From Calditrichia bacterium (GTDB taxonomy: Bacteria; Calditrichota; Calditrichia; Calditrichales; Calditrichaceae), in NCBI GenBank assembly GCA_026983775.1, contig JALSTK010000080.1, positions 1 to 61,028 of the forward strand: 61,028 nt of DNA. The letters run 5' to 3'. A program made the position numbers and the translations under genes. Positions 1 to 61,028 of the stretch are shown here, one piece after another. How positions within the stretch are numbered: position 1 is the first letter of the stretch; each line of letters starts with the position of its first letter. The notes under the pieces are model-generated. The model ran no database searches. It was not told the origin of the DNA and saw only the letters and a program-made list of their open reading frames with translations.

Positions 1-372
1 ATTCTCTTTCCGTTAACCATCATTCTGGGTGCCTATGTATTTATCCACGGCCATTTGACACCGGGCGGCGGTTTCCAGGGCGGCTCAATAATCGCCTCGG
101 GTTTTTTATTGATGTTCATGTCCTTCCGTTCCTATCATGTAAGCCATAAGGTGCTTTCCTGGATTGAATCCTTAGCCGGTTTAACCTTCGTGACTATCGG
201 TCTTTTGGGCCTGATATACGGCTGGAGTTTCCTGCAGAATTTTCTGCCCTTCGGCCAACCCAATGCACTTTTCAGCGCCGGTGTAATCCCGTTGATTTAT
301 ATTGCCGTTGGATTCAAAGTCGGATCGGAGTTAACCGCTCTGCTGGATACCATGCTCAAAACAGTTAAATAA
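1..372 (+). CDS. MnhB-domain subunit of membrane-bound redox-driven ion pump (5' truncated)
   Basis: The frame is open from the first base, so the gene begins upstream of the window; 123 residues are visible. The MnhB hallmark HGHLTPGGGFQGG (residues 16-28) is followed by hydrophobic helices ending in a short basic tail. MnhB subunits belong to Mrp Na+/H+ antiporters and to the Mrp-derived membrane arms of Mbh, Mbs/Mbx and related complexes. A TTG lies at base 55, but the MnhB homology starts before it, so it is not the real start. The next subunit follows after 15 bases, and together with the downstream hydrophilic subunits this places the gene in a redox complex rather than a free antiporter. 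Confidence 0.85.
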   Translation: MLFPLTIILGAYVFIHGHLTPGGGFQGGSIIASGFLLMFMSFRSYHVSHKVLSWIESLAGLTFVTIGLLGLIYGWSFLQNFLPFGQPNALFSAGVIPLIYIAVGFKVGSELTALLDTMLKTVK

Positions 373-387
373 TGGGTAGGATTTAAA

Positions 388-729
388 ATGATCTATTATG
401 TTGCAGCATTTAGTTTGATTCTAATCGGCACGTATGCCGTTCTGGTTAAAAAAAATATGGTCAAAATTGTTTTGGGTCTTTCCCTGATCGATAGCGGGGT
501 AAATATATTATTGATCTCCCTGGGCTATATCAAGGGCAAAACCGCTCCTATTTTTTCCACACCGGCCCTTAAAGCACAGAATATGGTCGACCCGATTCCT
601 CAGGCACTGGTGCTTACGGCGATTGTGATCGGTTTGGCCGTTACGGCCCTGGCATTGACCATCGTAATCCGTTTATACGATCACCATAAGACGCTGGATA
701 TTAGTAAAATACGTGAGTTAAAGTGGTAG
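388..729 (+). CDS. MnhC/NuoK-like membrane subunit
   Basis: A 113-residue protein with three hydrophobic helices, of the length and pattern of MnhC/MrpC and NuoK. The NMVDPIPQALVLTAIVIG stretch (about residues 64-81) is the typical MnhC segment before the last helix. In Mrp-type arms this subunit sits between the MnhB part and the antiporter-like MnhD subunit and is thought to help carry ions. It is co-directional and closely spaced with its neighbours, so it is read as part of one operon running to about 10390. The ATG at 388 follows a weak GGTAGGA ribosome site. Confidence 0.87.
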   Translation: MIYYVAAFSLILIGTYAVLVKKNMVKIVLGLSLIDSGVNILLISLGYIKGKTAPIFSTPALKAQNMVDPIPQALVLTAIVIGLAVTALALTIVIRLYDHHKTLDISKIRELKW

Positions 730-764
730 TGTATTCTGCCTATTGCAAAAAAAAGGACGCATAA

Positions 765-2237
765 ATGTATCTTGATCCTGTATTAATGATCGCTGTTCCG
801 CTGTTCGCGGCGTTTTTGATTCCGATTCTCGGCAAGATCAATAAAAATATCGCCAAATATGTGCCGGTGCTGGTCATTGGCTTTAATTTATATGAGGCTG
901 TCATGTTGCTGCCGGTATCCATGATTAAACCGGTGATTGTCATTATTGCCGCCTGGCGCCCCCCCCTGGGTATTAATCTGACGATCGGACCATTGGGAAA
1001 TATGCTGGCATTGATCATTTCCCTGGTCGGTTTCATAGTAAGCATTTACAATATTAAATTTGTGGAAGAAGAGCCGAACGAAAAGTTCCACATGTTGTTT
1101 ATGCTATTGGTAGCCGGCGCCACGGGTATGGTTTTGACCGGTGATATTTTTAATCTGTTTGTCTTTTTGGAAATAACCAGTATTTCATCATATGCGCTTA
1201 CCGCTTTTATCCGCCATAGGGATTCGGCCGAGGCAGCTTTTAAATATCTGGTAATCGGCAGTATTTCTTCGACCTTTGTCCTTCTCGGTGTGGCTCTGAT
1301 TTATGCTACAACAGGAACTTTGAATATGGCCGATATAGCCCAGAAAATTCAGAGCGTGGATCCGAAGATTGCCGTAACGGCTATGATTTTACTGGTGACC
1401 GGTTTTGGTGTGGAAGCGGAAATGTTCCCTTTAAACGGTTGGGCACCGGATGCTTATTCCCAGGCTCCTACCCCGGTCAGTGCGGCTTTCGGCGGCATTG
1501 TGGTTAAAGCCGGTATGTATGGGCTGGCCCGGCTTATTTTTACTATTTTTAATTTTCATGGAATCTTTTATTTTTTACTGATTATGGGCATCATCACCTT
1601 ACTTATTGCGGAAATGTCCGCTCTGCGCCAGAAACAGATCAAACGCATGTTGGCCTTTAGCTCTATTGGACAAATGGGACTGGTAATGATGGCCCTGGGA
1701 TTGGCCACCCAAGAAGGTGTGGTCGGCGGCTTGTTCCAGATGTTCAACCATGCCATTATTAAACCGCTGCTCTTCCTATCGGCTGGGTATCTGGTCTTTT
1801 ATTCCGGTAGTAAGAATATTGAAGATTTGGACGGTATGGGCCGCCTAAAACCGCTCACCTCTTTTTTCTTTGCCTTCGGTGCATTTGCCATTATGGGCCT
1901 GCCGCCTTTTAGCGGATTCTGGAGTAAGCTGATTATTATCTCGGAGACCATACGCAACGGGTTTGTAGTTCTGGCCGCTCTGGCCCTGATAGGCAGCGTA
2001 ATCGAAGCGGTTTACTATTTGCGGGTGGTCGGCCGTTTATACTTTAAGAAACCGCATGAAGGGGAAAGGACGCATTATGTGCATCCCACGGCCATTGTGG
2101 CTATGACCCTTTTAACTCTGATTGTTTTATTTGTCGGACTTTATCCGGATTTCCTGATGACCTATTTGAAACCGGCAGCAGCCGAATTGCTGAATAAATC
2201 GGCTTATATTAAGGATGTGTTAACAGCGGGCTTATAG
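765..2237 (+). CDS. MnhD/MbhH-type antiporter-like subunit (first ion pump)
   Basis: A 490-residue, roughly 14-helix proton_antipo_M family protein. Glu136 in NLFVFLEI is the conserved helix-5 acid and Lys248 in GGIVVKAGMYG is a conserved helix-8 lysine. At the usual helix-7 lysine (GVKA..P in MnhD and NuoM) this protein reads GVEAEMFPLNGWAPDAY, so Glu217 replaces lysine and Glu219 follows. It probably moves protons or sodium in step with electron flow in the cytoplasmic arm. The ATG at 765 has an AAAAGGA ribosome site. A second, larger antiporter-like subunit follows after 40 bases, so the complex carries two pump modules, as reported for archaeal Mbs. Confidence 0.9.
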   Translation: MYLDPVLMIAVPLFAAFLIPILGKINKNIAKYVPVLVIGFNLYEAVMLLPVSMIKPVIVIIAAWRPPLGINLTIGPLGNMLALIISLVGFIVSIYNIKFVEEEPNEKFHMLFMLLVAGATGMVLTGDIFNLFVFLEITSISSYALTAFIRHRDSAEAAFKYLVIGSISSTFVLLGVALIYATTGTLNMADIAQKIQSVDPKIAVTAMILLVTGFGVEAEMFPLNGWAPDAYSQAPTPVSAAFGGIVVKAGMYGLARLIFTIFNFHGIFYFLLIMGIITLLIAEMSALRQKQIKRMLAFSSIGQMGLVMMALGLATQEGVVGGLFQMFNHAIIKPLLFLSAGYLVFYSGSKNIEDLDGMGRLKPLTSFFFAFGAFAIMGLPPFSGFWSKLIIISETIRNGFVVLAALALIGSVIEAVYYLRVVGRLYFKKPHEGERTHYVHPTAIVAMTLLTLIVLFVGLYPDFLMTYLKPAAAELLNKSAYIKDVLTAGL

Positions 2238-2277
2238 CAGGATAAGTTTAATAATAAATTTAGCATGGACTAACGGT

Positions 2278-4137
2278 ATGAATACAATTCCTTTGATTTT
2301 ACTCCTTCTTTTCGGAAGTGCACTCTTAGCCTATTTTGTCGGCAAAATTAATTTTGTGCTTAAAGTCGGCATTGCCCTGGCCGGTTTATTGGTTTCTTCT
2401 TATTTCTTTTTAACCCTGTACGGCCTTTCCGAAAAGTTTATCTTTCATCTGGCCGGTTTTGAACTCACCTGGCAGATCAACAGTTTGTCCTGGTTCTTCG
2501 GTATGCTCATTTTCGGGCTGGGTATTCTGGTTGCCATTTATTCCACCGTCTATATGAGGGGGAAGGAACGGGTCGATTTTTATTGTTTTGCCCTGTGTAC
2601 CACTATTGCCAGTATGTTCGGGATTGTAGTCAGTGGTGATTTGCTGTCTTTCTTTTTCTTTTGGGAAATTATGACCTGGTCGTCCTTCCTGTTGGTTATT
2701 TACTACCGATACGAAGCGCAAACGGCAGGTATTAAATATTTTGTCATGAGTGCCATTGGCGCCTATTCCATGTTGATTGCCATTTTGATGATTTATGCCC
2801 GGCTCGGCAGTTTTTCTTTTCAGGCGTTATCCGCCGGATGGCAAGGCTTTAGCCTGGGAACGCAGATCGCTATTATTATTTTATTCGTCATGGCCTTTGG
2901 AGTGAAAGCGGCCATGATGCCTCTGCATACCTGGGCCCCCGAGGCATATGCCATATCCCCGTCGTCGTTTACTTCTTTATTTTCCGGGGTGCTTTCCAAG
3001 ATGGGTATATACGGTTTCGTATTACTCTTCTATGTTTTCAGTGCAGGAAAACTAAGCGCTTCATTTGTTGATATTCATGGTACATCCTTGCCCGGGTATA
3101 TTTTGGCCTGGTTCGGTGCTTTAAGTGCTTTGATTGCGACGCTGATTGCCATTGTACAGGATGATGCCAAAAAGCTGCTGGCTTATTCTTCTGTCGGTCA
3201 ATTGGGCTATATTATTTTAGGATTGGGCCTGGGCAGTTCCATTGGTGTAAGCGGCGCTTTGTTCCATGCCGTGAACCATACGATTTTTAAGGGCATGCTC
3301 TTTTTGGCGGTGGGTGCTGTTTTTTATCGCACAGGTACGCGGAAATTCAGCGAGCTGGGCGGTCTGATTTCCCGGATGCCCTACACCTTTTTTGTGGTTT
3401 TACTGGGCATTATTACTATTGCCGGAATCCCGCCGCTATCCGGTTTCGGCAGCAAGTGGCTCATCTATGAGGCAATCATTCAAAAGAAAATGGTCTTTTT
3501 GGCGGTGGTTACCTTTGCGGCCAGTACGGCCTCCTTCATGTATTGCTATCGCCTGATCTTCGGCATCTTTTTAGGACAGCGGGATGAAAAATACGATGAT
3601 GTAAAAGAAGTTCCGTGGGCGATGCGCGGCCCAATGTTGCTTCTCTCCCTTTTTACCATCTACCTGGGATTCTATCCTTATCACTTGCTTAATCTGATTG
3701 CCGAAGTGGAAAAAACGGTTCTGGGAATACACCCGTTTGCTTATGGACAATCCGTACTATTCAGCCGTTTCGGTAGTGTGGATACGATGACAGTCATGAA
3801 TGTTGTGGCCGTTGTTTTTGTAATTGTTTTTGTTCTGTTCAGCTTACTATACAAACGTTCCCGCAAAGTGGGCTTAAAAGATATCCATACTTCAGGTGAA
3901 ATTCCCGGCGAAGAGATCAACTTACATTATGCTATTGATTTTTACCAGCCCTTTTCCCGTGGTGTCGGTGCAGTTTTGAAACGTAGCGCGGATCGTCTGT
4001 ATATGAACTTTGCCAGCAATATGGAAGGCCTGTTCGACATGATGCGCTATATTTACACGGGAAACGGCCAGACCTATGTGATGTATGTGATCGTTTTTCT
4101 GGCCTTTGTTCTGGCATTTAGTAGCTGGTTAATATAA
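2278..4137 (+). CDS. NuoL/MbhH'-type antiporter-like subunit (second ion pump)
   Basis: A 619-residue membrane protein of the proton_antipo_M family, longer than the preceding subunit and close to NuoL in size. Glu130 (FFFFWEIMTW) and Lys210 (GVKAAMMPLHTW) are the expected helix-5 and helix-7 charged residues, and HAVNHTIFKGMLFL is a conserved core segment. The C-terminal part has an extra hydrophilic stretch (about residues 530-590) before a last hydrophobic helix, which may be a lateral or anchoring element. Unlike its upstream paralogue it keeps the helix-7 lysine. It is co-directional with 40-base spacing on both sides in the redox operon. Confidence 0.9.
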   Translation: MNTIPLILLLLFGSALLAYFVGKINFVLKVGIALAGLLVSSYFFLTLYGLSEKFIFHLAGFELTWQINSLSWFFGMLIFGLGILVAIYSTVYMRGKERVDFYCFALCTTIASMFGIVVSGDLLSFFFFWEIMTWSSFLLVIYYRYEAQTAGIKYFVMSAIGAYSMLIAILMIYARLGSFSFQALSAGWQGFSLGTQIAIIILFVMAFGVKAAMMPLHTWAPEAYAISPSSFTSLFSGVLSKMGIYGFVLLFYVFSAGKLSASFVDIHGTSLPGYILAWFGALSALIATLIAIVQDDAKKLLAYSSVGQLGYIILGLGLGSSIGVSGALFHAVNHTIFKGMLFLAVGAVFYRTGTRKFSELGGLISRMPYTFFVVLLGIITIAGIPPLSGFGSKWLIYEAIIQKKMVFLAVVTFAASTASFMYCYRLIFGIFLGQRDEKYDDVKEVPWAMRGPMLLLSLFTIYLGFYPYHLLNLIAEVEKTVLGIHPFAYGQSVLFSRFGSVDTMTVMNVVAVVFVIVFVLFSLLYKRSRKVGLKDIHTSGEIPGEEINLHYAIDFYQPFSRGVGAVLKRSADRLYMNFASNMEGLFDMMRYIYTGNGQTYVMYVIVFLAFVLAFSSWLI

Positions 4138-4176
4138 ATCAAAAAGAGAATTTGTGATAAAATTGCAGGATAGATT

Positions 4177-5079
4177 ATGAGCCCAATGAATATTATCTGG
4201 ATGATAGCCATGCCATTTATCGGCGCCGCTATAGGTCTTCTTTATATAGGTATTTCACGTAATATTACGGCAAGAGTCCAAAATCGCTTCGGTCCTCCGC
4301 CTTATCAGAATATTATAGATATAATCAAGCTCTATTCAAAAAAGACGGCTATTACCCATGGTGTCATGTTCCATTTAGGACCTGTTCTGGCTATAACGGG
4401 AACCATATCCACTCTAATGTTTGTCCCCATTTTAACCGGAAATTATCCGATCTATCTTTTTAGTTTTCAGGGTGATCTAATTCTGCTCATGTATATAATG
4501 GTATTCGGCTGTCTGGCCATGGCTCTGGGCGCAGGTCAATCCGGTAACCCTAACTCGGCTATAGGTGTTAGTCGTGGTTTAACCCAGATGTTCGGTTATG
4601 AAGTTCCTTTTGTTATTGCCTTGATTATTCTGATGGTGCGTTTTGATACCAGTTCTGTCCTGGATATCATCAAAGCTCAAGATACGGTGGCTCACTGGAA
4701 TATCTTTCGCTCGCCCTTTTCTTTTATTGCCGCCATTGCTGCTTTTCTGGGAATGATGGGTAATAAACCGTTTGATATAGTCTTTGCTCCTGCGGAAATT
4801 TCATCCGGCCCTCCTTCGGAATACGGAGGTAAATATCTGGCTTTAATGCAGACCAATCGCGGTTTATTCGCTTTTGTGAAACTGGTTCTATACACGGATT
4901 TGTTTTTAGGCGGAGCCGGTGATTTTATAACGTTGATTTTAAAAACATTTGCTCTGTTTTTGATTCCCTTGTTTATCGGAATCGTCAATCCGCGCTTTCG
5001 TACGGAACAGGCTATGACCTTTTTCTGGAAGTGGCCGACGGCCATCGGGGTTGTAGGATTGGTTTTAGTACTGTTATAG
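4177..5079 (+). CDS. NuoH/EchB/MbhM-like membrane-anchor subunit
   Basis: A 300-residue protein with about eight hydrophobic helices. NuoH-family marks include NRFGPPPYQN near residue 40, which is cytoplasmic and contacts the connecting module, and the KPFDIVFAPAEISSG and SEYGGKYLAL loop at about residues 190-215. In complex I and group 4 hydrogenases this subunit links the hydrophilic redox arm to the pumps. The acid-rich loop differs from the quinone-site pattern of true NuoH and is nearer the Ech/Mbh/Mbs type. It sits between the pumps and the NuoB-like gene, the usual order in Mbh/Mbs operons. Confidence 0.9.
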   Translation: MSPMNIIWMIAMPFIGAAIGLLYIGISRNITARVQNRFGPPPYQNIIDIIKLYSKKTAITHGVMFHLGPVLAITGTISTLMFVPILTGNYPIYLFSFQGDLILLMYIMVFGCLAMALGAGQSGNPNSAIGVSRGLTQMFGYEVPFVIALIILMVRFDTSSVLDIIKAQDTVAHWNIFRSPFSFIAAIAAFLGMMGNKPFDIVFAPAEISSGPPSEYGGKYLALMQTNRGLFAFVKLVLYTDLFLGGAGDFITLILKTFALFLIPLFIGIVNPRFRTEQAMTFFWKWPTAIGVVGLVLVLL

Positions 5080-5190
5080 CCGTAAGTTTTTAGCTATTCG
5101 AAGAACATGCGGATAAAGAGTGATGAAAAATTTTAGAACACTTGATGTTTGGCAATATGTAAATATAATTACATTACAGGATGTAAAATT

Positions 5191-5733
5191 ATGAATGATG
5201 ATTTGGATAGGCAGAATAACAATATCATTGCCAATTGGGCTCGTAAACATTCCTTGTGGGTTTTGGCTTATGGAACCGGCTGTGGTGCCATCGAGGTTCC
5301 GCCGACTATGACTTCGCGATATGATGCTGAGCGTTTCGGTATTACCGGAATGGCCACACCCCGCCAGGCGGATGTTCTTTTAATCACCGGTTATCTGGCC
5401 ATCAAAACACTAAAACGGGTTATTCGGACTTATGAACAAATGCAGGCCCCCAAGTATGTGATCGGCTTCGGTTCGTGTACGATTAACGGCGGTATGTATT
5501 GGGATTCGTATAATACCATCAAACGGCTGGATGATTATATTCCTGTGGATATTTTCATTAACGGATGTATGCCACGTCCCGAGGGCGTGATTGATGGCTT
5601 TATTAAACTTCAGGAACGTATCGCCAGGGGTCAGGCCAAGGGCTGGCAACATTATCAGGAAAATTTGGATTGGTACCGGGCTAATCAAAAAAAAGTGATT
5701 AAAAACTGGACAATGCCGGACTACAATTGGTAA
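5191..5733 (+). CDS. NuoB/MbhJ-like iron-sulfur subunit with only three cluster cysteines
   Basis: A 180-residue soluble subunit of the NuoB/hydrogenase small-subunit family. Cys31 (TGCGAIE), Cys96 (GFGSCTINGG) and Cys126 (NGCMPRPEG) match three of the four ligands of the proximal [4Fe-4S] cluster. In complex I the first motif is CCAIE, with tandem cysteines; here it is CGAIE, so one ligand is replaced by glycine. A site-differentiated three-Cys proximal cluster is the reported feature of the sulfur-reducing Mbs complex, so I lean to an Mbs-like enzyme. The start is set at the ATG 5191; a TTG at 5149 stays open but adds a poor 14-residue leader with no homology. Confidence 0.88.
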   Translation: MNDDLDRQNNNIIANWARKHSLWVLAYGTGCGAIEVPPTMTSRYDAERFGITGMATPRQADVLLITGYLAIKTLKRVIRTYEQMQAPKYVIGFGSCTINGGMYWDSYNTIKRLDDYIPVDIFINGCMPRPEGVIDGFIKLQERIARGQAKGWQHYQENLDWYRANQKKVIKNWTMPDYNW

Positions 5734-5780
5734 ATTTCCGGATAAAGCAATGCTTATAAAATCGGAAGAAAGAGCAAAAT

Positions 5781-6350
5781 ATGGACAGCAAATTAATAAA
5801 AGAACAGGAAATTAAGAGAAATATTAATAATGCATTTCGTTCTGCAGAGGTAACCGTTGTACGTCGGCGACGAATTTCTGTGCGGTTTCGGGCTGGAATT
5901 TTACCGGCTTTTATTAGTTATTTAAAGGAATATATGGGTTTTGTGCATCTGGTAATGATCAGTTGCGTAGATTGGCTGGAAGACAATCAATTTGAATTGG
6001 TTTATCATTTATGGTCGTATGAAGAACATATCCATGCCATGATAAAGATTCGTTTGGACCGGGATAATGCGCAGATAAAAAGCCTAAGCTCCTTATGGCC
6101 CCATGCCGAAACCTATGAACGGGAAATTCATGAAATGTTTGGTGTGGATTTTGAAGGTCACCCCGGCTTAACGGATTTGATTTTGGAAGACTGGTCCGAC
6201 CTGCCGCCTATGCGCCGTGATTTTGACACACGCGCTTTTGTGGCAGAAACATTCGAATGGCGTAAGGGTCGGGAAGATGCTCAGGATGTGCGTCAAACAA
6301 TATCTGCACGCTATGGTGAAACGATTCCTGAATTTAAAAAAGATAAATAG
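5781..6350 (+). CDS. NuoC/MbhK-like 30-kDa subunit
   Basis: A 189-residue soluble subunit. The NuoC/EchD/MbhK signature is clear near residues 113-128 (EREIHEMFGVDFEGHP), followed by a DLILEDW and PPMRRDF region that normally packs on the large subunit. It has no metal ligands of its own and works as a structural partner of the NuoB- and NuoD-like subunits at the junction with the membrane arm. It lies 47 bases after the NuoB-like gene and 15 bases before the NuoD-like gene. The N-terminal 25 residues are basic and weakly conserved. Confidence 0.88.
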   Translation: MDSKLIKEQEIKRNINNAFRSAEVTVVRRRRISVRFRAGILPAFISYLKEYMGFVHLVMISCVDWLEDNQFELVYHLWSYEEHIHAMIKIRLDRDNAQIKSLSSLWPHAETYEREIHEMFGVDFEGHPGLTDLILEDWSDLPPMRRDFDTRAFVAETFEWRKGREDAQDVRQTISARYGETIPEFKKDK

Positions 6351-6365
6351 GAACAGGTTATTAAT

Positions 6366-7484
6366 ATGGCAGCACTACTAACGAAAGAAAAAGAAACCAC
6401 TCTGTATCTGGGGCCGCAGCATCCCGGTATTACAGGGAATATGATGGTCGAGTTAAAATTAACCGGCGATACGATTCAGCGGGCGAAGACTCATGTGGGT
6501 TATTTGCACCGTGCTTTTGAAAAACTAATGGAAGAACGTTTATGGATGCAGTGCTTTCCCATTGTATGTCGTATCTGCGTACCGGAACCGGATCCCAATG
6601 AAGAAAATCTGGCCCGGGCGATCGAAGAAATTGAAGGCCGGGAAGTACCGGAACGGGCACAATATATTCGTGTTTTAATGTTGGAACTGGCCCGTATAAC
6701 CGCATATCTGATGTGGATGGGTGGGCAGTCCGGTTCGATGGGTTTGTATACCATGCCCCAATGGAGCATCGGCGATCGTGATTACATATTGGATTTATTC
6801 GAAGAATTGACCGGCGGCCGAGTTTACCATATGTATATCTGGGCCGGCGGAGTACGTCGGGATCTGCCGGTAGGTTTCAAGGATCGTGTACGCAAGGTGA
6901 TGGATTATATCGAGAGCCGTTTGGTCGATTATGACCGGCTGCTTTTTGAGAACGCCATTTTTCTCAAACGTGCTCAGGGTATTGGCATTATTGATAAAGA
7001 AAAAGCGTTGGAATGGGGAGTGGTTGGCCCGCCTTTACGCGGCTGCGGCATTGCCCATGACGTACGAAAGGATGAACCGTATGAAGTGTACGATCAGTTG
7101 GATTTTGAACTGATTACTCATGAGGGAAACGATGTCTATTCACGCGCCATGGTGCGGCGTAAAGAGATCGAGCAGTCGATTCATATTATTCGCCAGGTTC
7201 TGGATAAAATGCCCTCCGGCCCGATTCATAACCCGGGACCCAATCCGCTGAAATGGAAGGTTCCTGCAGGCGACGCGTATGTGCGTACCGAGTCGGCCCG
7301 GGGTGAATTCGGTTACTATGTAGTAAGCGACGGTAGTTTGAAGCCCAGGCGGGTACATGTACGCGGCCCGGCCTATGTACATGGTATTGCCTTGCTGGAG
7401 CATCTTTTACAAGGTGCTAATGTGGCCGATGTGAGTTTTATTATGAACAGTCTGGGAACCTGTCCACCCGAAATCGAACGTTAA
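6366..7484 (+). CDS. NuoD/MbsL-like large subunit lacking the full [NiFe] ligand set
   Basis: A 372-residue member of the complex I 49-kDa/[NiFe]-hydrogenase large-subunit family. The N-terminal LGPQHPG motif is present. In hydrogenases the L1 motif is RICGxC and the C-terminal L2 motif is PCxxC. Here L1 is RICVPE (Cys71, with Glu74 in the second Cys place) and L2 is TCPPEIER (Cys366, Glu369), so both CxxC pairs have become CxxE. Cys68, just before L1, is extra. The chain ends in ER without a maturation tail. A Ni-Fe centre is therefore unlikely; an Mbs/Mbx-type activity is the best guess from family knowledge. The substrate is not proven by the sequence. Confidence 0.88.
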   Translation: MAALLTKEKETTLYLGPQHPGITGNMMVELKLTGDTIQRAKTHVGYLHRAFEKLMEERLWMQCFPIVCRICVPEPDPNEENLARAIEEIEGREVPERAQYIRVLMLELARITAYLMWMGGQSGSMGLYTMPQWSIGDRDYILDLFEELTGGRVYHMYIWAGGVRRDLPVGFKDRVRKVMDYIESRLVDYDRLLFENAIFLKRAQGIGIIDKEKALEWGVVGPPLRGCGIAHDVRKDEPYEVYDQLDFELITHEGNDVYSRAMVRRKEIEQSIHIIRQVLDKMPSGPIHNPGPNPLKWKVPAGDAYVRTESARGEFGYYVVSDGSLKPRRVHVRGPAYVHGIALLEHLLQGANVADVSFIMNSLGTCPPEIER

Positions 7485-7597
7485 AAAGTAGTCTGGATCA
7501 AACGCGAATATCAATCGCTAAAGGCTAAGAGCTAAGAGTCACACGCTCACCGGCTCAGTAAATAAAGAGTTCTAAATTTTAACCAGGGAAGAACAGT

Positions 7598-9367
7598 ATG
7601 AGTATAAAAGGCACTTTACTTCCGTTTTCCGCCTTAAAGTTTCTTGGGAAAAAACCGCACACTGTGCGCTATCCTTACCAGAAAAAAAAGACGGCCGAGC
7701 GTTACCGCGGCTTTCATTATAACGATATCGAAGAGTGTATCGGTTGTGGTACCTGTGCCACCATTTGCCAGAATGAAGCGATCGATATGATTCAGATTGA
7801 GGGCATTGAAGCAAAAAAAGGGGATTCGGGCTTAAGGCCGCGGGTGGATAACGGTCGTTGCTGCTGGTGCGGGTTGTGTGTGGAGATGTGTCCCACCGGT
7901 TCCCTTTCTCTTACGGATCAATATTTGCATACCTCTTCCGATCCGGAATCTTACCTGCTTGTTCCGGGCGTAGATCATCCGGAATTTGCCGAACATCTAA
8001 GCTTTGTTAAAGACGATGAAGTCCGTTTGCTCGATTTGGCTCGGGTACCGATGAAAGAACTGGATCCGCAAGAAAGGGTGAAATCCTTTGCCGAAGTGGT
8101 GGTCGGATATATGCAGGAAGAAGCCCGGCGGGAGGCAACGCGCTGTATTGACTGTGGGATCTGTGTGACCGCCTGTCCCGACCACATGCATATTCCGGAA
8201 TATATCGGCGCCATTGCCGATGCGGATGACGAACTGGCCCTGAAATATATTTATGACAATAATCCCATGCCGGAAATGTGCGGTAAGGTTTGTACCCGCC
8301 AGTGCGAAACCGTTTGTGCGATCGGGCATCTGGGTGAACCGATCGCCATTCGCTGGCTTAAACGATATGCCACCGAGCAATTCCCGGATCCGGCCGCTGT
8401 ACTCAATCCGACCATCGCCCCTGCCAACGGTAAAAAAGTGGGTATTGTCGGTGCAGGACCGGCAGGCCTCTCTGCCGGTTACTATCTGGCGTTACGTGGT
8501 TTTGATGTTACAATTTACGAAGCCCTGCCCAAAGCAGGGGGCATGACCTTTGCCGGTATCCCTAAATATCGTTTTCCCATGGATAGTCTGGACAAGCAGA
8601 TCGGCTATATGGAAAAAATAGGGGTAAAAATCAAATACAATACCCGGGTAGGCAAAGATATAACATTCCAGGAAATTCGTAAAAATAATGATGCGACCTT
8701 TATCGGGATCGGTTTTCATGTTCCCTATAAACTGGGTATCAGTGGAGAGGATTTACAAAATTCGATTCAGGCCATCGAATTTTTGAGAACCATCAATCTC
8801 GGTGGCAATGTCTATGTCGGCAAAAAGGCCGTGGTCATCGGTGGCGGAAATGTGGCTATTGATGCGGCCCGTGTCGCCCGTCGTTTAGGCGCAGAGGTTA
8901 CCATCCTTTATAGACGGCGGGTCCAGGATATGCCGGCCGACTGGGAAGAAATCGAAGCCGCCGAAGATGAAGGCGTGGAAATAATTCCCCAGGGAATTCC
9001 GTTGGAAATAATCGGTGAAGATGGTAAGGTTAAGGCGGTGAAGTATGGTATGGCGGAAATGGTTCCCGACCCCAGGGGGGGGCGCCCGCGGCCGAAACTG
9101 ATAGAAGGTAACGAACACATCATGGAAACGGATACCATCATCGGGGCAATCGGCCAGGAAGCGGACTATTCCTTTTTACCCGAAGACCTGAAAGAAGAAT
9201 TGAAAATCGAACGGGGCAGGGTCGTTGTTAATGAGTTTAAACAGACTTCTATCCCCGATGTCTTTGCCGGTGGCGATAATGTCAATCGCACCATGGATGC
9301 CATCAGTGCCATAGCGGATGGCGTTAAAGCCGTAGAGGGCATCACCCATTATTTAATGGATGAATAA
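7598..9367 (+). CDS. NuoI-like ferredoxin fused to GltD/NfnB-type FAD-NAD(P)H oxidoreductase
   Basis: A 589-residue fusion. Residues 1-115 resemble NuoI/MbhN: a YRGFHY lead-in and two [4Fe-4S] motifs, Cys47-50-53-57 and Cys88(or 89)-91-94-98, the latter ending CP. Residues about 140-589 match GltD/NfnB: Cys183-186-189-193 and Cys228-232-236-240 clusters, an FAD site (GAGPAG, 285-290) and a second dinucleotide site (GGGNVAIDAARVARR) with following YRRR, typical for NADPH. It takes the place where the operon would otherwise carry a separate NuoI/MbhN gene, so it likely passes electrons between NAD(P)H and the membrane complex. The gap to the NuoD-like gene is 113 bases; a GGGAAG ribosome site precedes the ATG. 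Confidence 0.9.
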   Translation: MSIKGTLLPFSALKFLGKKPHTVRYPYQKKKTAERYRGFHYNDIEECIGCGTCATICQNEAIDMIQIEGIEAKKGDSGLRPRVDNGRCCWCGLCVEMCPTGSLSLTDQYLHTSSDPESYLLVPGVDHPEFAEHLSFVKDDEVRLLDLARVPMKELDPQERVKSFAEVVVGYMQEEARREATRCIDCGICVTACPDHMHIPEYIGAIADADDELALKYIYDNNPMPEMCGKVCTRQCETVCAIGHLGEPIAIRWLKRYATEQFPDPAAVLNPTIAPANGKKVGIVGAGPAGLSAGYYLALRGFDVTIYEALPKAGGMTFAGIPKYRFPMDSLDKQIGYMEKIGVKIKYNTRVGKDITFQEIRKNNDATFIGIGFHVPYKLGISGEDLQNSIQAIEFLRTINLGGNVYVGKKAVVIGGGNVAIDAARVARRLGAEVTILYRRRVQDMPADWEEIEAAEDEGVEIIPQGIPLEIIGEDGKVKAVKYGMAEMVPDPRGGRPRPKLIEGNEHIMETDTIIGAIGQEADYSFLPEDLKEELKIERGRVVVNEFKQTSIPDVFAGGDNVNRTMDAISAIADGVKAVEGITHYLMDE

Positions 9368-9400
9368 ACAAGGTAATTATACTTAAGAAGGAACGGGATT

Positions 9401-10390
9401 ATGGCAGACTTAACCACAAAATATCTGGGTCTTTCGTTAAAAAACCCGATTATCATCGGCAGTTCGGGCCTGACCGATTCGGTGGAAGATATCATCGAAC
9501 TGGAAAGGAACGGAGCCGCTGCGGTTGTTTTGAAATCGATCTTTGAAGAAGAAATCTTGATGGAAACGGAACATATTATCCAGCAGGCCCAGGAAGATGG
9601 ATATGATGAGAAGGCCTTTGATTACTACGATTATAAAATTAAGGATAATAATTTAAGCGCATATGTGAATCTGATTAAGGGTGCCAAAAAGGCGGTCCAT
9701 ATTCCGGTTATTGCCAGTATTAATTGTCATTCCGGACATGAATGGCCTTACTATGCCAAACGTTTCGAAGAAGCCGGAGCCGATGCCCTGGAACTGAATA
9801 TATTCACGCTACCCACTAATATGAAGCGAACTTGTCAGGATAATGAACAGGTTTATTTCGATATTATTGAAAAGGTTAAAAAGGAAATTTCCATTCCCAT
9901 TTCCCTGAAAATCAGTTTTTATTCTGCGAATCTCGGCCCCTTTATTGTAAAATTATCGGAAACCGGCATACGGGGACTGGTGCTCTTTAACCGTTTCTGG
10001 AGCCCGGACATCGATATAGAAACCTTAAAAATCATATCTTCCAATGTTTTAAGCCGTTCCGAAGATTTCTCTCTAAGCTTACGCTGGATTGCCATTATGT
10101 CCGAACGAATTTCCTGTGATCTTGCGGCATCTACCGGTGTGCATGACGGATCGGCTCTCATTAAACAGCTTTTGGCCGGTGCCAACGCCGTACAAATTGT
10201 ATCCGCCCTGTACAGGAACGGAAAAGGCTATATTCAGAATTATCTGCATGATTTGAACACCTGGATGGAACGCCATGACTTTGTAACCATCGATCAGTTC
10301 CGCGGGAAAATGAGTCAGAGTAAAACCGAAGATCCGGCTATGTATGAACGGGTTCAATTTATGCGTTATTTCCGCGGACATAACGCCTGA
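9401..10390 (+). CDS. Dihydroorotate dehydrogenase-like FMN protein
   Basis: A 329-residue TIM-barrel flavoprotein of the DHOD/PreA superfamily. FMN-barrel features include the N-terminal GLSLKNPIIIGSSG and the late AGANAVQIVSALYRNG phosphate-binding segment. The catalytic-loop NxSCPN (Cys or Ser base in real PyrD) is replaced by ELNIFTLPTN, with Thr at the base position, so pyrimidine synthesis is doubtful. From memory, similar proteins often sit beside ferredoxin-linked oxidoreductases. Here the gene is 33 bases after the NuoI-GltD fusion, with an AAGAAGGAACGGG ribosome site, and is the last gene before a terminator, so it probably works with the redox complex. Its substrate is unknown. Confidence 0.82.
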   Translation: MADLTTKYLGLSLKNPIIIGSSGLTDSVEDIIELERNGAAAVVLKSIFEEEILMETEHIIQQAQEDGYDEKAFDYYDYKIKDNNLSAYVNLIKGAKKAVHIPVIASINCHSGHEWPYYAKRFEEAGADALELNIFTLPTNMKRTCQDNEQVYFDIIEKVKKEISIPISLKISFYSANLGPFIVKLSETGIRGLVLFNRFWSPDIDIETLKIISSNVLSRSEDFSLSLRWIAIMSERISCDLAASTGVHDGSALIKQLLAGANAVQIVSALYRNGKGYIQNYLHDLNTWMERHDFVTIDQFRGKMSQSKTEDPAMYERVQFMRYFRGHNA

Positions 10391-10411
10391 TTTGCGATAA
10401 TTCCTCCCCTG

Positions 10412-10442
10412 AAGCCTGGCGGATATTCCGACAGGCTTTTTC
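10412..10442 (+). terminator. Rho-independent terminator closing the redox-complex operon
   Basis: AAGCCTG at 10412-10418 pairs with CAGGCTT at 10432-10438. Inside, CGGA pairs with TCCG around a TAT loop after a single G/A mismatch, and the stem is followed by a T-run. This gives 11 base pairs just 21 bases after the last stop codon. Confidence 0.85.
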
Positions 10443-10528
10443 TATTCTACGGGTAAATGAATCAACATCCGTTCTGTTTTATACTATTTCTTAAAAAATT
10501 TGCACCGGGAAATAACAATTCCTATATT

Positions 10529-10546
10529 TTAGTTATATATTTCTAA
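10529..10546. promoter_or_regulatory. Possible DtxR/MntR-type operator upstream of the iron genes
   Basis: TTAGTTATATATTTCTAA has TTAG/CTAA arms around an AT-rich centre and lies 36 bases before the DtxR-family start codon. Family operators often carry TTAG and CTAA arms. A promoter-like TATATTTTA overlaps it (10522-10531). The call rests on arm symmetry and position only, in an AT-rich leader where such symmetry can arise by chance. Confidence 0.3.
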
Positions 10547-10581
10547 TAAATAATAAGGTTAAACTAATTCAATAATCCCTT

Positions 10582-11226
10582 ATGAAATTGACACACAGTC
10601 AGGAAGACTATTTAAAATTAATCTGGTATTTGCAGCAAAATAGCCAGAAAGCTTCCATTCAGCATGTATCTTTGCTGCGCCGGGTAAAGCCCCCGACGGT
10701 ATTGGTGATGTTTCAGCAACTGAAAAAACAGGGATTGTTGGAATATTCAAAAGATGTGGGAGCCCTACTCTCTGTCCGGGGGGAACATCTGGCCAGAAAA
10801 TTGGTACGTAAGCATCGCTTGATCGAAACCTTTTTACAGCAGGTGCTAAAAATGGATGAACAGGCTCTGCATGAGGAAGCCGAACGTCTTGAACATGTTA
10901 TCTCGGACCAGTTAATGACCTTAATCGATCGATTTTTAGGATACCCTCAGAAGGATCCCCACGGTTCGCAAATTCCGGCCTGGGATGAAGAAGAAAAACC
11001 GATTCCCTTATCAAGGGTTTCCGTGGGCAAGGCCTTCCGTATTAATACCCTGTCCCTCAAGGCTCAGATGCTGGATTATTACCGGCAACGTGCTTTAAAA
11101 GAAAATTCCATCTGGACATTACGGGAACAAGCGCCGGATAAATCAAGTTTTTTATTATCGGACGGACAATATTATCTGGCCCTGTCCAAGCAAGTGGCCG
11201 AAAAGGTAACGGTCGTAGTGTTATAA
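10582..11226 (+). CDS. DtxR/MntR-family metal-dependent regulator
   Basis: A 214-residue protein. The N-terminal winged helix (TLTHSQ-like start, about residues 1-70) reads through QEDYLKLIW and VKPPTVLVMFQQLKKQGLLEY. The dimerisation/metal-binding domain follows (RKHRLIETFL, then HEEAERLEHVIS at about residues 93-104 and GYPQKDPHGSQIP), the usual DtxR/IdeR/MntR metal-ligand pattern. The C-terminal 60 residues look like an SH3-type FeoA domain. It most likely senses Fe(II) or Mn(II) and controls the iron-uptake genes that follow. The next gene, a second DtxR-like protein, starts 22 bases downstream. Confidence 0.85.
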   Translation: MKLTHSQEDYLKLIWYLQQNSQKASIQHVSLLRRVKPPTVLVMFQQLKKQGLLEYSKDVGALLSVRGEHLARKLVRKHRLIETFLQQVLKMDEQALHEEAERLEHVISDQLMTLIDRFLGYPQKDPHGSQIPAWDEEEKPIPLSRVSVGKAFRINTLSLKAQMLDYYRQRALKENSIWTLREQAPDKSSFLLSDGQYYLALSKQVAEKVTVVVL

Positions 11227-11248
11227 AAAGAAAAAGATCGGGTATGCA

Positions 11249-12226
11249 ATGATCTATTACCTAATTTTACTCATTTTTATTCTGTTTATCGTCTGGTGGT
11301 ACTGGACACGAGAGCGGGAGCATGAAAGAAAATTGAAGCGTGTTTATCAGGAAGATGCGCTCAAATATATTTTCCATCAGAATGATCACGGTCATCCGGC
11401 CCTGTTTGATGGTATGAAGGGCTCCCTGGGCATGAATGGCACTCATCTCACCCACATTATCAATGATTTGCAATCCCGGGGTCTGATTCGAATTAGCGAG
11501 CAGGGCATGGAATTAACGGAAAGCGGGCGCAAGCTGGTGATCGAAATAGTCCGGGCCCATCGTATCTGGGAAACTTTTCTGCAAAGAGAAACCGATCTTC
11601 CTCTGGATAAGATACACGATCATGCCGACCGTAAGGAGCATGAACTGCGCGGAGAAAAATTAAACGCTCTGGACGCCCATCTCGGTTTTCCGAAAATCGA
11701 TCCGCATGGCGATCCGATCCCCACGGAAGATGGACATGTTTCGGTTCGGGAGGGAAGAGTCCTCAACGAGTGGCAGGAAGGTCAGGAAGGACGTATTTCC
11801 CATATTGAAGATGAACCGGTGCCTTTGGCACGTGATATCTTTAATAGGGGGTTTCGTGTAAATGACCGGGTGAAAATTTTAAAGAACACGGATCAGGGTA
11901 TGCAGGTGGAACACAATGATAAAAGCCAGTATCTGGACGCCCTGACCGCTATGAATATTCAGTTGCAACCCATCGAACGGAAAGAAGTACCACCCAAGCG
12001 CACCCTGAACGATTTAAAACCGGCTGAACAAGGAAGAATTATCTACATTTCGGAGCGTTTACAAGGGTTGGCCAGACGTCGTCTGCTCGATTTAGGCTTT
12101 ACGCCCGGTGTACCGGTCAAAAAGGTTCTGGTCAGCTCGTTCGGGGGGGACCCCACGGCTTATGAAGTACGGGGGGCAAAGATTGCTTTGCGCAAGGATC
12201 AGGCAAAGTATATTTATATTAATTGA
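11249..12226 (+). CDS. Membrane-tethered DtxR-like winged helix fused to FeoA-type domains
   Basis: 325 residues. Residues 3-19 form one hydrophobic helix followed by a basic run (TREREHERKLKR), so the protein is probably anchored with its body in the cytoplasm. Then come a winged helix (about 35-95), a DtxR metal/dimer domain (HRIWETFL, KIHDHADRKEHEL, GFPKIDPHGDPIP), an SH3-like segment and a C-terminal FeoA domain (about 245-325, with RRRLLDLGFTPG). FeoA domains associate with FeoB, and DtxR domains sense Fe(II). The combination suggests an iron sensor or gate acting at the FeoB transporter, perhaps without DNA binding. It is co-directional with feoB, with 123 bases between them. Confidence 0.8.
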   Translation: MIYYLILLIFILFIVWWYWTREREHERKLKRVYQEDALKYIFHQNDHGHPALFDGMKGSLGMNGTHLTHIINDLQSRGLIRISEQGMELTESGRKLVIEIVRAHRIWETFLQRETDLPLDKIHDHADRKEHELRGEKLNALDAHLGFPKIDPHGDPIPTEDGHVSVREGRVLNEWQEGQEGRISHIEDEPVPLARDIFNRGFRVNDRVKILKNTDQGMQVEHNDKSQYLDALTAMNIQLQPIERKEVPPKRTLNDLKPAEQGRIIYISERLQGLARRRLLDLGFTPGVPVKKVLVSSFGGDPTAYEVRGAKIALRKDQAKYIYIN

Positions 12227-12246
12227 TGTCCTATAGCGATGCGTCA

Positions 12247-12277
12247 ACGGTTTGTCCCCGGGGACGGGCAAAACCGT
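12247..12277 (+). other. GC-rich hairpin between the FeoA-type gene and feoB
   Basis: ACGGTTT at 12247-12253 pairs with AAACCGT at 12271-12277 around a perfect palindrome GTCCCCGGGGAC (12254-12265). There is no T-run, so this is not a standard terminator. It could trim or attenuate the transcript between the sensor gene and feoB. Confidence 0.45.
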
Positions 12278-12349
12278 TTCAATGGGGTAGCCGCTTAAAA
12301 CGTATTGTTCCTAAATGAAACGAAACAGAAAAAAGGTATCTTTTCGACT

Positions 12350-13162
12350 ATGAAGAAAAATTATACGAAGCACCGTTCGGGTTGTGAAGATTGTGCCCTG
12401 AATCTGGAACAGTTGGGTATCGAGGTGCGAAAATGGGATCATGTGATTGCCCTGGCCGGTAATCCCAATACGGGGAAAAGTACGGTCTTTAATCAACTGA
12501 CCGGTTTAAAACAGCATACCGGCAACTGGCCGGGCAAAACGGTTGTCCGTGCGGAAGGAGGCTTTACCTGGAACGGAAAGACCTTTAAGGTTGTCGATTT
12601 ACCGGGTACTTATTCTTTATTGTCGGCTTCCGTGGATGAGGAGGTAGCCCGTGATTTTTTACTCTTCGGTCAGCCGGATGCAACGATAGTGGTAGTTGAC
12701 GCCACGGTATTGGAACGTAACCTGAATCTGGTTTTGCAGATTTTAGAAATTACCGACAAGGTGGTGGTTTCCTTAAATCTTGTGGATGAAGCAAGACGGA
12801 AGGGCATAGACGTCGATCACAGGCGTTTAAGTAAGGATCTGGGGGTTCCTGTTATACCCACTGTTGCCCGTGAAGGAATCGGCATCGGGCAGCTTATCGA
12901 AACTACCGACCAGGTGATAGCCGGGGAAATTATTACCCATCCTTACCGCTTAAAGGTAAATCGGAAAATACAGGAAGCGCTCGATGAGTTGATTCCGAAG
13001 ATTAAACGCATCTTCCCGGATTTGCCCAATGCCCGCTGGATAGCCATGCGTCTCCTCGATGGTGATATCCGTGTCCAAAAAGCACTTGAACGGGGTGAAT
13101 GGAATTTTACAGCAGGAGCATCGGCACTGGACAACGTGCAAGTCAAGGAGAAAGTTCATTAA
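12350..13162 (+). CDS. feoB: FeoB GTPase half (N-terminal domain of ferrous iron transporter)
   Basis: 270 residues from the ATG at 12350; a TTG at 12305 would add 15 poorly convincing residues. GTPase motifs are G1 GNPNTGKST, G3 DLPGTYSL and G4 NLVD, and they are followed by the helical guanine-dissociation-inhibitor-like domain. The N-terminus carries a CEDC pair. The frame stops with TAA at 13160-13162, where an ordinary single-chain FeoB would continue into the membrane part. That part starts two bases later in another frame. It probably gates Fe(II) import together with the permease half. Confidence 0.87.
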   Translation: MKKNYTKHRSGCEDCALNLEQLGIEVRKWDHVIALAGNPNTGKSTVFNQLTGLKQHTGNWPGKTVVRAEGGFTWNGKTFKVVDLPGTYSLLSASVDEEVARDFLLFGQPDATIVVVDATVLERNLNLVLQILEITDKVVVSLNLVDEARRKGIDVDHRRLSKDLGVPVIPTVAREGIGIGQLIETTDQVIAGEIITHPYRLKVNRKIQEALDELIPKIKRIFPDLPNARWIAMRLLDGDIRVQKALERGEWNFTAGASALDNVQVKEKVH

Positions 13163-13163
13163 C

Positions 13164-14552
13164 ATGGAGAACAAATCGGGAAAGGATCTGATTCGGGAAA
13201 TTCATCACATCCGCTCCGGACTGGATACGAATTTCCGCGATATGGTTGTGGAAGATATCTATAAAAACGCAGAACAAATCTACAATCATTCGGTCAAAGT
13301 TCTTTCCGACAGAAAATATAATCTGGATCAGAAGCTGGACAGGATTCTTACTTCACCCGTTTGGGGATTGCCGATCATGCTCCTGCTTTTGGGAATGACG
13401 TTTTGGATTACAATTGTCGGGGCTAATTATCCCTCCGAATTGATAGCGCGCGGGTTGTTCTGGCTGGAAGCCCAAATGGCTCTGATCATGCAACAACTGG
13501 GCAGTCCTTCCTGGCTTACAGGCTTTCTGATCCATGGGGTTTACAAGGGGTTGGCCTGGGTTGTTTCGGTAATGCTGCCGCCCATGGCCATTTTTTTTCC
13601 GGTCTTTACTATTTTGGAGGATTTTGGATATCTGCCGCGGGTCGCTTTTAATATGGACTGGTTGTTCCGAAAAGCGGGTGCTCATGGTAAACAGGCTTTA
13701 ACTATGAGTATGGGCTTCGGGTGCAATGCCGCGGGAGTGATTGCCACCCGTATCATAGAATCTCCTCGAGAGCGCATCATTGCCATATTGACCAATAATT
13801 TTGTGCCCTGTAACGGTCGGTTTCCGACCCTGATTATGCTGGCGACGATTTTTGTTGCCGCCGCCTTTCCTCCGACTCTGGCCTCTCTTGCAGCGGCAGG
13901 ATCGGTGGTCTTTGTCGTCCTGATCGGAGTGGCTGTTACCCTGATCGTTTCCTGGGCATTAAGCCGAACCATTTTGAAGGGTGAAGCAAGCAGCTTTACC
14001 CTTGAACTGCCTCCTTATCGTAAACCCAGTATTCTGCGAATCCTGTATACTTCATTGATTGACCGCACTCTTTTTGTTTTATGGCGGGCCATCTTCATGG
14101 CTGCACCGGCCGGAGGCGTTATCTGGCTTTTAGCCAATGTAACCGTTAATGGGCAAACCCTGGCGCATTTGATTTCGGGATTTCTGAATCCTCTCGGTCA
14201 TGTCATCGGGTTGGACGGTACGATTCTGCTGGCCTATATCGTGGCCATTCCGGCTAATGAGATTGTAGTACCGACCATCCTCATGATCTATTCCCATGCC
14301 AGTACCATGCTGGATATTACCCAGCTTTCCCAGCTAAAAGCGCTGTTAGTAGATAATGCCGGCTGGACTTTGCTGACGGCGGTTAATTTAATGCTTTTTG
14401 CCCTGCTGCATAATCCCTGCTCAACTACTATATTGACAATCTGGAAGGAGACCAGAAGCATGCGCTGGACCCTTATCGGTGCTGTAATGCCCTTAGGGTT
14501 GGCTTTTCTGGTAACCTTCTTTGTCGCCCAATTTGTGCGACTTGTTTTTTAA
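13164..14552 (+). CDS. feoB: FeoB permease half (gate and C-terminal membrane domains)
   Basis: 462 residues from the ATG at 13164. An AAGGAG ribosome site lies at 13145-13150, inside the end of the GTPase gene. The open frame extends upstream to 13059, but those residues overlap the GTPase gene and are not FeoB-like. A short cytoplasmic N-terminus is followed by paired gate segments with the FeoB signature MGFGCNAAGVIATRIIES and NNFVPCNGRFPTLI, which carry cysteines of the Fe(II) path. The two halves together equal a normal FeoB. A split gene is the plain reading; a one-base sequencing insertion in the TTAAC junction would look the same. Confidence 0.87.
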   Translation: MENKSGKDLIREIHHIRSGLDTNFRDMVVEDIYKNAEQIYNHSVKVLSDRKYNLDQKLDRILTSPVWGLPIMLLLLGMTFWITIVGANYPSELIARGLFWLEAQMALIMQQLGSPSWLTGFLIHGVYKGLAWVVSVMLPPMAIFFPVFTILEDFGYLPRVAFNMDWLFRKAGAHGKQALTMSMGFGCNAAGVIATRIIESPRERIIAILTNNFVPCNGRFPTLIMLATIFVAAAFPPTLASLAAAGSVVFVVLIGVAVTLIVSWALSRTILKGEASSFTLELPPYRKPSILRILYTSLIDRTLFVLWRAIFMAAPAGGVIWLLANVTVNGQTLAHLISGFLNPLGHVIGLDGTILLAYIVAIPANEIVVPTILMIYSHASTMLDITQLSQLKALLVDNAGWTLLTAVNLMLFALLHNPCSTTILTIWKETRSMRWTLIGAVMPLGLAFLVTFFVAQFVRLVF

Positions 14553-14715
14553 AAAAACAGGCTTTGTTTTTATCCATCTTTTTCATCACCATCAAACTTT
14601 GTTTGTCCGTGAACAGATGATTTTGTAAATTAATTCCTCGGATAAATGGAAAAGGATGGATACCTTTTGCAGCTTACAAATGATCATGCTTACTTTTATG
14701 AAATAAGGAAATAGT

Positions 14716-15693
14716 ATGGGATATAAACGAATCTTAAGCGGGATGCGTCCCTCCGGTAGATTACATCTCGGTAATTATGCAGGAGCCCTTGAGAATTGGG
14801 TCAAATTACAGGATGAATATGAAAGTTATTTTTTTGTAGCGGACTGGCATGCTCTTACCACCAATCCGGCTGCTGCTTTTGATGTCAAGGAAAATACAAC
14901 GCAAATGATCATCGATTGGCTGAGTGCCGGCATCCATCCGGAAAATCCCATCTTTATTCAATCGCAGGTTAAGGAACACGCCGAATTGCACTTGATCTTT
15001 TCCATGCTGATTACCAAAGAACGGCTGGAACGAAATCCGACCTTAAAAGAGCAGGTCCGGGATCTGCACACGGATACCATGATATACGGGCATTTAGGCT
15101 ATCCTGTTCTTCAGGCGGCCGATATTCTGATCTACAAGGCTAATATCGTGCCTGTCGGCGAAGATCAGGCGCCTCATGTGGAAATCACCCGAGAAATTGC
15201 CCGCAAGTTTAATCAAACATACGGAGAAGTGTTTCCCGAACCCAAAACGCAATTGACAACGTTTTCCCGTTTACCCGGTCTGGACGGACGGAAGATGGGT
15301 AAGTCCAATGATAATTTCATTCTACTTTCGGATTCGGAAGAAGAAATTGCCAAAAAGGTGCGGACAGCGGTTACCGATCCTAAAAAGGTACGTCGTAATG
15401 ACCCCGGTCATCCGGATGTTTGTAATGTGTTCACCTATCATCAGAAATTCAATCCACAGGAAGTTCCCCAAATCAGGAAGGATTGCGAAAGCGGTGTTTT
15501 GGGTTGTGTGGCCTGTAAACAAAATTGCGCTCAAAAAATCGCCGATTACTTTGCTCCCATGCGTGAAAAACGAAATTATTATGAGCAACACCCCAAAGAA
15601 GTTGACGATATTTTGCAGGCCGGCATAAAAAAAGCGAATGCCATGGCTCACAAGACTATGGAAGAAGTGCATGAAGCCATGCAAATGGGATAA
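14716..15693 (+). CDS. trpS: Tryptophanyl-tRNA synthetase
   Basis: A 325-residue class Ic synthetase of normal bacterial length that charges tRNA-Trp. The HIGH-type motif is PSGRLHLGNY near residue 12 and the KMSKS loop is KMGKS near residue 195. A Cys-rich patch, DCESGVLGCVACKQNC, lies near residues 256-271. The gene starts at ATG 14716 with an AAGGAAAT ribosome site after a 163-base leader in which I find no T-box or attenuator. The scpA, scpB and rlu genes follow closely. Confidence 0.95.
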   Translation: MGYKRILSGMRPSGRLHLGNYAGALENWVKLQDEYESYFFVADWHALTTNPAAAFDVKENTTQMIIDWLSAGIHPENPIFIQSQVKEHAELHLIFSMLITKERLERNPTLKEQVRDLHTDTMIYGHLGYPVLQAADILIYKANIVPVGEDQAPHVEITREIARKFNQTYGEVFPEPKTQLTTFSRLPGLDGRKMGKSNDNFILLSDSEEEIAKKVRTAVTDPKKVRRNDPGHPDVCNVFTYHQKFNPQEVPQIRKDCESGVLGCVACKQNCAQKIADYFAPMREKRNYYEQHPKEVDDILQAGIKKANAMAHKTMEEVHEAMQMG

Positions 15694-15717
15694 AATCATT
15701 ATAAGTAAAGAAGAGCT

Positions 15718-16440
15718 ATGCGCTACAGAGTAAAACTGGATATCTTCGAAGGTCCCTTCGATTTGCTGCTCTTTTTGATTCGGCGCAATGAAGTGGATAT
15801 TTATGACATCCCCATTGCCCGCATTACCGAGCAATTCCTGGATTATATCGAAGTGATGAAATTGCTGGATTTAAATGTGGCCGGTGATTTCATCGAGATG
15901 GTGGCCATTCTGATGCATATTAAAGCTCGTATGCTTTTGCCCCGTCTTGAGATTCCGGGGGAAGAGCCCGAGGATCCGCGTACGGAATTGGTAGAACGGC
16001 TCATTGAATATAAACGCTTCAAAGAGGCGGCCTTACAGTTGGATGAGCTGGAAGATGAACGGCGCCGCGTTTTTCCCCGTAAATACTTTAAGTTTATCCC
16101 AAGAGAAGAAGAGATAAGCAATGAAGAATATTTGGATCAGGTGACTTTGTTCGATCTGATTGTTGCTTTTCGACGGGCTCTGGATAATATGCCCAAAGTA
16201 ACCTATCATGAAGTGCGTAAAATTGAAATAACGGTCGAGCAGCAAACCGAATACATCTTGACTCTTCTCAAAGAGCGCGAGATGATTCTGTTTCAGGATT
16301 TAATGAAAGATATCAAAGAAAAAATTATTTTAATTGTGACCTTTATTGCTTTACTGGAATTAGTGCGAAAAGGGGATGTGACGGTTCGTCAGTCGCAACT
16401 TTTTGAAGATATCCGCATAAAAAGTAAAATAGCAGCTTAA
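15718..16440 (+). CDS. scpA: Segregation and condensation protein A
   Basis: A 240-residue kleisin. The N-terminal LDIFEGPFDLLLFLIRRNEVD is the ScpA signature, followed by a helical middle part and a C-terminal winged helix that caps the SMC head. ScpA joins SMC and ScpB in the bacterial condensin that compacts and segregates the chromosome. It lies 24 bases after trpS and one base before scpB, the typical scpAB order. An AAGAAG ribosome site precedes the ATG. Confidence 0.95.
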   Translation: MRYRVKLDIFEGPFDLLLFLIRRNEVDIYDIPIARITEQFLDYIEVMKLLDLNVAGDFIEMVAILMHIKARMLLPRLEIPGEEPEDPRTELVERLIEYKRFKEAALQLDELEDERRRVFPRKYFKFIPREEEISNEEYLDQVTLFDLIVAFRRALDNMPKVTYHEVRKIEITVEQQTEYILTLLKEREMILFQDLMKDIKEKIILIVTFIALLELVRKGDVTVRQSQLFEDIRIKSKIAA

Positions 16441-16441
16441 T

Positions 16442-17152
16442 ATGAAAAATATAACCTCCATTATAGAAGCCTTGATTTTTGCCAGCGATATGCCGCTTTC
16501 TTCCCAAAAGATAAAAACTATTATCGAAGAAGTTGGCGAAAAGGAAATACGGCACAGTATTGAAGAAATTAATTCTCGCTATACGGAGAGCGGTTCCGCC
16601 CTGCAAATCGTGGAAGTGGCCGGTGGCTATCAGATTGTTACCCATCCCCGATACGAATCCTGGCTGAAGAAGCTGTATCGTTCGCGCCAGGCCAGCCGGC
16701 TAACCCAAAAAGCGCTCGAAACTCTGGCTATCATTGCCTACAAACAACCGATCACGAAACAGGAAGTGGAAGAAATCCGTGGGGTGAGCGTGGATTCGGT
16801 CTTTCATACCCTGATCGAAAGGAATTTGATTACGGTTAGCGGACGGAAAAAAGCGCCGGGGAATCCCTTGATTTACAACACGACAAAATTTTTTCTGGAA
16901 TATTTTGGACTGAAGCATTTAAAAGATTTACCCAAATTAAAAGAGATCGATGAATTACTGAAAAGCGACGACCATTTTCTGGAAAATCTGGATCAGGTTG
17001 CTCTGGAACAGATGTTACCCGAAGAGTTAGGGCTGAGCAGCATGCTTCCCGAACAAGGGAATGATTCGGATGCCGGGCCCTCTTCGACCGATTCCCCAAA
17101 AACCGATGCCGCCTCCCGAAAATCACCTTCTGAGGAGTCCGATTCATTATGA
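16442..17152 (+). CDS. scpB: Segregation and condensation protein B
   Basis: A 236-residue protein with tandem winged helices. ScpB marks include IEALIFASDMPLS at the start and the middle RLTQKALETLAIIAYKQPI followed by EVEEIRGV. The last 45 residues form an acidic, Ser-rich low-complexity tail. It pairs with ScpA on the SMC complex. The stop overlaps the start of the pseudouridine synthase gene by four bases (ATGA), which suggests coupled translation. Confidence 0.95.
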   Translation: MKNITSIIEALIFASDMPLSSQKIKTIIEEVGEKEIRHSIEEINSRYTESGSALQIVEVAGGYQIVTHPRYESWLKKLYRSRQASRLTQKALETLAIIAYKQPITKQEVEEIRGVSVDSVFHTLIERNLITVSGRKKAPGNPLIYNTTKFFLEYFGLKHLKDLPKLKEIDELLKSDDHFLENLDQVALEQMLPEELGLSSMLPEQGNDSDAGPSSTDSPKTDAASRKSPSEESDSL

Positions 17153-17871
17153 TGCGTCTGAATAAATTTCTGGCTCATGCCGGGATTGCTTCCCGGCGCA
17201 AATGTGATGATTTGATTCTGGCCGGATTTGTAACAGTCAATGGTGAGAAGGTTGATCAGGTCGGCGTGGTGATTGATGAACATCAGGATGTGGTGACCTT
17301 TAAAGGGCAGCTAATTTCTTTAAAAGAAAAATACACCTATGTGTTGCTGAACAAACCGCGTGGTGTGGTTACCACGGCAAGTGATGAATTTCGTCGTAAA
17401 ACCGTCATGGATATCGTCACCCTTCCGGAACGTATTTATCCGGTTGGCCGTCTGGATTATCAGACGACCGGTGTCCTCTTACTTACCAATGACGGGGAGC
17501 TGACCAACCATCTTTTACATCCCAGCCATGAAGTGGAAAAAATCTACCGGGTATTGCTCGATCGGGTTATCCGTCCCATAGATTTACATAAATTACGAAA
17601 CGGAGTGGAACTGGACGGTCGCCTTACCAGGCCCTGTAAGGTAAATGAACTGCGGGTCATTGACAACGGCAGCTATTTACAGGTCGAGATTCACGAAGGA
17701 AGAAATCGTCAGATCCGCAGGATGTTCGAATTATTCAAATACGAAGTTCTGGAGTTGGATCGTATTTCTTTTGCCGGCTTGACCGTGCGTAATCTTCATC
17801 CCGGTCAATGGCGCTATTTAACCGCGGAAGAGATCAGCCGCTTAAAGAAAGAGGTGAAATATGAACATTAA
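17149..17871 (+). CDS. RluB/RsuA-family rRNA pseudouridine synthase
   Basis: 240 residues. The N-terminal S4 RNA-binding domain (RLNKFLAHAGIASRRKCDD) is followed by the catalytic domain with the GRLDYQTTG motif, whose Asp is the catalytic nucleophile, and by EIHEGRNRQIRRMFE near residue 185. It makes pseudouridine in 16S or 23S rRNA; placement beside scpB favours the RluB type (23S), but the exact site cannot be read from the sequence. It overlaps scpB by four bases and the next gene by 11. Confidence 0.92.
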   Translation: MMRLNKFLAHAGIASRRKCDDLILAGFVTVNGEKVDQVGVVIDEHQDVVTFKGQLISLKEKYTYVLLNKPRGVVTTASDEFRRKTVMDIVTLPERIYPVGRLDYQTTGVLLLTNDGELTNHLLHPSHEVEKIYRVLLDRVIRPIDLHKLRNGVELDGRLTRPCKVNELRVIDNGSYLQVEIHEGRNRQIRRMFELFKYEVLELDRISFAGLTVRNLHPGQWRYLTAEEISRLKKEVKYEH

Positions 17872-19561
17872 AGGCAGTAAAGTTTTGGTTCTCGGCGGAT
17901 GGGGCCTGGTGGGTATGGCTGTATGCAAACGCCTCATTCAGGAAGAACCGTCGGAATTGGTTATACTTTCACTCGAAAAGTGGCAAACCGAAGAAGCCAT
18001 ACAGATGTTGCGAACCAAGACCCGGATCAAACTGACTGCCGAATGGGGCAACATGTTCGTAAGAGATACACTAAAAGACCTCGGTCGGCAGGAAATCGTG
18101 AACGACCCCAAAAATCGTTCTCTGCTCATTAATGATGTATTGGACGATCTGAACCAGTCCATCCTGGACGGTTCGTTCCTGTATCAGGTAGTTACCCGTC
18201 ACCGGCCCGATGTGATTGTGGATTGTGTAAACTCTGCCACGGCCCTGGCTTATCAGGATATATTTACCAGTTCGCTGGAAGTACGAAAAAATCTGGATCA
18301 CTTTAGAGAAGGGAAAGTCAGTAAGGAAGCTATCTCTTCGATCGAGCGTTTGTTATTGACCCAATATACACCTCAGTTGATTCGTCATATACAGATTCTT
18401 TACCAGGGTATGAAAAAGGCCAAAACAAAAGTTTATGTCAAAATCGGAACCAGTGGCACGGGCGGGATGGGATTGAATATTCCCTATACCCATAGTGAAG
18501 AAAAGCCTTCCCGCATGTTGCTATCCAAATCGGCCCTGGCCGGGTCGCATACCCTGCTTCTGTGGTTAATGGCCCGGACTCCGGATGCTCCCATCACCAA
18601 AGAGATAAAACCCACGGCAGCCATTGCCTGGAAAAAGATCGAATATGGGGAATTAAAACGCCGCGGCAAACCGGTTGAACTCTATGACTGTAAACCGGAA
18701 CAGGCTTTTAAATTAAAAGGCACGTTACGGCGTACCATGGAAAATGGGCCCTGGAAGGATTTAAAAGATACTTTGAAAAAGGTTTACATCGATACGGGTG
18801 AAAACGGTATTTTCAGTTACGAAGAATTTACGGCGATTACTTCCCGCGGCCAGATGGAGTTCGTCACTCCGGAAGAGATCGCCAATAATGTCGTCTGGGA
18901 AATTCTCGGCGGGAATACGGGGCACGATATTATCAACGCTCTGGACAATGCCACCATGGGACCTACCTACCGGGCGGGCTACCTGCGGCACAGCGCCTTG
19001 CAAAAAATGCGCCGTCTACAGGCCGAGCACAAATCCGATAGCATTGCTTTTGAATTATTGGGACCGCCCCGTCTCAGTAAATTATTGTATGAGGCTTATT
19101 TATTAAAGCGTTGCAAATTTACCATGGATGAAGTGATTAATCATAGTCCTGCTTTCATAGCCAGTTGTGCTCAGGAACAGATCAAAACCGATGCTGCCCT
19201 GCGATCCGAGATTATCTCCATCGGCATTCCGATTCTTTTAAGTGACGGAAAGAGTCTGATCCGTGGCCCGGAAATGAAGATTCCCGCTTATCGCGGCCAG
19301 AATGAAATAGAAATCACAGAAGAAAATATCAATAAATGGGCCAATGAGGGCTGGATCGATCTGCGCCAGAGTAATTTTAAAATCTGGCAACAGCGACTGA
19401 AAAAAATCAAAGAAGAGATTGAGGCTATCCCCCTGGATGATACCAGTTCACAATACGACAGGGATCGTGAATATTGGATGGAATCGAATGAAATCGAACC
19501 GGGCAAGATAGTCGGCTGGCTTTTTCTGGCCGAAGAACAAGGTTCACGGATGAAAGAATAA
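17861..19561 (+). CDS. Rossmann-fold protein of unknown function
   Basis: 566 residues. The N-terminus has a dinucleotide-binding glycine motif, VLVLGGWGLVGMAVCKRL, and an SDR-like core continues to about residue 250 (VDCVNSATA, KIGTSGTGGMGLNIPYTH). The catalytic YxxxK of classical dehydrogenases is not evident. The remaining 300 residues are helical and I do not recognise them. The gene overlaps the pseudouridine synthase gene by 11 bases and the cytidylate kinase gene by one, so it is firmly part of this housekeeping operon. Role unknown: a redox or sugar-nucleotide enzyme, or a regulator, all remain possible. Confidence 0.75.
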   Translation: MNIKGSKVLVLGGWGLVGMAVCKRLIQEEPSELVILSLEKWQTEEAIQMLRTKTRIKLTAEWGNMFVRDTLKDLGRQEIVNDPKNRSLLINDVLDDLNQSILDGSFLYQVVTRHRPDVIVDCVNSATALAYQDIFTSSLEVRKNLDHFREGKVSKEAISSIERLLLTQYTPQLIRHIQILYQGMKKAKTKVYVKIGTSGTGGMGLNIPYTHSEEKPSRMLLSKSALAGSHTLLLWLMARTPDAPITKEIKPTAAIAWKKIEYGELKRRGKPVELYDCKPEQAFKLKGTLRRTMENGPWKDLKDTLKKVYIDTGENGIFSYEEFTAITSRGQMEFVTPEEIANNVVWEILGGNTGHDIINALDNATMGPTYRAGYLRHSALQKMRRLQAEHKSDSIAFELLGPPRLSKLLYEAYLLKRCKFTMDEVINHSPAFIASCAQEQIKTDAALRSEIISIGIPILLSDGKSLIRGPEMKIPAYRGQNEIEITEENINKWANEGWIDLRQSNFKIWQQRLKKIKEEIEAIPLDDTSSQYDRDREYWMESNEIEPGKIVGWLFLAEEQGSRMKE

Positions 19562-20238
19562 TGGCCGGTAAAATAAATATTGCCATTGATGGTCCGGCTG
19601 CATCGGGGAAAAGCACAACCGCTCGCCTGTTGGCCAAAAGATTAGGTTATATCTATATCGATACCGGAGCCATGTATCGGGCGGCAACTTTATATCTACT
19701 CCGCCATGCAATCGATATCAACGATGAACCGGCAGTGAGCGTATGTGTGGAGCAACACCCCATCCGTATTTTTTTTAAAGAAGGTGAACAGCGTACCTTT
19801 GTGGATGAGGAAGATGTGACCGAATTGTTGAGGGATCCTCAAATTAATCGTGTGATTAGTGTGGTATCTTCATATCCCGTCGTCCGTAAAGTGATGGTTC
19901 GGGAGCAAAGGAAATTAGCTGAACACAAGGGTGTGGTTATGGATGGCCGGGATATCGGTACGGTAGTACTGCCCGACGCCGAACTGAAGGTCTTTATGGT
20001 CGCTTCTTTGGATCAGCGGGCGCAACGGCGCTTAAAAGAATTGCAGTCTCGCGGCCTGTCCGTTTCCATAGATGAGATAAAGGAAGAGATAGCCCAAAGG
20101 GATCGCCTGGATTCCAAACGAGAACAATCCCCCTTATTGAAAGCCGAAGATGCCAGGGAACTGGATACATCCGGATTGACGGTTGAAGAGCAGGTTACCA
20201 TTATTTACAACTGGGCCCTGGAAATTATATCGAAGTGA
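19561..20238 (+). CDS. cmk: Cytidylate kinase
   Basis: A 225-residue kinase that phosphorylates CMP and dCMP. The P-loop GPAASGKSTT is at residues 10-19, followed by YIDTGAMYRA and the VMDGRDIGTVV segment of the CMP site, then the LDSKREQSPLLKA lid region. Length and motif order match bacterial Cmk. The ATG overlaps the stop of the preceding gene by one base. In many bacteria cmk is followed by rpsA, but here it is followed by a small HTH protein. Confidence 0.95.
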   Translation: MAGKINIAIDGPAASGKSTTARLLAKRLGYIYIDTGAMYRAATLYLLRHAIDINDEPAVSVCVEQHPIRIFFKEGEQRTFVDEEDVTELLRDPQINRVISVVSSYPVVRKVMVREQRKLAEHKGVVMDGRDIGTVVLPDAELKVFMVASLDQRAQRRLKELQSRGLSVSIDEIKEEIAQRDRLDSKREQSPLLKAEDARELDTSGLTVEEQVTIIYNWALEIISK

Positions 20239-20318
20239 ACAGGTCGTGAATCCGATTTTTTATTTGCCCTCTAAAAAGCCAACCTTTATATTTTGTTAAA
20301 TTAAATTTTGGAGAATCT

Positions 20319-20723
20319 ATGTTGTTGAACGACAAACAGAGGCAGTTTTTAGAATTACGCGTTAAAGAAGGTAAATCTTTAGACCGCATTTCCAAAGAAA
20401 TTGATGTTTCCATGGAAACCTTGCGAGAGTGGGTAGTTACCCTGATGGATCAGATTGAAGAGATGAAGATCGCTGAAATCGATCTGATTAACGAAATGCA
20501 CGATTTGGCCTATGTACCGCGACTCAGATATCTGGGTGCACTTTATACACGTCTGCGTAAAGAACTGGACAACCGTGATTTCAGCGGATTACCCACCGAT
20601 AAGCTTTTTTCTATAATGAGTATTGTGCGCCAGCAGATTGATCTTCAAATCCAAAAGAATGAAATGGATGATTATGATGATTACGATGACTTTGACGACA
20701 TGAATTGGGATGATATGGATTAA
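20319..20723 (+). CDS. Small helix-turn-helix protein with acidic tail
   Basis: 134 residues. Residues 5-42 look like a helix-turn-helix (KQRQFLELRVKEGKSL, then ISKEIDVSMETLREW), of the kind seen in transposase or terminase small subunits and sigma-like regulators. A helical middle follows (LRYLGALYTRLRKELDNRD). The tail is almost pure Asp, Tyr and Met (about 117-134), with repeats of DDYDDY type. It may be a DNA-binding protein with an acidic partner-binding or DNA-mimic tail. The ATG has a TTTTGGAGAA ribosome site. I cannot name the family. Confidence 0.7.
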   Translation: MLLNDKQRQFLELRVKEGKSLDRISKEIDVSMETLREWVVTLMDQIEEMKIAEIDLINEMHDLAYVPRLRYLGALYTRLRKELDNRDFSGLPTDKLFSIMSIVRQQIDLQIQKNEMDDYDDYDDFDDMNWDDMD

Positions 20724-21008
20724 CAATTGGTCGTTTTTGAAGATCCCACCGTTGTTTTACTATAAAAGCTTCGAAAAAAAGTATTTATTTTTTTTCATAT
20801 TCTGCCGAGCATTTTAATATTGCGTGCTAATTATCAGACCAGATTCAGATCAATGAAAACAGTGACAATATAACATTGTGTTTTAATACGGCAAAGAGGC
20901 AATTACAAAAAATTTAATCTGCCGAGATCGGTTTTATTTCATCCGACAATTTTTTTAACAAGGAAAACAGACGTAGGATTTTTTAATCCATTTTACAAGG
21001 AAGGTATA

Positions 21009-23093
21009 ATGGTAAAAAAACGGCAGCCGTCAAAAAACATGACGGAAAAAGATATCGTCCGTTTAGAACAAAAGATTAAATACTACGAGCAACTCCTCGA
21101 AAAGACCAGAGAAGCACAGAATAGAGCCAAAGAGAATGAAGAGAAATTTCGTGCGCTTTTTCAGATGGCGCATGATGCCATATTAATCCTTGATGAAGAT
21201 CGTATTGCAGAATGCAATTCACGTACGCTTGATCTTTTCCACTGTGACAAAGAGGAGATCATCAATAAGGATTTTGTAGCTTTCTCGCCCAAATTTCAAC
21301 CCTCCGGAGAGAAATCGGATCATCGTATTCTTTTTTATATAGGTGAAGCACTTCAGGGTAAACCCCAGTTGTTTCAATGGGAGCATAAACGCTTCGATGG
21401 CAATCTCTTCGATGCAGAAGTGAGTTTAAACCGTATCCAGATTAACGGTACTTATTATCTACAGGCCATCATTCGGGATGTCAGTGAACGAATTCGTACG
21501 CAACGCGAGCTCAAAGAAAAAAATCTTCAATATGAGAGTCTTTTCCACAACAGCCTGGTCGGAATCTGGCGCATGGAATTCGAACAGCCCATTATGATTG
21601 AGCAGGAACCGATTGAAATTGCCAGAATGATTTTTAATACGGGGTATATCAGCGACTGCAATAATGCGTTTGCCAGAATGTACGGCGCAGATTCCAGAGA
21701 GGAACTAATCGGCCGTAAAATTTCCAGGGTAAGCATTAATGAACAGCAAACCATTGAACGCTTGTTAAAGATGATTCAGAATGATTATAAGATTGAAATT
21801 CTGGATAATGAAGAAACCGATATCAACGGGAATTTGATTAATTTGCGGAACTCTTATTTCGGCCAGATCGAGGAAGGGTTCCTGTGCTGGATGTGGGGGA
21901 TTCAGCTTGATCTCACCGAACAAAAAATACTGGAAAAACAATTATTGCAATCGCAAAAGATGGAAGCTATCGGTATGCTGGCCGGGGGAATTGCTCATGA
22001 TTTCAATAATTTATTAACCGTCATCAACGGTTACAGCGATCTGATTGGTAGCCAGATTAAGGCCGGCAATCCCTTATACAAGCATATTTCATCGATACGC
22101 CAGGCCGGACAGAAAGCGGCCGATCTGACCGGACAACTGCTCGCGTTCAGCCGTAAACAAATCCTGCAGCCCAAAGTCATATTGATGAATGATATCATCG
22201 AACATATGATTCAAATGATCGAGCGTTTAATCGGCGAACATATAGAAGTGAAGAAACGTCTGGCGTCTGAACTGGGCCAGGTCAAAGTCGACCCTGTAAA
22301 AGTGGAACAAATCCTGATTAATCTGGTCATCAATGCCCGCGATGCCATGCCCGATGGAGGGATCTTAACCATTTCAACCGCGAATACAGTGCTTACCAAA
22401 AAATATACTGCGGCCCATCCCGGGGCGAAAACCGGGAAATACGTTCGTTTGGAAATCAGGGATACCGGGAATGGGATCGAAAAAGAAAAACTGGAACATA
22501 TCTTCGAACCGTTTTATACCACGAAAGACAAGGCTTTGAACACCGGCCTCGGCTTAGCCACGGTGTATGGTATCATTAAACAGAGCAACGGATACATCGA
22601 TGTTGTGAGTAAGCCGGGAAAGGGAACCACTTTTTTCCTCTATTTCCCCAGAGTCGATGATGTGATCGAGTTCGATGTGGATGTGAAAAAATCTCTGGAC
22701 AGGAAAAGTATCCGGGGCGATGAGACCATTTTGATTGTGGAAGATGCGGAAAATGTCCGTCAGGTTATTCGGGAGAGTATGGATATTTATGGATATACAA
22801 TCCTTGAGGCCGGAGATGGCGAAGAAGCCCTTCAATTGGCCATGCTTAGCCAGGATCCGATTCATCTGGTTCTAACGGATATCGTTATGCCCGGTATGGA
22901 TGGTTATGCCTTCATAAAAAAATTATTACCCATACGTCCCCATATTAAGGTATTGTTTATGTCGGGATATACGGATGACACCATTGTGCGTAAAGGGGAA
23001 TTAACCCCGGGTCTGGATTTTATCCAGAAACCCTTTAATTTAGTTGAATTAGCTCGTAAAATTAGGCAAATTCTGGATTCAAGAATGAACTGA
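21009..23093 (+). CDS. Hybrid sensor histidine kinase (PAS-PAS-HisKA-HATPase-REC)
   Basis: 694 residues, soluble. A short coiled coil (about 10-40) precedes PAS1 (about 45-155, FQMAHDAILILDEDRIAECN) and PAS2 (about 165-305). The phospho-acceptor is His330 in GGIAHDFNN. The ATPase domain has NLVINARDAMPDGG, DTGNGIEKE and GLGLATVYG boxes. A receiver domain follows (about 570-694), with Asp624 in LVLTDIVMPGMDG and a KPF lysine. No DNA-binding output domain is present, so signalling goes to a partner or phosphorelay. The RACo-like gene starts seven bases after its stop, suggesting co-expression. It is a close paralogue of the kinase at 37885. Confidence 0.92.
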   Translation: MVKKRQPSKNMTEKDIVRLEQKIKYYEQLLEKTREAQNRAKENEEKFRALFQMAHDAILILDEDRIAECNSRTLDLFHCDKEEIINKDFVAFSPKFQPSGEKSDHRILFYIGEALQGKPQLFQWEHKRFDGNLFDAEVSLNRIQINGTYYLQAIIRDVSERIRTQRELKEKNLQYESLFHNSLVGIWRMEFEQPIMIEQEPIEIARMIFNTGYISDCNNAFARMYGADSREELIGRKISRVSINEQQTIERLLKMIQNDYKIEILDNEETDINGNLINLRNSYFGQIEEGFLCWMWGIQLDLTEQKILEKQLLQSQKMEAIGMLAGGIAHDFNNLLTVINGYSDLIGSQIKAGNPLYKHISSIRQAGQKAADLTGQLLAFSRKQILQPKVILMNDIIEHMIQMIERLIGEHIEVKKRLASELGQVKVDPVKVEQILINLVINARDAMPDGGILTISTANTVLTKKYTAAHPGAKTGKYVRLEIRDTGNGIEKEKLEHIFEPFYTTKDKALNTGLGLATVYGIIKQSNGYIDVVSKPGKGTTFFLYFPRVDDVIEFDVDVKKSLDRKSIRGDETILIVEDAENVRQVIRESMDIYGYTILEAGDGEEALQLAMLSQDPIHLVLTDIVMPGMDGYAFIKKLLPIRPHIKVLFMSGYTDDTIVRKGELTPGLDFIQKPFNLVELARKIRQILDSRMN

Positions 23094-23100
23094 AAACGAA

Positions 23101-24960
23101 ATGCTAATGAAACATACTCTGCTCGTCCTCCCCGATCAAAAACGCGACTCGTTTCCCTCACATACCCCTCTCCGCCGGATTTTTGAAGAATTACATATCG
23201 ATATTTGGTATCCCTGTGCCGGATTCGGTTCATGCGGAAAGTGCCGGGTACGGTTCAGGAAGGGTTCACCCGAACCGACTCGGCAGGAACGACTGGTTCT
23301 CCGTCGGGAAGAACTAGAGCAGGGCATCCGCCTGGCCTGCCAGAGCAGCATCAACGGCGAGGCAATCATTGAAATCCCGGAAGCATCCCGCTTACGCTCT
23401 TTAGTGGCCATGACCGATTCGATCCGGATACAGGAGAAACTGGATCCGGCGATTCGAAAAGTATCGGTTTCTTCTCCGGAAGCAACGCTTACCTACCCGT
23501 TAAGTTTGGAGGAGCAGATACTGACCGCCCTTGATGAGAAGGCCCGCTTTACATTAGGGGCACTGAAACAAGCGGGGACAATGTCCTTATCCCGGAAGTC
23601 TAAGGACGGGATATGTGTTACCTTATATGATGATTTAATTATTCATGTGGAAGCAGACCGGCAGCAGAAAAAAATGTACGGTCTGGCTATTGATCTGGGC
23701 ACAACCACCCTGGCGATTGCACTAATTGATCTGCATAACGGAGCTACTCTTGGCATCGAGGCGGACACCAATCCACAAAGCCAGATGGGGGATGATCTTA
23801 TTTCGAGGGTCGCATTAATTACCCAGGATATAAATCAATTATCGGTTTTAAGAAGGAAGGTGGTTGCGGCGCTAAACCGCCTCGTTCATCGTTTATTGAA
23901 GAAAAACAACATTAACCCTAAGCATGTCTATTCGGCTGTATTGGCCGGAAATACCGTAATGAACCATATTTTTGCCGGAGTGGATCCCTCTTCCATCGCT
24001 CAGATTCCGTTTGCTCCCGTTTTTAAAAAGATGCAAAAATTCAATGCTTCATCACTCATGCTCAAAATGAATCCGGAAGCGATGGTCTCTCTTTTGCCCA
24101 ATATCGGTGGTTTTGTAGGAGGAGATACGATTGCCGATTTGTTGGTGGCTAATTCGGATTCTGATGAATCGGCCAGGCGGCTTTTACTGGATATCGGCAC
24201 CAATTGTGAAGTAGTTTTGCAGTATGGCGGCCGGATTCTGGCGGCATCGGCCCCGGCAGGTCCTGCCCTGGAAGGAATGACCATCGAATGTGGCATGCGG
24301 GCCGAGGCTGGGGCAATTGCCGATGTGGATTTTACGGATGGCATTCTGCAGTTGCAAACAATAGACGATCAGCCTGCCAGGGGCTTATGCGGAAGTGGTT
24401 TAATTCATATAATCGACGCTTTTGTACAATCCGCCATCATCGCTACCGACGGCAGAATTGCCGATCCGGAAACGATTCCGGATACCGCAGTTCGGGAATT
24501 CTTGAAGAAGCGCCTCGCTTACAAGGAGGATGGCAGCTTACGTATTTATCTTTTAGAAAAACGGTCCGGGCACGACAGTGGAATCTACCTGAGCCAAAAA
24601 GATATCCGCCAGTTTCAATTAGCGAGAGCTGCCATTGCTACCACCTGGTTGCTTCTTTGTGAAATTGCGGGTTGTTCCCCGGACAATCTTGGTGAGGTTC
24701 AAATTGCGGGGGGATTCGGTAATTACATTCGTCCTGATGCCTTACGCAATCTGGGCATTATTCCGAATTTGCCCGCCGTTCGCTCTCTGGGAAATGCAGC
24801 TCTCGAAGGGGCGCGTATGGCTCTGTTTAATAAAAAAACCCTGCAGAAAGCCGGCCGAATGTTTTCTAAAATCCGTTTTAAAGAGCTGGCTGCACAGGAA
24901 AATTTTCAACAAGTCTATGTGGAACAGTTACAATTGACCAAACAAACCCTGAAAATTTAA
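23101..24960 (+). CDS. RACo-like reductive activator (2Fe-2S plus ASKHA ATPase)
   Basis: 619 residues. An N-terminal plant-type [2Fe-2S] domain has Cys39, Cys45, Cys48 and Cys80. The C-terminal part has an ASKHA ATPase fold (AIDLGTTTLAIALIDL at about residues 196-211, later LLDIGTNCEVVL and AGGFGNYIRPDAL). This matches RACo/RamA-type proteins that reductively reactivate Co(II) corrinoid proteins. No corrinoid methyltransferase is in the window, so the partner is elsewhere or the role differs. The neighbouring PAS kinase is seven bases upstream. Confidence 0.85.
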   Translation: MLMKHTLLVLPDQKRDSFPSHTPLRRIFEELHIDIWYPCAGFGSCGKCRVRFRKGSPEPTRQERLVLRREELEQGIRLACQSSINGEAIIEIPEASRLRSLVAMTDSIRIQEKLDPAIRKVSVSSPEATLTYPLSLEEQILTALDEKARFTLGALKQAGTMSLSRKSKDGICVTLYDDLIIHVEADRQQKKMYGLAIDLGTTTLAIALIDLHNGATLGIEADTNPQSQMGDDLISRVALITQDINQLSVLRRKVVAALNRLVHRLLKKNNINPKHVYSAVLAGNTVMNHIFAGVDPSSIAQIPFAPVFKKMQKFNASSLMLKMNPEAMVSLLPNIGGFVGGDTIADLLVANSDSDESARRLLLDIGTNCEVVLQYGGRILAASAPAGPALEGMTIECGMRAEAGAIADVDFTDGILQLQTIDDQPARGLCGSGLIHIIDAFVQSAIIATDGRIADPETIPDTAVREFLKKRLAYKEDGSLRIYLLEKRSGHDSGIYLSQKDIRQFQLARAAIATTWLLLCEIAGCSPDNLGEVQIAGGFGNYIRPDALRNLGIIPNLPAVRSLGNAALEGARMALFNKKTLQKAGRMFSKIRFKELAAQENFQQVYVEQLQLTKQTLKI

Positions 24961-25024
24961 CTCCCTTTTGCATCCTTTCCGATTTCTGACTAACTTCCTG
25001 CCTGCTTACAATTAAGGAAACGAA

Positions 25025-25840
25025 ATGAAAGAACTGTTTGCGCGCATTGCTGTGGCCCTGGTCGGCATTCCTCTGTTGGTCTTCATTATTTTTAAAGGGG
25101 GACTCTATTTCGGAATATTTTTCGGATTGGTAGCCTTGCTCGGTCAATGGGAAATTTATAAAATATTAAACGCCAAATCGGTTCGACCGCAGATGATTCC
25201 GGGAATGTTCCTTACCATTCTTCTTCTCGCCATAGTTATGAATTATCAGCAGCAATGGCTCAAGATATTGATAATGCTGGTGTTCCTCTATATATTTGCT
25301 TCGGAAATGTACCGGAATAACGGCTCTTCCAATCTGAATATTGCCGGAACGTTTTACGGGTTGATTTATCCCGTTGGTTTCTTGGGAACCTTGATATATC
25401 TGCGCCTTTATCTGTCCAATGTTTTTTCGGATAATCAAGCGGCTCTGTTCATTTTAACCGTTTTTGTGGCCATCTGGACTTGCGATACCATGGCCTATTT
25501 TGTAGGCAGCCTGATCGGAAGGCACCGCCTGTTTGTCCGTGTTTCTCCCAAAAAAAGTATAGAAGGCGCTGTGGCCGGAGTGGTTGGGGCATCTGTGATT
25601 TTTTTAATCGTGTATCGAATGCAATTCATTCCCATATCTTTGCATATTGCCCTTGTCTCGGCAGGAATTATCGGTATTTTTGGCCAGTTAGGCGATCTGG
25701 TGGAATCCTGGTTTAAACGGGATGCGGGAATAAAGGATTCCTCCCGCATTATACCGGGTCACGGCGGAATATTAGATCGGTTTGACAGTGTAATGTTTGT
25801 ATCGCCGTTCTTTTTAATCATGTTTTTACTCTGGAATTGA
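25025..25840 (+). CDS. cdsA: Phosphatidate cytidylyltransferase
   Basis: A 271-residue membrane protein with about seven helices. The CDP-diglyceride signature is near the end: WFKRDAGIKDSSRIIPGHGG with ILDRFDS. It makes CDP-diacylglycerol for phospholipid synthesis. ATG 25025 follows AAGGAAAC. The next gene's ATG lies eight bases past the stop, and a TTG one base before the stop also exists. Confidence 0.93.
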   Translation: MKELFARIAVALVGIPLLVFIIFKGGLYFGIFFGLVALLGQWEIYKILNAKSVRPQMIPGMFLTILLLAIVMNYQQQWLKILIMLVFLYIFASEMYRNNGSSNLNIAGTFYGLIYPVGFLGTLIYLRLYLSNVFSDNQAALFILTVFVAIWTCDTMAYFVGSLIGRHRLFVRVSPKKSIEGAVAGVVGASVIFLIVYRMQFIPISLHIALVSAGIIGIFGQLGDLVESWFKRDAGIKDSSRIIPGHGGILDRFDSVMFVSPFFLIMFLLWN

Positions 25841-25848
25841 GATGTAAG

Positions 25849-27426
25849 ATGAAAGTAAAAATTTTGGGTGCCGGTATTTTAATCCTGCTGGTCTTATCTC
25901 TTTTGTATTGCCGTAAAAAGCAGGAAAGCGGAACTTCACCGGTGAAAAAAGGGGGTACGGTACGGATTGCTCTTCTCGGATCGGCGGATAATCTCTTCCC
26001 TTTTACCATCCAAGAATATTTTAGTCAGGAAATTAGCCAAACCATCCTTAATCCCGGTTTAACGTCTTTTGCCGATAATGGTGATCCTGTCCCGCAGATT
26101 GCCAGAGCCTGGAAGTATGATGCCCGGAAGAAGAGTCTTACCTATTATCTGGATCCGAAGTTTACATGGAATGACGGCCAGCCGGTAAAGGCTAAAGATG
26201 TGCTGGCAACATACCAATTTCTCGAATTCAATCGGGATGCATTGCAACCCGCCTATAAGCTCACTTATGTGGATTCTTTGCAGGTGATCGATTCATTGAC
26301 GCTTCGCTTTGTTTTTAATCGTGACATAGCCGAGCCGGAAAGATGGACCCGTTTTGCCATTTTAAACAGTCGGTTGATGCGTGACGGTTTATCTCTGCAA
26401 ACGGTTTCGGATCGTTTTAATCGAGACTTTATCGGCTGCGGACCCTATGTCCTTAAGGATAGGAATGAAAAAGAGCTCATTCTGCTACGTAATCCCTACT
26501 ATCCTGAAACAGTATATTTGGATAGTTTGATTATCCGCTATTATGATAGCTTTAATAAGATTATTGCCAAAGGAGAGACCGGTCAAATTGATGTAATTCC
26601 CTCCTTACCGGTATCCTATAGTAATCGGGCCTCCAAATTCAATGGGTATCGAATTATACCCAGATTGGAATCCGGATTTGAATTCATTGCCTGGAACCTG
26701 CAACACCCTATTCTGAAATCTAAAAAGGTACGCCTGGCCCTGACCTATGCCATAGACCGTCAAACTCTGGTGGATGGTCTTCTGTCGGGTTACGGTTTGG
26801 TACACGATACGCCGGCGCCACCGGATTACTGGGCCTACTTAAATGAGCGACCTTTACCTTATGATCCCCTCAAGGCAAAGCAACTTTTGGCCGAAGATGG
26901 ATGGAAGGAAAAGGAGGATCAGGACGGGTTGGTGAAGGGTGATAGGACGCTGGATCTGGAGTTGTTGACCAATAAGGAAAATGCATTACGTCAGCAAATA
27001 ATGAATAACATTCGTAATTATTATCAACAGGTGGGTGTTAAAGTCAGAACGACGGTATTGCCCTGGGATAAGCTATTGAAGCGTTTGAAGAAAGGGCAGT
27101 TCGATGGAGCGATTCTGAGTTGGGGCAGCAATCAGGCCACGACGATTATGGAATTATTTCACTCTTCAAGTATTGCCAACGGAAACAATGTGATGCACTA
27201 TATAAATCCGCAGGTAGATAAATTATTGGATGAAGTCAATGCTTCCACCAATCGGGGATTACGCAGGGAAATTTGCCTGGAAGCACAGAAACTGATTATA
27301 GAGGATAGGCCCGTGACCGTATTATTTACAAAAAGAGAATTAAGGATTGTGAATCGGCATATAAAAAACGTCGATTTCCGCGGATTGCATTTGTTTAAAA
27401 ATATCAGACTCTGGTACATCGAATAA
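25849..27426 (+). CDS. ABC-type peptide/nickel substrate-binding protein (family 5)
   Basis: 525 residues from ATG 25849. The N-terminal hydrophobic segment with LLYC (Cys17) looks like a loose lipobox; the tyrosine before Cys is unusual. SBP_bac_5 marks include FTWNDGQPVKAKDV near residue 100 and KVRLALTYAIDRQTLVDG. It would bind short peptides or a similar solute in the periplasm. No permease or ATPase gene lies beside it, so it is an orphan binding protein. It starts eight bases after cdsA. Confidence 0.87.
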   Translation: MKVKILGAGILILLVLSLLYCRKKQESGTSPVKKGGTVRIALLGSADNLFPFTIQEYFSQEISQTILNPGLTSFADNGDPVPQIARAWKYDARKKSLTYYLDPKFTWNDGQPVKAKDVLATYQFLEFNRDALQPAYKLTYVDSLQVIDSLTLRFVFNRDIAEPERWTRFAILNSRLMRDGLSLQTVSDRFNRDFIGCGPYVLKDRNEKELILLRNPYYPETVYLDSLIIRYYDSFNKIIAKGETGQIDVIPSLPVSYSNRASKFNGYRIIPRLESGFEFIAWNLQHPILKSKKVRLALTYAIDRQTLVDGLLSGYGLVHDTPAPPDYWAYLNERPLPYDPLKAKQLLAEDGWKEKEDQDGLVKGDRTLDLELLTNKENALRQQIMNNIRNYYQQVGVKVRTTVLPWDKLLKRLKKGQFDGAILSWGSNQATTIMELFHSSSIANGNNVMHYINPQVDKLLDEVNASTNRGLRREICLEAQKLIIEDRPVTVLFTKRELRIVNRHIKNVDFRGLHLFKNIRLWYIE

Positions 27427-27441
27427 CGGGAAAATTGTGTA

Positions 27442-28524
27442 ATGGCATCAAAACGTGTCTTGATCGTTGACGATGAAGAAGACTTAACCTGGATTATGGC
27501 CAAACATCTGTCCAAAGATAAGGATCGCTATGACTTACTCACCGTGAATAATGGCCGGGAAGCTTTGGATATTCTTTCTCAGATGCCGGTTGACCTGGTA
27601 GTTTCCGATATACGCATGCCGGAAATTTCAGGTCTGGATTTATTGCTTAAAATCCGTGAGTATTATCCCCAGACTAAGGTCATTATTATGACCGCCTACG
27701 GATCTTCCGAAGTCCAGTCGGAAGCCAACGAGCGGGGCTGTTTTAAATATATTGAGAAACCGTTCGAAATCCAGGAATTGCGTAAGCTTATCCTGGATGG
27801 GGTTGAGGACCGTAAAGGGTTCGAAGGCCGGGTCTCCGATTTTCAACTGAGCGATTTGATTCAAATGAATTGCCTGGGACGTCTGACCAACGCCCTGCAC
27901 GTAAGTAAGGATCGCGAGCAGGGTGTGGTTTATTTTGAGGACGGCAATATAACCCATTGCCGGGTCGGTGACCTTGAAGGAGAAGAAGCGCTCTATAAAG
28001 TGTTATCCTGGGAGGGGGGGACCTTCAGTGTGGAACGATCGGTGAAAGCCCCTAAGGAGACCATCATCAAGGGCTGGCAGGGTTTGTTAATGGAAGGTTT
28101 ACGCCGGGCGGACGAACAAAGAGCCGCTCAGGAAAAGAAGGCTTCCAATGCCCATAATGTGATTAAAACTCTGCAAAAATTGTCCCGTATGAAAGGGATT
28201 ATTTTCAGCGCGGTCATAGGATTGGATGGGCATCCGGTAGCCGTGGTCATGCAGGATGAATATAAAGGTCACTATAAAATGGGAGAAATCACCGATGATT
28301 TGATTCATTTTGTTGATGTGGGGCAAAAAACCGGAGCCCTTTTACATCTTTCTCAGCCCAGGGAATTAATTATGGAATTCAAAAACGGGCGATTGGCACT
28401 GACTCAAATTCCCAAACGGACGGAATTTTTGGTCGTCCTGGCCAATCCATCCGTCAATTATGCCGTATTGCGTATGGAAATCAAAAAAATTAGTGAAGCC
28501 TTGCAAAAAATTGTTCCCGGCTGA
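27442..28524 (+). CDS. REC-PATAN(DUF4388)-roadblock signalling protein
   Basis: 360 residues. Receiver domain about 5-125 (LIVDDEED, phospho-Asp in VVSDIRMPEISG, lysine in IEKPF). A PATAN/DUF4388 domain follows (about 130-225, FQLSDLIQMNCLGRLTNALHV, EDGNITHCRVGDLEGEEALY). The C-terminal 110 residues resemble a roadblock/LC7 domain (GIIFSAVIGLDGHPVAVVMQ), a class that partners small Ras-like GTPases in motility and polarity. No such GTPase is in this window. The gene follows the binding-protein gene by 15 bases. Confidence 0.82.
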   Translation: MASKRVLIVDDEEDLTWIMAKHLSKDKDRYDLLTVNNGREALDILSQMPVDLVVSDIRMPEISGLDLLLKIREYYPQTKVIIMTAYGSSEVQSEANERGCFKYIEKPFEIQELRKLILDGVEDRKGFEGRVSDFQLSDLIQMNCLGRLTNALHVSKDREQGVVYFEDGNITHCRVGDLEGEEALYKVLSWEGGTFSVERSVKAPKETIIKGWQGLLMEGLRRADEQRAAQEKKASNAHNVIKTLQKLSRMKGIIFSAVIGLDGHPVAVVMQDEYKGHYKMGEITDDLIHFVDVGQKTGALLHLSQPRELIMEFKNGRLALTQIPKRTEFLVVLANPSVNYAVLRMEIKKISEALQKIVPG

Positions 28525-28578
28525 AAATAACCGCAATAACCAACTTGATTCTGAAACAGCAACCTTCTAACTTTTAGC

Positions 28579-29190
28579 ATGATTACAATCGTAGCTGCTT
28601 TAAAGGGTGAACTCCTTCCCCTGATAAAGTACTTTAGTGCCGCTGGCAGGGAGCCTTTTGGCCAGGGGATACTCTACTTCAGTAATGAGATGCATTTTTT
28701 CCTTACCGGGGTGGGGGCGCATAATGTTGAACAGACGTTCGGTAAATATCTGCAAAAATACCGGCCGGGGTATATTCTGAATATCGGTCTGGCCGGGAGT
28801 TTGGGTGCTCAATGGCCGATACATGAAATCTATGCCGTTGAACAAATCAGCGATATGGAGAGAGAAAAAATCATCCGACTTTCGATTCATGAAATATTTC
28901 GCGATTTGCAAAGGGTGCGGTTGTTAACAGTTCACGAGGCTCTAAGCGACAGCAGCTCAAGGGATGAATTACTGAAAGAAGATAAAGGAAACCTGGTGGA
29001 CATGGAAGCCTTCTCTTTAGCTGCAGCTGCTCGGACCCGGGGCATTCCCTTTAATTCCATAAAAATTGTCTCGGACCATGCCGATCATATGGCCAGAGAA
29101 GATTTTATGAAAAATTACCGCAAGCTGGCTTCCCAACTGGCCTCCTATCTCATTAAACGCCTTAACCGACTAAACGAATACTATTCTTAG
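28579..29190 (+). CDS. Nucleoside phosphorylase/nucleosidase-family protein
   Basis: 203 residues of the PNP/UDP-phosphorylase fold, MTA/SAH nucleosidase-like in size. An N-terminal TIVAALKGEL and GVGAHNVE precede the late VDMEAFSLAAAA and IVSDHAD segments, which supply the purine-contacting Glu and catalytic Asp in this family. Whether the substrate is methylthioadenosine, adenosylhomocysteine or futalosine cannot be read from the sequence. It lies five bases before the glycosyltransferase gene. Confidence 0.8.
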   Translation: MITIVAALKGELLPLIKYFSAAGREPFGQGILYFSNEMHFFLTGVGAHNVEQTFGKYLQKYRPGYILNIGLAGSLGAQWPIHEIYAVEQISDMEREKIIRLSIHEIFRDLQRVRLLTVHEALSDSSSRDELLKEDKGNLVDMEAFSLAAAARTRGIPFNSIKIVSDHADHMAREDFMKNYRKLASQLASYLIKRLNRLNEYYS

Positions 29191-29194
29191 ACCG

Positions 29195-30031
29195 ATGAGA
29201 ATATCCGTCATCATTCCGGTTTATAATCGTGTCCGGACCATTCGCCGGGCACTTGACTCGGTACTCGGTCAGACCCGGCCGGCCGATGAAATTATTGTTG
29301 TAGATGACGGTTCCGACAATGAGACGCCCCATATACTGAATGATTACAAATCCGAAATTAAAATTATCAGACAAGCACATCTGGGAGTTTCGGCGGCACG
29401 CAATGCAGGTATTAAAGCGGCCGAAGGAAATTGGTTGGCTTTTCTGGATAGCGACGACCAATGGTTTGCGGACAAGTTAAAAATGGCCGAAGATTTTCAC
29501 CTTCTTCATCCCGAATACAGAATCTTTCAGACGGATGAAATGTGGATCCGTAAGGGGCAACGGGTAAATCCCAAAAAGAAACATCGAAAGGTGGGAGGCT
29601 GGATCTTCAGGGAATCGCTGCCTTTATGCATTGTTTCCCCTTCGGCTGTGGTGATCGAGAAAGCACTCCTGGATGAGGTCGGTTTGTTTGACGAAGAATT
29701 CCCGGTGTGTGAAGATTACGATCTGTGGCTGCGTATTGCCCGCAAGTATGAAATCGGTTTGGATAACAGGATTGGAATAATCAAATATGGAGGACACGAA
29801 GACCAGTTGTCTCGTCAATACTGGGGGATGGATCGCTATCGCTTGAAGGCCATGGACAAACATGCCTATGATCCGACCCTGCCCGATGAATGGAGACTAT
29901 GGCTTCTTGAAGAAGCCGTTCGAAAGCTGCAGATTTTGATACAAGGGGCACAAAAACGAAAGCGGCCCGAACCGCAACTGATGCAGCAATGGCAGGCTTA
30001 TCAAAAAAAACTGGATGAATTGCAAAAATAG
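29195..30031 (+). CDS. Family 2 glycosyltransferase
   Basis: 278 residues, GT-A fold. The N-terminal ISVIIPVYNRVRTIRRALDS leads into VVDDGSDNET and the DxD-type motif in AFLDSDDQW near residue 89, which binds the nucleotide-sugar metal. A later VCEDYDLWLRIA is the ED-rich acceptor-side motif. No transmembrane segment is seen. It probably adds a sugar to a surface glycan or lipid; the acceptor is unknown. The convergent membrane-protein gene ends 15 bases away and no terminator lies between them. Confidence 0.9.
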   Translation: MRISVIIPVYNRVRTIRRALDSVLGQTRPADEIIVVDDGSDNETPHILNDYKSEIKIIRQAHLGVSAARNAGIKAAEGNWLAFLDSDDQWFADKLKMAEDFHLLHPEYRIFQTDEMWIRKGQRVNPKKKHRKVGGWIFRESLPLCIVSPSAVVIEKALLDEVGLFDEEFPVCEDYDLWLRIARKYEIGLDNRIGIIKYGGHEDQLSRQYWGMDRYRLKAMDKHAYDPTLPDEWRLWLLEEAVRKLQILIQGAQKRKRPEPQLMQQWQAYQKKLDELQK

Positions 30032-30046
30032 CCGGTCATTAACGTT

Positions 30047-30712
30047 TTACCCCGATCCTTTCTTGCCGAAGAAAAAAATAAAGAAATTGGCCAAACCAAT
30101 GATGAGCCCGATTAGAAGCAACCACCAGGGATAGTAACCGGGAACCCCGCCTCTGAGTACGGAACCGGTCTGCCAAAAGAAAGAGATAAGAATCAGCCCC
30201 GCTGCAACGAATTCCGCAAGCCAACCATATATATTAAATATTTTATCCGAAAAGCGCTCGGGAAAGCGTAATATGAAGACAGCAGCAAATATAAAAGCGC
30301 AGGAAATGAGTGCCGGGGCTAACCAGGGAGCGATCCAGGGCAGGGGAATCAGGAATAAAATATCCCAGTCAAGCCAGCTCGCCGGCCAGTGAATCAAGAC
30401 CTTTAGCCACACATAATAAAAGATATCCCAGACTGCGAAGGTAAACACGAAGAGAGTAAAGCGCTCTTTAAACGGTCGGCCCGAAAGACGAGCGGCAAAC
30501 CAGAGCATAATCAGAGTGGCTGCCTCGCGTCCGATTTCGATGAGGGCCATATGCGGGGGGATGGCAATCATGGGGAATTGGAATCCCCCGGGATAGTAAA
30601 GCCGCCGTAAATAGATGACCACGGTGGTTTCCAGATAGGCCATGGCTATGGCAAAAAGGGTATAATTAAACAGAACCTTTGAAAGCGTTCCCGGCTTCTT
30701 ACCGTTACTCAA
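30047..30712 (-). CDS. Multi-spanning membrane protein of unknown function
   Basis: 221 residues with about six hydrophobic helices and charged short loops. The start is a TTG with an AGGAAAG ribosome site. A short motif, EIGREAATLIML near residue 56, puts charged residues in a helix; the end is GKKGSG. I do not recognise a family. It is transcribed in the same direction as the barrel protein and the M1 peptidase upstream, 18 bases after the former, so an envelope role is likely. Confidence 0.75.
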   Translation of the reverse strand: MSNGKKPGTLSKVLFNYTLFAIAMAYLETTVVIYLRRLYYPGGFQFPMIAIPPHMALIEIGREAATLIMLWFAARLSGRPFKERFTLFVFTFAVWDIFYYVWLKVLIHWPASWLDWDILFLIPLPWIAPWLAPALISCAFIFAAVFILRFPERFSDKIFNIYGWLAEFVAAGLILISFFWQTGSVLRGGVPGYYPWWLLLIGLIIGLANFFIFFFGKKGSG

Positions 30713-30730
30713 TTGATCTTTCCTGCCGTT

Positions 30731-32005
30731 TTAAAAATAGAAAGTATAATTGCTCGAACCGCCACGGAATCGGGGATTCACAATATTATTGTATATGGAT
30801 CCGAACGTGTAACGGATTCCCATGGAAATAAAATAGGAATAGGTGGTCGAGAGCTCTTTACGTCGTAACAATACTTCTTCCTGGGTTGCCCCCGATCGGG
30901 GTAAAGAAAGCTGATCATGAATGGCAGAGACGCTTCCCGTTATTGTAAAAGAAAAACCTTTAAACAATTTCAGCGAGAGGCGGTTGAAGAGATTGATGTT
31001 ATTCTTGCTCAGGTCGTGTAAAAATTGTGACCCGGAGAGAGTTGTGGAGGTGGATCCCCAGGGCTGGTAAAGAATTAACGAGATGTTCAAACTTTGGCGA
31101 AACAGATTTTCTTTGGTTTTGTTATAGATCGTCTTTTCCATATAATCGTAATAGACATCAGCCAGGCTGTACTGGATAGTGAGCTGTTTATGAGTCGATT
31201 CGCTATAGGGAAAGATGTTGTATTCCACTGCGGGCTCGAATAGGATAAGGCGATCTATGTTGAGATAACTGGAGGAGTTAACGGAGCCGTTCAGAGCGGC
31301 AGACCAATGATTGGTCAGACTTTTTACGATCTGGCTGTAAAACCCGTGGCTGCGGGAGTAGCTGGAAATCGTTACATCCGCAATCTTAAAATTATTCTCC
31401 GAATAGCTGGCACTGGATGAGATCCGGAACTTCCAGTCCTTCGTCACTTTGCTGGCCGAAAAAGATCCGTTTAGATAAATTTGATTACTCGATTTTTCAC
31501 CACTGGCATAACTGCTCAGTTGTAAACTGAATACCCAATTGTTCCAGGGATCTTTAACCTTTCCCACTTCTTTTCTGGGAAGTGTAAAATTGATTTTCAA
31601 CTTCTCCGCTAAAGGGGTTTTGGCCACATAGTGCACCAATCCTAATTTTATTTCCTGCGTAATCTTTTTTCGTATTTCGTCGTTGGTGGTGATTTTATTA
31701 GTTGTTGTTCTTAACGTGTCGTTTTGTCCTCTGAAATTTTCTTTGCCGATAAATACCACGGTATACTCTTTGCCTCCGCTTCCGGTTTGCTGCGAAGTAA
31801 TTAAAATATGTACCTGAGCCTCCTTGCGATCCCGGACATAGTTAACAAAGGGGATTTCGGTACGGATATAATCCATGTCACAGGAAGGACAATCCAGATA
31901 GATACGCAGGGCCTTGTTCATAATACCCGTGAATGACGTGTCCTGGGCTCCTAACCAGGCGAAGGAAAGAATTAACAACAGGAAAGCAAAGATTATCTTT
32001 TTCAT
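30731..32005 (-). CDS. Secreted outer-membrane beta-barrel-like protein
   Basis: 424 residues from the ATG at 32005, which has a GGAG ribosome site; an in-frame start eight codons earlier exists. A signal peptide (MKKIIFAFLLLILSFAWLGA) is followed by about 110 residues with a CPSCD pair near 39-42 and then mostly beta strands of alternating Ser/Thr/Tyr pattern to a terminal YTFYF. The last Phe and strand pattern suggest an outer-membrane barrel. The N-terminal mixed region may be periplasmic. I recognise the architecture but not a named family. Confidence 0.75.
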   Translation of the reverse strand: MKKIIFAFLLLILSFAWLGAQDTSFTGIMNKALRIYLDCPSCDMDYIRTEIPFVNYVRDRKEAQVHILITSQQTGSGGKEYTVVFIGKENFRGQNDTLRTTTNKITTNDEIRKKITQEIKLGLVHYVAKTPLAEKLKINFTLPRKEVGKVKDPWNNWVFSLQLSSYASGEKSSNQIYLNGSFSASKVTKDWKFRISSSASYSENNFKIADVTISSYSRSHGFYSQIVKSLTNHWSAALNGSVNSSSYLNIDRLILFEPAVEYNIFPYSESTHKQLTIQYSLADVYYDYMEKTIYNKTKENLFRQSLNISLILYQPWGSTSTTLSGSQFLHDLSKNNINLFNRLSLKLFKGFSFTITGSVSAIHDQLSLPRSGATQEEVLLRRKELSTTYSYFISMGIRYTFGSIYNNIVNPRFRGGSSNYTFYF

Positions 32006-32042
32006 AACCACTCCGTATTTAATTGACATAAATAAGACAGGA

Positions 32043-34985
32043 TCAGAAACTAATTCTTATTGAGCTGTGCATTTGAATCACAAAGCGAAACGAGAGGTGC
32101 TTTTCTCCGGGTGCCGGATCCGTAATATAAACGGGAAAGACGGCTTTGAAAAACCCCAGATTGAGTTTAAATCCTGTTTCGGCAAAATAACCCATCCGAT
32201 CGACATCCTGCGGCCTGGAAGCCAGACCGGCCGCGCTTAGATAGAGAGTAGGCATATATTTTGCAATTTTCAAATCCAGACTCACGGAGGCACCGCTTTG
32301 TCCTTTGAAAAAGGGATTCTTATAATCCGTATAGCCGAACATATGCATACCCCGGCCGAAAGAAAAATGATGTAACAAAGCCCACCGGCCGTTACGGGCT
32401 AAAGTAAATTTTTTATGTTTAGGGTCTACAAAACCGGCGGCAAACAAGGCTTCCTGGGAAGGAATCCGCCGGCCCCAGATACTTGCAGCAAACCCATGCA
32501 GCTTAACATAGGTAAATTCGGACAAGACCCGGGAAAATGTACTTTCCAGAGACAGTTTAAAATAATCGCCCTGATCGAAGTTTCCAACCTTGATTCCTTT
32601 TTCCAAGGAAGCGGAAGTGGTCCAGCGCTTTAAAAAACCGGAATGAGCGTGATCGATTGATAAAAACAGGGAGGCATATTCCCCCTCTTGAAAAATGTGC
32701 GGGTCACTGTACTCCAAATCGTAGAGTTTCGTTAGGTCTCCACCTACTGTTAGCTTGGTGGATCGATGATCATCATCTCTCTTTAAAAATTGGTTAACGG
32801 TACTGAAAGAGATGCGTTTCAATCCGCTTTTATCATGAATTTCTGCGGTCATATCACTGTAGTTGCAAAAGGCAAAGTGATAGCGATTGGTAAGGGCCAG
32901 ACTGTAACCGATGGTTTGGCTGCCAGAGGAATAATAAGCAGAGCCACGGGCAAACCATTGTTGAAGGATGGGATTACCGGACCAGTAGTTAAGACCGATA
33001 CGGTGTTTGTCCTTGAAGGGTTCGAACCAGTAATAGGGAAAGAACGTGATGTCGTAGGCAGTGAAGCTGGAGAGTTGCGGAAGGAGGTGAAATCGAATAT
33101 CCGGAAAACCATTTGAATCGTTAAGATAGTTGGTTTCAAAAACAGAGCGCTTCAGGTTGACTTCGATGTGTTCGGCCGCAGCCTCGTGGGTGAATACAAC
33201 CGGTTTGGCCGGATCGGCCGCCCAGCGTTTAACCAGGGTATCCCCTGTATTTGTCTCAAGGTAGACCGGGGCCGGCATATCCTTCATCGTTCCCTCATTT
33301 TCAATATAGACACGGGTGATAAAACCGTCTTGAACCTTTTTAGTACGTACCTTTTCAATTTCAAAATCATTATATTTCGTACTGTTATACCAGTCGTTCA
33401 CAAACCAGGATAGATCTTTATCGGAAACATCGCTCATGGTTTGGAAAAAATCACCAATGTAGGGATGATGGCCGTTCCAGCGTTTGAAGTAGGTATGCAT
33501 ACCCTTCCAGAATGTATCTTCACCCAAATACCATTCCAGAGCCAATAGCATGGTTACCCCCTTTTGGTAATTTATGGCGCTGTAATTACTACTTGTATAG
33601 GCCCCGGCTGTTAAATTCAGGGGTTGATCGGTGCGACTGCTTACTTTGCTGCCATACATAATATTCAGTATTTGCCACTCTCCGATATCATGGAATAGAT
33701 CATGGCCATGGAACAATTTTTTAAAATCGGTGAAGTTGTAAAAACCGTGATAGTAATTCATGTACTTGTATTCCAGAAAGCTGTTCATCCCTTCATCGAG
33801 AAAGGTGGAAGCCCGCTCATTGGAACCCAGCATGCCCATAAACCAGTTGTGTCCTACTTCATGCATAACCACATCCTCCAGCATATTGGTCCACTCCCAA
33901 TTGGGGATAGAGATGATGGTAATCATGGGATATTCCATGCCGCCGCCCGCCTTTAGGGCCCCGTCTACCACCGAAGCCTTGGGATACTGATAAGGACCCA
34001 CATGTTTTCCATAGAAGCGGACAGTTTTTTCCACATATTCGGGAACATGGCGCCATCCGTAAGCATTATCCGGTGTGACCAGTACATTGGTCAAAATATG
34101 ATGGTTATGATATTTCTGAAGAATAAGATAATTTAAACCGCAAAACCAGGCAAAATTATGTACATTTTTTGCAATAAAACGAACGGTTTTGGTTTTTTTG
34201 AAATCCAACTGCTTTTTTTTATAGGTTTTCCATTCTTTAATAAAACGGCGGCGTTCTTTTTTACTCTTTAGCGATAAAAAATAACGGGTCGTATCTACGA
34301 TCCCTTTTATGAAAGCCTTCTCCCGGGAATTATCCTGCAACATTCCGGTGGCATCGATCACATAAGCCTGCGGCAGGGTAATGCTTACATCAAAGGTGCC
34401 GTATTCACCGTAAAATTCACCCTGATCTAAGTAAGAATCGGGATGCCAGCCGTAACGATCGTAGACTACGGCTTTGGGGTACCACTGGGTGACTGCGAAG
34501 TAGTTTTTACCGAAATAGCCCATACGAGAGAATAGGCGGGGAAACCTACCGTTGAATTTCATGTGCAGAGTGCAGGAATCGCCCGGAGCCAGGGGATGGG
34601 GCAGGATGATTTTTACTTCATCCGGTGCGTTTTCTTTGGAATGAATCTCCAGAGGACGATCTTCGCAGGATATTCTGTTCAGGTTAAGAAAACCGTGTTC
34701 CTCCGCTTTGGAAAAATAAAAACTGCTCCGATTTTGCTTTTCCATCTGGCGGGCAAAGGGAGTATGGTTGTTTTTGTAAGCATTGGGGTAAAGATGCAGC
34801 CGAAGGAAAGGCAGACTGTCCGCTGAGTTGTTTTTGTAAATTAATTGTTCGCTGCCCTGATAGGTCTTCGTCGGAGGATCGAGGGTTACCTGTATCGTGT
34901 AATGTACTTCCTGTTGGAAATAGGGTTTGTGCTGAGCCCATAATAAACCGATTGCACTCAAAAGAATAAGGAAGATTGCTTTCAT
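32043..34985 (-). CDS. M1-family metallopeptidase with C-terminal barrel-like domain
   Basis: 980 residues. A signal peptide (about 1-17, cleavage near LLWAQ) precedes the peptidase part. GGGMEYP (348-353) replaces the usual GAMEN. The zinc site is HEVGH (375-379) with Glu398, the expected HExxH-x18-E. M1 enzymes are usually 600-900 residues. Here, residues about 655-980 are rich in alternating Tyr/Phe/Ser/Thr strands and end in Phe, the hallmark of an outer-membrane barrel. So the peptidase may be anchored in the outer membrane by its own barrel. It lies 37 bases upstream of the barrel-protein gene. Confidence 0.85.
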   Translation of the reverse strand: MKAIFLILLSAIGLLWAQHKPYFQQEVHYTIQVTLDPPTKTYQGSEQLIYKNNSADSLPFLRLHLYPNAYKNNHTPFARQMEKQNRSSFYFSKAEEHGFLNLNRISCEDRPLEIHSKENAPDEVKIILPHPLAPGDSCTLHMKFNGRFPRLFSRMGYFGKNYFAVTQWYPKAVVYDRYGWHPDSYLDQGEFYGEYGTFDVSITLPQAYVIDATGMLQDNSREKAFIKGIVDTTRYFLSLKSKKERRRFIKEWKTYKKKQLDFKKTKTVRFIAKNVHNFAWFCGLNYLILQKYHNHHILTNVLVTPDNAYGWRHVPEYVEKTVRFYGKHVGPYQYPKASVVDGALKAGGGMEYPMITIISIPNWEWTNMLEDVVMHEVGHNWFMGMLGSNERASTFLDEGMNSFLEYKYMNYYHGFYNFTDFKKLFHGHDLFHDIGEWQILNIMYGSKVSSRTDQPLNLTAGAYTSSNYSAINYQKGVTMLLALEWYLGEDTFWKGMHTYFKRWNGHHPYIGDFFQTMSDVSDKDLSWFVNDWYNSTKYNDFEIEKVRTKKVQDGFITRVYIENEGTMKDMPAPVYLETNTGDTLVKRWAADPAKPVVFTHEAAAEHIEVNLKRSVFETNYLNDSNGFPDIRFHLLPQLSSFTAYDITFFPYYWFEPFKDKHRIGLNYWSGNPILQQWFARGSAYYSSGSQTIGYSLALTNRYHFAFCNYSDMTAEIHDKSGLKRISFSTVNQFLKRDDDHRSTKLTVGGDLTKLYDLEYSDPHIFQEGEYASLFLSIDHAHSGFLKRWTTSASLEKGIKVGNFDQGDYFKLSLESTFSRVLSEFTYVKLHGFAASIWGRRIPSQEALFAAGFVDPKHKKFTLARNGRWALLHHFSFGRGMHMFGYTDYKNPFFKGQSGASVSLDLKIAKYMPTLYLSAAGLASRPQDVDRMGYFAETGFKLNLGFFKAVFPVYITDPAPGEKHLSFRFVIQMHSSIRISF

Positions 34986-35284
34986 TGTATTTTCCTTCCG
35001 AAATATGGGATATAAACTGCCGATACAGGGACAGATTTTCGCAATGGGAAATCTTTAATAGTTTACGTTAATTTTACGAAAAGTTGCAACTCGATTCTGA
35101 AAAAAGCCGCCGCTACCTTTTTGATAACCAAATGAGAGGCGATCATTAGGCAAATATTTCTATTCCTGTTTATCATTTACAGGTAGAGCTAACGAAAATG
35201 TAATGTTTTAAGAAACTGTAATCAATATAAATCAATAAGAGAATCCAAACACACGATAAAATGAATTTTATTTTTAAAAACATT
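34986..35284. other. AT-rich intergenic leader upstream of the M1 peptidase gene
   Basis: No coding frame stands out. GGTAGAGC at 35182-35189 matches part of the terminal repeat of the element that follows and may be a remnant end. The promoter of the minus-strand peptidase gene probably lies here, but no clear boxes can be named. Confidence 0.3.
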
Positions 35285-35307
35285 TTGGCTCTACCGAGTT
35301 TCTTGTG
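35285..35307 (+). repeat. Left terminal inverted repeat of the 391-bp element
   Basis: 23 bases, matching 35653-35675 on the opposite strand except for two central differences (AGT against GGG). Confidence 0.75.
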
Positions 35308-35652
35308 GGTAAACGCCGCATCCTTAAATCATCACGAATTGATGCAATATGAGTAGCCACACCCGTCAGCCGCCGGGCAGGAGCGAAGCCTGTGGGCAAG
35401 ATGCAGCCGAATAGGGTTACCGCAAAGCGGTAAAATAAACCAGGCCTTTCAATGTATAGGGTCTCCTATTTGGTTATAATGCCATTTTTAGTTACATATT
35501 TGACGCCTTTAGCGTCATGCTCGCATTTACCGCTTTACCACAGGCTCCGCCTGTGGCTACTCACATTAGTATCCTTCGGATACTTTTATGATTAAATGCA
35601 AAGGAACGAAGCAGTAAAATCATATTGTCCGTCTTTTTTTAATATACGACTT

Positions 35653-35675
35653 CACAAGAACCCCGGTAGAGCCAA
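35653..35675 (-). repeat. Right terminal inverted repeat of the 391-bp element
   Basis: Mirror of 35285-35307, 21 of 23 bases, in inverted orientation. Confidence 0.75.
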
Positions 35676-35710
35676 TCATAATAATTGACTCCTGTCGTTT
35701 TTCTACCTAA

Positions 35711-36309
35711 CCTCTTGAATCGGATATTTTTCTAAACAAATTAATTCCGGGCGAAAAAATAAAATATGTTTTACTTCTCGGAAAAGAGTATGGTAATGCC
35801 TCGGAAAATGATTTCTACTATACTGGTGGTACTTTAGAATTAACAGTATTAAAAAAACAAAGAAACAGAGTTTTGATCTCAGATAAAATCTCTGCAGGAT
35901 CAAATATGATAGTAAATGATAGGAACTATTATTGGGGATGCAATGCCGTTTATAAGAATTATTGGTCTATTAGGAATGATTCCTTAATTTTAATTCCGGA
36001 TGGAAATAAAGTAGAAAGCCATTTGATGTTCAGAAAAAGATTGTCATTAAGATATTTCGATACAAAAGAGGTCCGGATTATTGGTTGGACAACTACTGTT
36101 CCCTACACGGAACTTGATAAGGAATATTATGTTCTAGACTATACTCTTTTTGGAAAATTTTATGATCAATTGAATATTTTTATCAACAACAACCTCTGCA
36201 GTCGGATGGAGAAGGGAATACTACTGTTTACAGTCTAAGATATGGTATTATAAGGACAAGTACCTATTCCTGGTGGTTCAGAACCGGAATAGGGTGGGAT
36301 AGAATTTAA
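35711..36309 (+). pseudogene. Broken hypothetical gene beside the foldback element
   Basis: A frame is open from just after TAA at 35708-35710 with no plausible start codon in its first part, and continues to a stop at 36236-36238. At about 36180-36200 the protein-like sequence continues instead in another frame (residues such as NTTVYSLRYG and WWFRTGIGW), ending with TAA at 36307-36309. This needs one missing or extra base, perhaps in the AACAACAAC run. The N-terminus seems lost. The protein is unrecognised, rich in Tyr/Asn and strands. Base composition is AT-rich like the neighbouring MFS gene, suggesting a shared foreign origin. Confidence 0.6.
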
Positions 36310-36546
36310 CTTTGATAGAAAAAAATGCCCCCGGAGTATGCGACAGGCGATAAGTTTATTGCGTACAGACCCGACCCGTATGGACCGCTCGGAAATCGAG
36401 CGATAGCAATATCATTGAGAGGACTCCTACCCTGACCTAAATAACCGGTATACTTTCTATCTGTAGCAGATTTATAAATTTGGGGAATAAATATATTAAA
36501 GCAGAGATGAATCACATTCTGAACGAACATAGGACAGCGATTTAAT

Positions 36547-37743
36547 TTGGAAGTTATAGCCGGTAACAAATTATTAAAGGATAGAAGACTATATGTGATA
36601 TTTGGTATTACACTTATAGCTGTCCTGGGTGTGGCCAGTATCACACCGGCCTTACCCCAAATATCGGAAACTTTAGACCTGACCAATATGCAGATCGGCT
36701 TATTGATTAGTGCCTTCACTTTCCCTGGAATATTTTTAACGCCGGTTGCAGGTATTATTGCCGATCGTTTGGGACGTAAAACAGTACTTGTGCCTTCATT
36801 ATTTATTTTTGCTTTGGCCGGTTTTGCTATCTTCTTCGTCCATACTTTCCGCTATATTATTTTGTTACGAATAATACAAGGCATCGGGGCGGCTTCTCTG
36901 GGGTCGCTCAATGCCACTCTCATTGGTGATTACTTCAAGGGCAAGCAACTCCCTGAAGCCATGGGTTACAATGCAAGCGTATTAAACTTATCAACGGCAT
37001 CTTATCCTCTAATTGGCGGGTTGTTGGCCGGACTTGCCTGGTACTATCCTTTCTTATTGCCTCTATTAGCCGTTCCTGTGGGATTATTTGTTATTTTTGG
37101 AATTAAAGAGCCTAAAATTGAAAAGCATTCAAGCTTTAAACAATATTTAAAAGATATTTTAACGAGTATTTCAAGAAAAGATGTAATGGCCCTTTTTATT
37201 TTAGGAACACTCACATTTATCATTCTATACGGTGCATTTTTAACCTACTTACCGTTCCTTTTAAATCAAAAATTCAATCTTACACCCGCCAAAATTGGGT
37301 TGTTTATATCACTTAGTTCAATTACTTCGGCTATTGTTTCAACTCGGGTTGGAAAGCTTACCTGGAGATTTGGAAGTTTGTCATTATTGAAAACAGCTTT
37401 CTTTCTATATTTTATTGTTACCTTACTTATGCCCAACGTAAATGATATTTACATTTTCATTATTCCTATTTTGTTCTTTGGTTCCGCTCAAGCGCTGAAT
37501 ATCCCGAGTTTGCAAACGACTCTGGCAAAACTTGCTCCCGACAACCAGCGTGGTGCCTTTATGTCTTTAAATGGTATGGTCATAAGACTGGGACAAACCC
37601 TGGGGCCCATAGTGATTGGAATCGGATATTCGATAGATGGATTAAAAGGGGCCTATTATCTGGGATCCTTTATGGCATTACTTGGTTTGATCGTTTCATT
37701 TACCATGATGGATGAAAGGAAAATTCTCATAAAAAGAAATTGA
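36547..37743 (+). CDS. MFS-family transporter (DHA1/drug-efflux-like)
   Basis: 398 residues with 12 hydrophobic helices. The MFS loop motif is GIIADRLGRKTVLVPS near residue 70, and a helix-4/5 motif IIQGIGAASLGSLNATLIGD follows. The start is TTG 36547 with no nearby ATG and a weak ribosome site, so the true start is uncertain. It is most like single-component efflux pumps; the substrate is unknown. The gene is more AT-rich than its neighbours and sits alone between the broken gene and a convergent kinase, suggesting it arrived by transfer. Confidence 0.85.
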   Translation: MEVIAGNKLLKDRRLYVIFGITLIAVLGVASITPALPQISETLDLTNMQIGLLISAFTFPGIFLTPVAGIIADRLGRKTVLVPSLFIFALAGFAIFFVHTFRYIILLRIIQGIGAASLGSLNATLIGDYFKGKQLPEAMGYNASVLNLSTASYPLIGGLLAGLAWYYPFLLPLLAVPVGLFVIFGIKEPKIEKHSSFKQYLKDILTSISRKDVMALFILGTLTFIILYGAFLTYLPFLLNQKFNLTPAKIGLFISLSSITSAIVSTRVGKLTWRFGSLSLLKTAFFLYFIVTLLMPNVNDIYIFIIPILFFGSAQALNIPSLQTTLAKLAPDNQRGAFMSLNGMVIRLGQTLGPIVIGIGYSIDGLKGAYYLGSFMALLGLIVSFTMMDERKILIKRN

Positions 37744-37884
37744 GAAAAATGATGGGAATGGCTTGGTTCTAGCAGAATGTATAAGTTATTGTCGGGAGAA
37801 GGTTCTAGTGCATTTGGCACTAAGCCGCTCTTAAAATACCTGGCACCAAATAAAGCTGAATGGAATAAAAAGTAGTGCGGAAAA

Positions 37885-40026
37885 CTAATTGTTTAAAATA
37901 TACCGTATCTTCTTTTCCAGCTTTTTGATGGAATAAGGTTTGTTAAGCATAAAGTATCCGGTTTCCTGATCCGCTTCGCCGAAATACATGCGGCTTTCCG
38001 TATAGCCGGAACTTAGCAGGATTTTAATTTTGGGATTCATTTCGTGCACATTCCTGGCTAATTCATCTCCGCCCATCTCCGGCATAATCATATCCGTGAA
38101 AAGAAGATCGATCTTTTGGGAAAGGTTCTTTTCCTGTATCAGGTTCAGAGCATGCTGCCCGTTGATTGCTTCTATAACCGTATAGCCAAAGGATCTCAAT
38201 GAGGTACAGGCTAAATCTCTTACCCCTTCATCGTCTTCCACGACCATAATCGTTTCGGAACGGGGAGCGAACTGCACTTCACTATCCGACTTTACATCCG
38301 ATTCTTTTTCCTCTTTGGTCGCCGGCCAGTATATTTTGAAAGTGGATCCTTTGCCGGGTTCGCTCTCCACGAAAATAGAGCCGTCGTTCTGCTTTACGAT
38401 GCCATATACCGTAGAAAGTCCCAGTCCCGTACCTTTGCCCTCTCCCTTGGTCGTGAAAAACGGTTCAAATATTTTTTGCTTGGTTTCCTCATTCATTCCT
38501 ATGCCTGTATCCCGAACAATAATCAGTATAAAATCCCCCTCATGACTTCCGGGATGCTGATCGCTGAATTCCTTATCCAGATGAATCTTGTCGGTAGTGA
38601 TGGATATGATTTTCGGATTCTGGCTATCTCTGGCCAGGCGAATGGCATTACCGGAATTGACCACCAGATTGACTAAGATTTGTTGAAGCTGAACGGGATC
38701 GGCTTTAATGTTGCCCACACCTTCCGTCAGATTTAACTCAAACTGGATATCCTCGGAGATGAGACGGCCGAGCATTTTATTCAGGTCACGTATCTCGTCA
38801 TTAATATTAAGCACCCTTGGGCGGATAAATTGTTTGCGACTAAATCCGAGCAATTGTTTAATCAGATTTTCAGCTCGCTTACTCGATTTTAGAATATTGC
38901 TGACGTAAGGGTGGAGGGGATGGCCCTTGTCAATCTGCATCATGATCATCTCTCCATAGCCCTTAATGGCGGTCAGAATATTATTGAAATCATGGGCAAT
39001 TCCCCCGGCCAGTAAGCCGATCGATTCCATTTTCTGGGATTGAAATAATTGCTGTTCCAACCTTCTGTTCTCCGTAATGTCGCGGATAATACCTTCATAG
39101 GCGATGATTTTGTCGTGTGCATCGCGGACTACAGTGGATGTTTCCAATACGGTGATTTCCTGGCCGTCTTTTCTTTTGAGATGTAACTCATAATCTTTGA
39201 TGCGGCCCTTTTTGGCCAATAAGCGTTTTATCCTTTTTCGGTCTTTTGGATCGGCATAGAGGTCTTTCTCAATATTGATCTTTAACAATTCATCCACAGA
39301 TGCATATCCTAAAATTTTGGCTCCGGCCGGATTGGTTTCAAGGATTTTACCGGAAGGCGTGGATATGAATATCATATCCTCGATACCAGTCAGTAACGAA
39401 CTCAGTTTACCGTTTCTTTGAAATGCAAGGATAAGGTCATGCTTTCGCTTTACAGCGGCAGCAAGAAAGGCTCCGCTCCTGCTTAATAAATCCTCATTTA
39501 CAGCCGGCCATTGCCGTTCCTCAAGCACGGCATCCAGCCCAATAAAACCTTGTAACATATCTTTTACAAACAGGGGGGAAATAAGCATGGATTTGGTTTT
39601 TTCCACTTCCATGATGATCTTAATCGTACTGGCTTTGGCTGGTAGTTGCCCGGGAGTCGCAATATTAATCAGCACCTGATTCTGCAAAGATTGCATCAGC
39701 CAGTTGAAATCTTCACTGTCTACTTTGTCATGTTCTTTGATCTTCTTAGGGATACCTTTGGCATTAAAGGCATACATCAATTCCAGTTGAGTGCCGTCAT
39801 TCTTAATCCAGTATATATAGCTGCGGTCCGCCTGGCAACGCCCGGCGATCTCTTCCATGGCGCTCTGTATAACCGGATCGGGATCGGTGGGATCTGCTTC
39901 AATCAGTTGATGACTTAAGGTTAATAAAAATTCTTCCATTTCCGGCTGGGAGGCCCGCTGTTTGGAAGCGGATTTCCGATGCGAAGAATTTCCCGTGTCT
40001 TTTAATGATCCAAACATTTTTTTCAA
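37885..40026 (-). CDS. Hybrid sensor histidine kinase (GAF-PAS-HisKA-HATPase-REC)
   Basis: 713 residues, soluble. A GAF-like domain (about 40-195, SYIYWIKNDGTQLELMYAF) precedes PAS (about 205-315, GIEDMIFISTPSGKILETN). His345 in GGIAHDFNN is the phospho-acceptor. The ATPase domain carries NLVVNSGNA, DTGIGMNEE and GTGLGLSTVYG. The receiver domain (about 595-713) has Asp645 in LLFTDMIMPEMGG and a lysine in MLNKPY. The start is TTG with a GAGGAA site; an ATG three codons in is an alternative. Strong similarity to the kinase at 21009 suggests duplication. No output gene lies beside it. Confidence 0.92.
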   Translation of the reverse strand: MKKMFGSLKDTGNSSHRKSASKQRASQPEMEEFLLTLSHQLIEADPTDPDPVIQSAMEEIAGRCQADRSYIYWIKNDGTQLELMYAFNAKGIPKKIKEHDKVDSEDFNWLMQSLQNQVLINIATPGQLPAKASTIKIIMEVEKTKSMLISPLFVKDMLQGFIGLDAVLEERQWPAVNEDLLSRSGAFLAAAVKRKHDLILAFQRNGKLSSLLTGIEDMIFISTPSGKILETNPAGAKILGYASVDELLKINIEKDLYADPKDRKRIKRLLAKKGRIKDYELHLKRKDGQEITVLETSTVVRDAHDKIIAYEGIIRDITENRRLEQQLFQSQKMESIGLLAGGIAHDFNNILTAIKGYGEMIMMQIDKGHPLHPYVSNILKSSKRAENLIKQLLGFSRKQFIRPRVLNINDEIRDLNKMLGRLISEDIQFELNLTEGVGNIKADPVQLQQILVNLVVNSGNAIRLARDSQNPKIISITTDKIHLDKEFSDQHPGSHEGDFILIIVRDTGIGMNEETKQKIFEPFFTTKGEGKGTGLGLSTVYGIVKQNDGSIFVESEPGKGSTFKIYWPATKEEKESDVKSDSEVQFAPRSETIMVVEDDEGVRDLACTSLRSFGYTVIEAINGQHALNLIQEKNLSQKIDLLFTDMIMPEMGGDELARNVHEMNPKIKILLSSGYTESRMYFGEADQETGYFMLNKPYSIKKLEKKIRYILNN

Positions 40027-40129
40027 AATAATTCCTCATCCTTCTTTTAAGCTACAAAGAATCAATAGACCGGTCTTTGCTCCTGTGGCCTTGATTAAAG
40101 TTTCAGGCTAAAACGGTTCCACTCCCATC

Positions 40130-43100
40130 TTATTTCTGCAAAATCATCTTAATGGTTTTAGTAAAATGATCGGCATGAAAGCGCAAAAAATAAATTCCGG
40201 CCGAAACCTTACGGCCTGTTGAATTCGTGCCGTCCCAATCGATCTGATAATATCCCGCTTCCTGGGGCCTGGAGTGAAACAAACTTTTTACATGCTGGCC
40301 CAAAATATTAAATACATCAATCGATACAGCCGAAAAATGAGGTAATTGATAGCGGATGCATGTGTTCCGGTTGCCTCTTAATCGCTCCATACTTGCACCA
40401 AACGGATTGGGATAGTTCTGCTTAAGATCGAAACGGGTCGGTATGGCAGCATAATTCGATTTCATGTTTTTCAAAAAATCTTCGCTACCGACCAGCAATT
40501 CAAATTTCATGTGTTTACTTCCGGTTTTAATAACACTCCGGCCGTAATCGATATTTGTTTGAGGAGAGACCACACTCCAGTTATAGTTAGGCGGCAGGTG
40601 AAACGGCGTTAAACGTATGGTCTTGAAACCGTTCATATTACTGGCTATTTCGAAAGTAAAGCGGTAACCATCTTCATCGGGACTGCGAAAATCGGTTGAA
40701 AATCGATGGGGATACACCTCTTCCGCTTGATCCGGTAATAGATAAAGCGAGACATATTGTCCTATGGGGGGCGGCTCGGGTTCATCGTAACGATCGATAA
40801 AAGCGGTAGCCTGTTCGCGGACACCGGCGTAATTGAACCGATCCTTCCGGGCCCCGGAAGAGACACTGAGCTGAATCTGCCAATCATTTTCCCGGCCTGT
40901 TACGGCTTTTGCGGAAAAAGTAGAAGACTCCTGCATTTCACGGGGTGAAATGCGAAGGGTGGTATCTTGATCCACATAAAGCGCATACCCTTTGTAGGGT
41001 TCGAGTACGGAGGCAAAGGGCCAGTCAGTCCCATCGTAAAACCGCAGAGTATGCCGGTTATCGATTTGTGCCCAGGACAGGGGAAAGGCAAACGGATCGC
41101 CGATCATATTCCAGCCCTGTTTTAAATTCAGACTAAAATTTTGATCCGTTGGCACCGATTGTCCGTTAACCACATCAAGCCGGGTGGTATCTCTGGTAAT
41201 CAGCCATAAGGCCTTACCCGGCGGAAGAGGGATCCCCAAATTTTTAATTTCCGTATAGGCGCTTCCGTTTTTAACATCGAAAATGCGGTACTGAGTAGAA
41301 TCATAGATACCCAGATTATCGGAGAATAAGGCATCCAGGGTTTGTCCGCCGGTAAGTACGGGAAGTGATATCATCTGGTACGTTTTCTGCCGGGTTAGCT
41401 GCGGAAAAGATAGTTCGGGTACGAGGGTTTGCACGTTTTGCGGATTGGATCCGCCTCCTTCCGGCCAGACGGTTAAGGCCCAGCCGTGAAAAATATTCAG
41501 GTAGTATTGAAAACCGCGCTCCGTGATGTTCGATGCCGGTATGGAAACAGACCAGATATTCGAGGCACCTTGCCGCGACAGCAAAAATTTGCTGAAAGCC
41601 GCTTGCCCTCCCTGTCTGAAATAAAGCAGCACGGAATCGATCGTGGATTTTTGCGATAGATCAAAACTGAGTTTAGCCGATTCTCCTCGGATGAATTCTT
41701 TGCTGGAGTGGCTTGCATTGTAAGTCACCTGAATCGGCTGGGCATCAAAAGCAATGCCGTAAAGAGGGATGTCGGTTTTCGGGTTTTGTGGGTCGTTGCA
41801 TGCCAATCTTAGGCTGGCTTCTTTGGGACCCGTCTGGCCGGGAACGAAGTATAAAGATAAAGCCATAGAGTCCCCGACGTCAATCATCACATCGGACGAC
41901 GGTTTTTCGAAAGAAAAATCGCTTTGATCCGCCCCCTGAACGGACAAACTGTCGGCGAAAAGTATCAAGGTTCCCTGCCCCGTATTGGATATATACAAGG
42001 TCTGCTTCCGGGTACTGTCTTTCGGAACACGGCCGAAATCTACGGTTTGGGGATGAAGAGTGAGGGTCGCCGGCAGAGATTGACCCTTCAGGCGGATGGA
42101 ATCCGAAAAGAGATGCGATACGATGATGAGCCGGGCAGAATCCCTGCCTACGGATACCGCTTTAAAACGAACGGATAATTCCGCGCTGCTGTCCGGGTCC
42201 ACTCCGGTCGGTAAAGGCAGGTCGTCCAACATCAGATCAAAGGCATGGTTCCTGTTATCAATGATCTTAAGTGTATCGATTTCCAGCGATATATTACCGT
42301 GATTGCTAATGGTACACTTTCGAACGGAATCGGTCATAAAAGGGATCGATCCGAAATCCAATTGTGTAGGTGATGTTTGCAAAAGAGGAGACAGACCGGT
42401 ACCCGTTAAAGATATAGTTTTTTGAGCACGAATGGAATCATTACTTAAAATATACATTCGGGCTGAACTGGGTCCGAAGTTCAGAGGGCTGAAGGACACG
42501 CTAAGATCATACTTTTGCCCGGGTTGGATGGGAATCGGGAACTTAAGGGCGGAATCAGTCAGGTGAAATGGAACGGGTGTTGAATCATTTCCTGCGATTA
42601 AGATGTTCGTGAGGTTCAGAATTTCATTCCCTAAGTTGGATATGGTTAGCCGGCGTGAACTGTCCCGGTGCACTTTAACCGAACCGAAATCAAGCAGGTC
42701 GTTATTCAGACCGATTACGGCCCCGGCTCCATGGCCTGAGAGGGGGATTGCAGAGTGCTGTTCATCCGGATCGTTATTTAAAATGATTAGTGAATCCGAA
42801 TAAGTCCCGGCCGAATCCGGGATAAATGTGACCTGCAGGGTATCCAGGGTCAGATTGGGGGCAATTTTTAAACGGGAAGTACTAAGCTTGAATACCGGGT
42901 TTGTGGCGAACATCCGATAGATACGCAGTGTATCCCCACCGGCATTAAGAATTCTGATATTCAAAGTGGAAGAATCACCAAGATGCACCGTATGAAAGTC
43001 CAGATAGGTATCCAGAATATTAATTTCGGATACGACCCCTTCTCCTTTGAGGAAGGCGGTACTTGTCCCATAAGAAGTGCTGGAGAGAATCAGGTCGGCT

Positions 43101-44311
43101 TGAAAAACATCCTGATGGTCCGGTGTAAAAGTAACTGTAAAATGAGCACTGTCCAGAACACCGATTTCCATACTGTCTTTATTTACCCGGAAGACCTGAG
43201 TCTTAGCCCCATGGAAAAATATCCGGGAGACAGAGACGACCGAATCCCGGTAATTTCGGGCAGTGAAATCAAGAGAAATACTGCTATCCTGAGTAACCTT
43301 ACCGAAATCGACACTGTTCGGTTGGATATAGAGGGGAGGGAACCATCTGCCGGCCATGGGTCCGCCGTAAGCTCCCATATCATTGCGTTGACTGCCCAAA
43401 GACGGTGGAAAATACAGATCATTATATGGATCCTGCTCCTTACCGGCGTCGATACAGGAAGAAACAGCCTGCAAGGTGTAAATTGCAGAATCGGCAAAGA
43501 GTGGATCTACGTTCAGGTTATGACTGCCTTCCCCCGACCAGCCGCCGCGAATATCGGTGTAATTGACGGTCGTGTTTTCTGTCCGGGAAGATATTTCTTG
43601 AGGATAATTGTCATAGATAATGGAGTTCAAAACAGAAATTTTACCGCTTAATGAAATAATCCCGCTACCGCTATTATCGGCCAACACACTGTTTTGAACG
43701 GCAATCGTATCGGTATCATCTATTGAGAAAATACCTGCTTCCGTATTCCTGACACAAAGGGAATTAATAAGTGTAAGCTGCGAATGATCCAGGTAGACAC
43801 CGTTTTTTCCATTGTTACGGATAATAGAATTGACAAGCCGGGCTGTAGAATTCTTCAGGTTAACTCCATCGCCCACGTTATTCACCATGGTGCAGTTTGA
43901 AATATGTAGCGTTCCTGAACTGTTTTCAATTCTTACACCGGGTTGGCCGGAGCCTTCGATATGACAATAGGCAATAATCGATTGCGGATTGGCTGCAGAG
44001 AATAGAATACCTCCCCAGTGATTCGGATTCGTTCCGGCGGGTTTGAAATATATGGAATCGCTGTAGAATCCCCATGCTTTCAAAAGACCGGTAACCTTAA
44101 ACTCATAGTTATCGTCGAACAGGACCGTGACACCCGGTTTGATTATCAGGCTCTCAATAGTTACATCCCCCTGAATATGATAGGGAGAACCGGCGCTATC
44201 CCAGGTCTGACCGGAAATGGTTCCACTAATATTGGTTTGGGCCCAAAGCAAAGGAACACTGACTAATAAGAATATAAATGTAAAATATCTTCGCATCTTT
44301 GGTAATTTCAT
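40130..44311 (-). CDS. Giant secreted protein: beta-helix, SPD-2/Hydin-like repeats, T9SS-type sorting domain
   Basis: 1393 residues from ATG 44311, one base after the stop of the upstream gene; a longer in-frame start at 44425 overlaps that gene and lacks signal-peptide character. A signal peptide (YFTFIFLLVSVPLLWAQ) is followed by a right-handed beta-helix with NSIIRNNGKNGVYL-type turns (about 70-290). About six SPD-2/Hydin-like beta repeats (about 325-880) share a VDFGxVxxDS pattern. The end carries a YPNPFG start and GxKVSAGIYFLR-like C-terminal sorting segment typical of type IX secretion. It is likely displayed on the cell surface; the ligand is unknown. Confidence 0.85.
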   Translation of the reverse strand: MKLPKMRRYFTFIFLLVSVPLLWAQTNISGTISGQTWDSAGSPYHIQGDVTIESLIIKPGVTVLFDDNYEFKVTGLLKAWGFYSDSIYFKPAGTNPNHWGGILFSAANPQSIIAYCHIEGSGQPGVRIENSSGTLHISNCTMVNNVGDGVNLKNSTARLVNSIIRNNGKNGVYLDHSQLTLINSLCVRNTEAGIFSIDDTDTIAVQNSVLADNSGSGIISLSGKISVLNSIIYDNYPQEISSRTENTTVNYTDIRGGWSGEGSHNLNVDPLFADSAIYTLQAVSSCIDAGKEQDPYNDLYFPPSLGSQRNDMGAYGGPMAGRWFPPLYIQPNSVDFGKVTQDSSISLDFTARNYRDSVVSVSRIFFHGAKTQVFRVNKDSMEIGVLDSAHFTVTFTPDHQDVFQADLILSSTSYGTSTAFLKGEGVVSEINILDTYLDFHTVHLGDSSTLNIRILNAGGDTLRIYRMFATNPVFKLSTSRLKIAPNLTLDTLQVTFIPDSAGTYSDSLIILNNDPDEQHSAIPLSGHGAGAVIGLNNDLLDFGSVKVHRDSSRRLTISNLGNEILNLTNILIAGNDSTPVPFHLTDSALKFPIPIQPGQKYDLSVSFSPLNFGPSSARMYILSNDSIRAQKTISLTGTGLSPLLQTSPTQLDFGSIPFMTDSVRKCTISNHGNISLEIDTLKIIDNRNHAFDLMLDDLPLPTGVDPDSSAELSVRFKAVSVGRDSARLIIVSHLFSDSIRLKGQSLPATLTLHPQTVDFGRVPKDSTRKQTLYISNTGQGTLILFADSLSVQGADQSDFSFEKPSSDVMIDVGDSMALSLYFVPGQTGPKEASLRLACNDPQNPKTDIPLYGIAFDAQPIQVTYNASHSSKEFIRGESAKLSFDLSQKSTIDSVLLYFRQGGQAAFSKFLLSRQGASNIWSVSIPASNITERGFQYYLNIFHGWALTVWPEGGGSNPQNVQTLVPELSFPQLTRQKTYQMISLPVLTGGQTLDALFSDNLGIYDSTQYRIFDVKNGSAYTEIKNLGIPLPPGKALWLITRDTTRLDVVNGQSVPTDQNFSLNLKQGWNMIGDPFAFPLSWAQIDNRHTLRFYDGTDWPFASVLEPYKGYALYVDQDTTLRISPREMQESSTFSAKAVTGRENDWQIQLSVSSGARKDRFNYAGVREQATAFIDRYDEPEPPPIGQYVSLYLLPDQAEEVYPHRFSTDFRSPDEDGYRFTFEIASNMNGFKTIRLTPFHLPPNYNWSVVSPQTNIDYGRSVIKTGSKHMKFELLVGSEDFLKNMKSNYAAIPTRFDLKQNYPNPFGASMERLRGNRNTCIRYQLPHFSAVSIDVFNILGQHVKSLFHSRPQEAGYYQIDWDGTNSTGRKVSAGIYFLRFHADHFTKTIKMILQK

Positions 44312-44312
44312 A

Positions 44313-44912
44313 TTATTTCGGAAATCCGGGCGGTTGCGGTAAGGTCGAATTATTACCGGGTTTATGTTTACTTTGGCCACCGGCAATAATGGCAATAATG
44401 GCAATACCGGCCGCTCCCCCGGCACTGTACCAATACCACTTTTTATTGTTTTTATGGGCCACTGCTTTCTTCTTGTTTGAAGCTGCCGCAGTTACCCGTA
44501 AGGTTTTACGTTCCTCAGCGACTAAATTTACATAGGCAGGACGCTCCTGCTCTATCGTCGGCCGGTAGCCGGGATCCAAATTCAGAATTTTACGGATAAT
44601 TTTTTTTGCGCCTTCCTTTTTGTTTTTAGCCATAAAGATTCTGGCTAAAATCGTGTAGGCTTTTATGCGCTCCTCTTTTTTCAGGGTTGCCTTTTTCAGA
44701 CACTCTTTGATGATTCGGATCGAAGCATCAAATGCACCGTTATAATAATCATCCTCAGCCTGATTCAATTGAGATACGCAGGTTTGGGTATCCTGGGCAA
44801 ACACTGAGAAATTATTAAGAAATATGGGGAGCACCATCTGCGAGAGCATAAAAGAGAGCGTAAAACAGAGAATTAGCGGATAATGATATTTTTTAATCTT
44901 AAAGCGTATCAT
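44313..44912 (-). CDS. TPR-like envelope protein with C-terminal membrane helix
   Basis: 199 residues. An N-terminal hydrophobic segment (about 12-40) ends in VFAQD, a likely signal cleavage. Residues 45-115 are helical repeats of TPR style (LNQAEDDYYNGAFDASIRII, then LNLDPGYRP). A second hydrophobic helix (about 166-180, AGGAAGIAIIAIIAGG) follows a Lys/His/Asn linker, and the tail is Pro-rich. It lies between the PEGA kinase and the giant secreted protein, with gaps of 33 bases and one base, and may couple the two. Confidence 0.75.
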   Translation of the reverse strand: MIRFKIKKYHYPLILCFTLSFMLSQMVLPIFLNNFSVFAQDTQTCVSQLNQAEDDYYNGAFDASIRIIKECLKKATLKKEERIKAYTILARIFMAKNKKEGAKKIIRKILNLDPGYRPTIEQERPAYVNLVAEERKTLRVTAAASNKKKAVAHKNNKKWYWYSAGGAAGIAIIAIIAGGQSKHKPGNNSTLPQPPGFPK

Positions 44913-44945
44913 ATACCTTTCCCAAAAATTACAATTCCGATTTAG

Positions 44946-47111
44946 TTATTCCATTTTTTCCAGCACGAATTTTAAGGATGGATTGGATTCGGTATCAATC
45001 AGGAATTCCTCTTCCCCATTCACGGCGATATAGTTTTCTTTTTTAATCAGGAAACGGTGCACTCCGGTTCGTATCCTCATTTCCCGGGGGGTCATTTGAC
45101 CCGTATCTTTTCCATCGATTAGGATATGTCCTGATATAGATTGACCTGCTTTATCCACGGCGCTTATTTGAACCGCAATCTTTTGATTAAAATTAACCCG
45201 AACCGTTTTGGGCTGATTGCTATCCACCCGGATGGTTTTTTGCCAGAAACCAAGAGTGGGATGGACAATCTTTATTTGATATTGTCCAACCGGTACTTCG
45301 ATCTGATTTTTAACATCCGAAGACGCTTCCTGCAATTGGTTATTAATATAAATCGATCCCCATGGAATAACAAGTATACTTAATTTTCCCATAAGAGGTT
45401 TCAATGTAATGTTCAAAGTTCGGGTTTGGCTATGATCGATCTCAATTTCCTGAACATATTCGGCAAAACCGTTTTTAGCTATCTTTAATTGATGTTGCCC
45501 GATCGGGACCTTATCCAGGATACAGGGTGTGGATTTGCCAGCAATCAATTTTCCATCTATCCAGAGCCGGGCCTTTTTCGGACGGGTGCGCACATCGAGC
45601 GTACCGTAGAATGGAATGAGGCGGGCTTCCACAGATTGTTTTCGGCCTTTTGGGACGTTCAGTTGCCGAGTATAGTCCTCAAAGCCCTGTTTTGTGATAC
45701 GAATTCGATAGTTACCGGGTTTGGCGTTTGTACTTCTAAAAGGTGTTTTACCTTGATACTGATTATTCAGCCAGAGTCCCGCCCCGGATGGTCGGGAACG
45801 AATGATTAACTGGGTAGTGGCGGTTGCCGGGCCGCGAAGCGGCTGTCTTGAGTGTATTGAGGGAGTGCTGCTTTTTGACATTTCCGGCAGAGGCGACAAT
45901 TTAAATGATAAATCCAGGGCAGCGCCGGTCGGCAGAGTAAGGGTGGTATCGATGGGCTTGAAAGATTCTTTACCGATTCGCAATGCATATCTTCCGTTTG
46001 GCATGGAATCCCTGGTAAAGGGAGTCACTCCCCAAAGGGAATCGTTCAAAAAGATCTGAGCCTGTTGCGGCCGACTCTTTATGTGCAGGGAAGAAAAAGA
46101 AGAAGGGTTGGTTCGGGACAGCTCAGGATGCAAAAAATTCGGATATTTGAATATGAGTAAGTATAAAACAGCCAATAAGATCACAATGGGTATGACAACC
46201 TTTACAAGCGGAAAGGTTGTCCGGGCAGGCGCAACCGGCTTTTGTGGGGTTTCTGGCCGTTGGGTGCCGGTCAGGCCTTGTTTTTCTTCGAAAGCAAGGA
46301 TCGCTTCCAACATCTCTTCTGCACTTTGATACCGCTTTTCCGGGTCTTTAGCAATAGACTTCATGATAATCGCATCCAGCTCTTCCGGGATATCCTCTTT
46401 ATAGGTACTGGGTTTTACGAAATCCTTACGTATAATGCGTTCGCGAATATCAAAATCCGAATCGATGTTTTCGAAGGGCACCTTACCGGTAATCATTTCA
46501 TAGAAGGTCATGCCGATCGAATAGAGATCGCTGCGCTTATCGGTAAAGGAAAACCCTTTCACGTGTTCGGGCGACATATAGTACAGGGTACCCCCGCTGG
46601 CCACGGTCATGGAGTTGGCCATTATATTTTGATCTTTGGCCAGTCCGAAATCAGTGATTTTAACCGTGCCGTTCTTGGTCAGCATGATGTTATTAGGTTT
46701 CAGGTCACGATGGATAATTCCGGCCCGGTGCGCATGACCGATGGCGGTCAGGATTTGTTTGAGAACAGGAACCGCCTGCTGCCAGGGGAAAGCGCCTTCT
46801 TTCCTGATTTTGTCGAATAGATTGCTCCCGTCCACATACTCCATGACAATGAACCACTGATCGTTGTCGGAACGCAGATCATAGATAGCCACGATATTGG
46901 GATCTTCAAGTTTGGCCAGAGCCCTGGCTTCGGTTTGAAAACGTTTGATGAAGCGTTCATTCATGGCCATACCGGGCGCGATCATTTTTAAAGCGACCAG
47001 CTTATCCAATTTGATGTGCATGGCCTTAAAAACAACCCCCATGCCCCCCACACCGAGATTCTCTAAAATCCGGTAATTATCGAGCACTTTTCCAATGAAT
47101 GAAGAGGTCAT
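44946..47111 (-). CDS. Transmembrane Ser/Thr protein kinase with five PEGA domains
   Basis: 721 residues. Hanks-type kinase domain 12-275: GVGGMG loop, Lys42 (ALKM), HRDLKPNN with Asp136, and DFG at Asp154. A Pro-rich linker leads to one transmembrane helix (about 307-325, VVIPIVILLAVLYLLIF). The extracytoplasmic part holds five tandem PEGA-type repeats (about 340-720), each with a short strand and a Lxx-I-x-K-x-GF turn. PEGA domains bind surface ligands or stabilise envelope protein. The operon with a TPR protein and a giant secreted protein suggests the kinase senses or controls that surface assembly. Confidence 0.9.
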   Translation of the reverse strand: MTSSFIGKVLDNYRILENLGVGGMGVVFKAMHIKLDKLVALKMIAPGMAMNERFIKRFQTEARALAKLEDPNIVAIYDLRSDNDQWFIVMEYVDGSNLFDKIRKEGAFPWQQAVPVLKQILTAIGHAHRAGIIHRDLKPNNIMLTKNGTVKITDFGLAKDQNIMANSMTVASGGTLYYMSPEHVKGFSFTDKRSDLYSIGMTFYEMITGKVPFENIDSDFDIRERIIRKDFVKPSTYKEDIPEELDAIIMKSIAKDPEKRYQSAEEMLEAILAFEEKQGLTGTQRPETPQKPVAPARTTFPLVKVVIPIVILLAVLYLLIFKYPNFLHPELSRTNPSSFSSLHIKSRPQQAQIFLNDSLWGVTPFTRDSMPNGRYALRIGKESFKPIDTTLTLPTGAALDLSFKLSPLPEMSKSSTPSIHSRQPLRGPATATTQLIIRSRPSGAGLWLNNQYQGKTPFRSTNAKPGNYRIRITKQGFEDYTRQLNVPKGRKQSVEARLIPFYGTLDVRTRPKKARLWIDGKLIAGKSTPCILDKVPIGQHQLKIAKNGFAEYVQEIEIDHSQTRTLNITLKPLMGKLSILVIPWGSIYINNQLQEASSDVKNQIEVPVGQYQIKIVHPTLGFWQKTIRVDSNQPKTVRVNFNQKIAVQISAVDKAGQSISGHILIDGKDTGQMTPREMRIRTGVHRFLIKKENYIAVNGEEEFLIDTESNPSLKFVLEKME

Positions 47112-47378
47112 GAATTCTATCTTGTAAATTTGAGTTAAAACCGTCTAAACTATCTTTTTATCGGCAGAAATCGCATAAAGTTTATCTGAAATATCAATTT
47201 TCCTGAAGAATTCCATCAGATTATTCCGGTCGGGTATTGCTTTGCCATTTAAGGAGTATCGTACTATCCGAATATATAAAAGAGTTCTGTCTGTTTTTCA
47301 ACCTATTAAATAAATGCTCCGGCATAAGGAAACGGTGCTAACCACCAACCGCTCATTGCCTGCGTTAGTTCGAAATGT

Positions 47379-49997
47379 CTATTTCAGAAGCCCGATTTGT
47401 TCCCGGAATGTATCGAGCGCCTCCTTCAAATGGCTGGCATCTTTGGCTCCGGCAGTAGCGAGATGGGGACGTCCTCCCCCGCCGCCGTGGGCCGCCCTGG
47501 CTACTTCACGCACCAGAGTCCCGGCACTCAGTTTCCGGTTTTTGATTAAATCATCCGAAACCGCACAGACAAAGGTCAGTTTGCCGTCCGTTTCGCTATA
47601 GAGCAGAGCAGCTGTCTGTTTGCCCCTCTCGCGAATGCGGTCGCCGAGAGATTTGAGTTGTTCCCCGTCGATTCCTTCGAAGCCGTGGATCAGCACTTTA
47701 ATATCATTAATGGATTCGGCCTGCCGGAACAAACCATCCAAATCGGAGTTGAGTCGCGAACGTGTGGCCCGGTTTAATTCTTTCTCCAGTTGCCGCTTAT
47801 CATTCACGAGCTGTTCTGTTTTGGCCACCAACTCCTCGGGTCGGGCATTCATGAGGGCGGCCAGTTTTTGTACCCGGGTGCGATTCTGCTGTAAATATTC
47901 AACGGCTTTCGGTCCGGTAATAGCTTCGATGCGCCGGACACCGGCGGCGATGCCGCTCTCGCTTACGATGATAAAGGGACCGATTTCACCGGTACGGTTA
48001 ACATGGGTGCCGCCACAGAGTTCCAGACTGAAAGTACCGACCTTTACGGTGCGTACCACGTCCCCGTATTTTTCACCGAAAAGAGCCATGGCGCCTTTTT
48101 GTTTGGCGTCGGTGTATTTTTCCTGGGCAATTTCAAGGGCAATATCCTGTTGAATGCGGTCATTTACGATTTTTTCAATCGCCTCCAGATCTTCTTCAGA
48201 GATTCTCTCGAAATGAGTGAAATCAAAGCGCAGACGATCCGGTTCAACCAGAGAACCGGCCTGGGTTAAATGGGCCCCCAGCACTTTCCGCAAAGCGGCA
48301 TGAAGAAGATGGGTAGCCGTGTGGTTTTTTGCGGTTTCACGTCTTCGGGAAACCGTTACTTCGGCCAATACCTTATCCGTTTTCGGAGAAAAAGACGCAA
48401 GCGGCCGGCAATAATGAACGATATGATCCCCGTCTTTTTGGGTATCCGTAACCTGCAATTCAAATCCTTCACCGGAAAGCGTACCACGGTCGCCGATTTG
48501 TCCGCCGGATTCCGCATAAAAGGGGGTCTCCCGTAAAATGATCTTAATCTGTTGTGGCTCAATCACATAACGCATGATATGAGTTTCAATAGCAAGATCA
48601 TTATAGCCGACAAATTTGGAATCTTCTCCTTCATTCAGAACCACCCAATCCGTGGAATCAGAGGCTTGTGCTTCAAATCTGGAAGCCGAACGGGCCCGTT
48701 CCCGTTGTAGTTCCATAGCCTGATCAAAGCCTTTCATATCCAGAGTCAGACCTTCTTCTTCGGCCAGAATGCGGGTCAGGTCCACGGGGAAGCCGTACGT
48801 ATCATAAAGGCGAAACACCTCTTCGCCCGGAATAACGATCTGATTCCGTGATTTTAGTTCACTCTTGATTTTACCGAATATTTCCAGTCCGCGGTCCAGA
48901 GTGCGGTTAAAATGTTCCTCTTCGGCCCGGATTACCGCCATGATATGATCCTGCCGTTCCCGGATTTCCGGATAAGCGTCACCCATTAGTTCCACTACTT
49001 TGGGTACGATTTTAAAGATGAAGGGTTCACGGATATCCAGCTTACGGGCATAGCGGGCAGCGCGACGCAGGATTCGTCGCATTACATAGCCGCGGCCGTC
49101 ATTGGACGGAATGCCCCCGTCGGCAATGGAAAAGGTCAGCATCCGGATATGATCGGCAATGACCCGAAAGGCGGTTTGTTCTCCGGATGTCGCATAAGGC
49201 TGACCTGTTAACTGACCGATATAGTCCATGATCGGTAAAAATACGTCGGTATCATAATTAGAAAATTTATGTTGAAGAACCGCCACCAGACGTTCGAAGC
49301 CGGCTCCGGTATCCACATGCTTTTTGGACAGGGGATGTAATTTACCGCTTTCATCCCGGTTATATTGAATGAAGACCAGATTCCAGAGTTCGATATATCG
49401 TCCGCAGTCGCCGTTTACACCGCAAAGATGATCCTCTCCCTGTTTATCGCAATGTTGCGCACCCAGGTCGATATGGATTTCGGAACAGGGACCGCACGGA
49501 CCCGTACTGCCCATTTCCCAGAAATTTTCCTTCTCGCCGAAGCGTAAGATATGATCCGCTTTGATATCCGTGACCCGTGCCCATAGCCCGGCCGCTTCAT
49601 CATCAGTGGTGTATACCGTAGCATACAATTTGTCTTTGGGAAGCTGCCAAACGTCGGTCAGCAGTTCCCAGGCCCAGAGGATGGCTTCTTTTTTATAGTA
49701 GTCTCCGAACGACCAGTTGCCCAGCATTTCAAAAAAAGTATGGTGATAGGTATCGCGCCCCACCTCTTCCAGGTCGTTATGCTTGCCGCTGACCCGGATA
49801 CATTTTTGGGCATTGACCGCCCGGGAATAAGGGCGGCTGCCTTTATCCAGAAAGACATCCTTAAACTGATTCATGCCGGCATTGGTAAAAAGCAGGGTTG
49901 GGTCGTCCCGGGGAATAACCGGTGCGCTGGGCACGAAGGTATGCTGTTTCGCCTTAAAGAAGTCGATGAATTGCTTCCGGATTTCATTAGCCGTCAT
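47379..49997 (-). CDS. alaS: Alanyl-tRNA synthetase
   Basis: 872 residues, normal for AlaS. The N-terminal EIRKQFIDFFKAKQHTFVPS begins class II catalysis. The editing domain has TATHLLHAAL and CGGTHVNRTGEIG, with its zinc-binding His and Cys residues. The C-terminal part ends with a GGGGGRPHLATAGA DHHA1 motif. It charges tRNA-Ala and edits Ser and Gly mischarging. ATG 49997 has a GAGGAAAAC ribosome site. Upstream 424 bases are noncoding. Confidence 0.95.
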   Translation of the reverse strand: MTANEIRKQFIDFFKAKQHTFVPSAPVIPRDDPTLLFTNAGMNQFKDVFLDKGSRPYSRAVNAQKCIRVSGKHNDLEEVGRDTYHHTFFEMLGNWSFGDYYKKEAILWAWELLTDVWQLPKDKLYATVYTTDDEAAGLWARVTDIKADHILRFGEKENFWEMGSTGPCGPCSEIHIDLGAQHCDKQGEDHLCGVNGDCGRYIELWNLVFIQYNRDESGKLHPLSKKHVDTGAGFERLVAVLQHKFSNYDTDVFLPIMDYIGQLTGQPYATSGEQTAFRVIADHIRMLTFSIADGGIPSNDGRGYVMRRILRRAARYARKLDIREPFIFKIVPKVVELMGDAYPEIRERQDHIMAVIRAEEEHFNRTLDRGLEIFGKIKSELKSRNQIVIPGEEVFRLYDTYGFPVDLTRILAEEEGLTLDMKGFDQAMELQRERARSASRFEAQASDSTDWVVLNEGEDSKFVGYNDLAIETHIMRYVIEPQQIKIILRETPFYAESGGQIGDRGTLSGEGFELQVTDTQKDGDHIVHYCRPLASFSPKTDKVLAEVTVSRRRETAKNHTATHLLHAALRKVLGAHLTQAGSLVEPDRLRFDFTHFERISEEDLEAIEKIVNDRIQQDIALEIAQEKYTDAKQKGAMALFGEKYGDVVRTVKVGTFSLELCGGTHVNRTGEIGPFIIVSESGIAAGVRRIEAITGPKAVEYLQQNRTRVQKLAALMNARPEELVAKTEQLVNDKRQLEKELNRATRSRLNSDLDGLFRQAESINDIKVLIHGFEGIDGEQLKSLGDRIRERGKQTAALLYSETDGKLTFVCAVSDDLIKNRKLSAGTLVREVARAAHGGGGGRPHLATAGAKDASHLKEALDTFREQIGLLK

Positions 49998-50421
49998 GTT
50001 TTCCTCTGATCAAAAGGTGATTTATACTTTCCGTAGCAGCAAATATAAAGGAATTCGGTGAATTCTGAAAATGAAAATGCAGAAAATTGAATATTGGAAT
50101 AAAATTCCTGAAAATAAAAGGGTTAGCTGATAATGGATTTGAAAAATTGTTCTGTGGTATAACTTCGCTATGGGATAGTTCACCCATTCGGCGGTTGACA
50201 TGAAAAGAGTTGTTCCCGAAAGATACCATGGTAGAAATCCGGTTTGTATTCCAGGTTCCCGTTACCCAGCCTTTTTCTTTTTATCAGAGGTCTTTTGCCA
50301 TATAATCGCCTGAGGTTAAATGATTGAATATGAATAGAATCGTTATTACTTTGATGATTCGAATCATAGAGGAATAAATGCTGCAACGGCCCAATCCGTT
50401 ATAGGCATCTTATGCAGCCTT
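49998..50421. other. Noncoding interval upstream of alaS and after higA
   Basis: No believable gene. A short inverted repeat GAATTCGGTGAATTC sits near 50052-50066 in the alaS leader, and the alaS promoter is presumably here. The ORFs present are shadows without ribosome sites or recognised domains. I see nothing else. Confidence 0.35.
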
Positions 50422-50730
50422 TTAAGAATCCTTTGTAGTATGAGAGGATTCTGATAATACTTTTACTTTTGAGAGTTTAATCTTTTTTTGAGCTTGAGTT
50501 AAATCAAAATTTTGTTGCATATTCAACCAGAATTCAGGCGTTGTGTTGAAAGCCTTGGATAAACGGAGTGCCATTGCAGTACTTATCCCGGAACGCATAT
50601 TAACAAGCTCGGATAAAGCTTTACGAGTTATACCAAGAGCCTTAGCGGTTTCGGTCACTGTCAAGCCTAAGGGTTCTATATACATATTCCTTAATACCTC
50701 ACCCGGATGTGCCGGTCTGTGCATTTTCAT
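50422..50730 (-). CDS. higA: HigA-type antitoxin
   Basis: 102 residues. The start PAHPGEVLRNMYIEPLGLTV and the XRE-type helix-turn-helix (TETAKALGITRKALSELVN) are the HigA signature; FWLNMQQNFDL follows. It should bind and neutralise the upstream toxin and repress the shared promoter. An AGGAATA ribosome site precedes the ATG. The toxin gene ends 15 bases upstream, the usual higBA order. Confidence 0.9.
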   Translation of the reverse strand: MKMHRPAHPGEVLRNMYIEPLGLTVTETAKALGITRKALSELVNMRSGISTAMALRLSKAFNTTPEFWLNMQQNFDLTQAQKKIKLSKVKVLSESSHTTKDS

Positions 50731-50745
50731 TATAATTATTCCTTT

Positions 50746-51024
50746 CTAATGATAATCCAAATAATCAACGTCAAAAACATCACCATTTTTGATATGAAAG
50801 ATTATCCGCCAATTGCCACTAACATTTACAGCCCAGAAATCTTTATCTTCACCGGATAAACGATGTAAATTAGATCCTGGGAAATTTATATCTTTAATAT
50901 CATTTGCAGCACAAGGAATCGTCAAAATCATCCGTACGCGTTTTTTATGTGCCGGTTGAATCTTCGAATAATTACCAGTCTCGAAAAATAACTTAAGCCC
51001 TTTGTGCCTAAAAGACTGAATCAT
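50746..51024 (-). CDS. higB: HigB-type toxin (RelE superfamily mRNA interferase)
   Basis: 92 residues. The start MIQSFRHKGLKLFFETG and the end NWRIIFHIKNGDVFDVDYLD match the HigB/RelE-like fold, with basic residues in the helix and a C-terminal Asp-Tyr-His. It probably cleaves mRNA on the ribosome. It precedes its antitoxin on the minus strand, separated by 15 bases. Confidence 0.9.
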   Translation of the reverse strand: MIQSFRHKGLKLFFETGNYSKIQPAHKKRVRMILTIPCAANDIKDINFPGSNLHRLSGEDKDFWAVNVSGNWRIIFHIKNGDVFDVDYLDYH

Positions 51025-51349
51025 GTATGAATTTATATTGGAACGTGCCAGGTGTCAAGAAGAAAACCAATAATAAGGAAAGTATTAGGGCTGTATAATT
51101 AAGGTATAAAGCGGCCTGTCGTCTGGCATTTTATGTATCGACATGGCTTTGGGTAAGGGTAGAAAGGATAGCCCCGTCCGGATTCTAAATCAAGTTGGGT
51201 CCGCCAATGCGCGGGCAGGCCGCGACCATGCCGGGACGGTACACTAAGCGCTGATAGCTCTAAACGTTTGTCCCCAGGAGCGTAGGATGGAGTGCCCTTG
51301 CCCGCGATCGACAGCAATCGATCGATAAATGAGTTAAAAAGTCCTAACT
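51025..51349. other. Noncoding interval between higB and the Gfo/Idh gene
   Basis: No supported gene. A small minus-strand frame at 51099-51317 has no ribosome site or domain and is not called. A hairpin CGATCGA/TCGATCG spans 51305-51324, 25 bases past the oxidoreductase stop; it has no T-run. The region is more GC-rich than its surroundings, which may mark a repeat. Confidence 0.35.
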
Positions 51350-52351
51350 TTACTCAAACGGATAGCGAAAACCCCATTCTTTACGCATGGTATCCATAAT
51401 TTCCATGATGGCAACGGTTTCGTCCAAAGGAATGATATGGCTTTCCGTTTTACCGGCCCGAATAGATTGTACTACCTCTTCCACCTGGTAAATAAAACCG
51501 TTAGGGTGATTCTTTTCATGAACTTCGGTTTTGCTTTTTACTTCGTTATTACCTTCATGCTTGAAAACAGTAAAATGCTCACCGGTTTGAAATTGTGGAA
51601 ATTCAATGTAGCCCTCGCTTCCGTAAATCAGCGCTTCGTTTTTCATCTGCACATTATAACTGGTTTTAATGGTAGTCAAACATCCCGAAGGAAAGCGGAA
51701 CAAATACGAGGCCAACTCGTCCACGCCGCGCGCACTGAATCGGGCCATGGATTTGATTGAGGTCGGCAGCTCATCCAGGAGATAACAGGCAAAGGAAATG
51801 GGATAGATGCCGATATCCAGGGTAACGCCTCCGGCCAGAGCCGGGTCTTTCAGGCGACCGGCATATTCCGGACTGATGATGACCCCGAAGGAAAGATCTA
51901 TTAATTTCAGTTCACCGATTTCGTGGTTAGCAAGAATTGTTTTCAGCTTTTTCAGACTGGGTAAAAAGCGGACCCACATGGCCTCCATCAAAAAAAGATG
52001 TTTTCGACGGGCAAGGCGAACCAGCTCCCGGGCCTGGGTGGCATTGACCGTAAAAGGCTTTTCCACCAGAACATGCTTACCGTGTTTCAGGGCCAGTTTG
52101 GTGTTTTCATAATGGAAATTATGGGTGGTGGCCACATAGATGACATCAATAGCATCGGAATTCACTATTTCCTGATAACTATAAGCGTGCTTTATACCGT
52201 GTTGCCTGGCAAATTGCTGCGCTTTGGAACTCGTTTTAGAAGCAACGGCCACCAACTCACTATCCGGATTAATCTTAAGGGCCTCCGCCATTTTATGAGC
52301 GATAATTCCGGCGCCGATGATGCCCCATTTCAATTTTGAATTTATATTCAC
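51350..52351 (-). CDS. Gfo/Idh/MocA-family oxidoreductase
   Basis: 333 residues starting with GTG and a GGAGGG ribosome site. The N-terminal dinucleotide site is GIIGAGIIAHKMAEAL. VEKPFTVN at about residues 96-103 carries the conserved EKP, and the following MEAMWVRFLP motif resembles dihydrodiol- and sugar-dehydrogenase members. It would use NAD(P) to oxidise or reduce a sugar or related diol. No pathway neighbour helps. It stands alone in its operon. Confidence 0.88.
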   Translation of the reverse strand: MNINSKLKWGIIGAGIIAHKMAEALKINPDSELVAVASKTSSKAQQFARQHGIKHAYSYQEIVNSDAIDVIYVATTHNFHYENTKLALKHGKHVLVEKPFTVNATQARELVRLARRKHLFLMEAMWVRFLPSLKKLKTILANHEIGELKLIDLSFGVIISPEYAGRLKDPALAGGVTLDIGIYPISFACYLLDELPTSIKSMARFSARGVDELASYLFRFPSGCLTTIKTSYNVQMKNEALIYGSEGYIEFPQFQTGEHFTVFKHEGNNEVKSKTEVHEKNHPNGFIYQVEEVVQSIRAGKTESHIIPLDETVAIMEIMDTMRKEWGFRYPFE

Positions 52352-52464
52352 GATACCCTCCGGAAATTCTCAGTAAAGGTTTGCGAAAATATAGGGCAGG
52401 GTTTATTCAATTGCAATACATCAGGTTATCGAAGCGGCAAATTCGGGAGGAGAGGAATTGCTTC

Positions 52465-52503
52465 TAAAAAACAGAAGGCCCTGTCCGCAGGGCCTTCTGT
52501 TTA
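52465..52503 (-). terminator. Strong Rho-independent terminator after the octaheme cytochrome gene
   Basis: A perfect 13-base-pair stem (52471-52483 with 52488-52500), loop TCCG, with a T-run on the minus strand from the A-run at 52465-52470. It ends the cytochrome transcript 26 bases past its stop. Confidence 0.9.
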
Positions 52504-52526
52504 ATGCATGGAACGGGAAGGAATGA

Positions 52527-54719
52527 TTATTTCTTCGGTTTTTTTCCCAGTTCCTCTTTGCTCTTTTCCAAAACCTCTTTTTGAGAAGCCCCCAAAACAT
52601 CGGCATGGCCGTCTCCATCCAGATCCACGGGCTTTATATAATTTACTTCCGGATCGATAAAAATCAACCCGTTTTTGATTCCTTCATCAAAACCCTGGAT
52701 TGTATTGGAAGTGAAACTGAGTATACGATCTTCGATTTCTCCGTTTTTACCGTGACAGGCCGTACAGGTGCCGTTGGCTCCGAGAGCCTGATCCGCAGGA
52801 AGCACATTATGGGATACTTTAAAATAATGTGCACCGATGAAAAGAACGGGATCGGGGTCTTTCTCGCCTTCTTTGCGCAGAATCTTTTGCAGGGCTTTGC
52901 GCATCATTTTAATATCCTGCAGAGTGCTGATTTCGGGTTTCATATCCGGATGCCCCATGAAGCCCGTTTTATCGAAAATCTTATCTCCGGTGATCAGCAA
53001 GGCATAGCGTTGCCCCTTTGGGGTCATCCGAATACCCTTAACAGCCGCATTTAATTCCCGTGGATAAAGCACCTTATTCAGTGTTTTATCAAGCCAGGTT
53101 TGAATGGTTATGGGGTTGGCCGGAATAATCTGGTCGCCGCGCAGCGTATGGGCATAAATGAGTGCCGGTTCCCATTCGAATCCCTTTTGTCCGCTCATGT
53201 GCTGATACATCTTGCCGTAAAGATCATCGGGATGGTCGGGCAGCATATAGGCTACGGGAGCCAGTTTATCGGTGGCATAATCATCGGTTTCCGTATGACC
53301 TACCAGCCAGTTTATATTACCCATACCATACATGGGAATGGGCCCGTAGTAGGGAGCCATGAGCACATCCATCATTCCGCCCCTGGGATTGGGAAAGTGG
53401 CGGTTATCATAGTTGTAACTGAAACCGAGGGAATAATCGAAGGTGCGGAATGTCCAGTACCTGACCCGGGCAATATGGCAGGTTTCGCAGGCAATTTTAT
53501 CCAAATGACTCTTGGCTGCGCTTCCGAATAGCTTTTGATGCGCTTCTGAAGGATCGGGTCCGTCACCGCTGGTAATATGACAGTAATAGCAATTTTTAGG
53601 CGGGGGATTATTGTCCAGGTCATCCCGGACATGATTGCCGGTATCGTTTCCTTTAAGGAAATTGTGATCGGCGTCAACCACATAGTCATCCCATGCCAGG
53701 GAATCGGGCCTGGGATTCGTATGACAACTGGTACATTCCAGACCTGCCGCGCCGTGGACATCGTAGCCGGGGTCTTTTTCTGTTTTAGGATCCAGATTCC
53801 AGATTTCACCTCTTTTTACTATATCGGCTTTCATACCCATGCCCCAGGTGCGTACCTGCAGGCTGTGATTGATCGGATCGGTGACGCCAACATGACACTG
53901 TCCGCAGACACGGGTCCATTTATTATCGCCGTTTTCCGTATCCTTGGAGCTTAACATGGGGATATTTATTTCATTGTCTTCATCGAATTCATTGACTTCG
54001 TAATAGACATCCGTATGAAAATCTTTTTTACCTTTAACGATTTTAACGTAGGTTATCGGATAACCGTCCTGGTTGTTATCCCAGCCCATCAGTCCGGCCG
54101 AGGGTGCTTCGCGGAAAAAGTGACCCAGAAATTTCCGTTTTGCCTGTAGCCCTGTATAGGGATCGCCTTCACCTTCCACATAAGGCTGCCGCATATAGTT
54201 CCTGGAATCGGCCATGGGGTTTTCCAAATCCGAATAAAATTTACCGGGCATAAATCCCGCTTTATTCCGGGACAGGGGGTCCGAATAATTAAAAGCCGAT
54301 TGCCATCCCCGGCCGGGATAGATTCCCAGGGACACGGCATTCACTTTACCGTCTACCCGTTTGGCGAAAATGCGGAGTCTGGGATTATATGCCACCGGCT
54401 TAATTCCCTGGGCGTCCGTAACACGTTTGCTATCCGGATCCAGGTGGCAGGTAAAACAATCGGCTTCCAAAGAGCCTGTTTTACGCCAATCAAATTTATG
54501 CGGCTTTTGCGCGGTGCCGTGCTCGGTCTCTGATGTACTGTAGCTATAATAATCGCCGTCCAGGTCAGGGACGGTATTGGGATCGATTGTATCCATTCGT
54601 TTGCCGTTACGGTCAAATTCATAAGGGCCTCCGCCGGGATGACAGGAAGCGCAGGTAGCCACTTCATCGGGTGTACCGATATCAAAGGTTAGTTGGGATT
54701 TATTATGTTTTTGCGCCAA
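52527..54719 (-). CDS. Octaheme c-type cytochrome, main part after an in-frame UGA
   Basis: 730 residues read from a TTG at 54719 but probably not translated from there: it has no signal peptide, which c-type cytochromes need. Seven CxxCH haems are visible (CASCH, CFTCH, CGQCH, CTSCH, CYYCH, CETCH, CTACH); an eighth is in the upstream part, in the same frame, separated by one UGA at 54740-54738. The end has a DLDGDGHADVLG calcium-type loop. It is a periplasmic or surface electron carrier or reductase. I cannot assign the substrate. Treat this and the next feature as one interrupted gene, 52527-55088. Confidence 0.85.
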   Translation of the reverse strand: MAQKHNKSQLTFDIGTPDEVATCASCHPGGGPYEFDRNGKRMDTIDPNTVPDLDGDYYSYSTSETEHGTAQKPHKFDWRKTGSLEADCFTCHLDPDSKRVTDAQGIKPVAYNPRLRIFAKRVDGKVNAVSLGIYPGRGWQSAFNYSDPLSRNKAGFMPGKFYSDLENPMADSRNYMRQPYVEGEGDPYTGLQAKRKFLGHFFREAPSAGLMGWDNNQDGYPITYVKIVKGKKDFHTDVYYEVNEFDEDNEINIPMLSSKDTENGDNKWTRVCGQCHVGVTDPINHSLQVRTWGMGMKADIVKRGEIWNLDPKTEKDPGYDVHGAAGLECTSCHTNPRPDSLAWDDYVVDADHNFLKGNDTGNHVRDDLDNNPPPKNCYYCHITSGDGPDPSEAHQKLFGSAAKSHLDKIACETCHIARVRYWTFRTFDYSLGFSYNYDNRHFPNPRGGMMDVLMAPYYGPIPMYGMGNINWLVGHTETDDYATDKLAPVAYMLPDHPDDLYGKMYQHMSGQKGFEWEPALIYAHTLRGDQIIPANPITIQTWLDKTLNKVLYPRELNAAVKGIRMTPKGQRYALLITGDKIFDKTGFMGHPDMKPEISTLQDIKMMRKALQKILRKEGEKDPDPVLFIGAHYFKVSHNVLPADQALGANGTCTACHGKNGEIEDRILSFTSNTIQGFDEGIKNGLIFIDPEVNYIKPVDLDGDGHADVLGASQKEVLEKSKEELGKKPKK

Positions 54720-54737
54720 CTGGCGGTAGGAAGGTGG

Positions 54738-55088
54738 TCACCAGGAGCCGTACTGACCGGCAGAAAGCAGATGAGAGTAATGAAATTTGGGATGAGTCTT
54801 ACCCCAGCTATCACCCATATCCGTAGCCCCGATCTGGAAATGGTAAGCCTTGGTGATGGCTTGGTAATCGTGGCAGGAACCGCAGGTTTGTTCCGGACTA
54901 TAAGGGTTGCCTTTGTAATAGGTTATGCCGTTAAATACTAATTTTTGTCCGCTTTTTTTAGCGATTTCAATTACATTATCCCCGTTGGCATCCAGCAAGG
55001 GAATTTTGGGATGTTCGGATGCCTGAGCCTGAAAGATACAAAGCAGCAGCAGCGACATCGCCCATAACGATTTGGTAAATACAGACAT
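54738..55088 (-). CDS. N-terminal part of the octaheme cytochrome (signal peptide and first haem), ending at UGA
   Basis: 116 residues ending at UGA 54738-54740. A signal peptide (about 1-23, ending QAQA) is followed by DANGDN and CGSCHDYQ, the first haem motif. The frame continues past the stop, GSW then PPSYRQL, into the main cytochrome part without shift. A strong AGGAGG ribosome site lies at 55094-55099. A single base change of GGA (Gly) or another sense codon to TGA explains the break. A sequencing error, a true pseudogene or recoding are the choices. Confidence 0.85.
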   Translation of the reverse strand: MSVFTKSLWAMSLLLLCIFQAQASEHPKIPLLDANGDNVIEIAKKSGQKLVFNGITYYKGNPYSPEQTCGSCHDYQAITKAYHFQIGATDMGDSWGKTHPKFHYSHLLSAGQYGSW

Positions 55089-55431
55089 AAGGAACCTCCT
55101 CTTTTACATATGGATATCGAATTCATATAATATAAAGATATAAAATTACAAGTTCAAAATTAATCATGTGGGGGCTCTTCCGGCGGATATTTATTCATAA
55201 GTGCTTGAGTTTATTGATTAACTATCGTAAAATGAAGTCGATCGGCTTAGAGATACGCTTATAAAAATGCCAGGTTTCATGCCGTAAGGTTTAATATTTA
55301 TTGAAGTAGCTCAGGAGTGTAAGGAACCTATTTTAATTGCCGAGGTGATGTGTTGGCGCCTGTACGAGGGCTGAAGCGGTGAAAGAGGAAATTACCGTGC
55401 CGATAGTATATGATGGCAGGGCGAGTGTTTT
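55089..55431. other. Divergent promoter region between the cytochrome and two-component genes
   Basis: No gene is supported. The cytochrome ribosome site AGGAGG lies at 55094-55099 (minus strand). Both divergent promoters must lie here, but no clear boxes can be named. The left part is AT-rich. Confidence 0.4.
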
Positions 55432-56559
55432 ATGAATAAAGATAAAAGGCAACAAATTATACAGCTTACCATTATCGGTCTATTGGTTATCGGTATTTCC
55501 ATCTTACACTACCAAACTCCGACGATGAAATGGCAGTATCATCTGGTCTATATGCAAGCCTATTTCATTCCGATTATTCTGGCTGCTTTTCAGTTTGGTG
55601 TTCGTGGCGGTTTGGGGACGGCCATCGTGGTGTGCCTCATCTATCTGCCTCATATTATGCTGCAATGGGGAGGATTGATCGAGACCAACCTGATGCGTTT
55701 TATGCAATTAATTCTGTTTCTCGTACTCGGCTATTTAACCGGTCTGAAGGCGGAAGGTGAACGGAACGAAAAAGAGCAGCATCGCAAAGCAGCCGAGGAT
55801 CTGAAAGAGGCTCTGCGTCTGCAACAAAGACAAACCGAACAGATTTCCGAGATGGAACAGCAGTTGCGGGCAGCAGATCGTTTAGCGATCGTCGGTGAAT
55901 TGGCGGCCAGTCTAGCCCATGAAGTTCGTAATCCTTTGGGAGGAATCCAGGGCGCTGCCGAAATTTTAAAGAAGAAAATTCCGAAAGAAGCGCCGGAATC
56001 GGAGTTTGTACAAATCCAGCTCAATGAAATTCAGCGTCTGAACCAGGTGGTGGAGAGCTATCTGCAATTGGCTAAAAAAGAAACGGTTTATTTTCAAATC
56101 ATCGATCTCCGAAAAATCCTGATTAATTCGCTCCGGCTCCTGCGGCTGTCTGCCGGAAATAAAAATATAACACTCGAAACACATTTTACCGATCAGAAAA
56201 AAATTTTAGTCCAGGGCGATGCCTTACAGCTTCAGCAGGTTATTCTGAATATTACTCTGAATGCCATTCAGGCCATTAAAGATTCCGGAAAAATCAGCTT
56301 TGATCTTGACGTGGGCAAAGACGGGAAAGAGGTCGTTCTGCGTATCAGCGATACGGGGCCCGGAATTCCCAGCTACCAATCCGCCCGATTATTTGATCCC
56401 TTTTTTACAACCAAAACAGAGGGAACCGGTCTGGGCCTTGCCATCGTAAAAAGGATTATAGAAAAACATGAAGGAAAAGTTTGGTTCGAAACGAGTTCAC
56501 AGGGGACTTCTTTCTTTGTATCTCTCCCTTGCGTAAAGGATTTAAACCATATTTCATAG
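55432..56559 (+). CDS. Membrane sensor histidine kinase
   Basis: 375 residues. About four N-terminal hydrophobic helices (about 8-106, with short loops and no large sensor domain) precede a coiled coil (about 110-150). The phospho-acceptor is His163 in SLAHEVRNPLGGIQGAAE. The ATPase domain has NITLNAIQAIKDSGKI, DTGPGIPSY and GTGLGLAIVKRI boxes. This is a NtrB/AtoS/ZraS-type kinase. It ends nine bases before the sigma-54 activator gene, so the two form a pair that likely controls the metal-efflux operon downstream. Confidence 0.92.
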   Translation: MNKDKRQQIIQLTIIGLLVIGISILHYQTPTMKWQYHLVYMQAYFIPIILAAFQFGVRGGLGTAIVVCLIYLPHIMLQWGGLIETNLMRFMQLILFLVLGYLTGLKAEGERNEKEQHRKAAEDLKEALRLQQRQTEQISEMEQQLRAADRLAIVGELAASLAHEVRNPLGGIQGAAEILKKKIPKEAPESEFVQIQLNEIQRLNQVVESYLQLAKKETVYFQIIDLRKILINSLRLLRLSAGNKNITLETHFTDQKKILVQGDALQLQQVILNITLNAIQAIKDSGKISFDLDVGKDGKEVVLRISDTGPGIPSYQSARLFDPFFTTKTEGTGLGLAIVKRIIEKHEGKVWFETSSQGTSFFVSLPCVKDLNHIS

Positions 56560-56568
56560 GAAATAACC

Positions 56569-57918
56569 ATGATACACATTCTATTAATAGATGATGATCA
56601 GAGTTTGATTCGGGTAACCGAATACCAGTTGAAGGAAGATGGATTCCAGGTTAGCGTCGCCAGAGACGGCAAAGAGGGGTGGAAAAGATTTGAGAACGAA
56701 CATCCCGATCTGGTGATCTCCGATATTAATATGCCCTATTTGAACGGCTTTGAACTGATCCAGAAAATTCGCAAAGTGGATACACATATACCGATTATTA
56801 TTATGACGGCTTACGGCTCTCTGGATAATGCGCTGCAATCGACCGATTCGGGTGCAGATGATTATCTGACAAAACCGTTCAGTTTTCAGACCTTAAAATT
56901 TTCCATCCAAAAATGTTTGCAGTTAAGAGATACTTCGAGCGAGAATGAACGGTTGAAACGGGAACTGTATGATAAATTTGCACCGGAGAATATTATCGGC
57001 CAGAGTGAGGCCATGAAAAATGTTATGCAAACGGTTGCTAAATTAGCCGCAAGTGATTCCACGGTTCTGATCTACGGCGAGAGCGGAACCGGGAAGGAGT
57101 TAATCGCCCGGGCCATCCATTCCCAAAGTAAGCGGTCCCGAAAACCGTTTATTGCGGTCAACTGTGCCGCAATTCCGGATAATCTTGTAGAGAGTGAATT
57201 ATTCGGACATGCCAAAGGAGCTTTTACAGGCGCTGTAGCCGAGACCAAAGGTAAATTTGAAGCGGCCGATCAGGGTACGATCTTTCTGGATGAGATCGGC
57301 GATTTGAATCTCGATATACAAACCAAATTGTTGCGGGTGCTCCAGGAACGGGAGATCGGACGCGTAGGAGAATCCGTTGTACGAAAAGTGGATGTGCGTG
57401 TAATAGCGGCTACCCACCGCCATCTGCAGGAGATGGTTACGGCAGGAACCTTTCGCCAGGATCTTTTTTACCGTTTGAATGTCATACCGCTCGACCTTCC
57501 GCCTCTGCGCGCGCGTAAAGCGGATATTCCGTTGTTGGCCCAGCACTTTGTCCATAAATTGGAAAAAGAACGTCAATTCAAGTTTTCTGCAGCAGCCCTG
57601 GAACAAATGGTGCAATATGACTGGCCGGGTAATATCCGGGAATTGGAAAACCTGGTCGAACGGTTTTCGATTCTAAATGCCGGAACCGAAATTCAACCCG
57701 ACCAGCTTCCCTGGAAAAGCATCGATTCTTCGGTTCGGGATGGTGTGTTGACCCTACCGTTCCCCGAAGAGGGTGTGAGTCTGGAGGAAATTGAAAAGTA
57801 TGTCATTCAACAGGCCTTATTGAAAAACCGGAATAACCAGACCAAAACCGCTCACTTTTTGAAAATGCCCCGTCATACCCTGATATATCGAATGAAAAAA
57901 TTTGGCCTGGATATTTAA
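56569..57918 (+). CDS. NtrC-type sigma-54-dependent response regulator
   Basis: 449 residues. Receiver domain 1-120 with phospho-Asp52 in LVISDINMPYLNG and lysine in TKPF. AAA+ domain (about 138-375): Walker A GESGTGKE (170-177), the sigma-54 contact loop GAFTGA (217-222), LDEIGDL Walker B, and R-finger region. The C-terminal helix-turn-helix (about 405-449) is Fis-type (NQTKTAHFLKMPRHTLIYRM). It activates sigma-54 promoters from enhancer sites. The twin palindromes and promoter downstream fit as targets. Confidence 0.93.
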   Translation: MIHILLIDDDQSLIRVTEYQLKEDGFQVSVARDGKEGWKRFENEHPDLVISDINMPYLNGFELIQKIRKVDTHIPIIIMTAYGSLDNALQSTDSGADDYLTKPFSFQTLKFSIQKCLQLRDTSSENERLKRELYDKFAPENIIGQSEAMKNVMQTVAKLAASDSTVLIYGESGTGKELIARAIHSQSKRSRKPFIAVNCAAIPDNLVESELFGHAKGAFTGAVAETKGKFEAADQGTIFLDEIGDLNLDIQTKLLRVLQEREIGRVGESVVRKVDVRVIAATHRHLQEMVTAGTFRQDLFYRLNVIPLDLPPLRARKADIPLLAQHFVHKLEKERQFKFSAAALEQMVQYDWPGNIRELENLVERFSILNAGTEIQPDQLPWKSIDSSVRDGVLTLPFPEEGVSLEEIEKYVIQQALLKNRNNQTKTAHFLKMPRHTLIYRMKKFGLDI

Positions 57919-57941
57919 AACCCGGCGGTGCCCCCCCCCCA

Positions 57942-57980
57942 CTGTAGAATATTCTATAATAAAACTGTAGAATATTCTAC
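57942..57980. promoter_or_regulatory. Tandem palindromic operators, probable enhancer sites of the sigma-54 activator
   Basis: CTGTAGAATATTCTA occurs twice (57942-57956 and 57965-57979), each with a perfect TAGAATATTCTA palindrome, the second extending to GTAGAATATTCTAC. Their centres lie 23 bp apart, about two helical turns. They sit just after the NtrC-type gene and about 90-130 bases before the promoter-like site, a normal enhancer distance. A ten-base C-run precedes them. Confidence 0.65.
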
Positions 57981-58067
57981 GATCTAATTTTTGTAGGTAG
58001 TGCTTAGCTTATTTCTAACCCCTCATAAGTTTCATATTAATAGTACCTTACTGTGCAGATTCAATTT

Positions 58068-58084
58068 TTGGCATGGCATTTGAC
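58068..58084 (+). promoter_or_regulatory. Candidate sigma-54 (-24/-12) promoter
   Basis: TTGGCATGGCATTTGAC matches the -24 element TTGGCA, with GG 10 bases before the -12 pair, which reads GA in place of GC. The predicted start of transcription, near 58095, is next to the small-protein ATG at 58097. The upstream palindromes and the NtrC-type gene support it; the off-consensus -12 base lowers confidence. Confidence 0.5.
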
Positions 58085-58096
58085 AATAAAACGTGC

Positions 58097-58357
58097 ATGA
58101 AATTAACAAGAATTATTTTAGGAGTGGGCGTTGTTGCCTTTTTCCCTTTTCCTGTTGAAGGCTATACTTGCTTGTTCGGTTATCTCAGCGGGTTATGTCC
58201 AACCGTAGCTCAGGATGAGGTATCCTTACTTGCAAGTTATATGCACGGTTTTGTCTGGGTGTGGTGGGGTTCTATTGCATCACTGGTCTATGTCCAATAC
58301 CGGATGCGCAAGCGGATAGAGAATGATCGGGATGTCCGTTTTCATCGAAGCACATAG
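58097..58357 (+). CDS. Small membrane protein in the efflux locus
   Basis: 86 residues from ATG 58097; an in-frame ATG at 58073 lies within the promoter-like site and would give 94. Two hydrophobic helices (about 3-17 and about 44-62) flank a loop with YTCLFGYLSGLCPTV, a Cys pair that could bind metal. The tail is basic (RMRKRIE). No ribosome site is visible, so leaderless translation or a different start is possible. I do not recognise a family. Confidence 0.55.
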   Translation: MKLTRIILGVGVVAFFPFPVEGYTCLFGYLSGLCPTVAQDEVSLLASYMHGFVWVWWGSIASLVYVQYRMRKRIENDRDVRFHRST

Positions 58358-58440
58358 TCGGATGAAAAAGTTACACCCAAGAATAATATTTTATCTCAAT
58401 TAAATATACACAGTCATGTTAAACGCAATACGGAGTCTGC

Positions 58441-59700
58441 ATGAATATAAAACGAGACGTCATACTAAGCATCATCGCCATGGTTGGATTCGGAAACGTC
58501 TATCTGTTCGGCCAGGCTGTAAACCTGGATGAGCTGGTTCGGGAAGCTCTGGATAATAATCCACGCTTACAGGCTTATAAGAGTGGTATACAGGTGGATG
58601 AAGCCCGGGTACCACAGGCGGGCGCTCTGCCCGATCCTATTCTTAGTTTTAATATCTTAAACGTACCGGCTACCCGGTTTTCATTTGATCAGCAGGCCAT
58701 GAGCGGGAAACAAATCGCCCTGAGACAAAACATTCCATTCCCGGGGAAATTGGGACTCAAACAAGAAATCGCCGAAAAAAACCAGCGGATATCATCGGCT
58801 ATCTATGAGGAAGCAAAACAAGCGCTGATTCGTGATGTAAAATTAGCATACTATGATCTATATTACGGGGATATAACCGTTTCGACCATAGAGAAGGATC
58901 AACGTTTATTAGAACAGTTGGTTGCTGTCTCGGAAAAGAAATACACGGTTGGTCAGGGTTTGCAACAAGATGTGCTTAAGGCGCAAGTGGAGCTTTCCAA
59001 AATGCACGATCGGCTGATCCGTGCCCGGGAGGCCCGTCATAAAGTTGTCATTCGTATCAATACTTTACTAAACCGCCCGATCGGGCAGTCTCTGGGCCAT
59101 CCACAATTACCGGACATGGAACGCCCGGAGTTCTCTCGTGATTCCCTTCAACAAAAAATACAAAGCAACCGATCCTTATTAAAAGTTTGGCAGATTCGTC
59201 TGCAACAAAGCGGGCAGGCGCTGGATTTGGCTAAAAAATCATATTTGCCGGACTTATCCCTGTTTGTTGCTTATACGCAGCGGGATCGTCTCCGGAATGG
59301 AAATGGAGGGGTGGACTTTCTTTCCGGGGGAATCAGCTTTAATCTGCCGGTTTATTTCTGGCGAAAACAGGATAAGCAGGTTCAGGAAAAGGTCTGGCAA
59401 CGGGAACGTATCTCCGAGAGTTATGTCCATATCCAGGAGCAGATTCGCAGTGAATTGGAAAATGTTTTATCCGAACTTGAACAAAACGGCTCTCTGGTCG
59501 AGTTATATAAGAAGGGCATTGTCCCTCAGGCCGGTCAGTCCTTTCAAGCGGCTCTTATCGGATATCAAACCGACAGGCTGGACTTTCTTACCCTGGTAAA
59601 TAATCTTCTTACTTATTTTAATTTTGAACTCGAATATAACCGGGTTCTCACCAATTATTATAAAAACCTGGCGCAGTTGGCCTATGTGATAGGGTCGTAA
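58441..59700 (+). CDS. TolC-family outer-membrane efflux protein
   Basis: 419 residues. A signal peptide (about 1-25) ends near FGQA, and paired coiled-coil helices (about 90-210 and about 300-400) surround beta strands, the TolC/CusC pattern. LDELVREALDNNPRLQAYK is the family's N-terminal helix. It forms the outer-membrane channel for the adaptor encoded next. ATG 58441 has a GGAG ribosome site. The adaptor gene follows after 181 bases. Confidence 0.9.
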   Translation: MNIKRDVILSIIAMVGFGNVYLFGQAVNLDELVREALDNNPRLQAYKSGIQVDEARVPQAGALPDPILSFNILNVPATRFSFDQQAMSGKQIALRQNIPFPGKLGLKQEIAEKNQRISSAIYEEAKQALIRDVKLAYYDLYYGDITVSTIEKDQRLLEQLVAVSEKKYTVGQGLQQDVLKAQVELSKMHDRLIRAREARHKVVIRINTLLNRPIGQSLGHPQLPDMERPEFSRDSLQQKIQSNRSLLKVWQIRLQQSGQALDLAKKSYLPDLSLFVAYTQRDRLRNGNGGVDFLSGGISFNLPVYFWRKQDKQVQEKVWQRERISESYVHIQEQIRSELENVLSELEQNGSLVELYKKGIVPQAGQSFQAALIGYQTDRLDFLTLVNNLLTYFNFELEYNRVLTNYYKNLAQLAYVIGS

Positions 59701-59881
59701 TGCGTCTCATAAAACGATTATGAATCAAAATTGCATCCGGTTCTCTGCAAATATCCGGCGGATTATTGTATCAGCGCGGAGATTAAAATGGGAATAGCTG
59801 TTCAGCGCAATCCAGATTTGCCTGAATCATTCAAGACCGAATATAGTTACTTAAGATAAAGTGTATTAAATGGAGAAGATC

Positions 59882-61028
59882 ATGAGAAGAAGAACGGTAA
59901 AGCGTGTTGTGTTGTTCCTGTTGGCCCTGTTACCTCTGTTGGTTTTATCCTGTTCAACAGATAAAACGGAACAGACAAAAACATCAACCGACAGTCGGGA
60001 ACAGGTAGCTAAGGATAAGAAACACAAACAACTCTGGACCTGCGGTATGCATCCGGAAGTCATTTTGGATGAGCCGGGACAATGCCCGAAGTGTGGTATG
60101 GACCTGGTGCCGTTGAAGACCAACACAACCGACCAACAAGAAGCCGGCAAAGGTGAAGGGAAGACTCCCACCGGGGAACGTAAGATTTTGTACTGGCAGG
60201 CTCCGATGGATCCAACCGAGATCTATGATAAGCCGGGCAAATCCAAAATGGGCATGGATTTGGTTCCTGTTTACGATGATCAGGTCTCTTCAGGCCCGGA
60301 TGTGAGAATTGATCCGGCCACGGCTCAAAATATGGGCGTACGCACCGAGCTTGTAAAACGTACCTTGTTTAGTCGTACGATCCGCACCGTGGGAACTATT
60401 GGTTATGACGAAGAAAACATATCAGTAGTGTCATCCAAGCTCAACGGCTGGATCGAAAAATTATATGTAAATTATACGGGACAAGAGGTTCAGGCCGGTC
60501 AGCCATTGTTGGATATATATTCTCCGGAGTTAGTAACTACCCAACAGGAATATTTACTGGCCATAGAAAATAACAAGCTCCTGAAAGACAGCAAATTTGC
60601 GAGTATCCGTCAGGGTGCCCAATCGCTTTTAAAAGCCTCTTTACAACGCTTGCAGTACTGGGATATTCCGCAGTCGGAGATTACGCGTCTTAAAAGCAGC
60701 GGTAAAGTACGTAAGACCCTCAGGCTTAATTCACCGCTTAGTGGTGTGATCATTCATAAGAACGCCCTTCAGGGGCTGCATATAAAAGAAGGAATGTCCC
60801 TGTATCAGATTGCCGATCTTTCCCGTGTCTGGATCGAAGTCAGTATCTATGATACGGAGACGCCCTGGATCCGGGTTGGGCAAAAAGCGGAAATGTCCCT
60901 CTCTTATCTGCCCGGTGAGCGTTACGAAGGGAAAATTTCCTATATCTATCCCTACCTGAATGAAAAAAGTCGTGATCTGAAAGCACGTATTGTGTTTCCT
61001 AATCCGCAGTTAAAATTAAAACCCGGGA
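59882..61028 (+). CDS. cusB: CusB-type RND efflux adaptor with heavy-metal-binding domains (3' truncated)
   Basis: 382 residues are visible before the right edge. ATG 59882 has a GGAGAAG site; an ATG four codons earlier is an alternative. A lipoprotein signal ends in LVLSC with Cys24. Two heavy-metal-binding repeats follow: WTCGMHP with CPKCGMDLVP, and a second in which the cysteines are lost (WQAPMDP, SKMGMDLVPVY). The adaptor core (about 150 on) has GWIEKLYVNYTGQEVQAGQ and the hairpin YSPELVTTQQEYLLA. It links an inner-membrane RND pump to TolC. Copper or silver efflux is likely; the pump gene should lie to the right. Confidence 0.92.
   Translation, partial: MRRRTVKRVVLFLLALLPLLVLSCSTDKTEQTKTSTDSREQVAKDKKHKQLWTCGMHPEVILDEPGQCPKCGMDLVPLKTNTTDQQEAGKGEGKTPTGERKILYWQAPMDPTEIYDKPGKSKMGMDLVPVYDDQVSSGPDVRIDPATAQNMGVRTELVKRTLFSRTIRTVGTIGYDEENISVVSSKLNGWIEKLYVNYTGQEVQAGQPLLDIYSPELVTTQQEYLLAIENNKLLKDSKFASIRQGAQSLLKASLQRLQYWDIPQSEITRLKSSGKVRKTLRLNSPLSGVIIHKNALQGLHIKEGMSLYQIADLSRVWIEVSIYDTETPWIRVGQKAEMSLSYLPGERYEGKISYIYPYLNEKSRDLKARIVFPNPQLKLKPG

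Follow-up and report, generated by a model that had tools for sequence, protein, structure and literature searches.

A putative selenocysteine-containing branch of octaheme c-type cytochromes distantly related to octaheme tetrathionate reductase

Octaheme tetrathionate reductase (Otr) of Shewanella, represented by the structure 1SP3 and the family model TIGR04315, is the described cytochrome to which the protein considered here can be related. In Otr, Lys153 reportedly ligates the active-site heme 2, and Cys64 is said to lie near that heme (work ascribed to Mowat, 2004). A May 2026 review counts 119 prokaryotic selenoprotein families or subfamilies, ExtKL included (PMC13188914). ExtKL (NF040886), found in Geobacter, is a multiheme c-type cytochrome with one predicted selenocysteine (Sec) (PMC13188914, PMC1914089, PMC5877670); its N-terminal part holds five CXXCH motifs, and its C-terminal part matches nothing known (PMC1914089). 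Table 1 of the same review lists WP_331457571.1, a ‘GenBank annotated’ TIGR04315 octaheme selenoprotein record, without motif or analysis (PMC13188914); it offers a partial precedent for Sec in octaheme cytochromes. Our search of the open-access literature returned no description of a Sec octaheme family, its SECIS element or a link between Sec and heme 2. The proteins described below look like a new, previously undescribed selenocysteine branch of the Otr-like octaheme cytochromes.

The window, that is, the whole stretch of DNA analyzed, comprises 61,028 nucleotides from a Calditrichia bacterium. On its minus strand, a single frame of 853 codons runs from 55088 to 52527 and contains exactly one internal stop, a TGA at residue 117 (54738..54740). 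On the basis of this single frame with its one UGA and of 47 distinct UGA-bearing homologous loci, the region (52527..55088, minus strand, as are all features listed here) is interpreted as a complete selenoprotein gene encoding an 853-residue octaheme c-type cytochrome with Sec117. An AGGAGG ribosome-binding site (55100-55095) stands ahead of a predicted signal peptide covering approximately residues 1-23 (MSVFTKSLWAMSLLLLCIFQAQA; 55020..55088), which was recognized by inspection of the sequence and not by a signal-peptide program. One CxxCH motif precedes the UGA, that of heme 1 (CGSCH, residues 69-73; 54870..54884), and seven lie beyond it, starting at residues 146, 211, 395, 452, 500, 534 and 775. 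Also identified from the sequence, these correspond to heme 2 (CASCH, 146-150; 54639..54653), heme 3 (CFTCH, 211-215; 54444..54458), heme 4 (CGQCH, 395-399; 53892..53906), heme 5 (CTSCH, 452-456; 53721..53735), heme 6 (CYYCH, 500-504; 53577..53591), heme 7 (CETCH, 534-538; 53475..53489) and heme 8 (CTACH, 775-779; 52752..52766). The first-pass annotation had described this same arrangement, a signal peptide and one heme motif ahead of a lone in-frame UGA and seven more hemes after it in an otherwise intact octaheme frame, and was correct on each point. The gene stands alone, flanked by a GFO/IDH oxidoreductase gene and, at its opposite end, by a histidine kinase/response regulator pair that runs divergently from it. 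The latter genes, the second of them encoding an NtrC-type regulator, occupy 55432-57918 and might regulate the cytochrome gene.

Profile comparisons identify the encoded protein as a distant relative of Otr. It matches the NCBIfam model TIGR04315 at 37.2 bits, below the cut-off of 375, and its homologues reach at most 44 bits. When compared by hhalign with Otr-type proteins of related genomes, one of which matches 1SP3 at E 1e-152, the protein aligns over hemes 4-7 with 98.3% probability and an E value of 1.6e-14, its heme 4 pairing with the Otr-type heme 4. With permissive settings the pairing extends, in order, to the full set of eight hemes, with lower confidence in the extended part. Lys425, within a D422-I-V-K425 motif (53814..53825), aligns with the lysine of the Otr D-A-V-K motif (Asp150-Ala-Val-Lys153, the lysine being residue 153 by counting in the 1SP3 alignment). 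Sec117 falls in the same segment between hemes 1 and 2 as Otr Cys64 without being aligned to it; confidence in the alignment is low there, and a residue-for-residue equivalence of Sec117 and Cys64 is unsupported. Searching PDB sequences with the Calditrichota profile gave no match, and a plasmid search likewise gave none. ExtKL is ruled out as the family of this protein by the failure of NF040886 to match it at E 0.001, and no genome among 385 relatives scored above the NF040886 cut-off.

Sec117, heme 2 and Lys425 probably form one active site, with contact between Sec and heme 2 being inferred. The comparison on which this rests is with a sister clade (100/100 support) of five 7-heme proteins (L055, L056 and L134-L136). 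Across the conserved Cys, His and Lys columns, the only differences from the Sec family common to all five members are at residue 117, which is N or D, and at Cys146, Cys149 and Lys425; both cysteines of heme 2, the proposed active-site heme, are thus missing along with the Sec and the lysine. The clade retains every other CxxCH motif, seven in all, as well as the remaining six invariant His, and Lys479 undergoes a mild change to Arg in two members. Because Sec117, the heme 2 cysteines and Lys425 are lost together while the other conserved heme residues are kept, we infer a joint active site. All five proteins sit on one branch and represent one loss event, not five. A genuine Otr-type gene adjoins four of the five loci, and the overall pattern is what would be expected if the 7-heme proteins lost the site as a unit upon becoming an electron-transfer partner of Otr. 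Separately, 7-heme cytochrome b fusions adjoining Otr-type genes (L055, L056, L134, L135 and L141-L144) resemble a quinol-oxidizing partner; we know of no description of such a pairing of a 7-heme cytochrome b fusion with an Otr-type gene.

How closely Sec117 approaches heme 2 can be proposed only tentatively. The Sec family has six invariant His outside the CxxCH motifs for eight hemes, leaving two hemes without an invariant distal His, and ligation of heme 2 by Sec or Lys would account for one of them. Sec117 could serve heme 2, the heme that bears the Lys, as an axial ligand or as a catalytic residue of the first shell, a suggestion that we hold as possible and not as probable. Coupled to it, and carrying the same degree of doubt, is the idea of a natural heme-selenolate respiratory enzyme, widespread in the family; a few lines would have lost it or put Cys, Ser or Asn/Asp in the place of Sec. 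An AlphaFold model built from six Calditrichota sequences reached a pLDDT of 30 and therefore gives no evidence of a Sec117-heme 2 contact.

An unlikely alternative is that the protein is a selenoprotein in which Sec117 lies outside any heme-centered site, acting as an independent redox group or binding a metal, and that the protein serves mainly as a conduit for extracellular electron transfer. Gene context in some relatives is in keeping with such a conduit. The long forms of family f16 (L049-L052) finish in a glycine-rich GGGGC tail (SSGGGGGGGCS...FRRKK-like) resembling a C-terminal surface-sorting tag, and one of them is located near 28-heme and 3-heme cytochromes, while in G273 the genes for a 12-heme cytochrome and for a 473-residue secreted-looking protein precede the Sec cytochrome gene. 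An octaheme paralogue present in some f16 genomes (L122-L125) points the same way: it has Ser in place of Sec and retains heme 2 and Lys425, which shows that heme 2 can be held without Sec. The conduit is harder to reconcile with the joint loss of Sec117, heme 2 and Lys425 without loss of any other conserved heme residue, with the match of Lys425 to the Otr lysine, and with a lone Sec in WUPPSYRQLA that has no thiol partner in a CxxU or UxxC arrangement. Elsewhere, L053 carries a C-terminal cytochrome b fusion of the formate-dehydrogenase gamma type, which suggests quinol as the electron donor. In G210, the Sec-octaheme/cytochrome b fusion (L147, G210:C34) adjoins homologues of arsE, arsF and arsG, which may point to a role connected with arsenic or nitroaromatics there. 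Gene neighbors vary by lineage and fit a terminal reductase without fixing its substrate.

The UGA codon is conserved from close relatives to distant lineages. A scan of genome contigs found TGA at the same codon in all five Calditrichota relatives, which are 68-77% identical to the window protein; overall, the gene occurs in 6 of 40 genomes of the phylum searched, with one TGA in each of the six. Among 385 genomes across the domain, distant homologues (~30-40% identical) in G273, G197, G049, G210 and G214 carry TGA in the same column, and the added high-GC members G552 and G553 also possess the UGA. Within f16, the family around G049, nearly every genome that holds the gene has one to three TGA-bearing copies. 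We take G049 to be Desulfurobacterium thermolithotrophum DSM 11699 and G515, whose distant homologue also carries the UGA, to be Thermovibrio ammonificans HB-1. Altogether, 47 distinct homologous loci bear the UGA, within the motif GxWU(P)PSYRQLA or a near form of it. Sequences within a family are not independent, and more weight is consequently put on deep representatives than on the count of 47. We conclude that UGA117 is a selenocysteine codon and not damage, the actual insertion of Sec being inferred.

Downstream of the UGA lies the predicted SECIS upper stem-loop, CGCC-AGUU-GGCG (54714..54725), which begins 12 nt past the codon. The first-pass annotation had placed this hairpin correctly and called it weak on account of its four-pair stem, a doubt at odds with base-level conservation of that stem across the 47 sequences. 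All 47 share the AGUU loop, the first three pairs (C-G, C-G, G-C) and the codons CAG TTG. A fourth pair persists in 46 of them, with A-U replacing C-G in two, and a fifth pair (C-G, G-C or U-A) is present in 34. The bSECIS model calls for a G in the first two loop positions, and the window hairpin satisfies both this rule, through its AGUU loop, and the expected placement, with its stem at +12 nt. In L053, which has two extra codons following the UGA, the hairpin shifts along with them and is lengthened to UUUCGCC-AGUU-GGCGAAA, and in the Cys-containing homologue L132 the codons read CAG CTC and the hairpin is gone. Codon usage provides a further measure of constraint. TTG makes up on average ~10% of the Leu codons of these genes, and 2% of those in the member with 72% GC; multiplied across seven deep representatives, the TTG frequencies give a chance of ~2e-8 for this codon alone. 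Among the five Calditrichota sequences, codons are identical at only 65 of 446 invariant residues, and the five codons of YRQLA form the only run of at least four identical codons at invariant residues in the gene. We regard the four-pair hairpin as the SECIS, a designation that by sequence alone amounts to ‘SECIS-like’.

The identity of the inserted residue is indicated by homologues and by the Sec genes of the host. L132, from G519, has Cys at the Sec position (NW-C-SPAPLYRQLA) and pairs on the tree, with 100/100 support, with the Sec protein L053 (RW-U-TPAPIFRQLA), providing the Cys/Sec pair expected of a bacterial selenoprotein. The Ser paralogue likewise clusters with other Sec proteins. 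Sec is widespread on the tree, and Cys and Ser look like later replacements, a direction inferred from nesting because midpoint rooting was used for drawing only. The window genome contains selA (497 bits), selB (377 bits), two selD genes (399 and 367 bits) and a tRNA-Sec (70 bits) with the anticodon TCA; tRNA-Sec was found in 22 of 23 genomes tested, the one exception being a genome that is 72% complete. One of the two selD genes (L002, G000:C153:27419-28351) is likewise read as a selenoprotein gene, with an in-frame UGA followed by a seven-pair hairpin.

Translation of the UGA as Trp, or its read-through by near-cognate suppression without selenium, would likewise yield a full-length protein, and we consider it highly improbable. 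TGA closes 6 of the 26 long stop-free frames in the window and so also serves as an ordinary stop, the L132 homologue has Cys and not Trp, the Sec gene set is complete, and the hairpin is kept at the level of individual bases; all of these count against such a reading. Although a single stop in an otherwise intact frame has the look of a fresh lesion, a sequencing error, new nonsense mutation or pseudogene can be disregarded because the same TGA recurs in 47 distinct sequences from independent assemblies, two finished isolate genomes (identity inferred) among them. Recent decay or error, with a one-base change from GGA to TGA, had been offered in the first-pass annotation beside read-through and recoding; decay or error is contradicted by those loci, and no homologue seen has Gly at this position. 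Every test named there that could be run favors selenocysteine: UGA stands at position 117 in all close relatives and recurs in distant homologues, one nested homologue has Cys, a conserved hairpin lies at SECIS distance, and the search of the genome for sel genes recovered selA, selB, selD and tRNA-Sec. That annotation did not recognize the wide family around the site, nor that the site goes together with heme 2 and Lys425.

The explanation we favor, and hold to be likely, is a full-length, exported Sec octaheme cytochrome related to Otr, with a Sec117/heme 2/Lys425 site and a probable role as a terminal reductase. Conservation of the UGA, a SECIS-like hairpin, a Sec gene set, a natural homologue with Cys, kinship with Otr and the coupled loss can all be read from sequence, while Sec insertion, Sec-heme 2 contact, reductase activity and substrate are inferred. 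According to this proposal, UGA117 would be read as selenocysteine by the host SelA, SelB, SelD and tRNA-Sec, with the AGUU-loop hairpin directing insertion. Sec117, heme 2 and Lys425 would then constitute a single active site, with Sec beside heme 2, to which the other hemes may feed electrons from the quinone pool or partner cytochromes. The enzyme would most likely act as a periplasmic or cell-surface terminal reductase, and the best guess at its substrate is an oxidized sulfur species or a similar chalcogen or metalloid; this is unproven. Weighing against the proposal are the absence of protein-level proof of Sec insertion and the Ser paralogue, which does not lose heme 2 or Lys425 with its Sec.

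Ordinary gene finding would split or truncate such genes at the UGA, and a respiratory cytochrome family is thereby easily missed. The family concerns two cultured hydrothermal-vent species (inferred identities) and many uncultured genomes, and several genomes hold up to three copies of the gene. If Sec is indeed at heme 2, the protein would have a selenocysteine-plus-heme active site, a type of chemistry for which engineered proteins are the only examples we know. With cultured isolates and the public proteome of D. thermolithotrophum HR11 (PXD070557, named in PMC12724263) to hand, the proposal can be tested.

Among described proteins, WP_331457571.1 (‘tetrathionate reductase family octaheme c-type cytochrome’) is likewise an octaheme protein of Otr type with a single Sec and could possibly be a member of the Sec octaheme family. 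ExtKL resembles the window protein in being a multiheme c-type cytochrome for which one Sec is predicted; it differs in having its five CXXCH motifs in the N-terminal part, whereas the Sec of the window protein sits between hemes 1 and 2. The 7-heme cytochrome b fusions beside Otr share the conserved heme residues of the Sec family apart from heme 2, but lack heme 2, Sec and Lys425, and seem, by inference, to be electron-transfer partners of Otr that possess no active site themselves. Compared with Otr itself, the window protein is approximately twice as long, has Sec instead of Cys, and contains a WUPPSYRQLA segment not found in Otr. The two nevertheless share a common order of their eight hemes (as paired in the extended alignment), similarity over hemes 4-7, a D-x-V-K motif between hemes 4 and 5, and a chalcogen residue between hemes 1 and 2, Cys64 by counting in Otr and Sec117 in the window protein.
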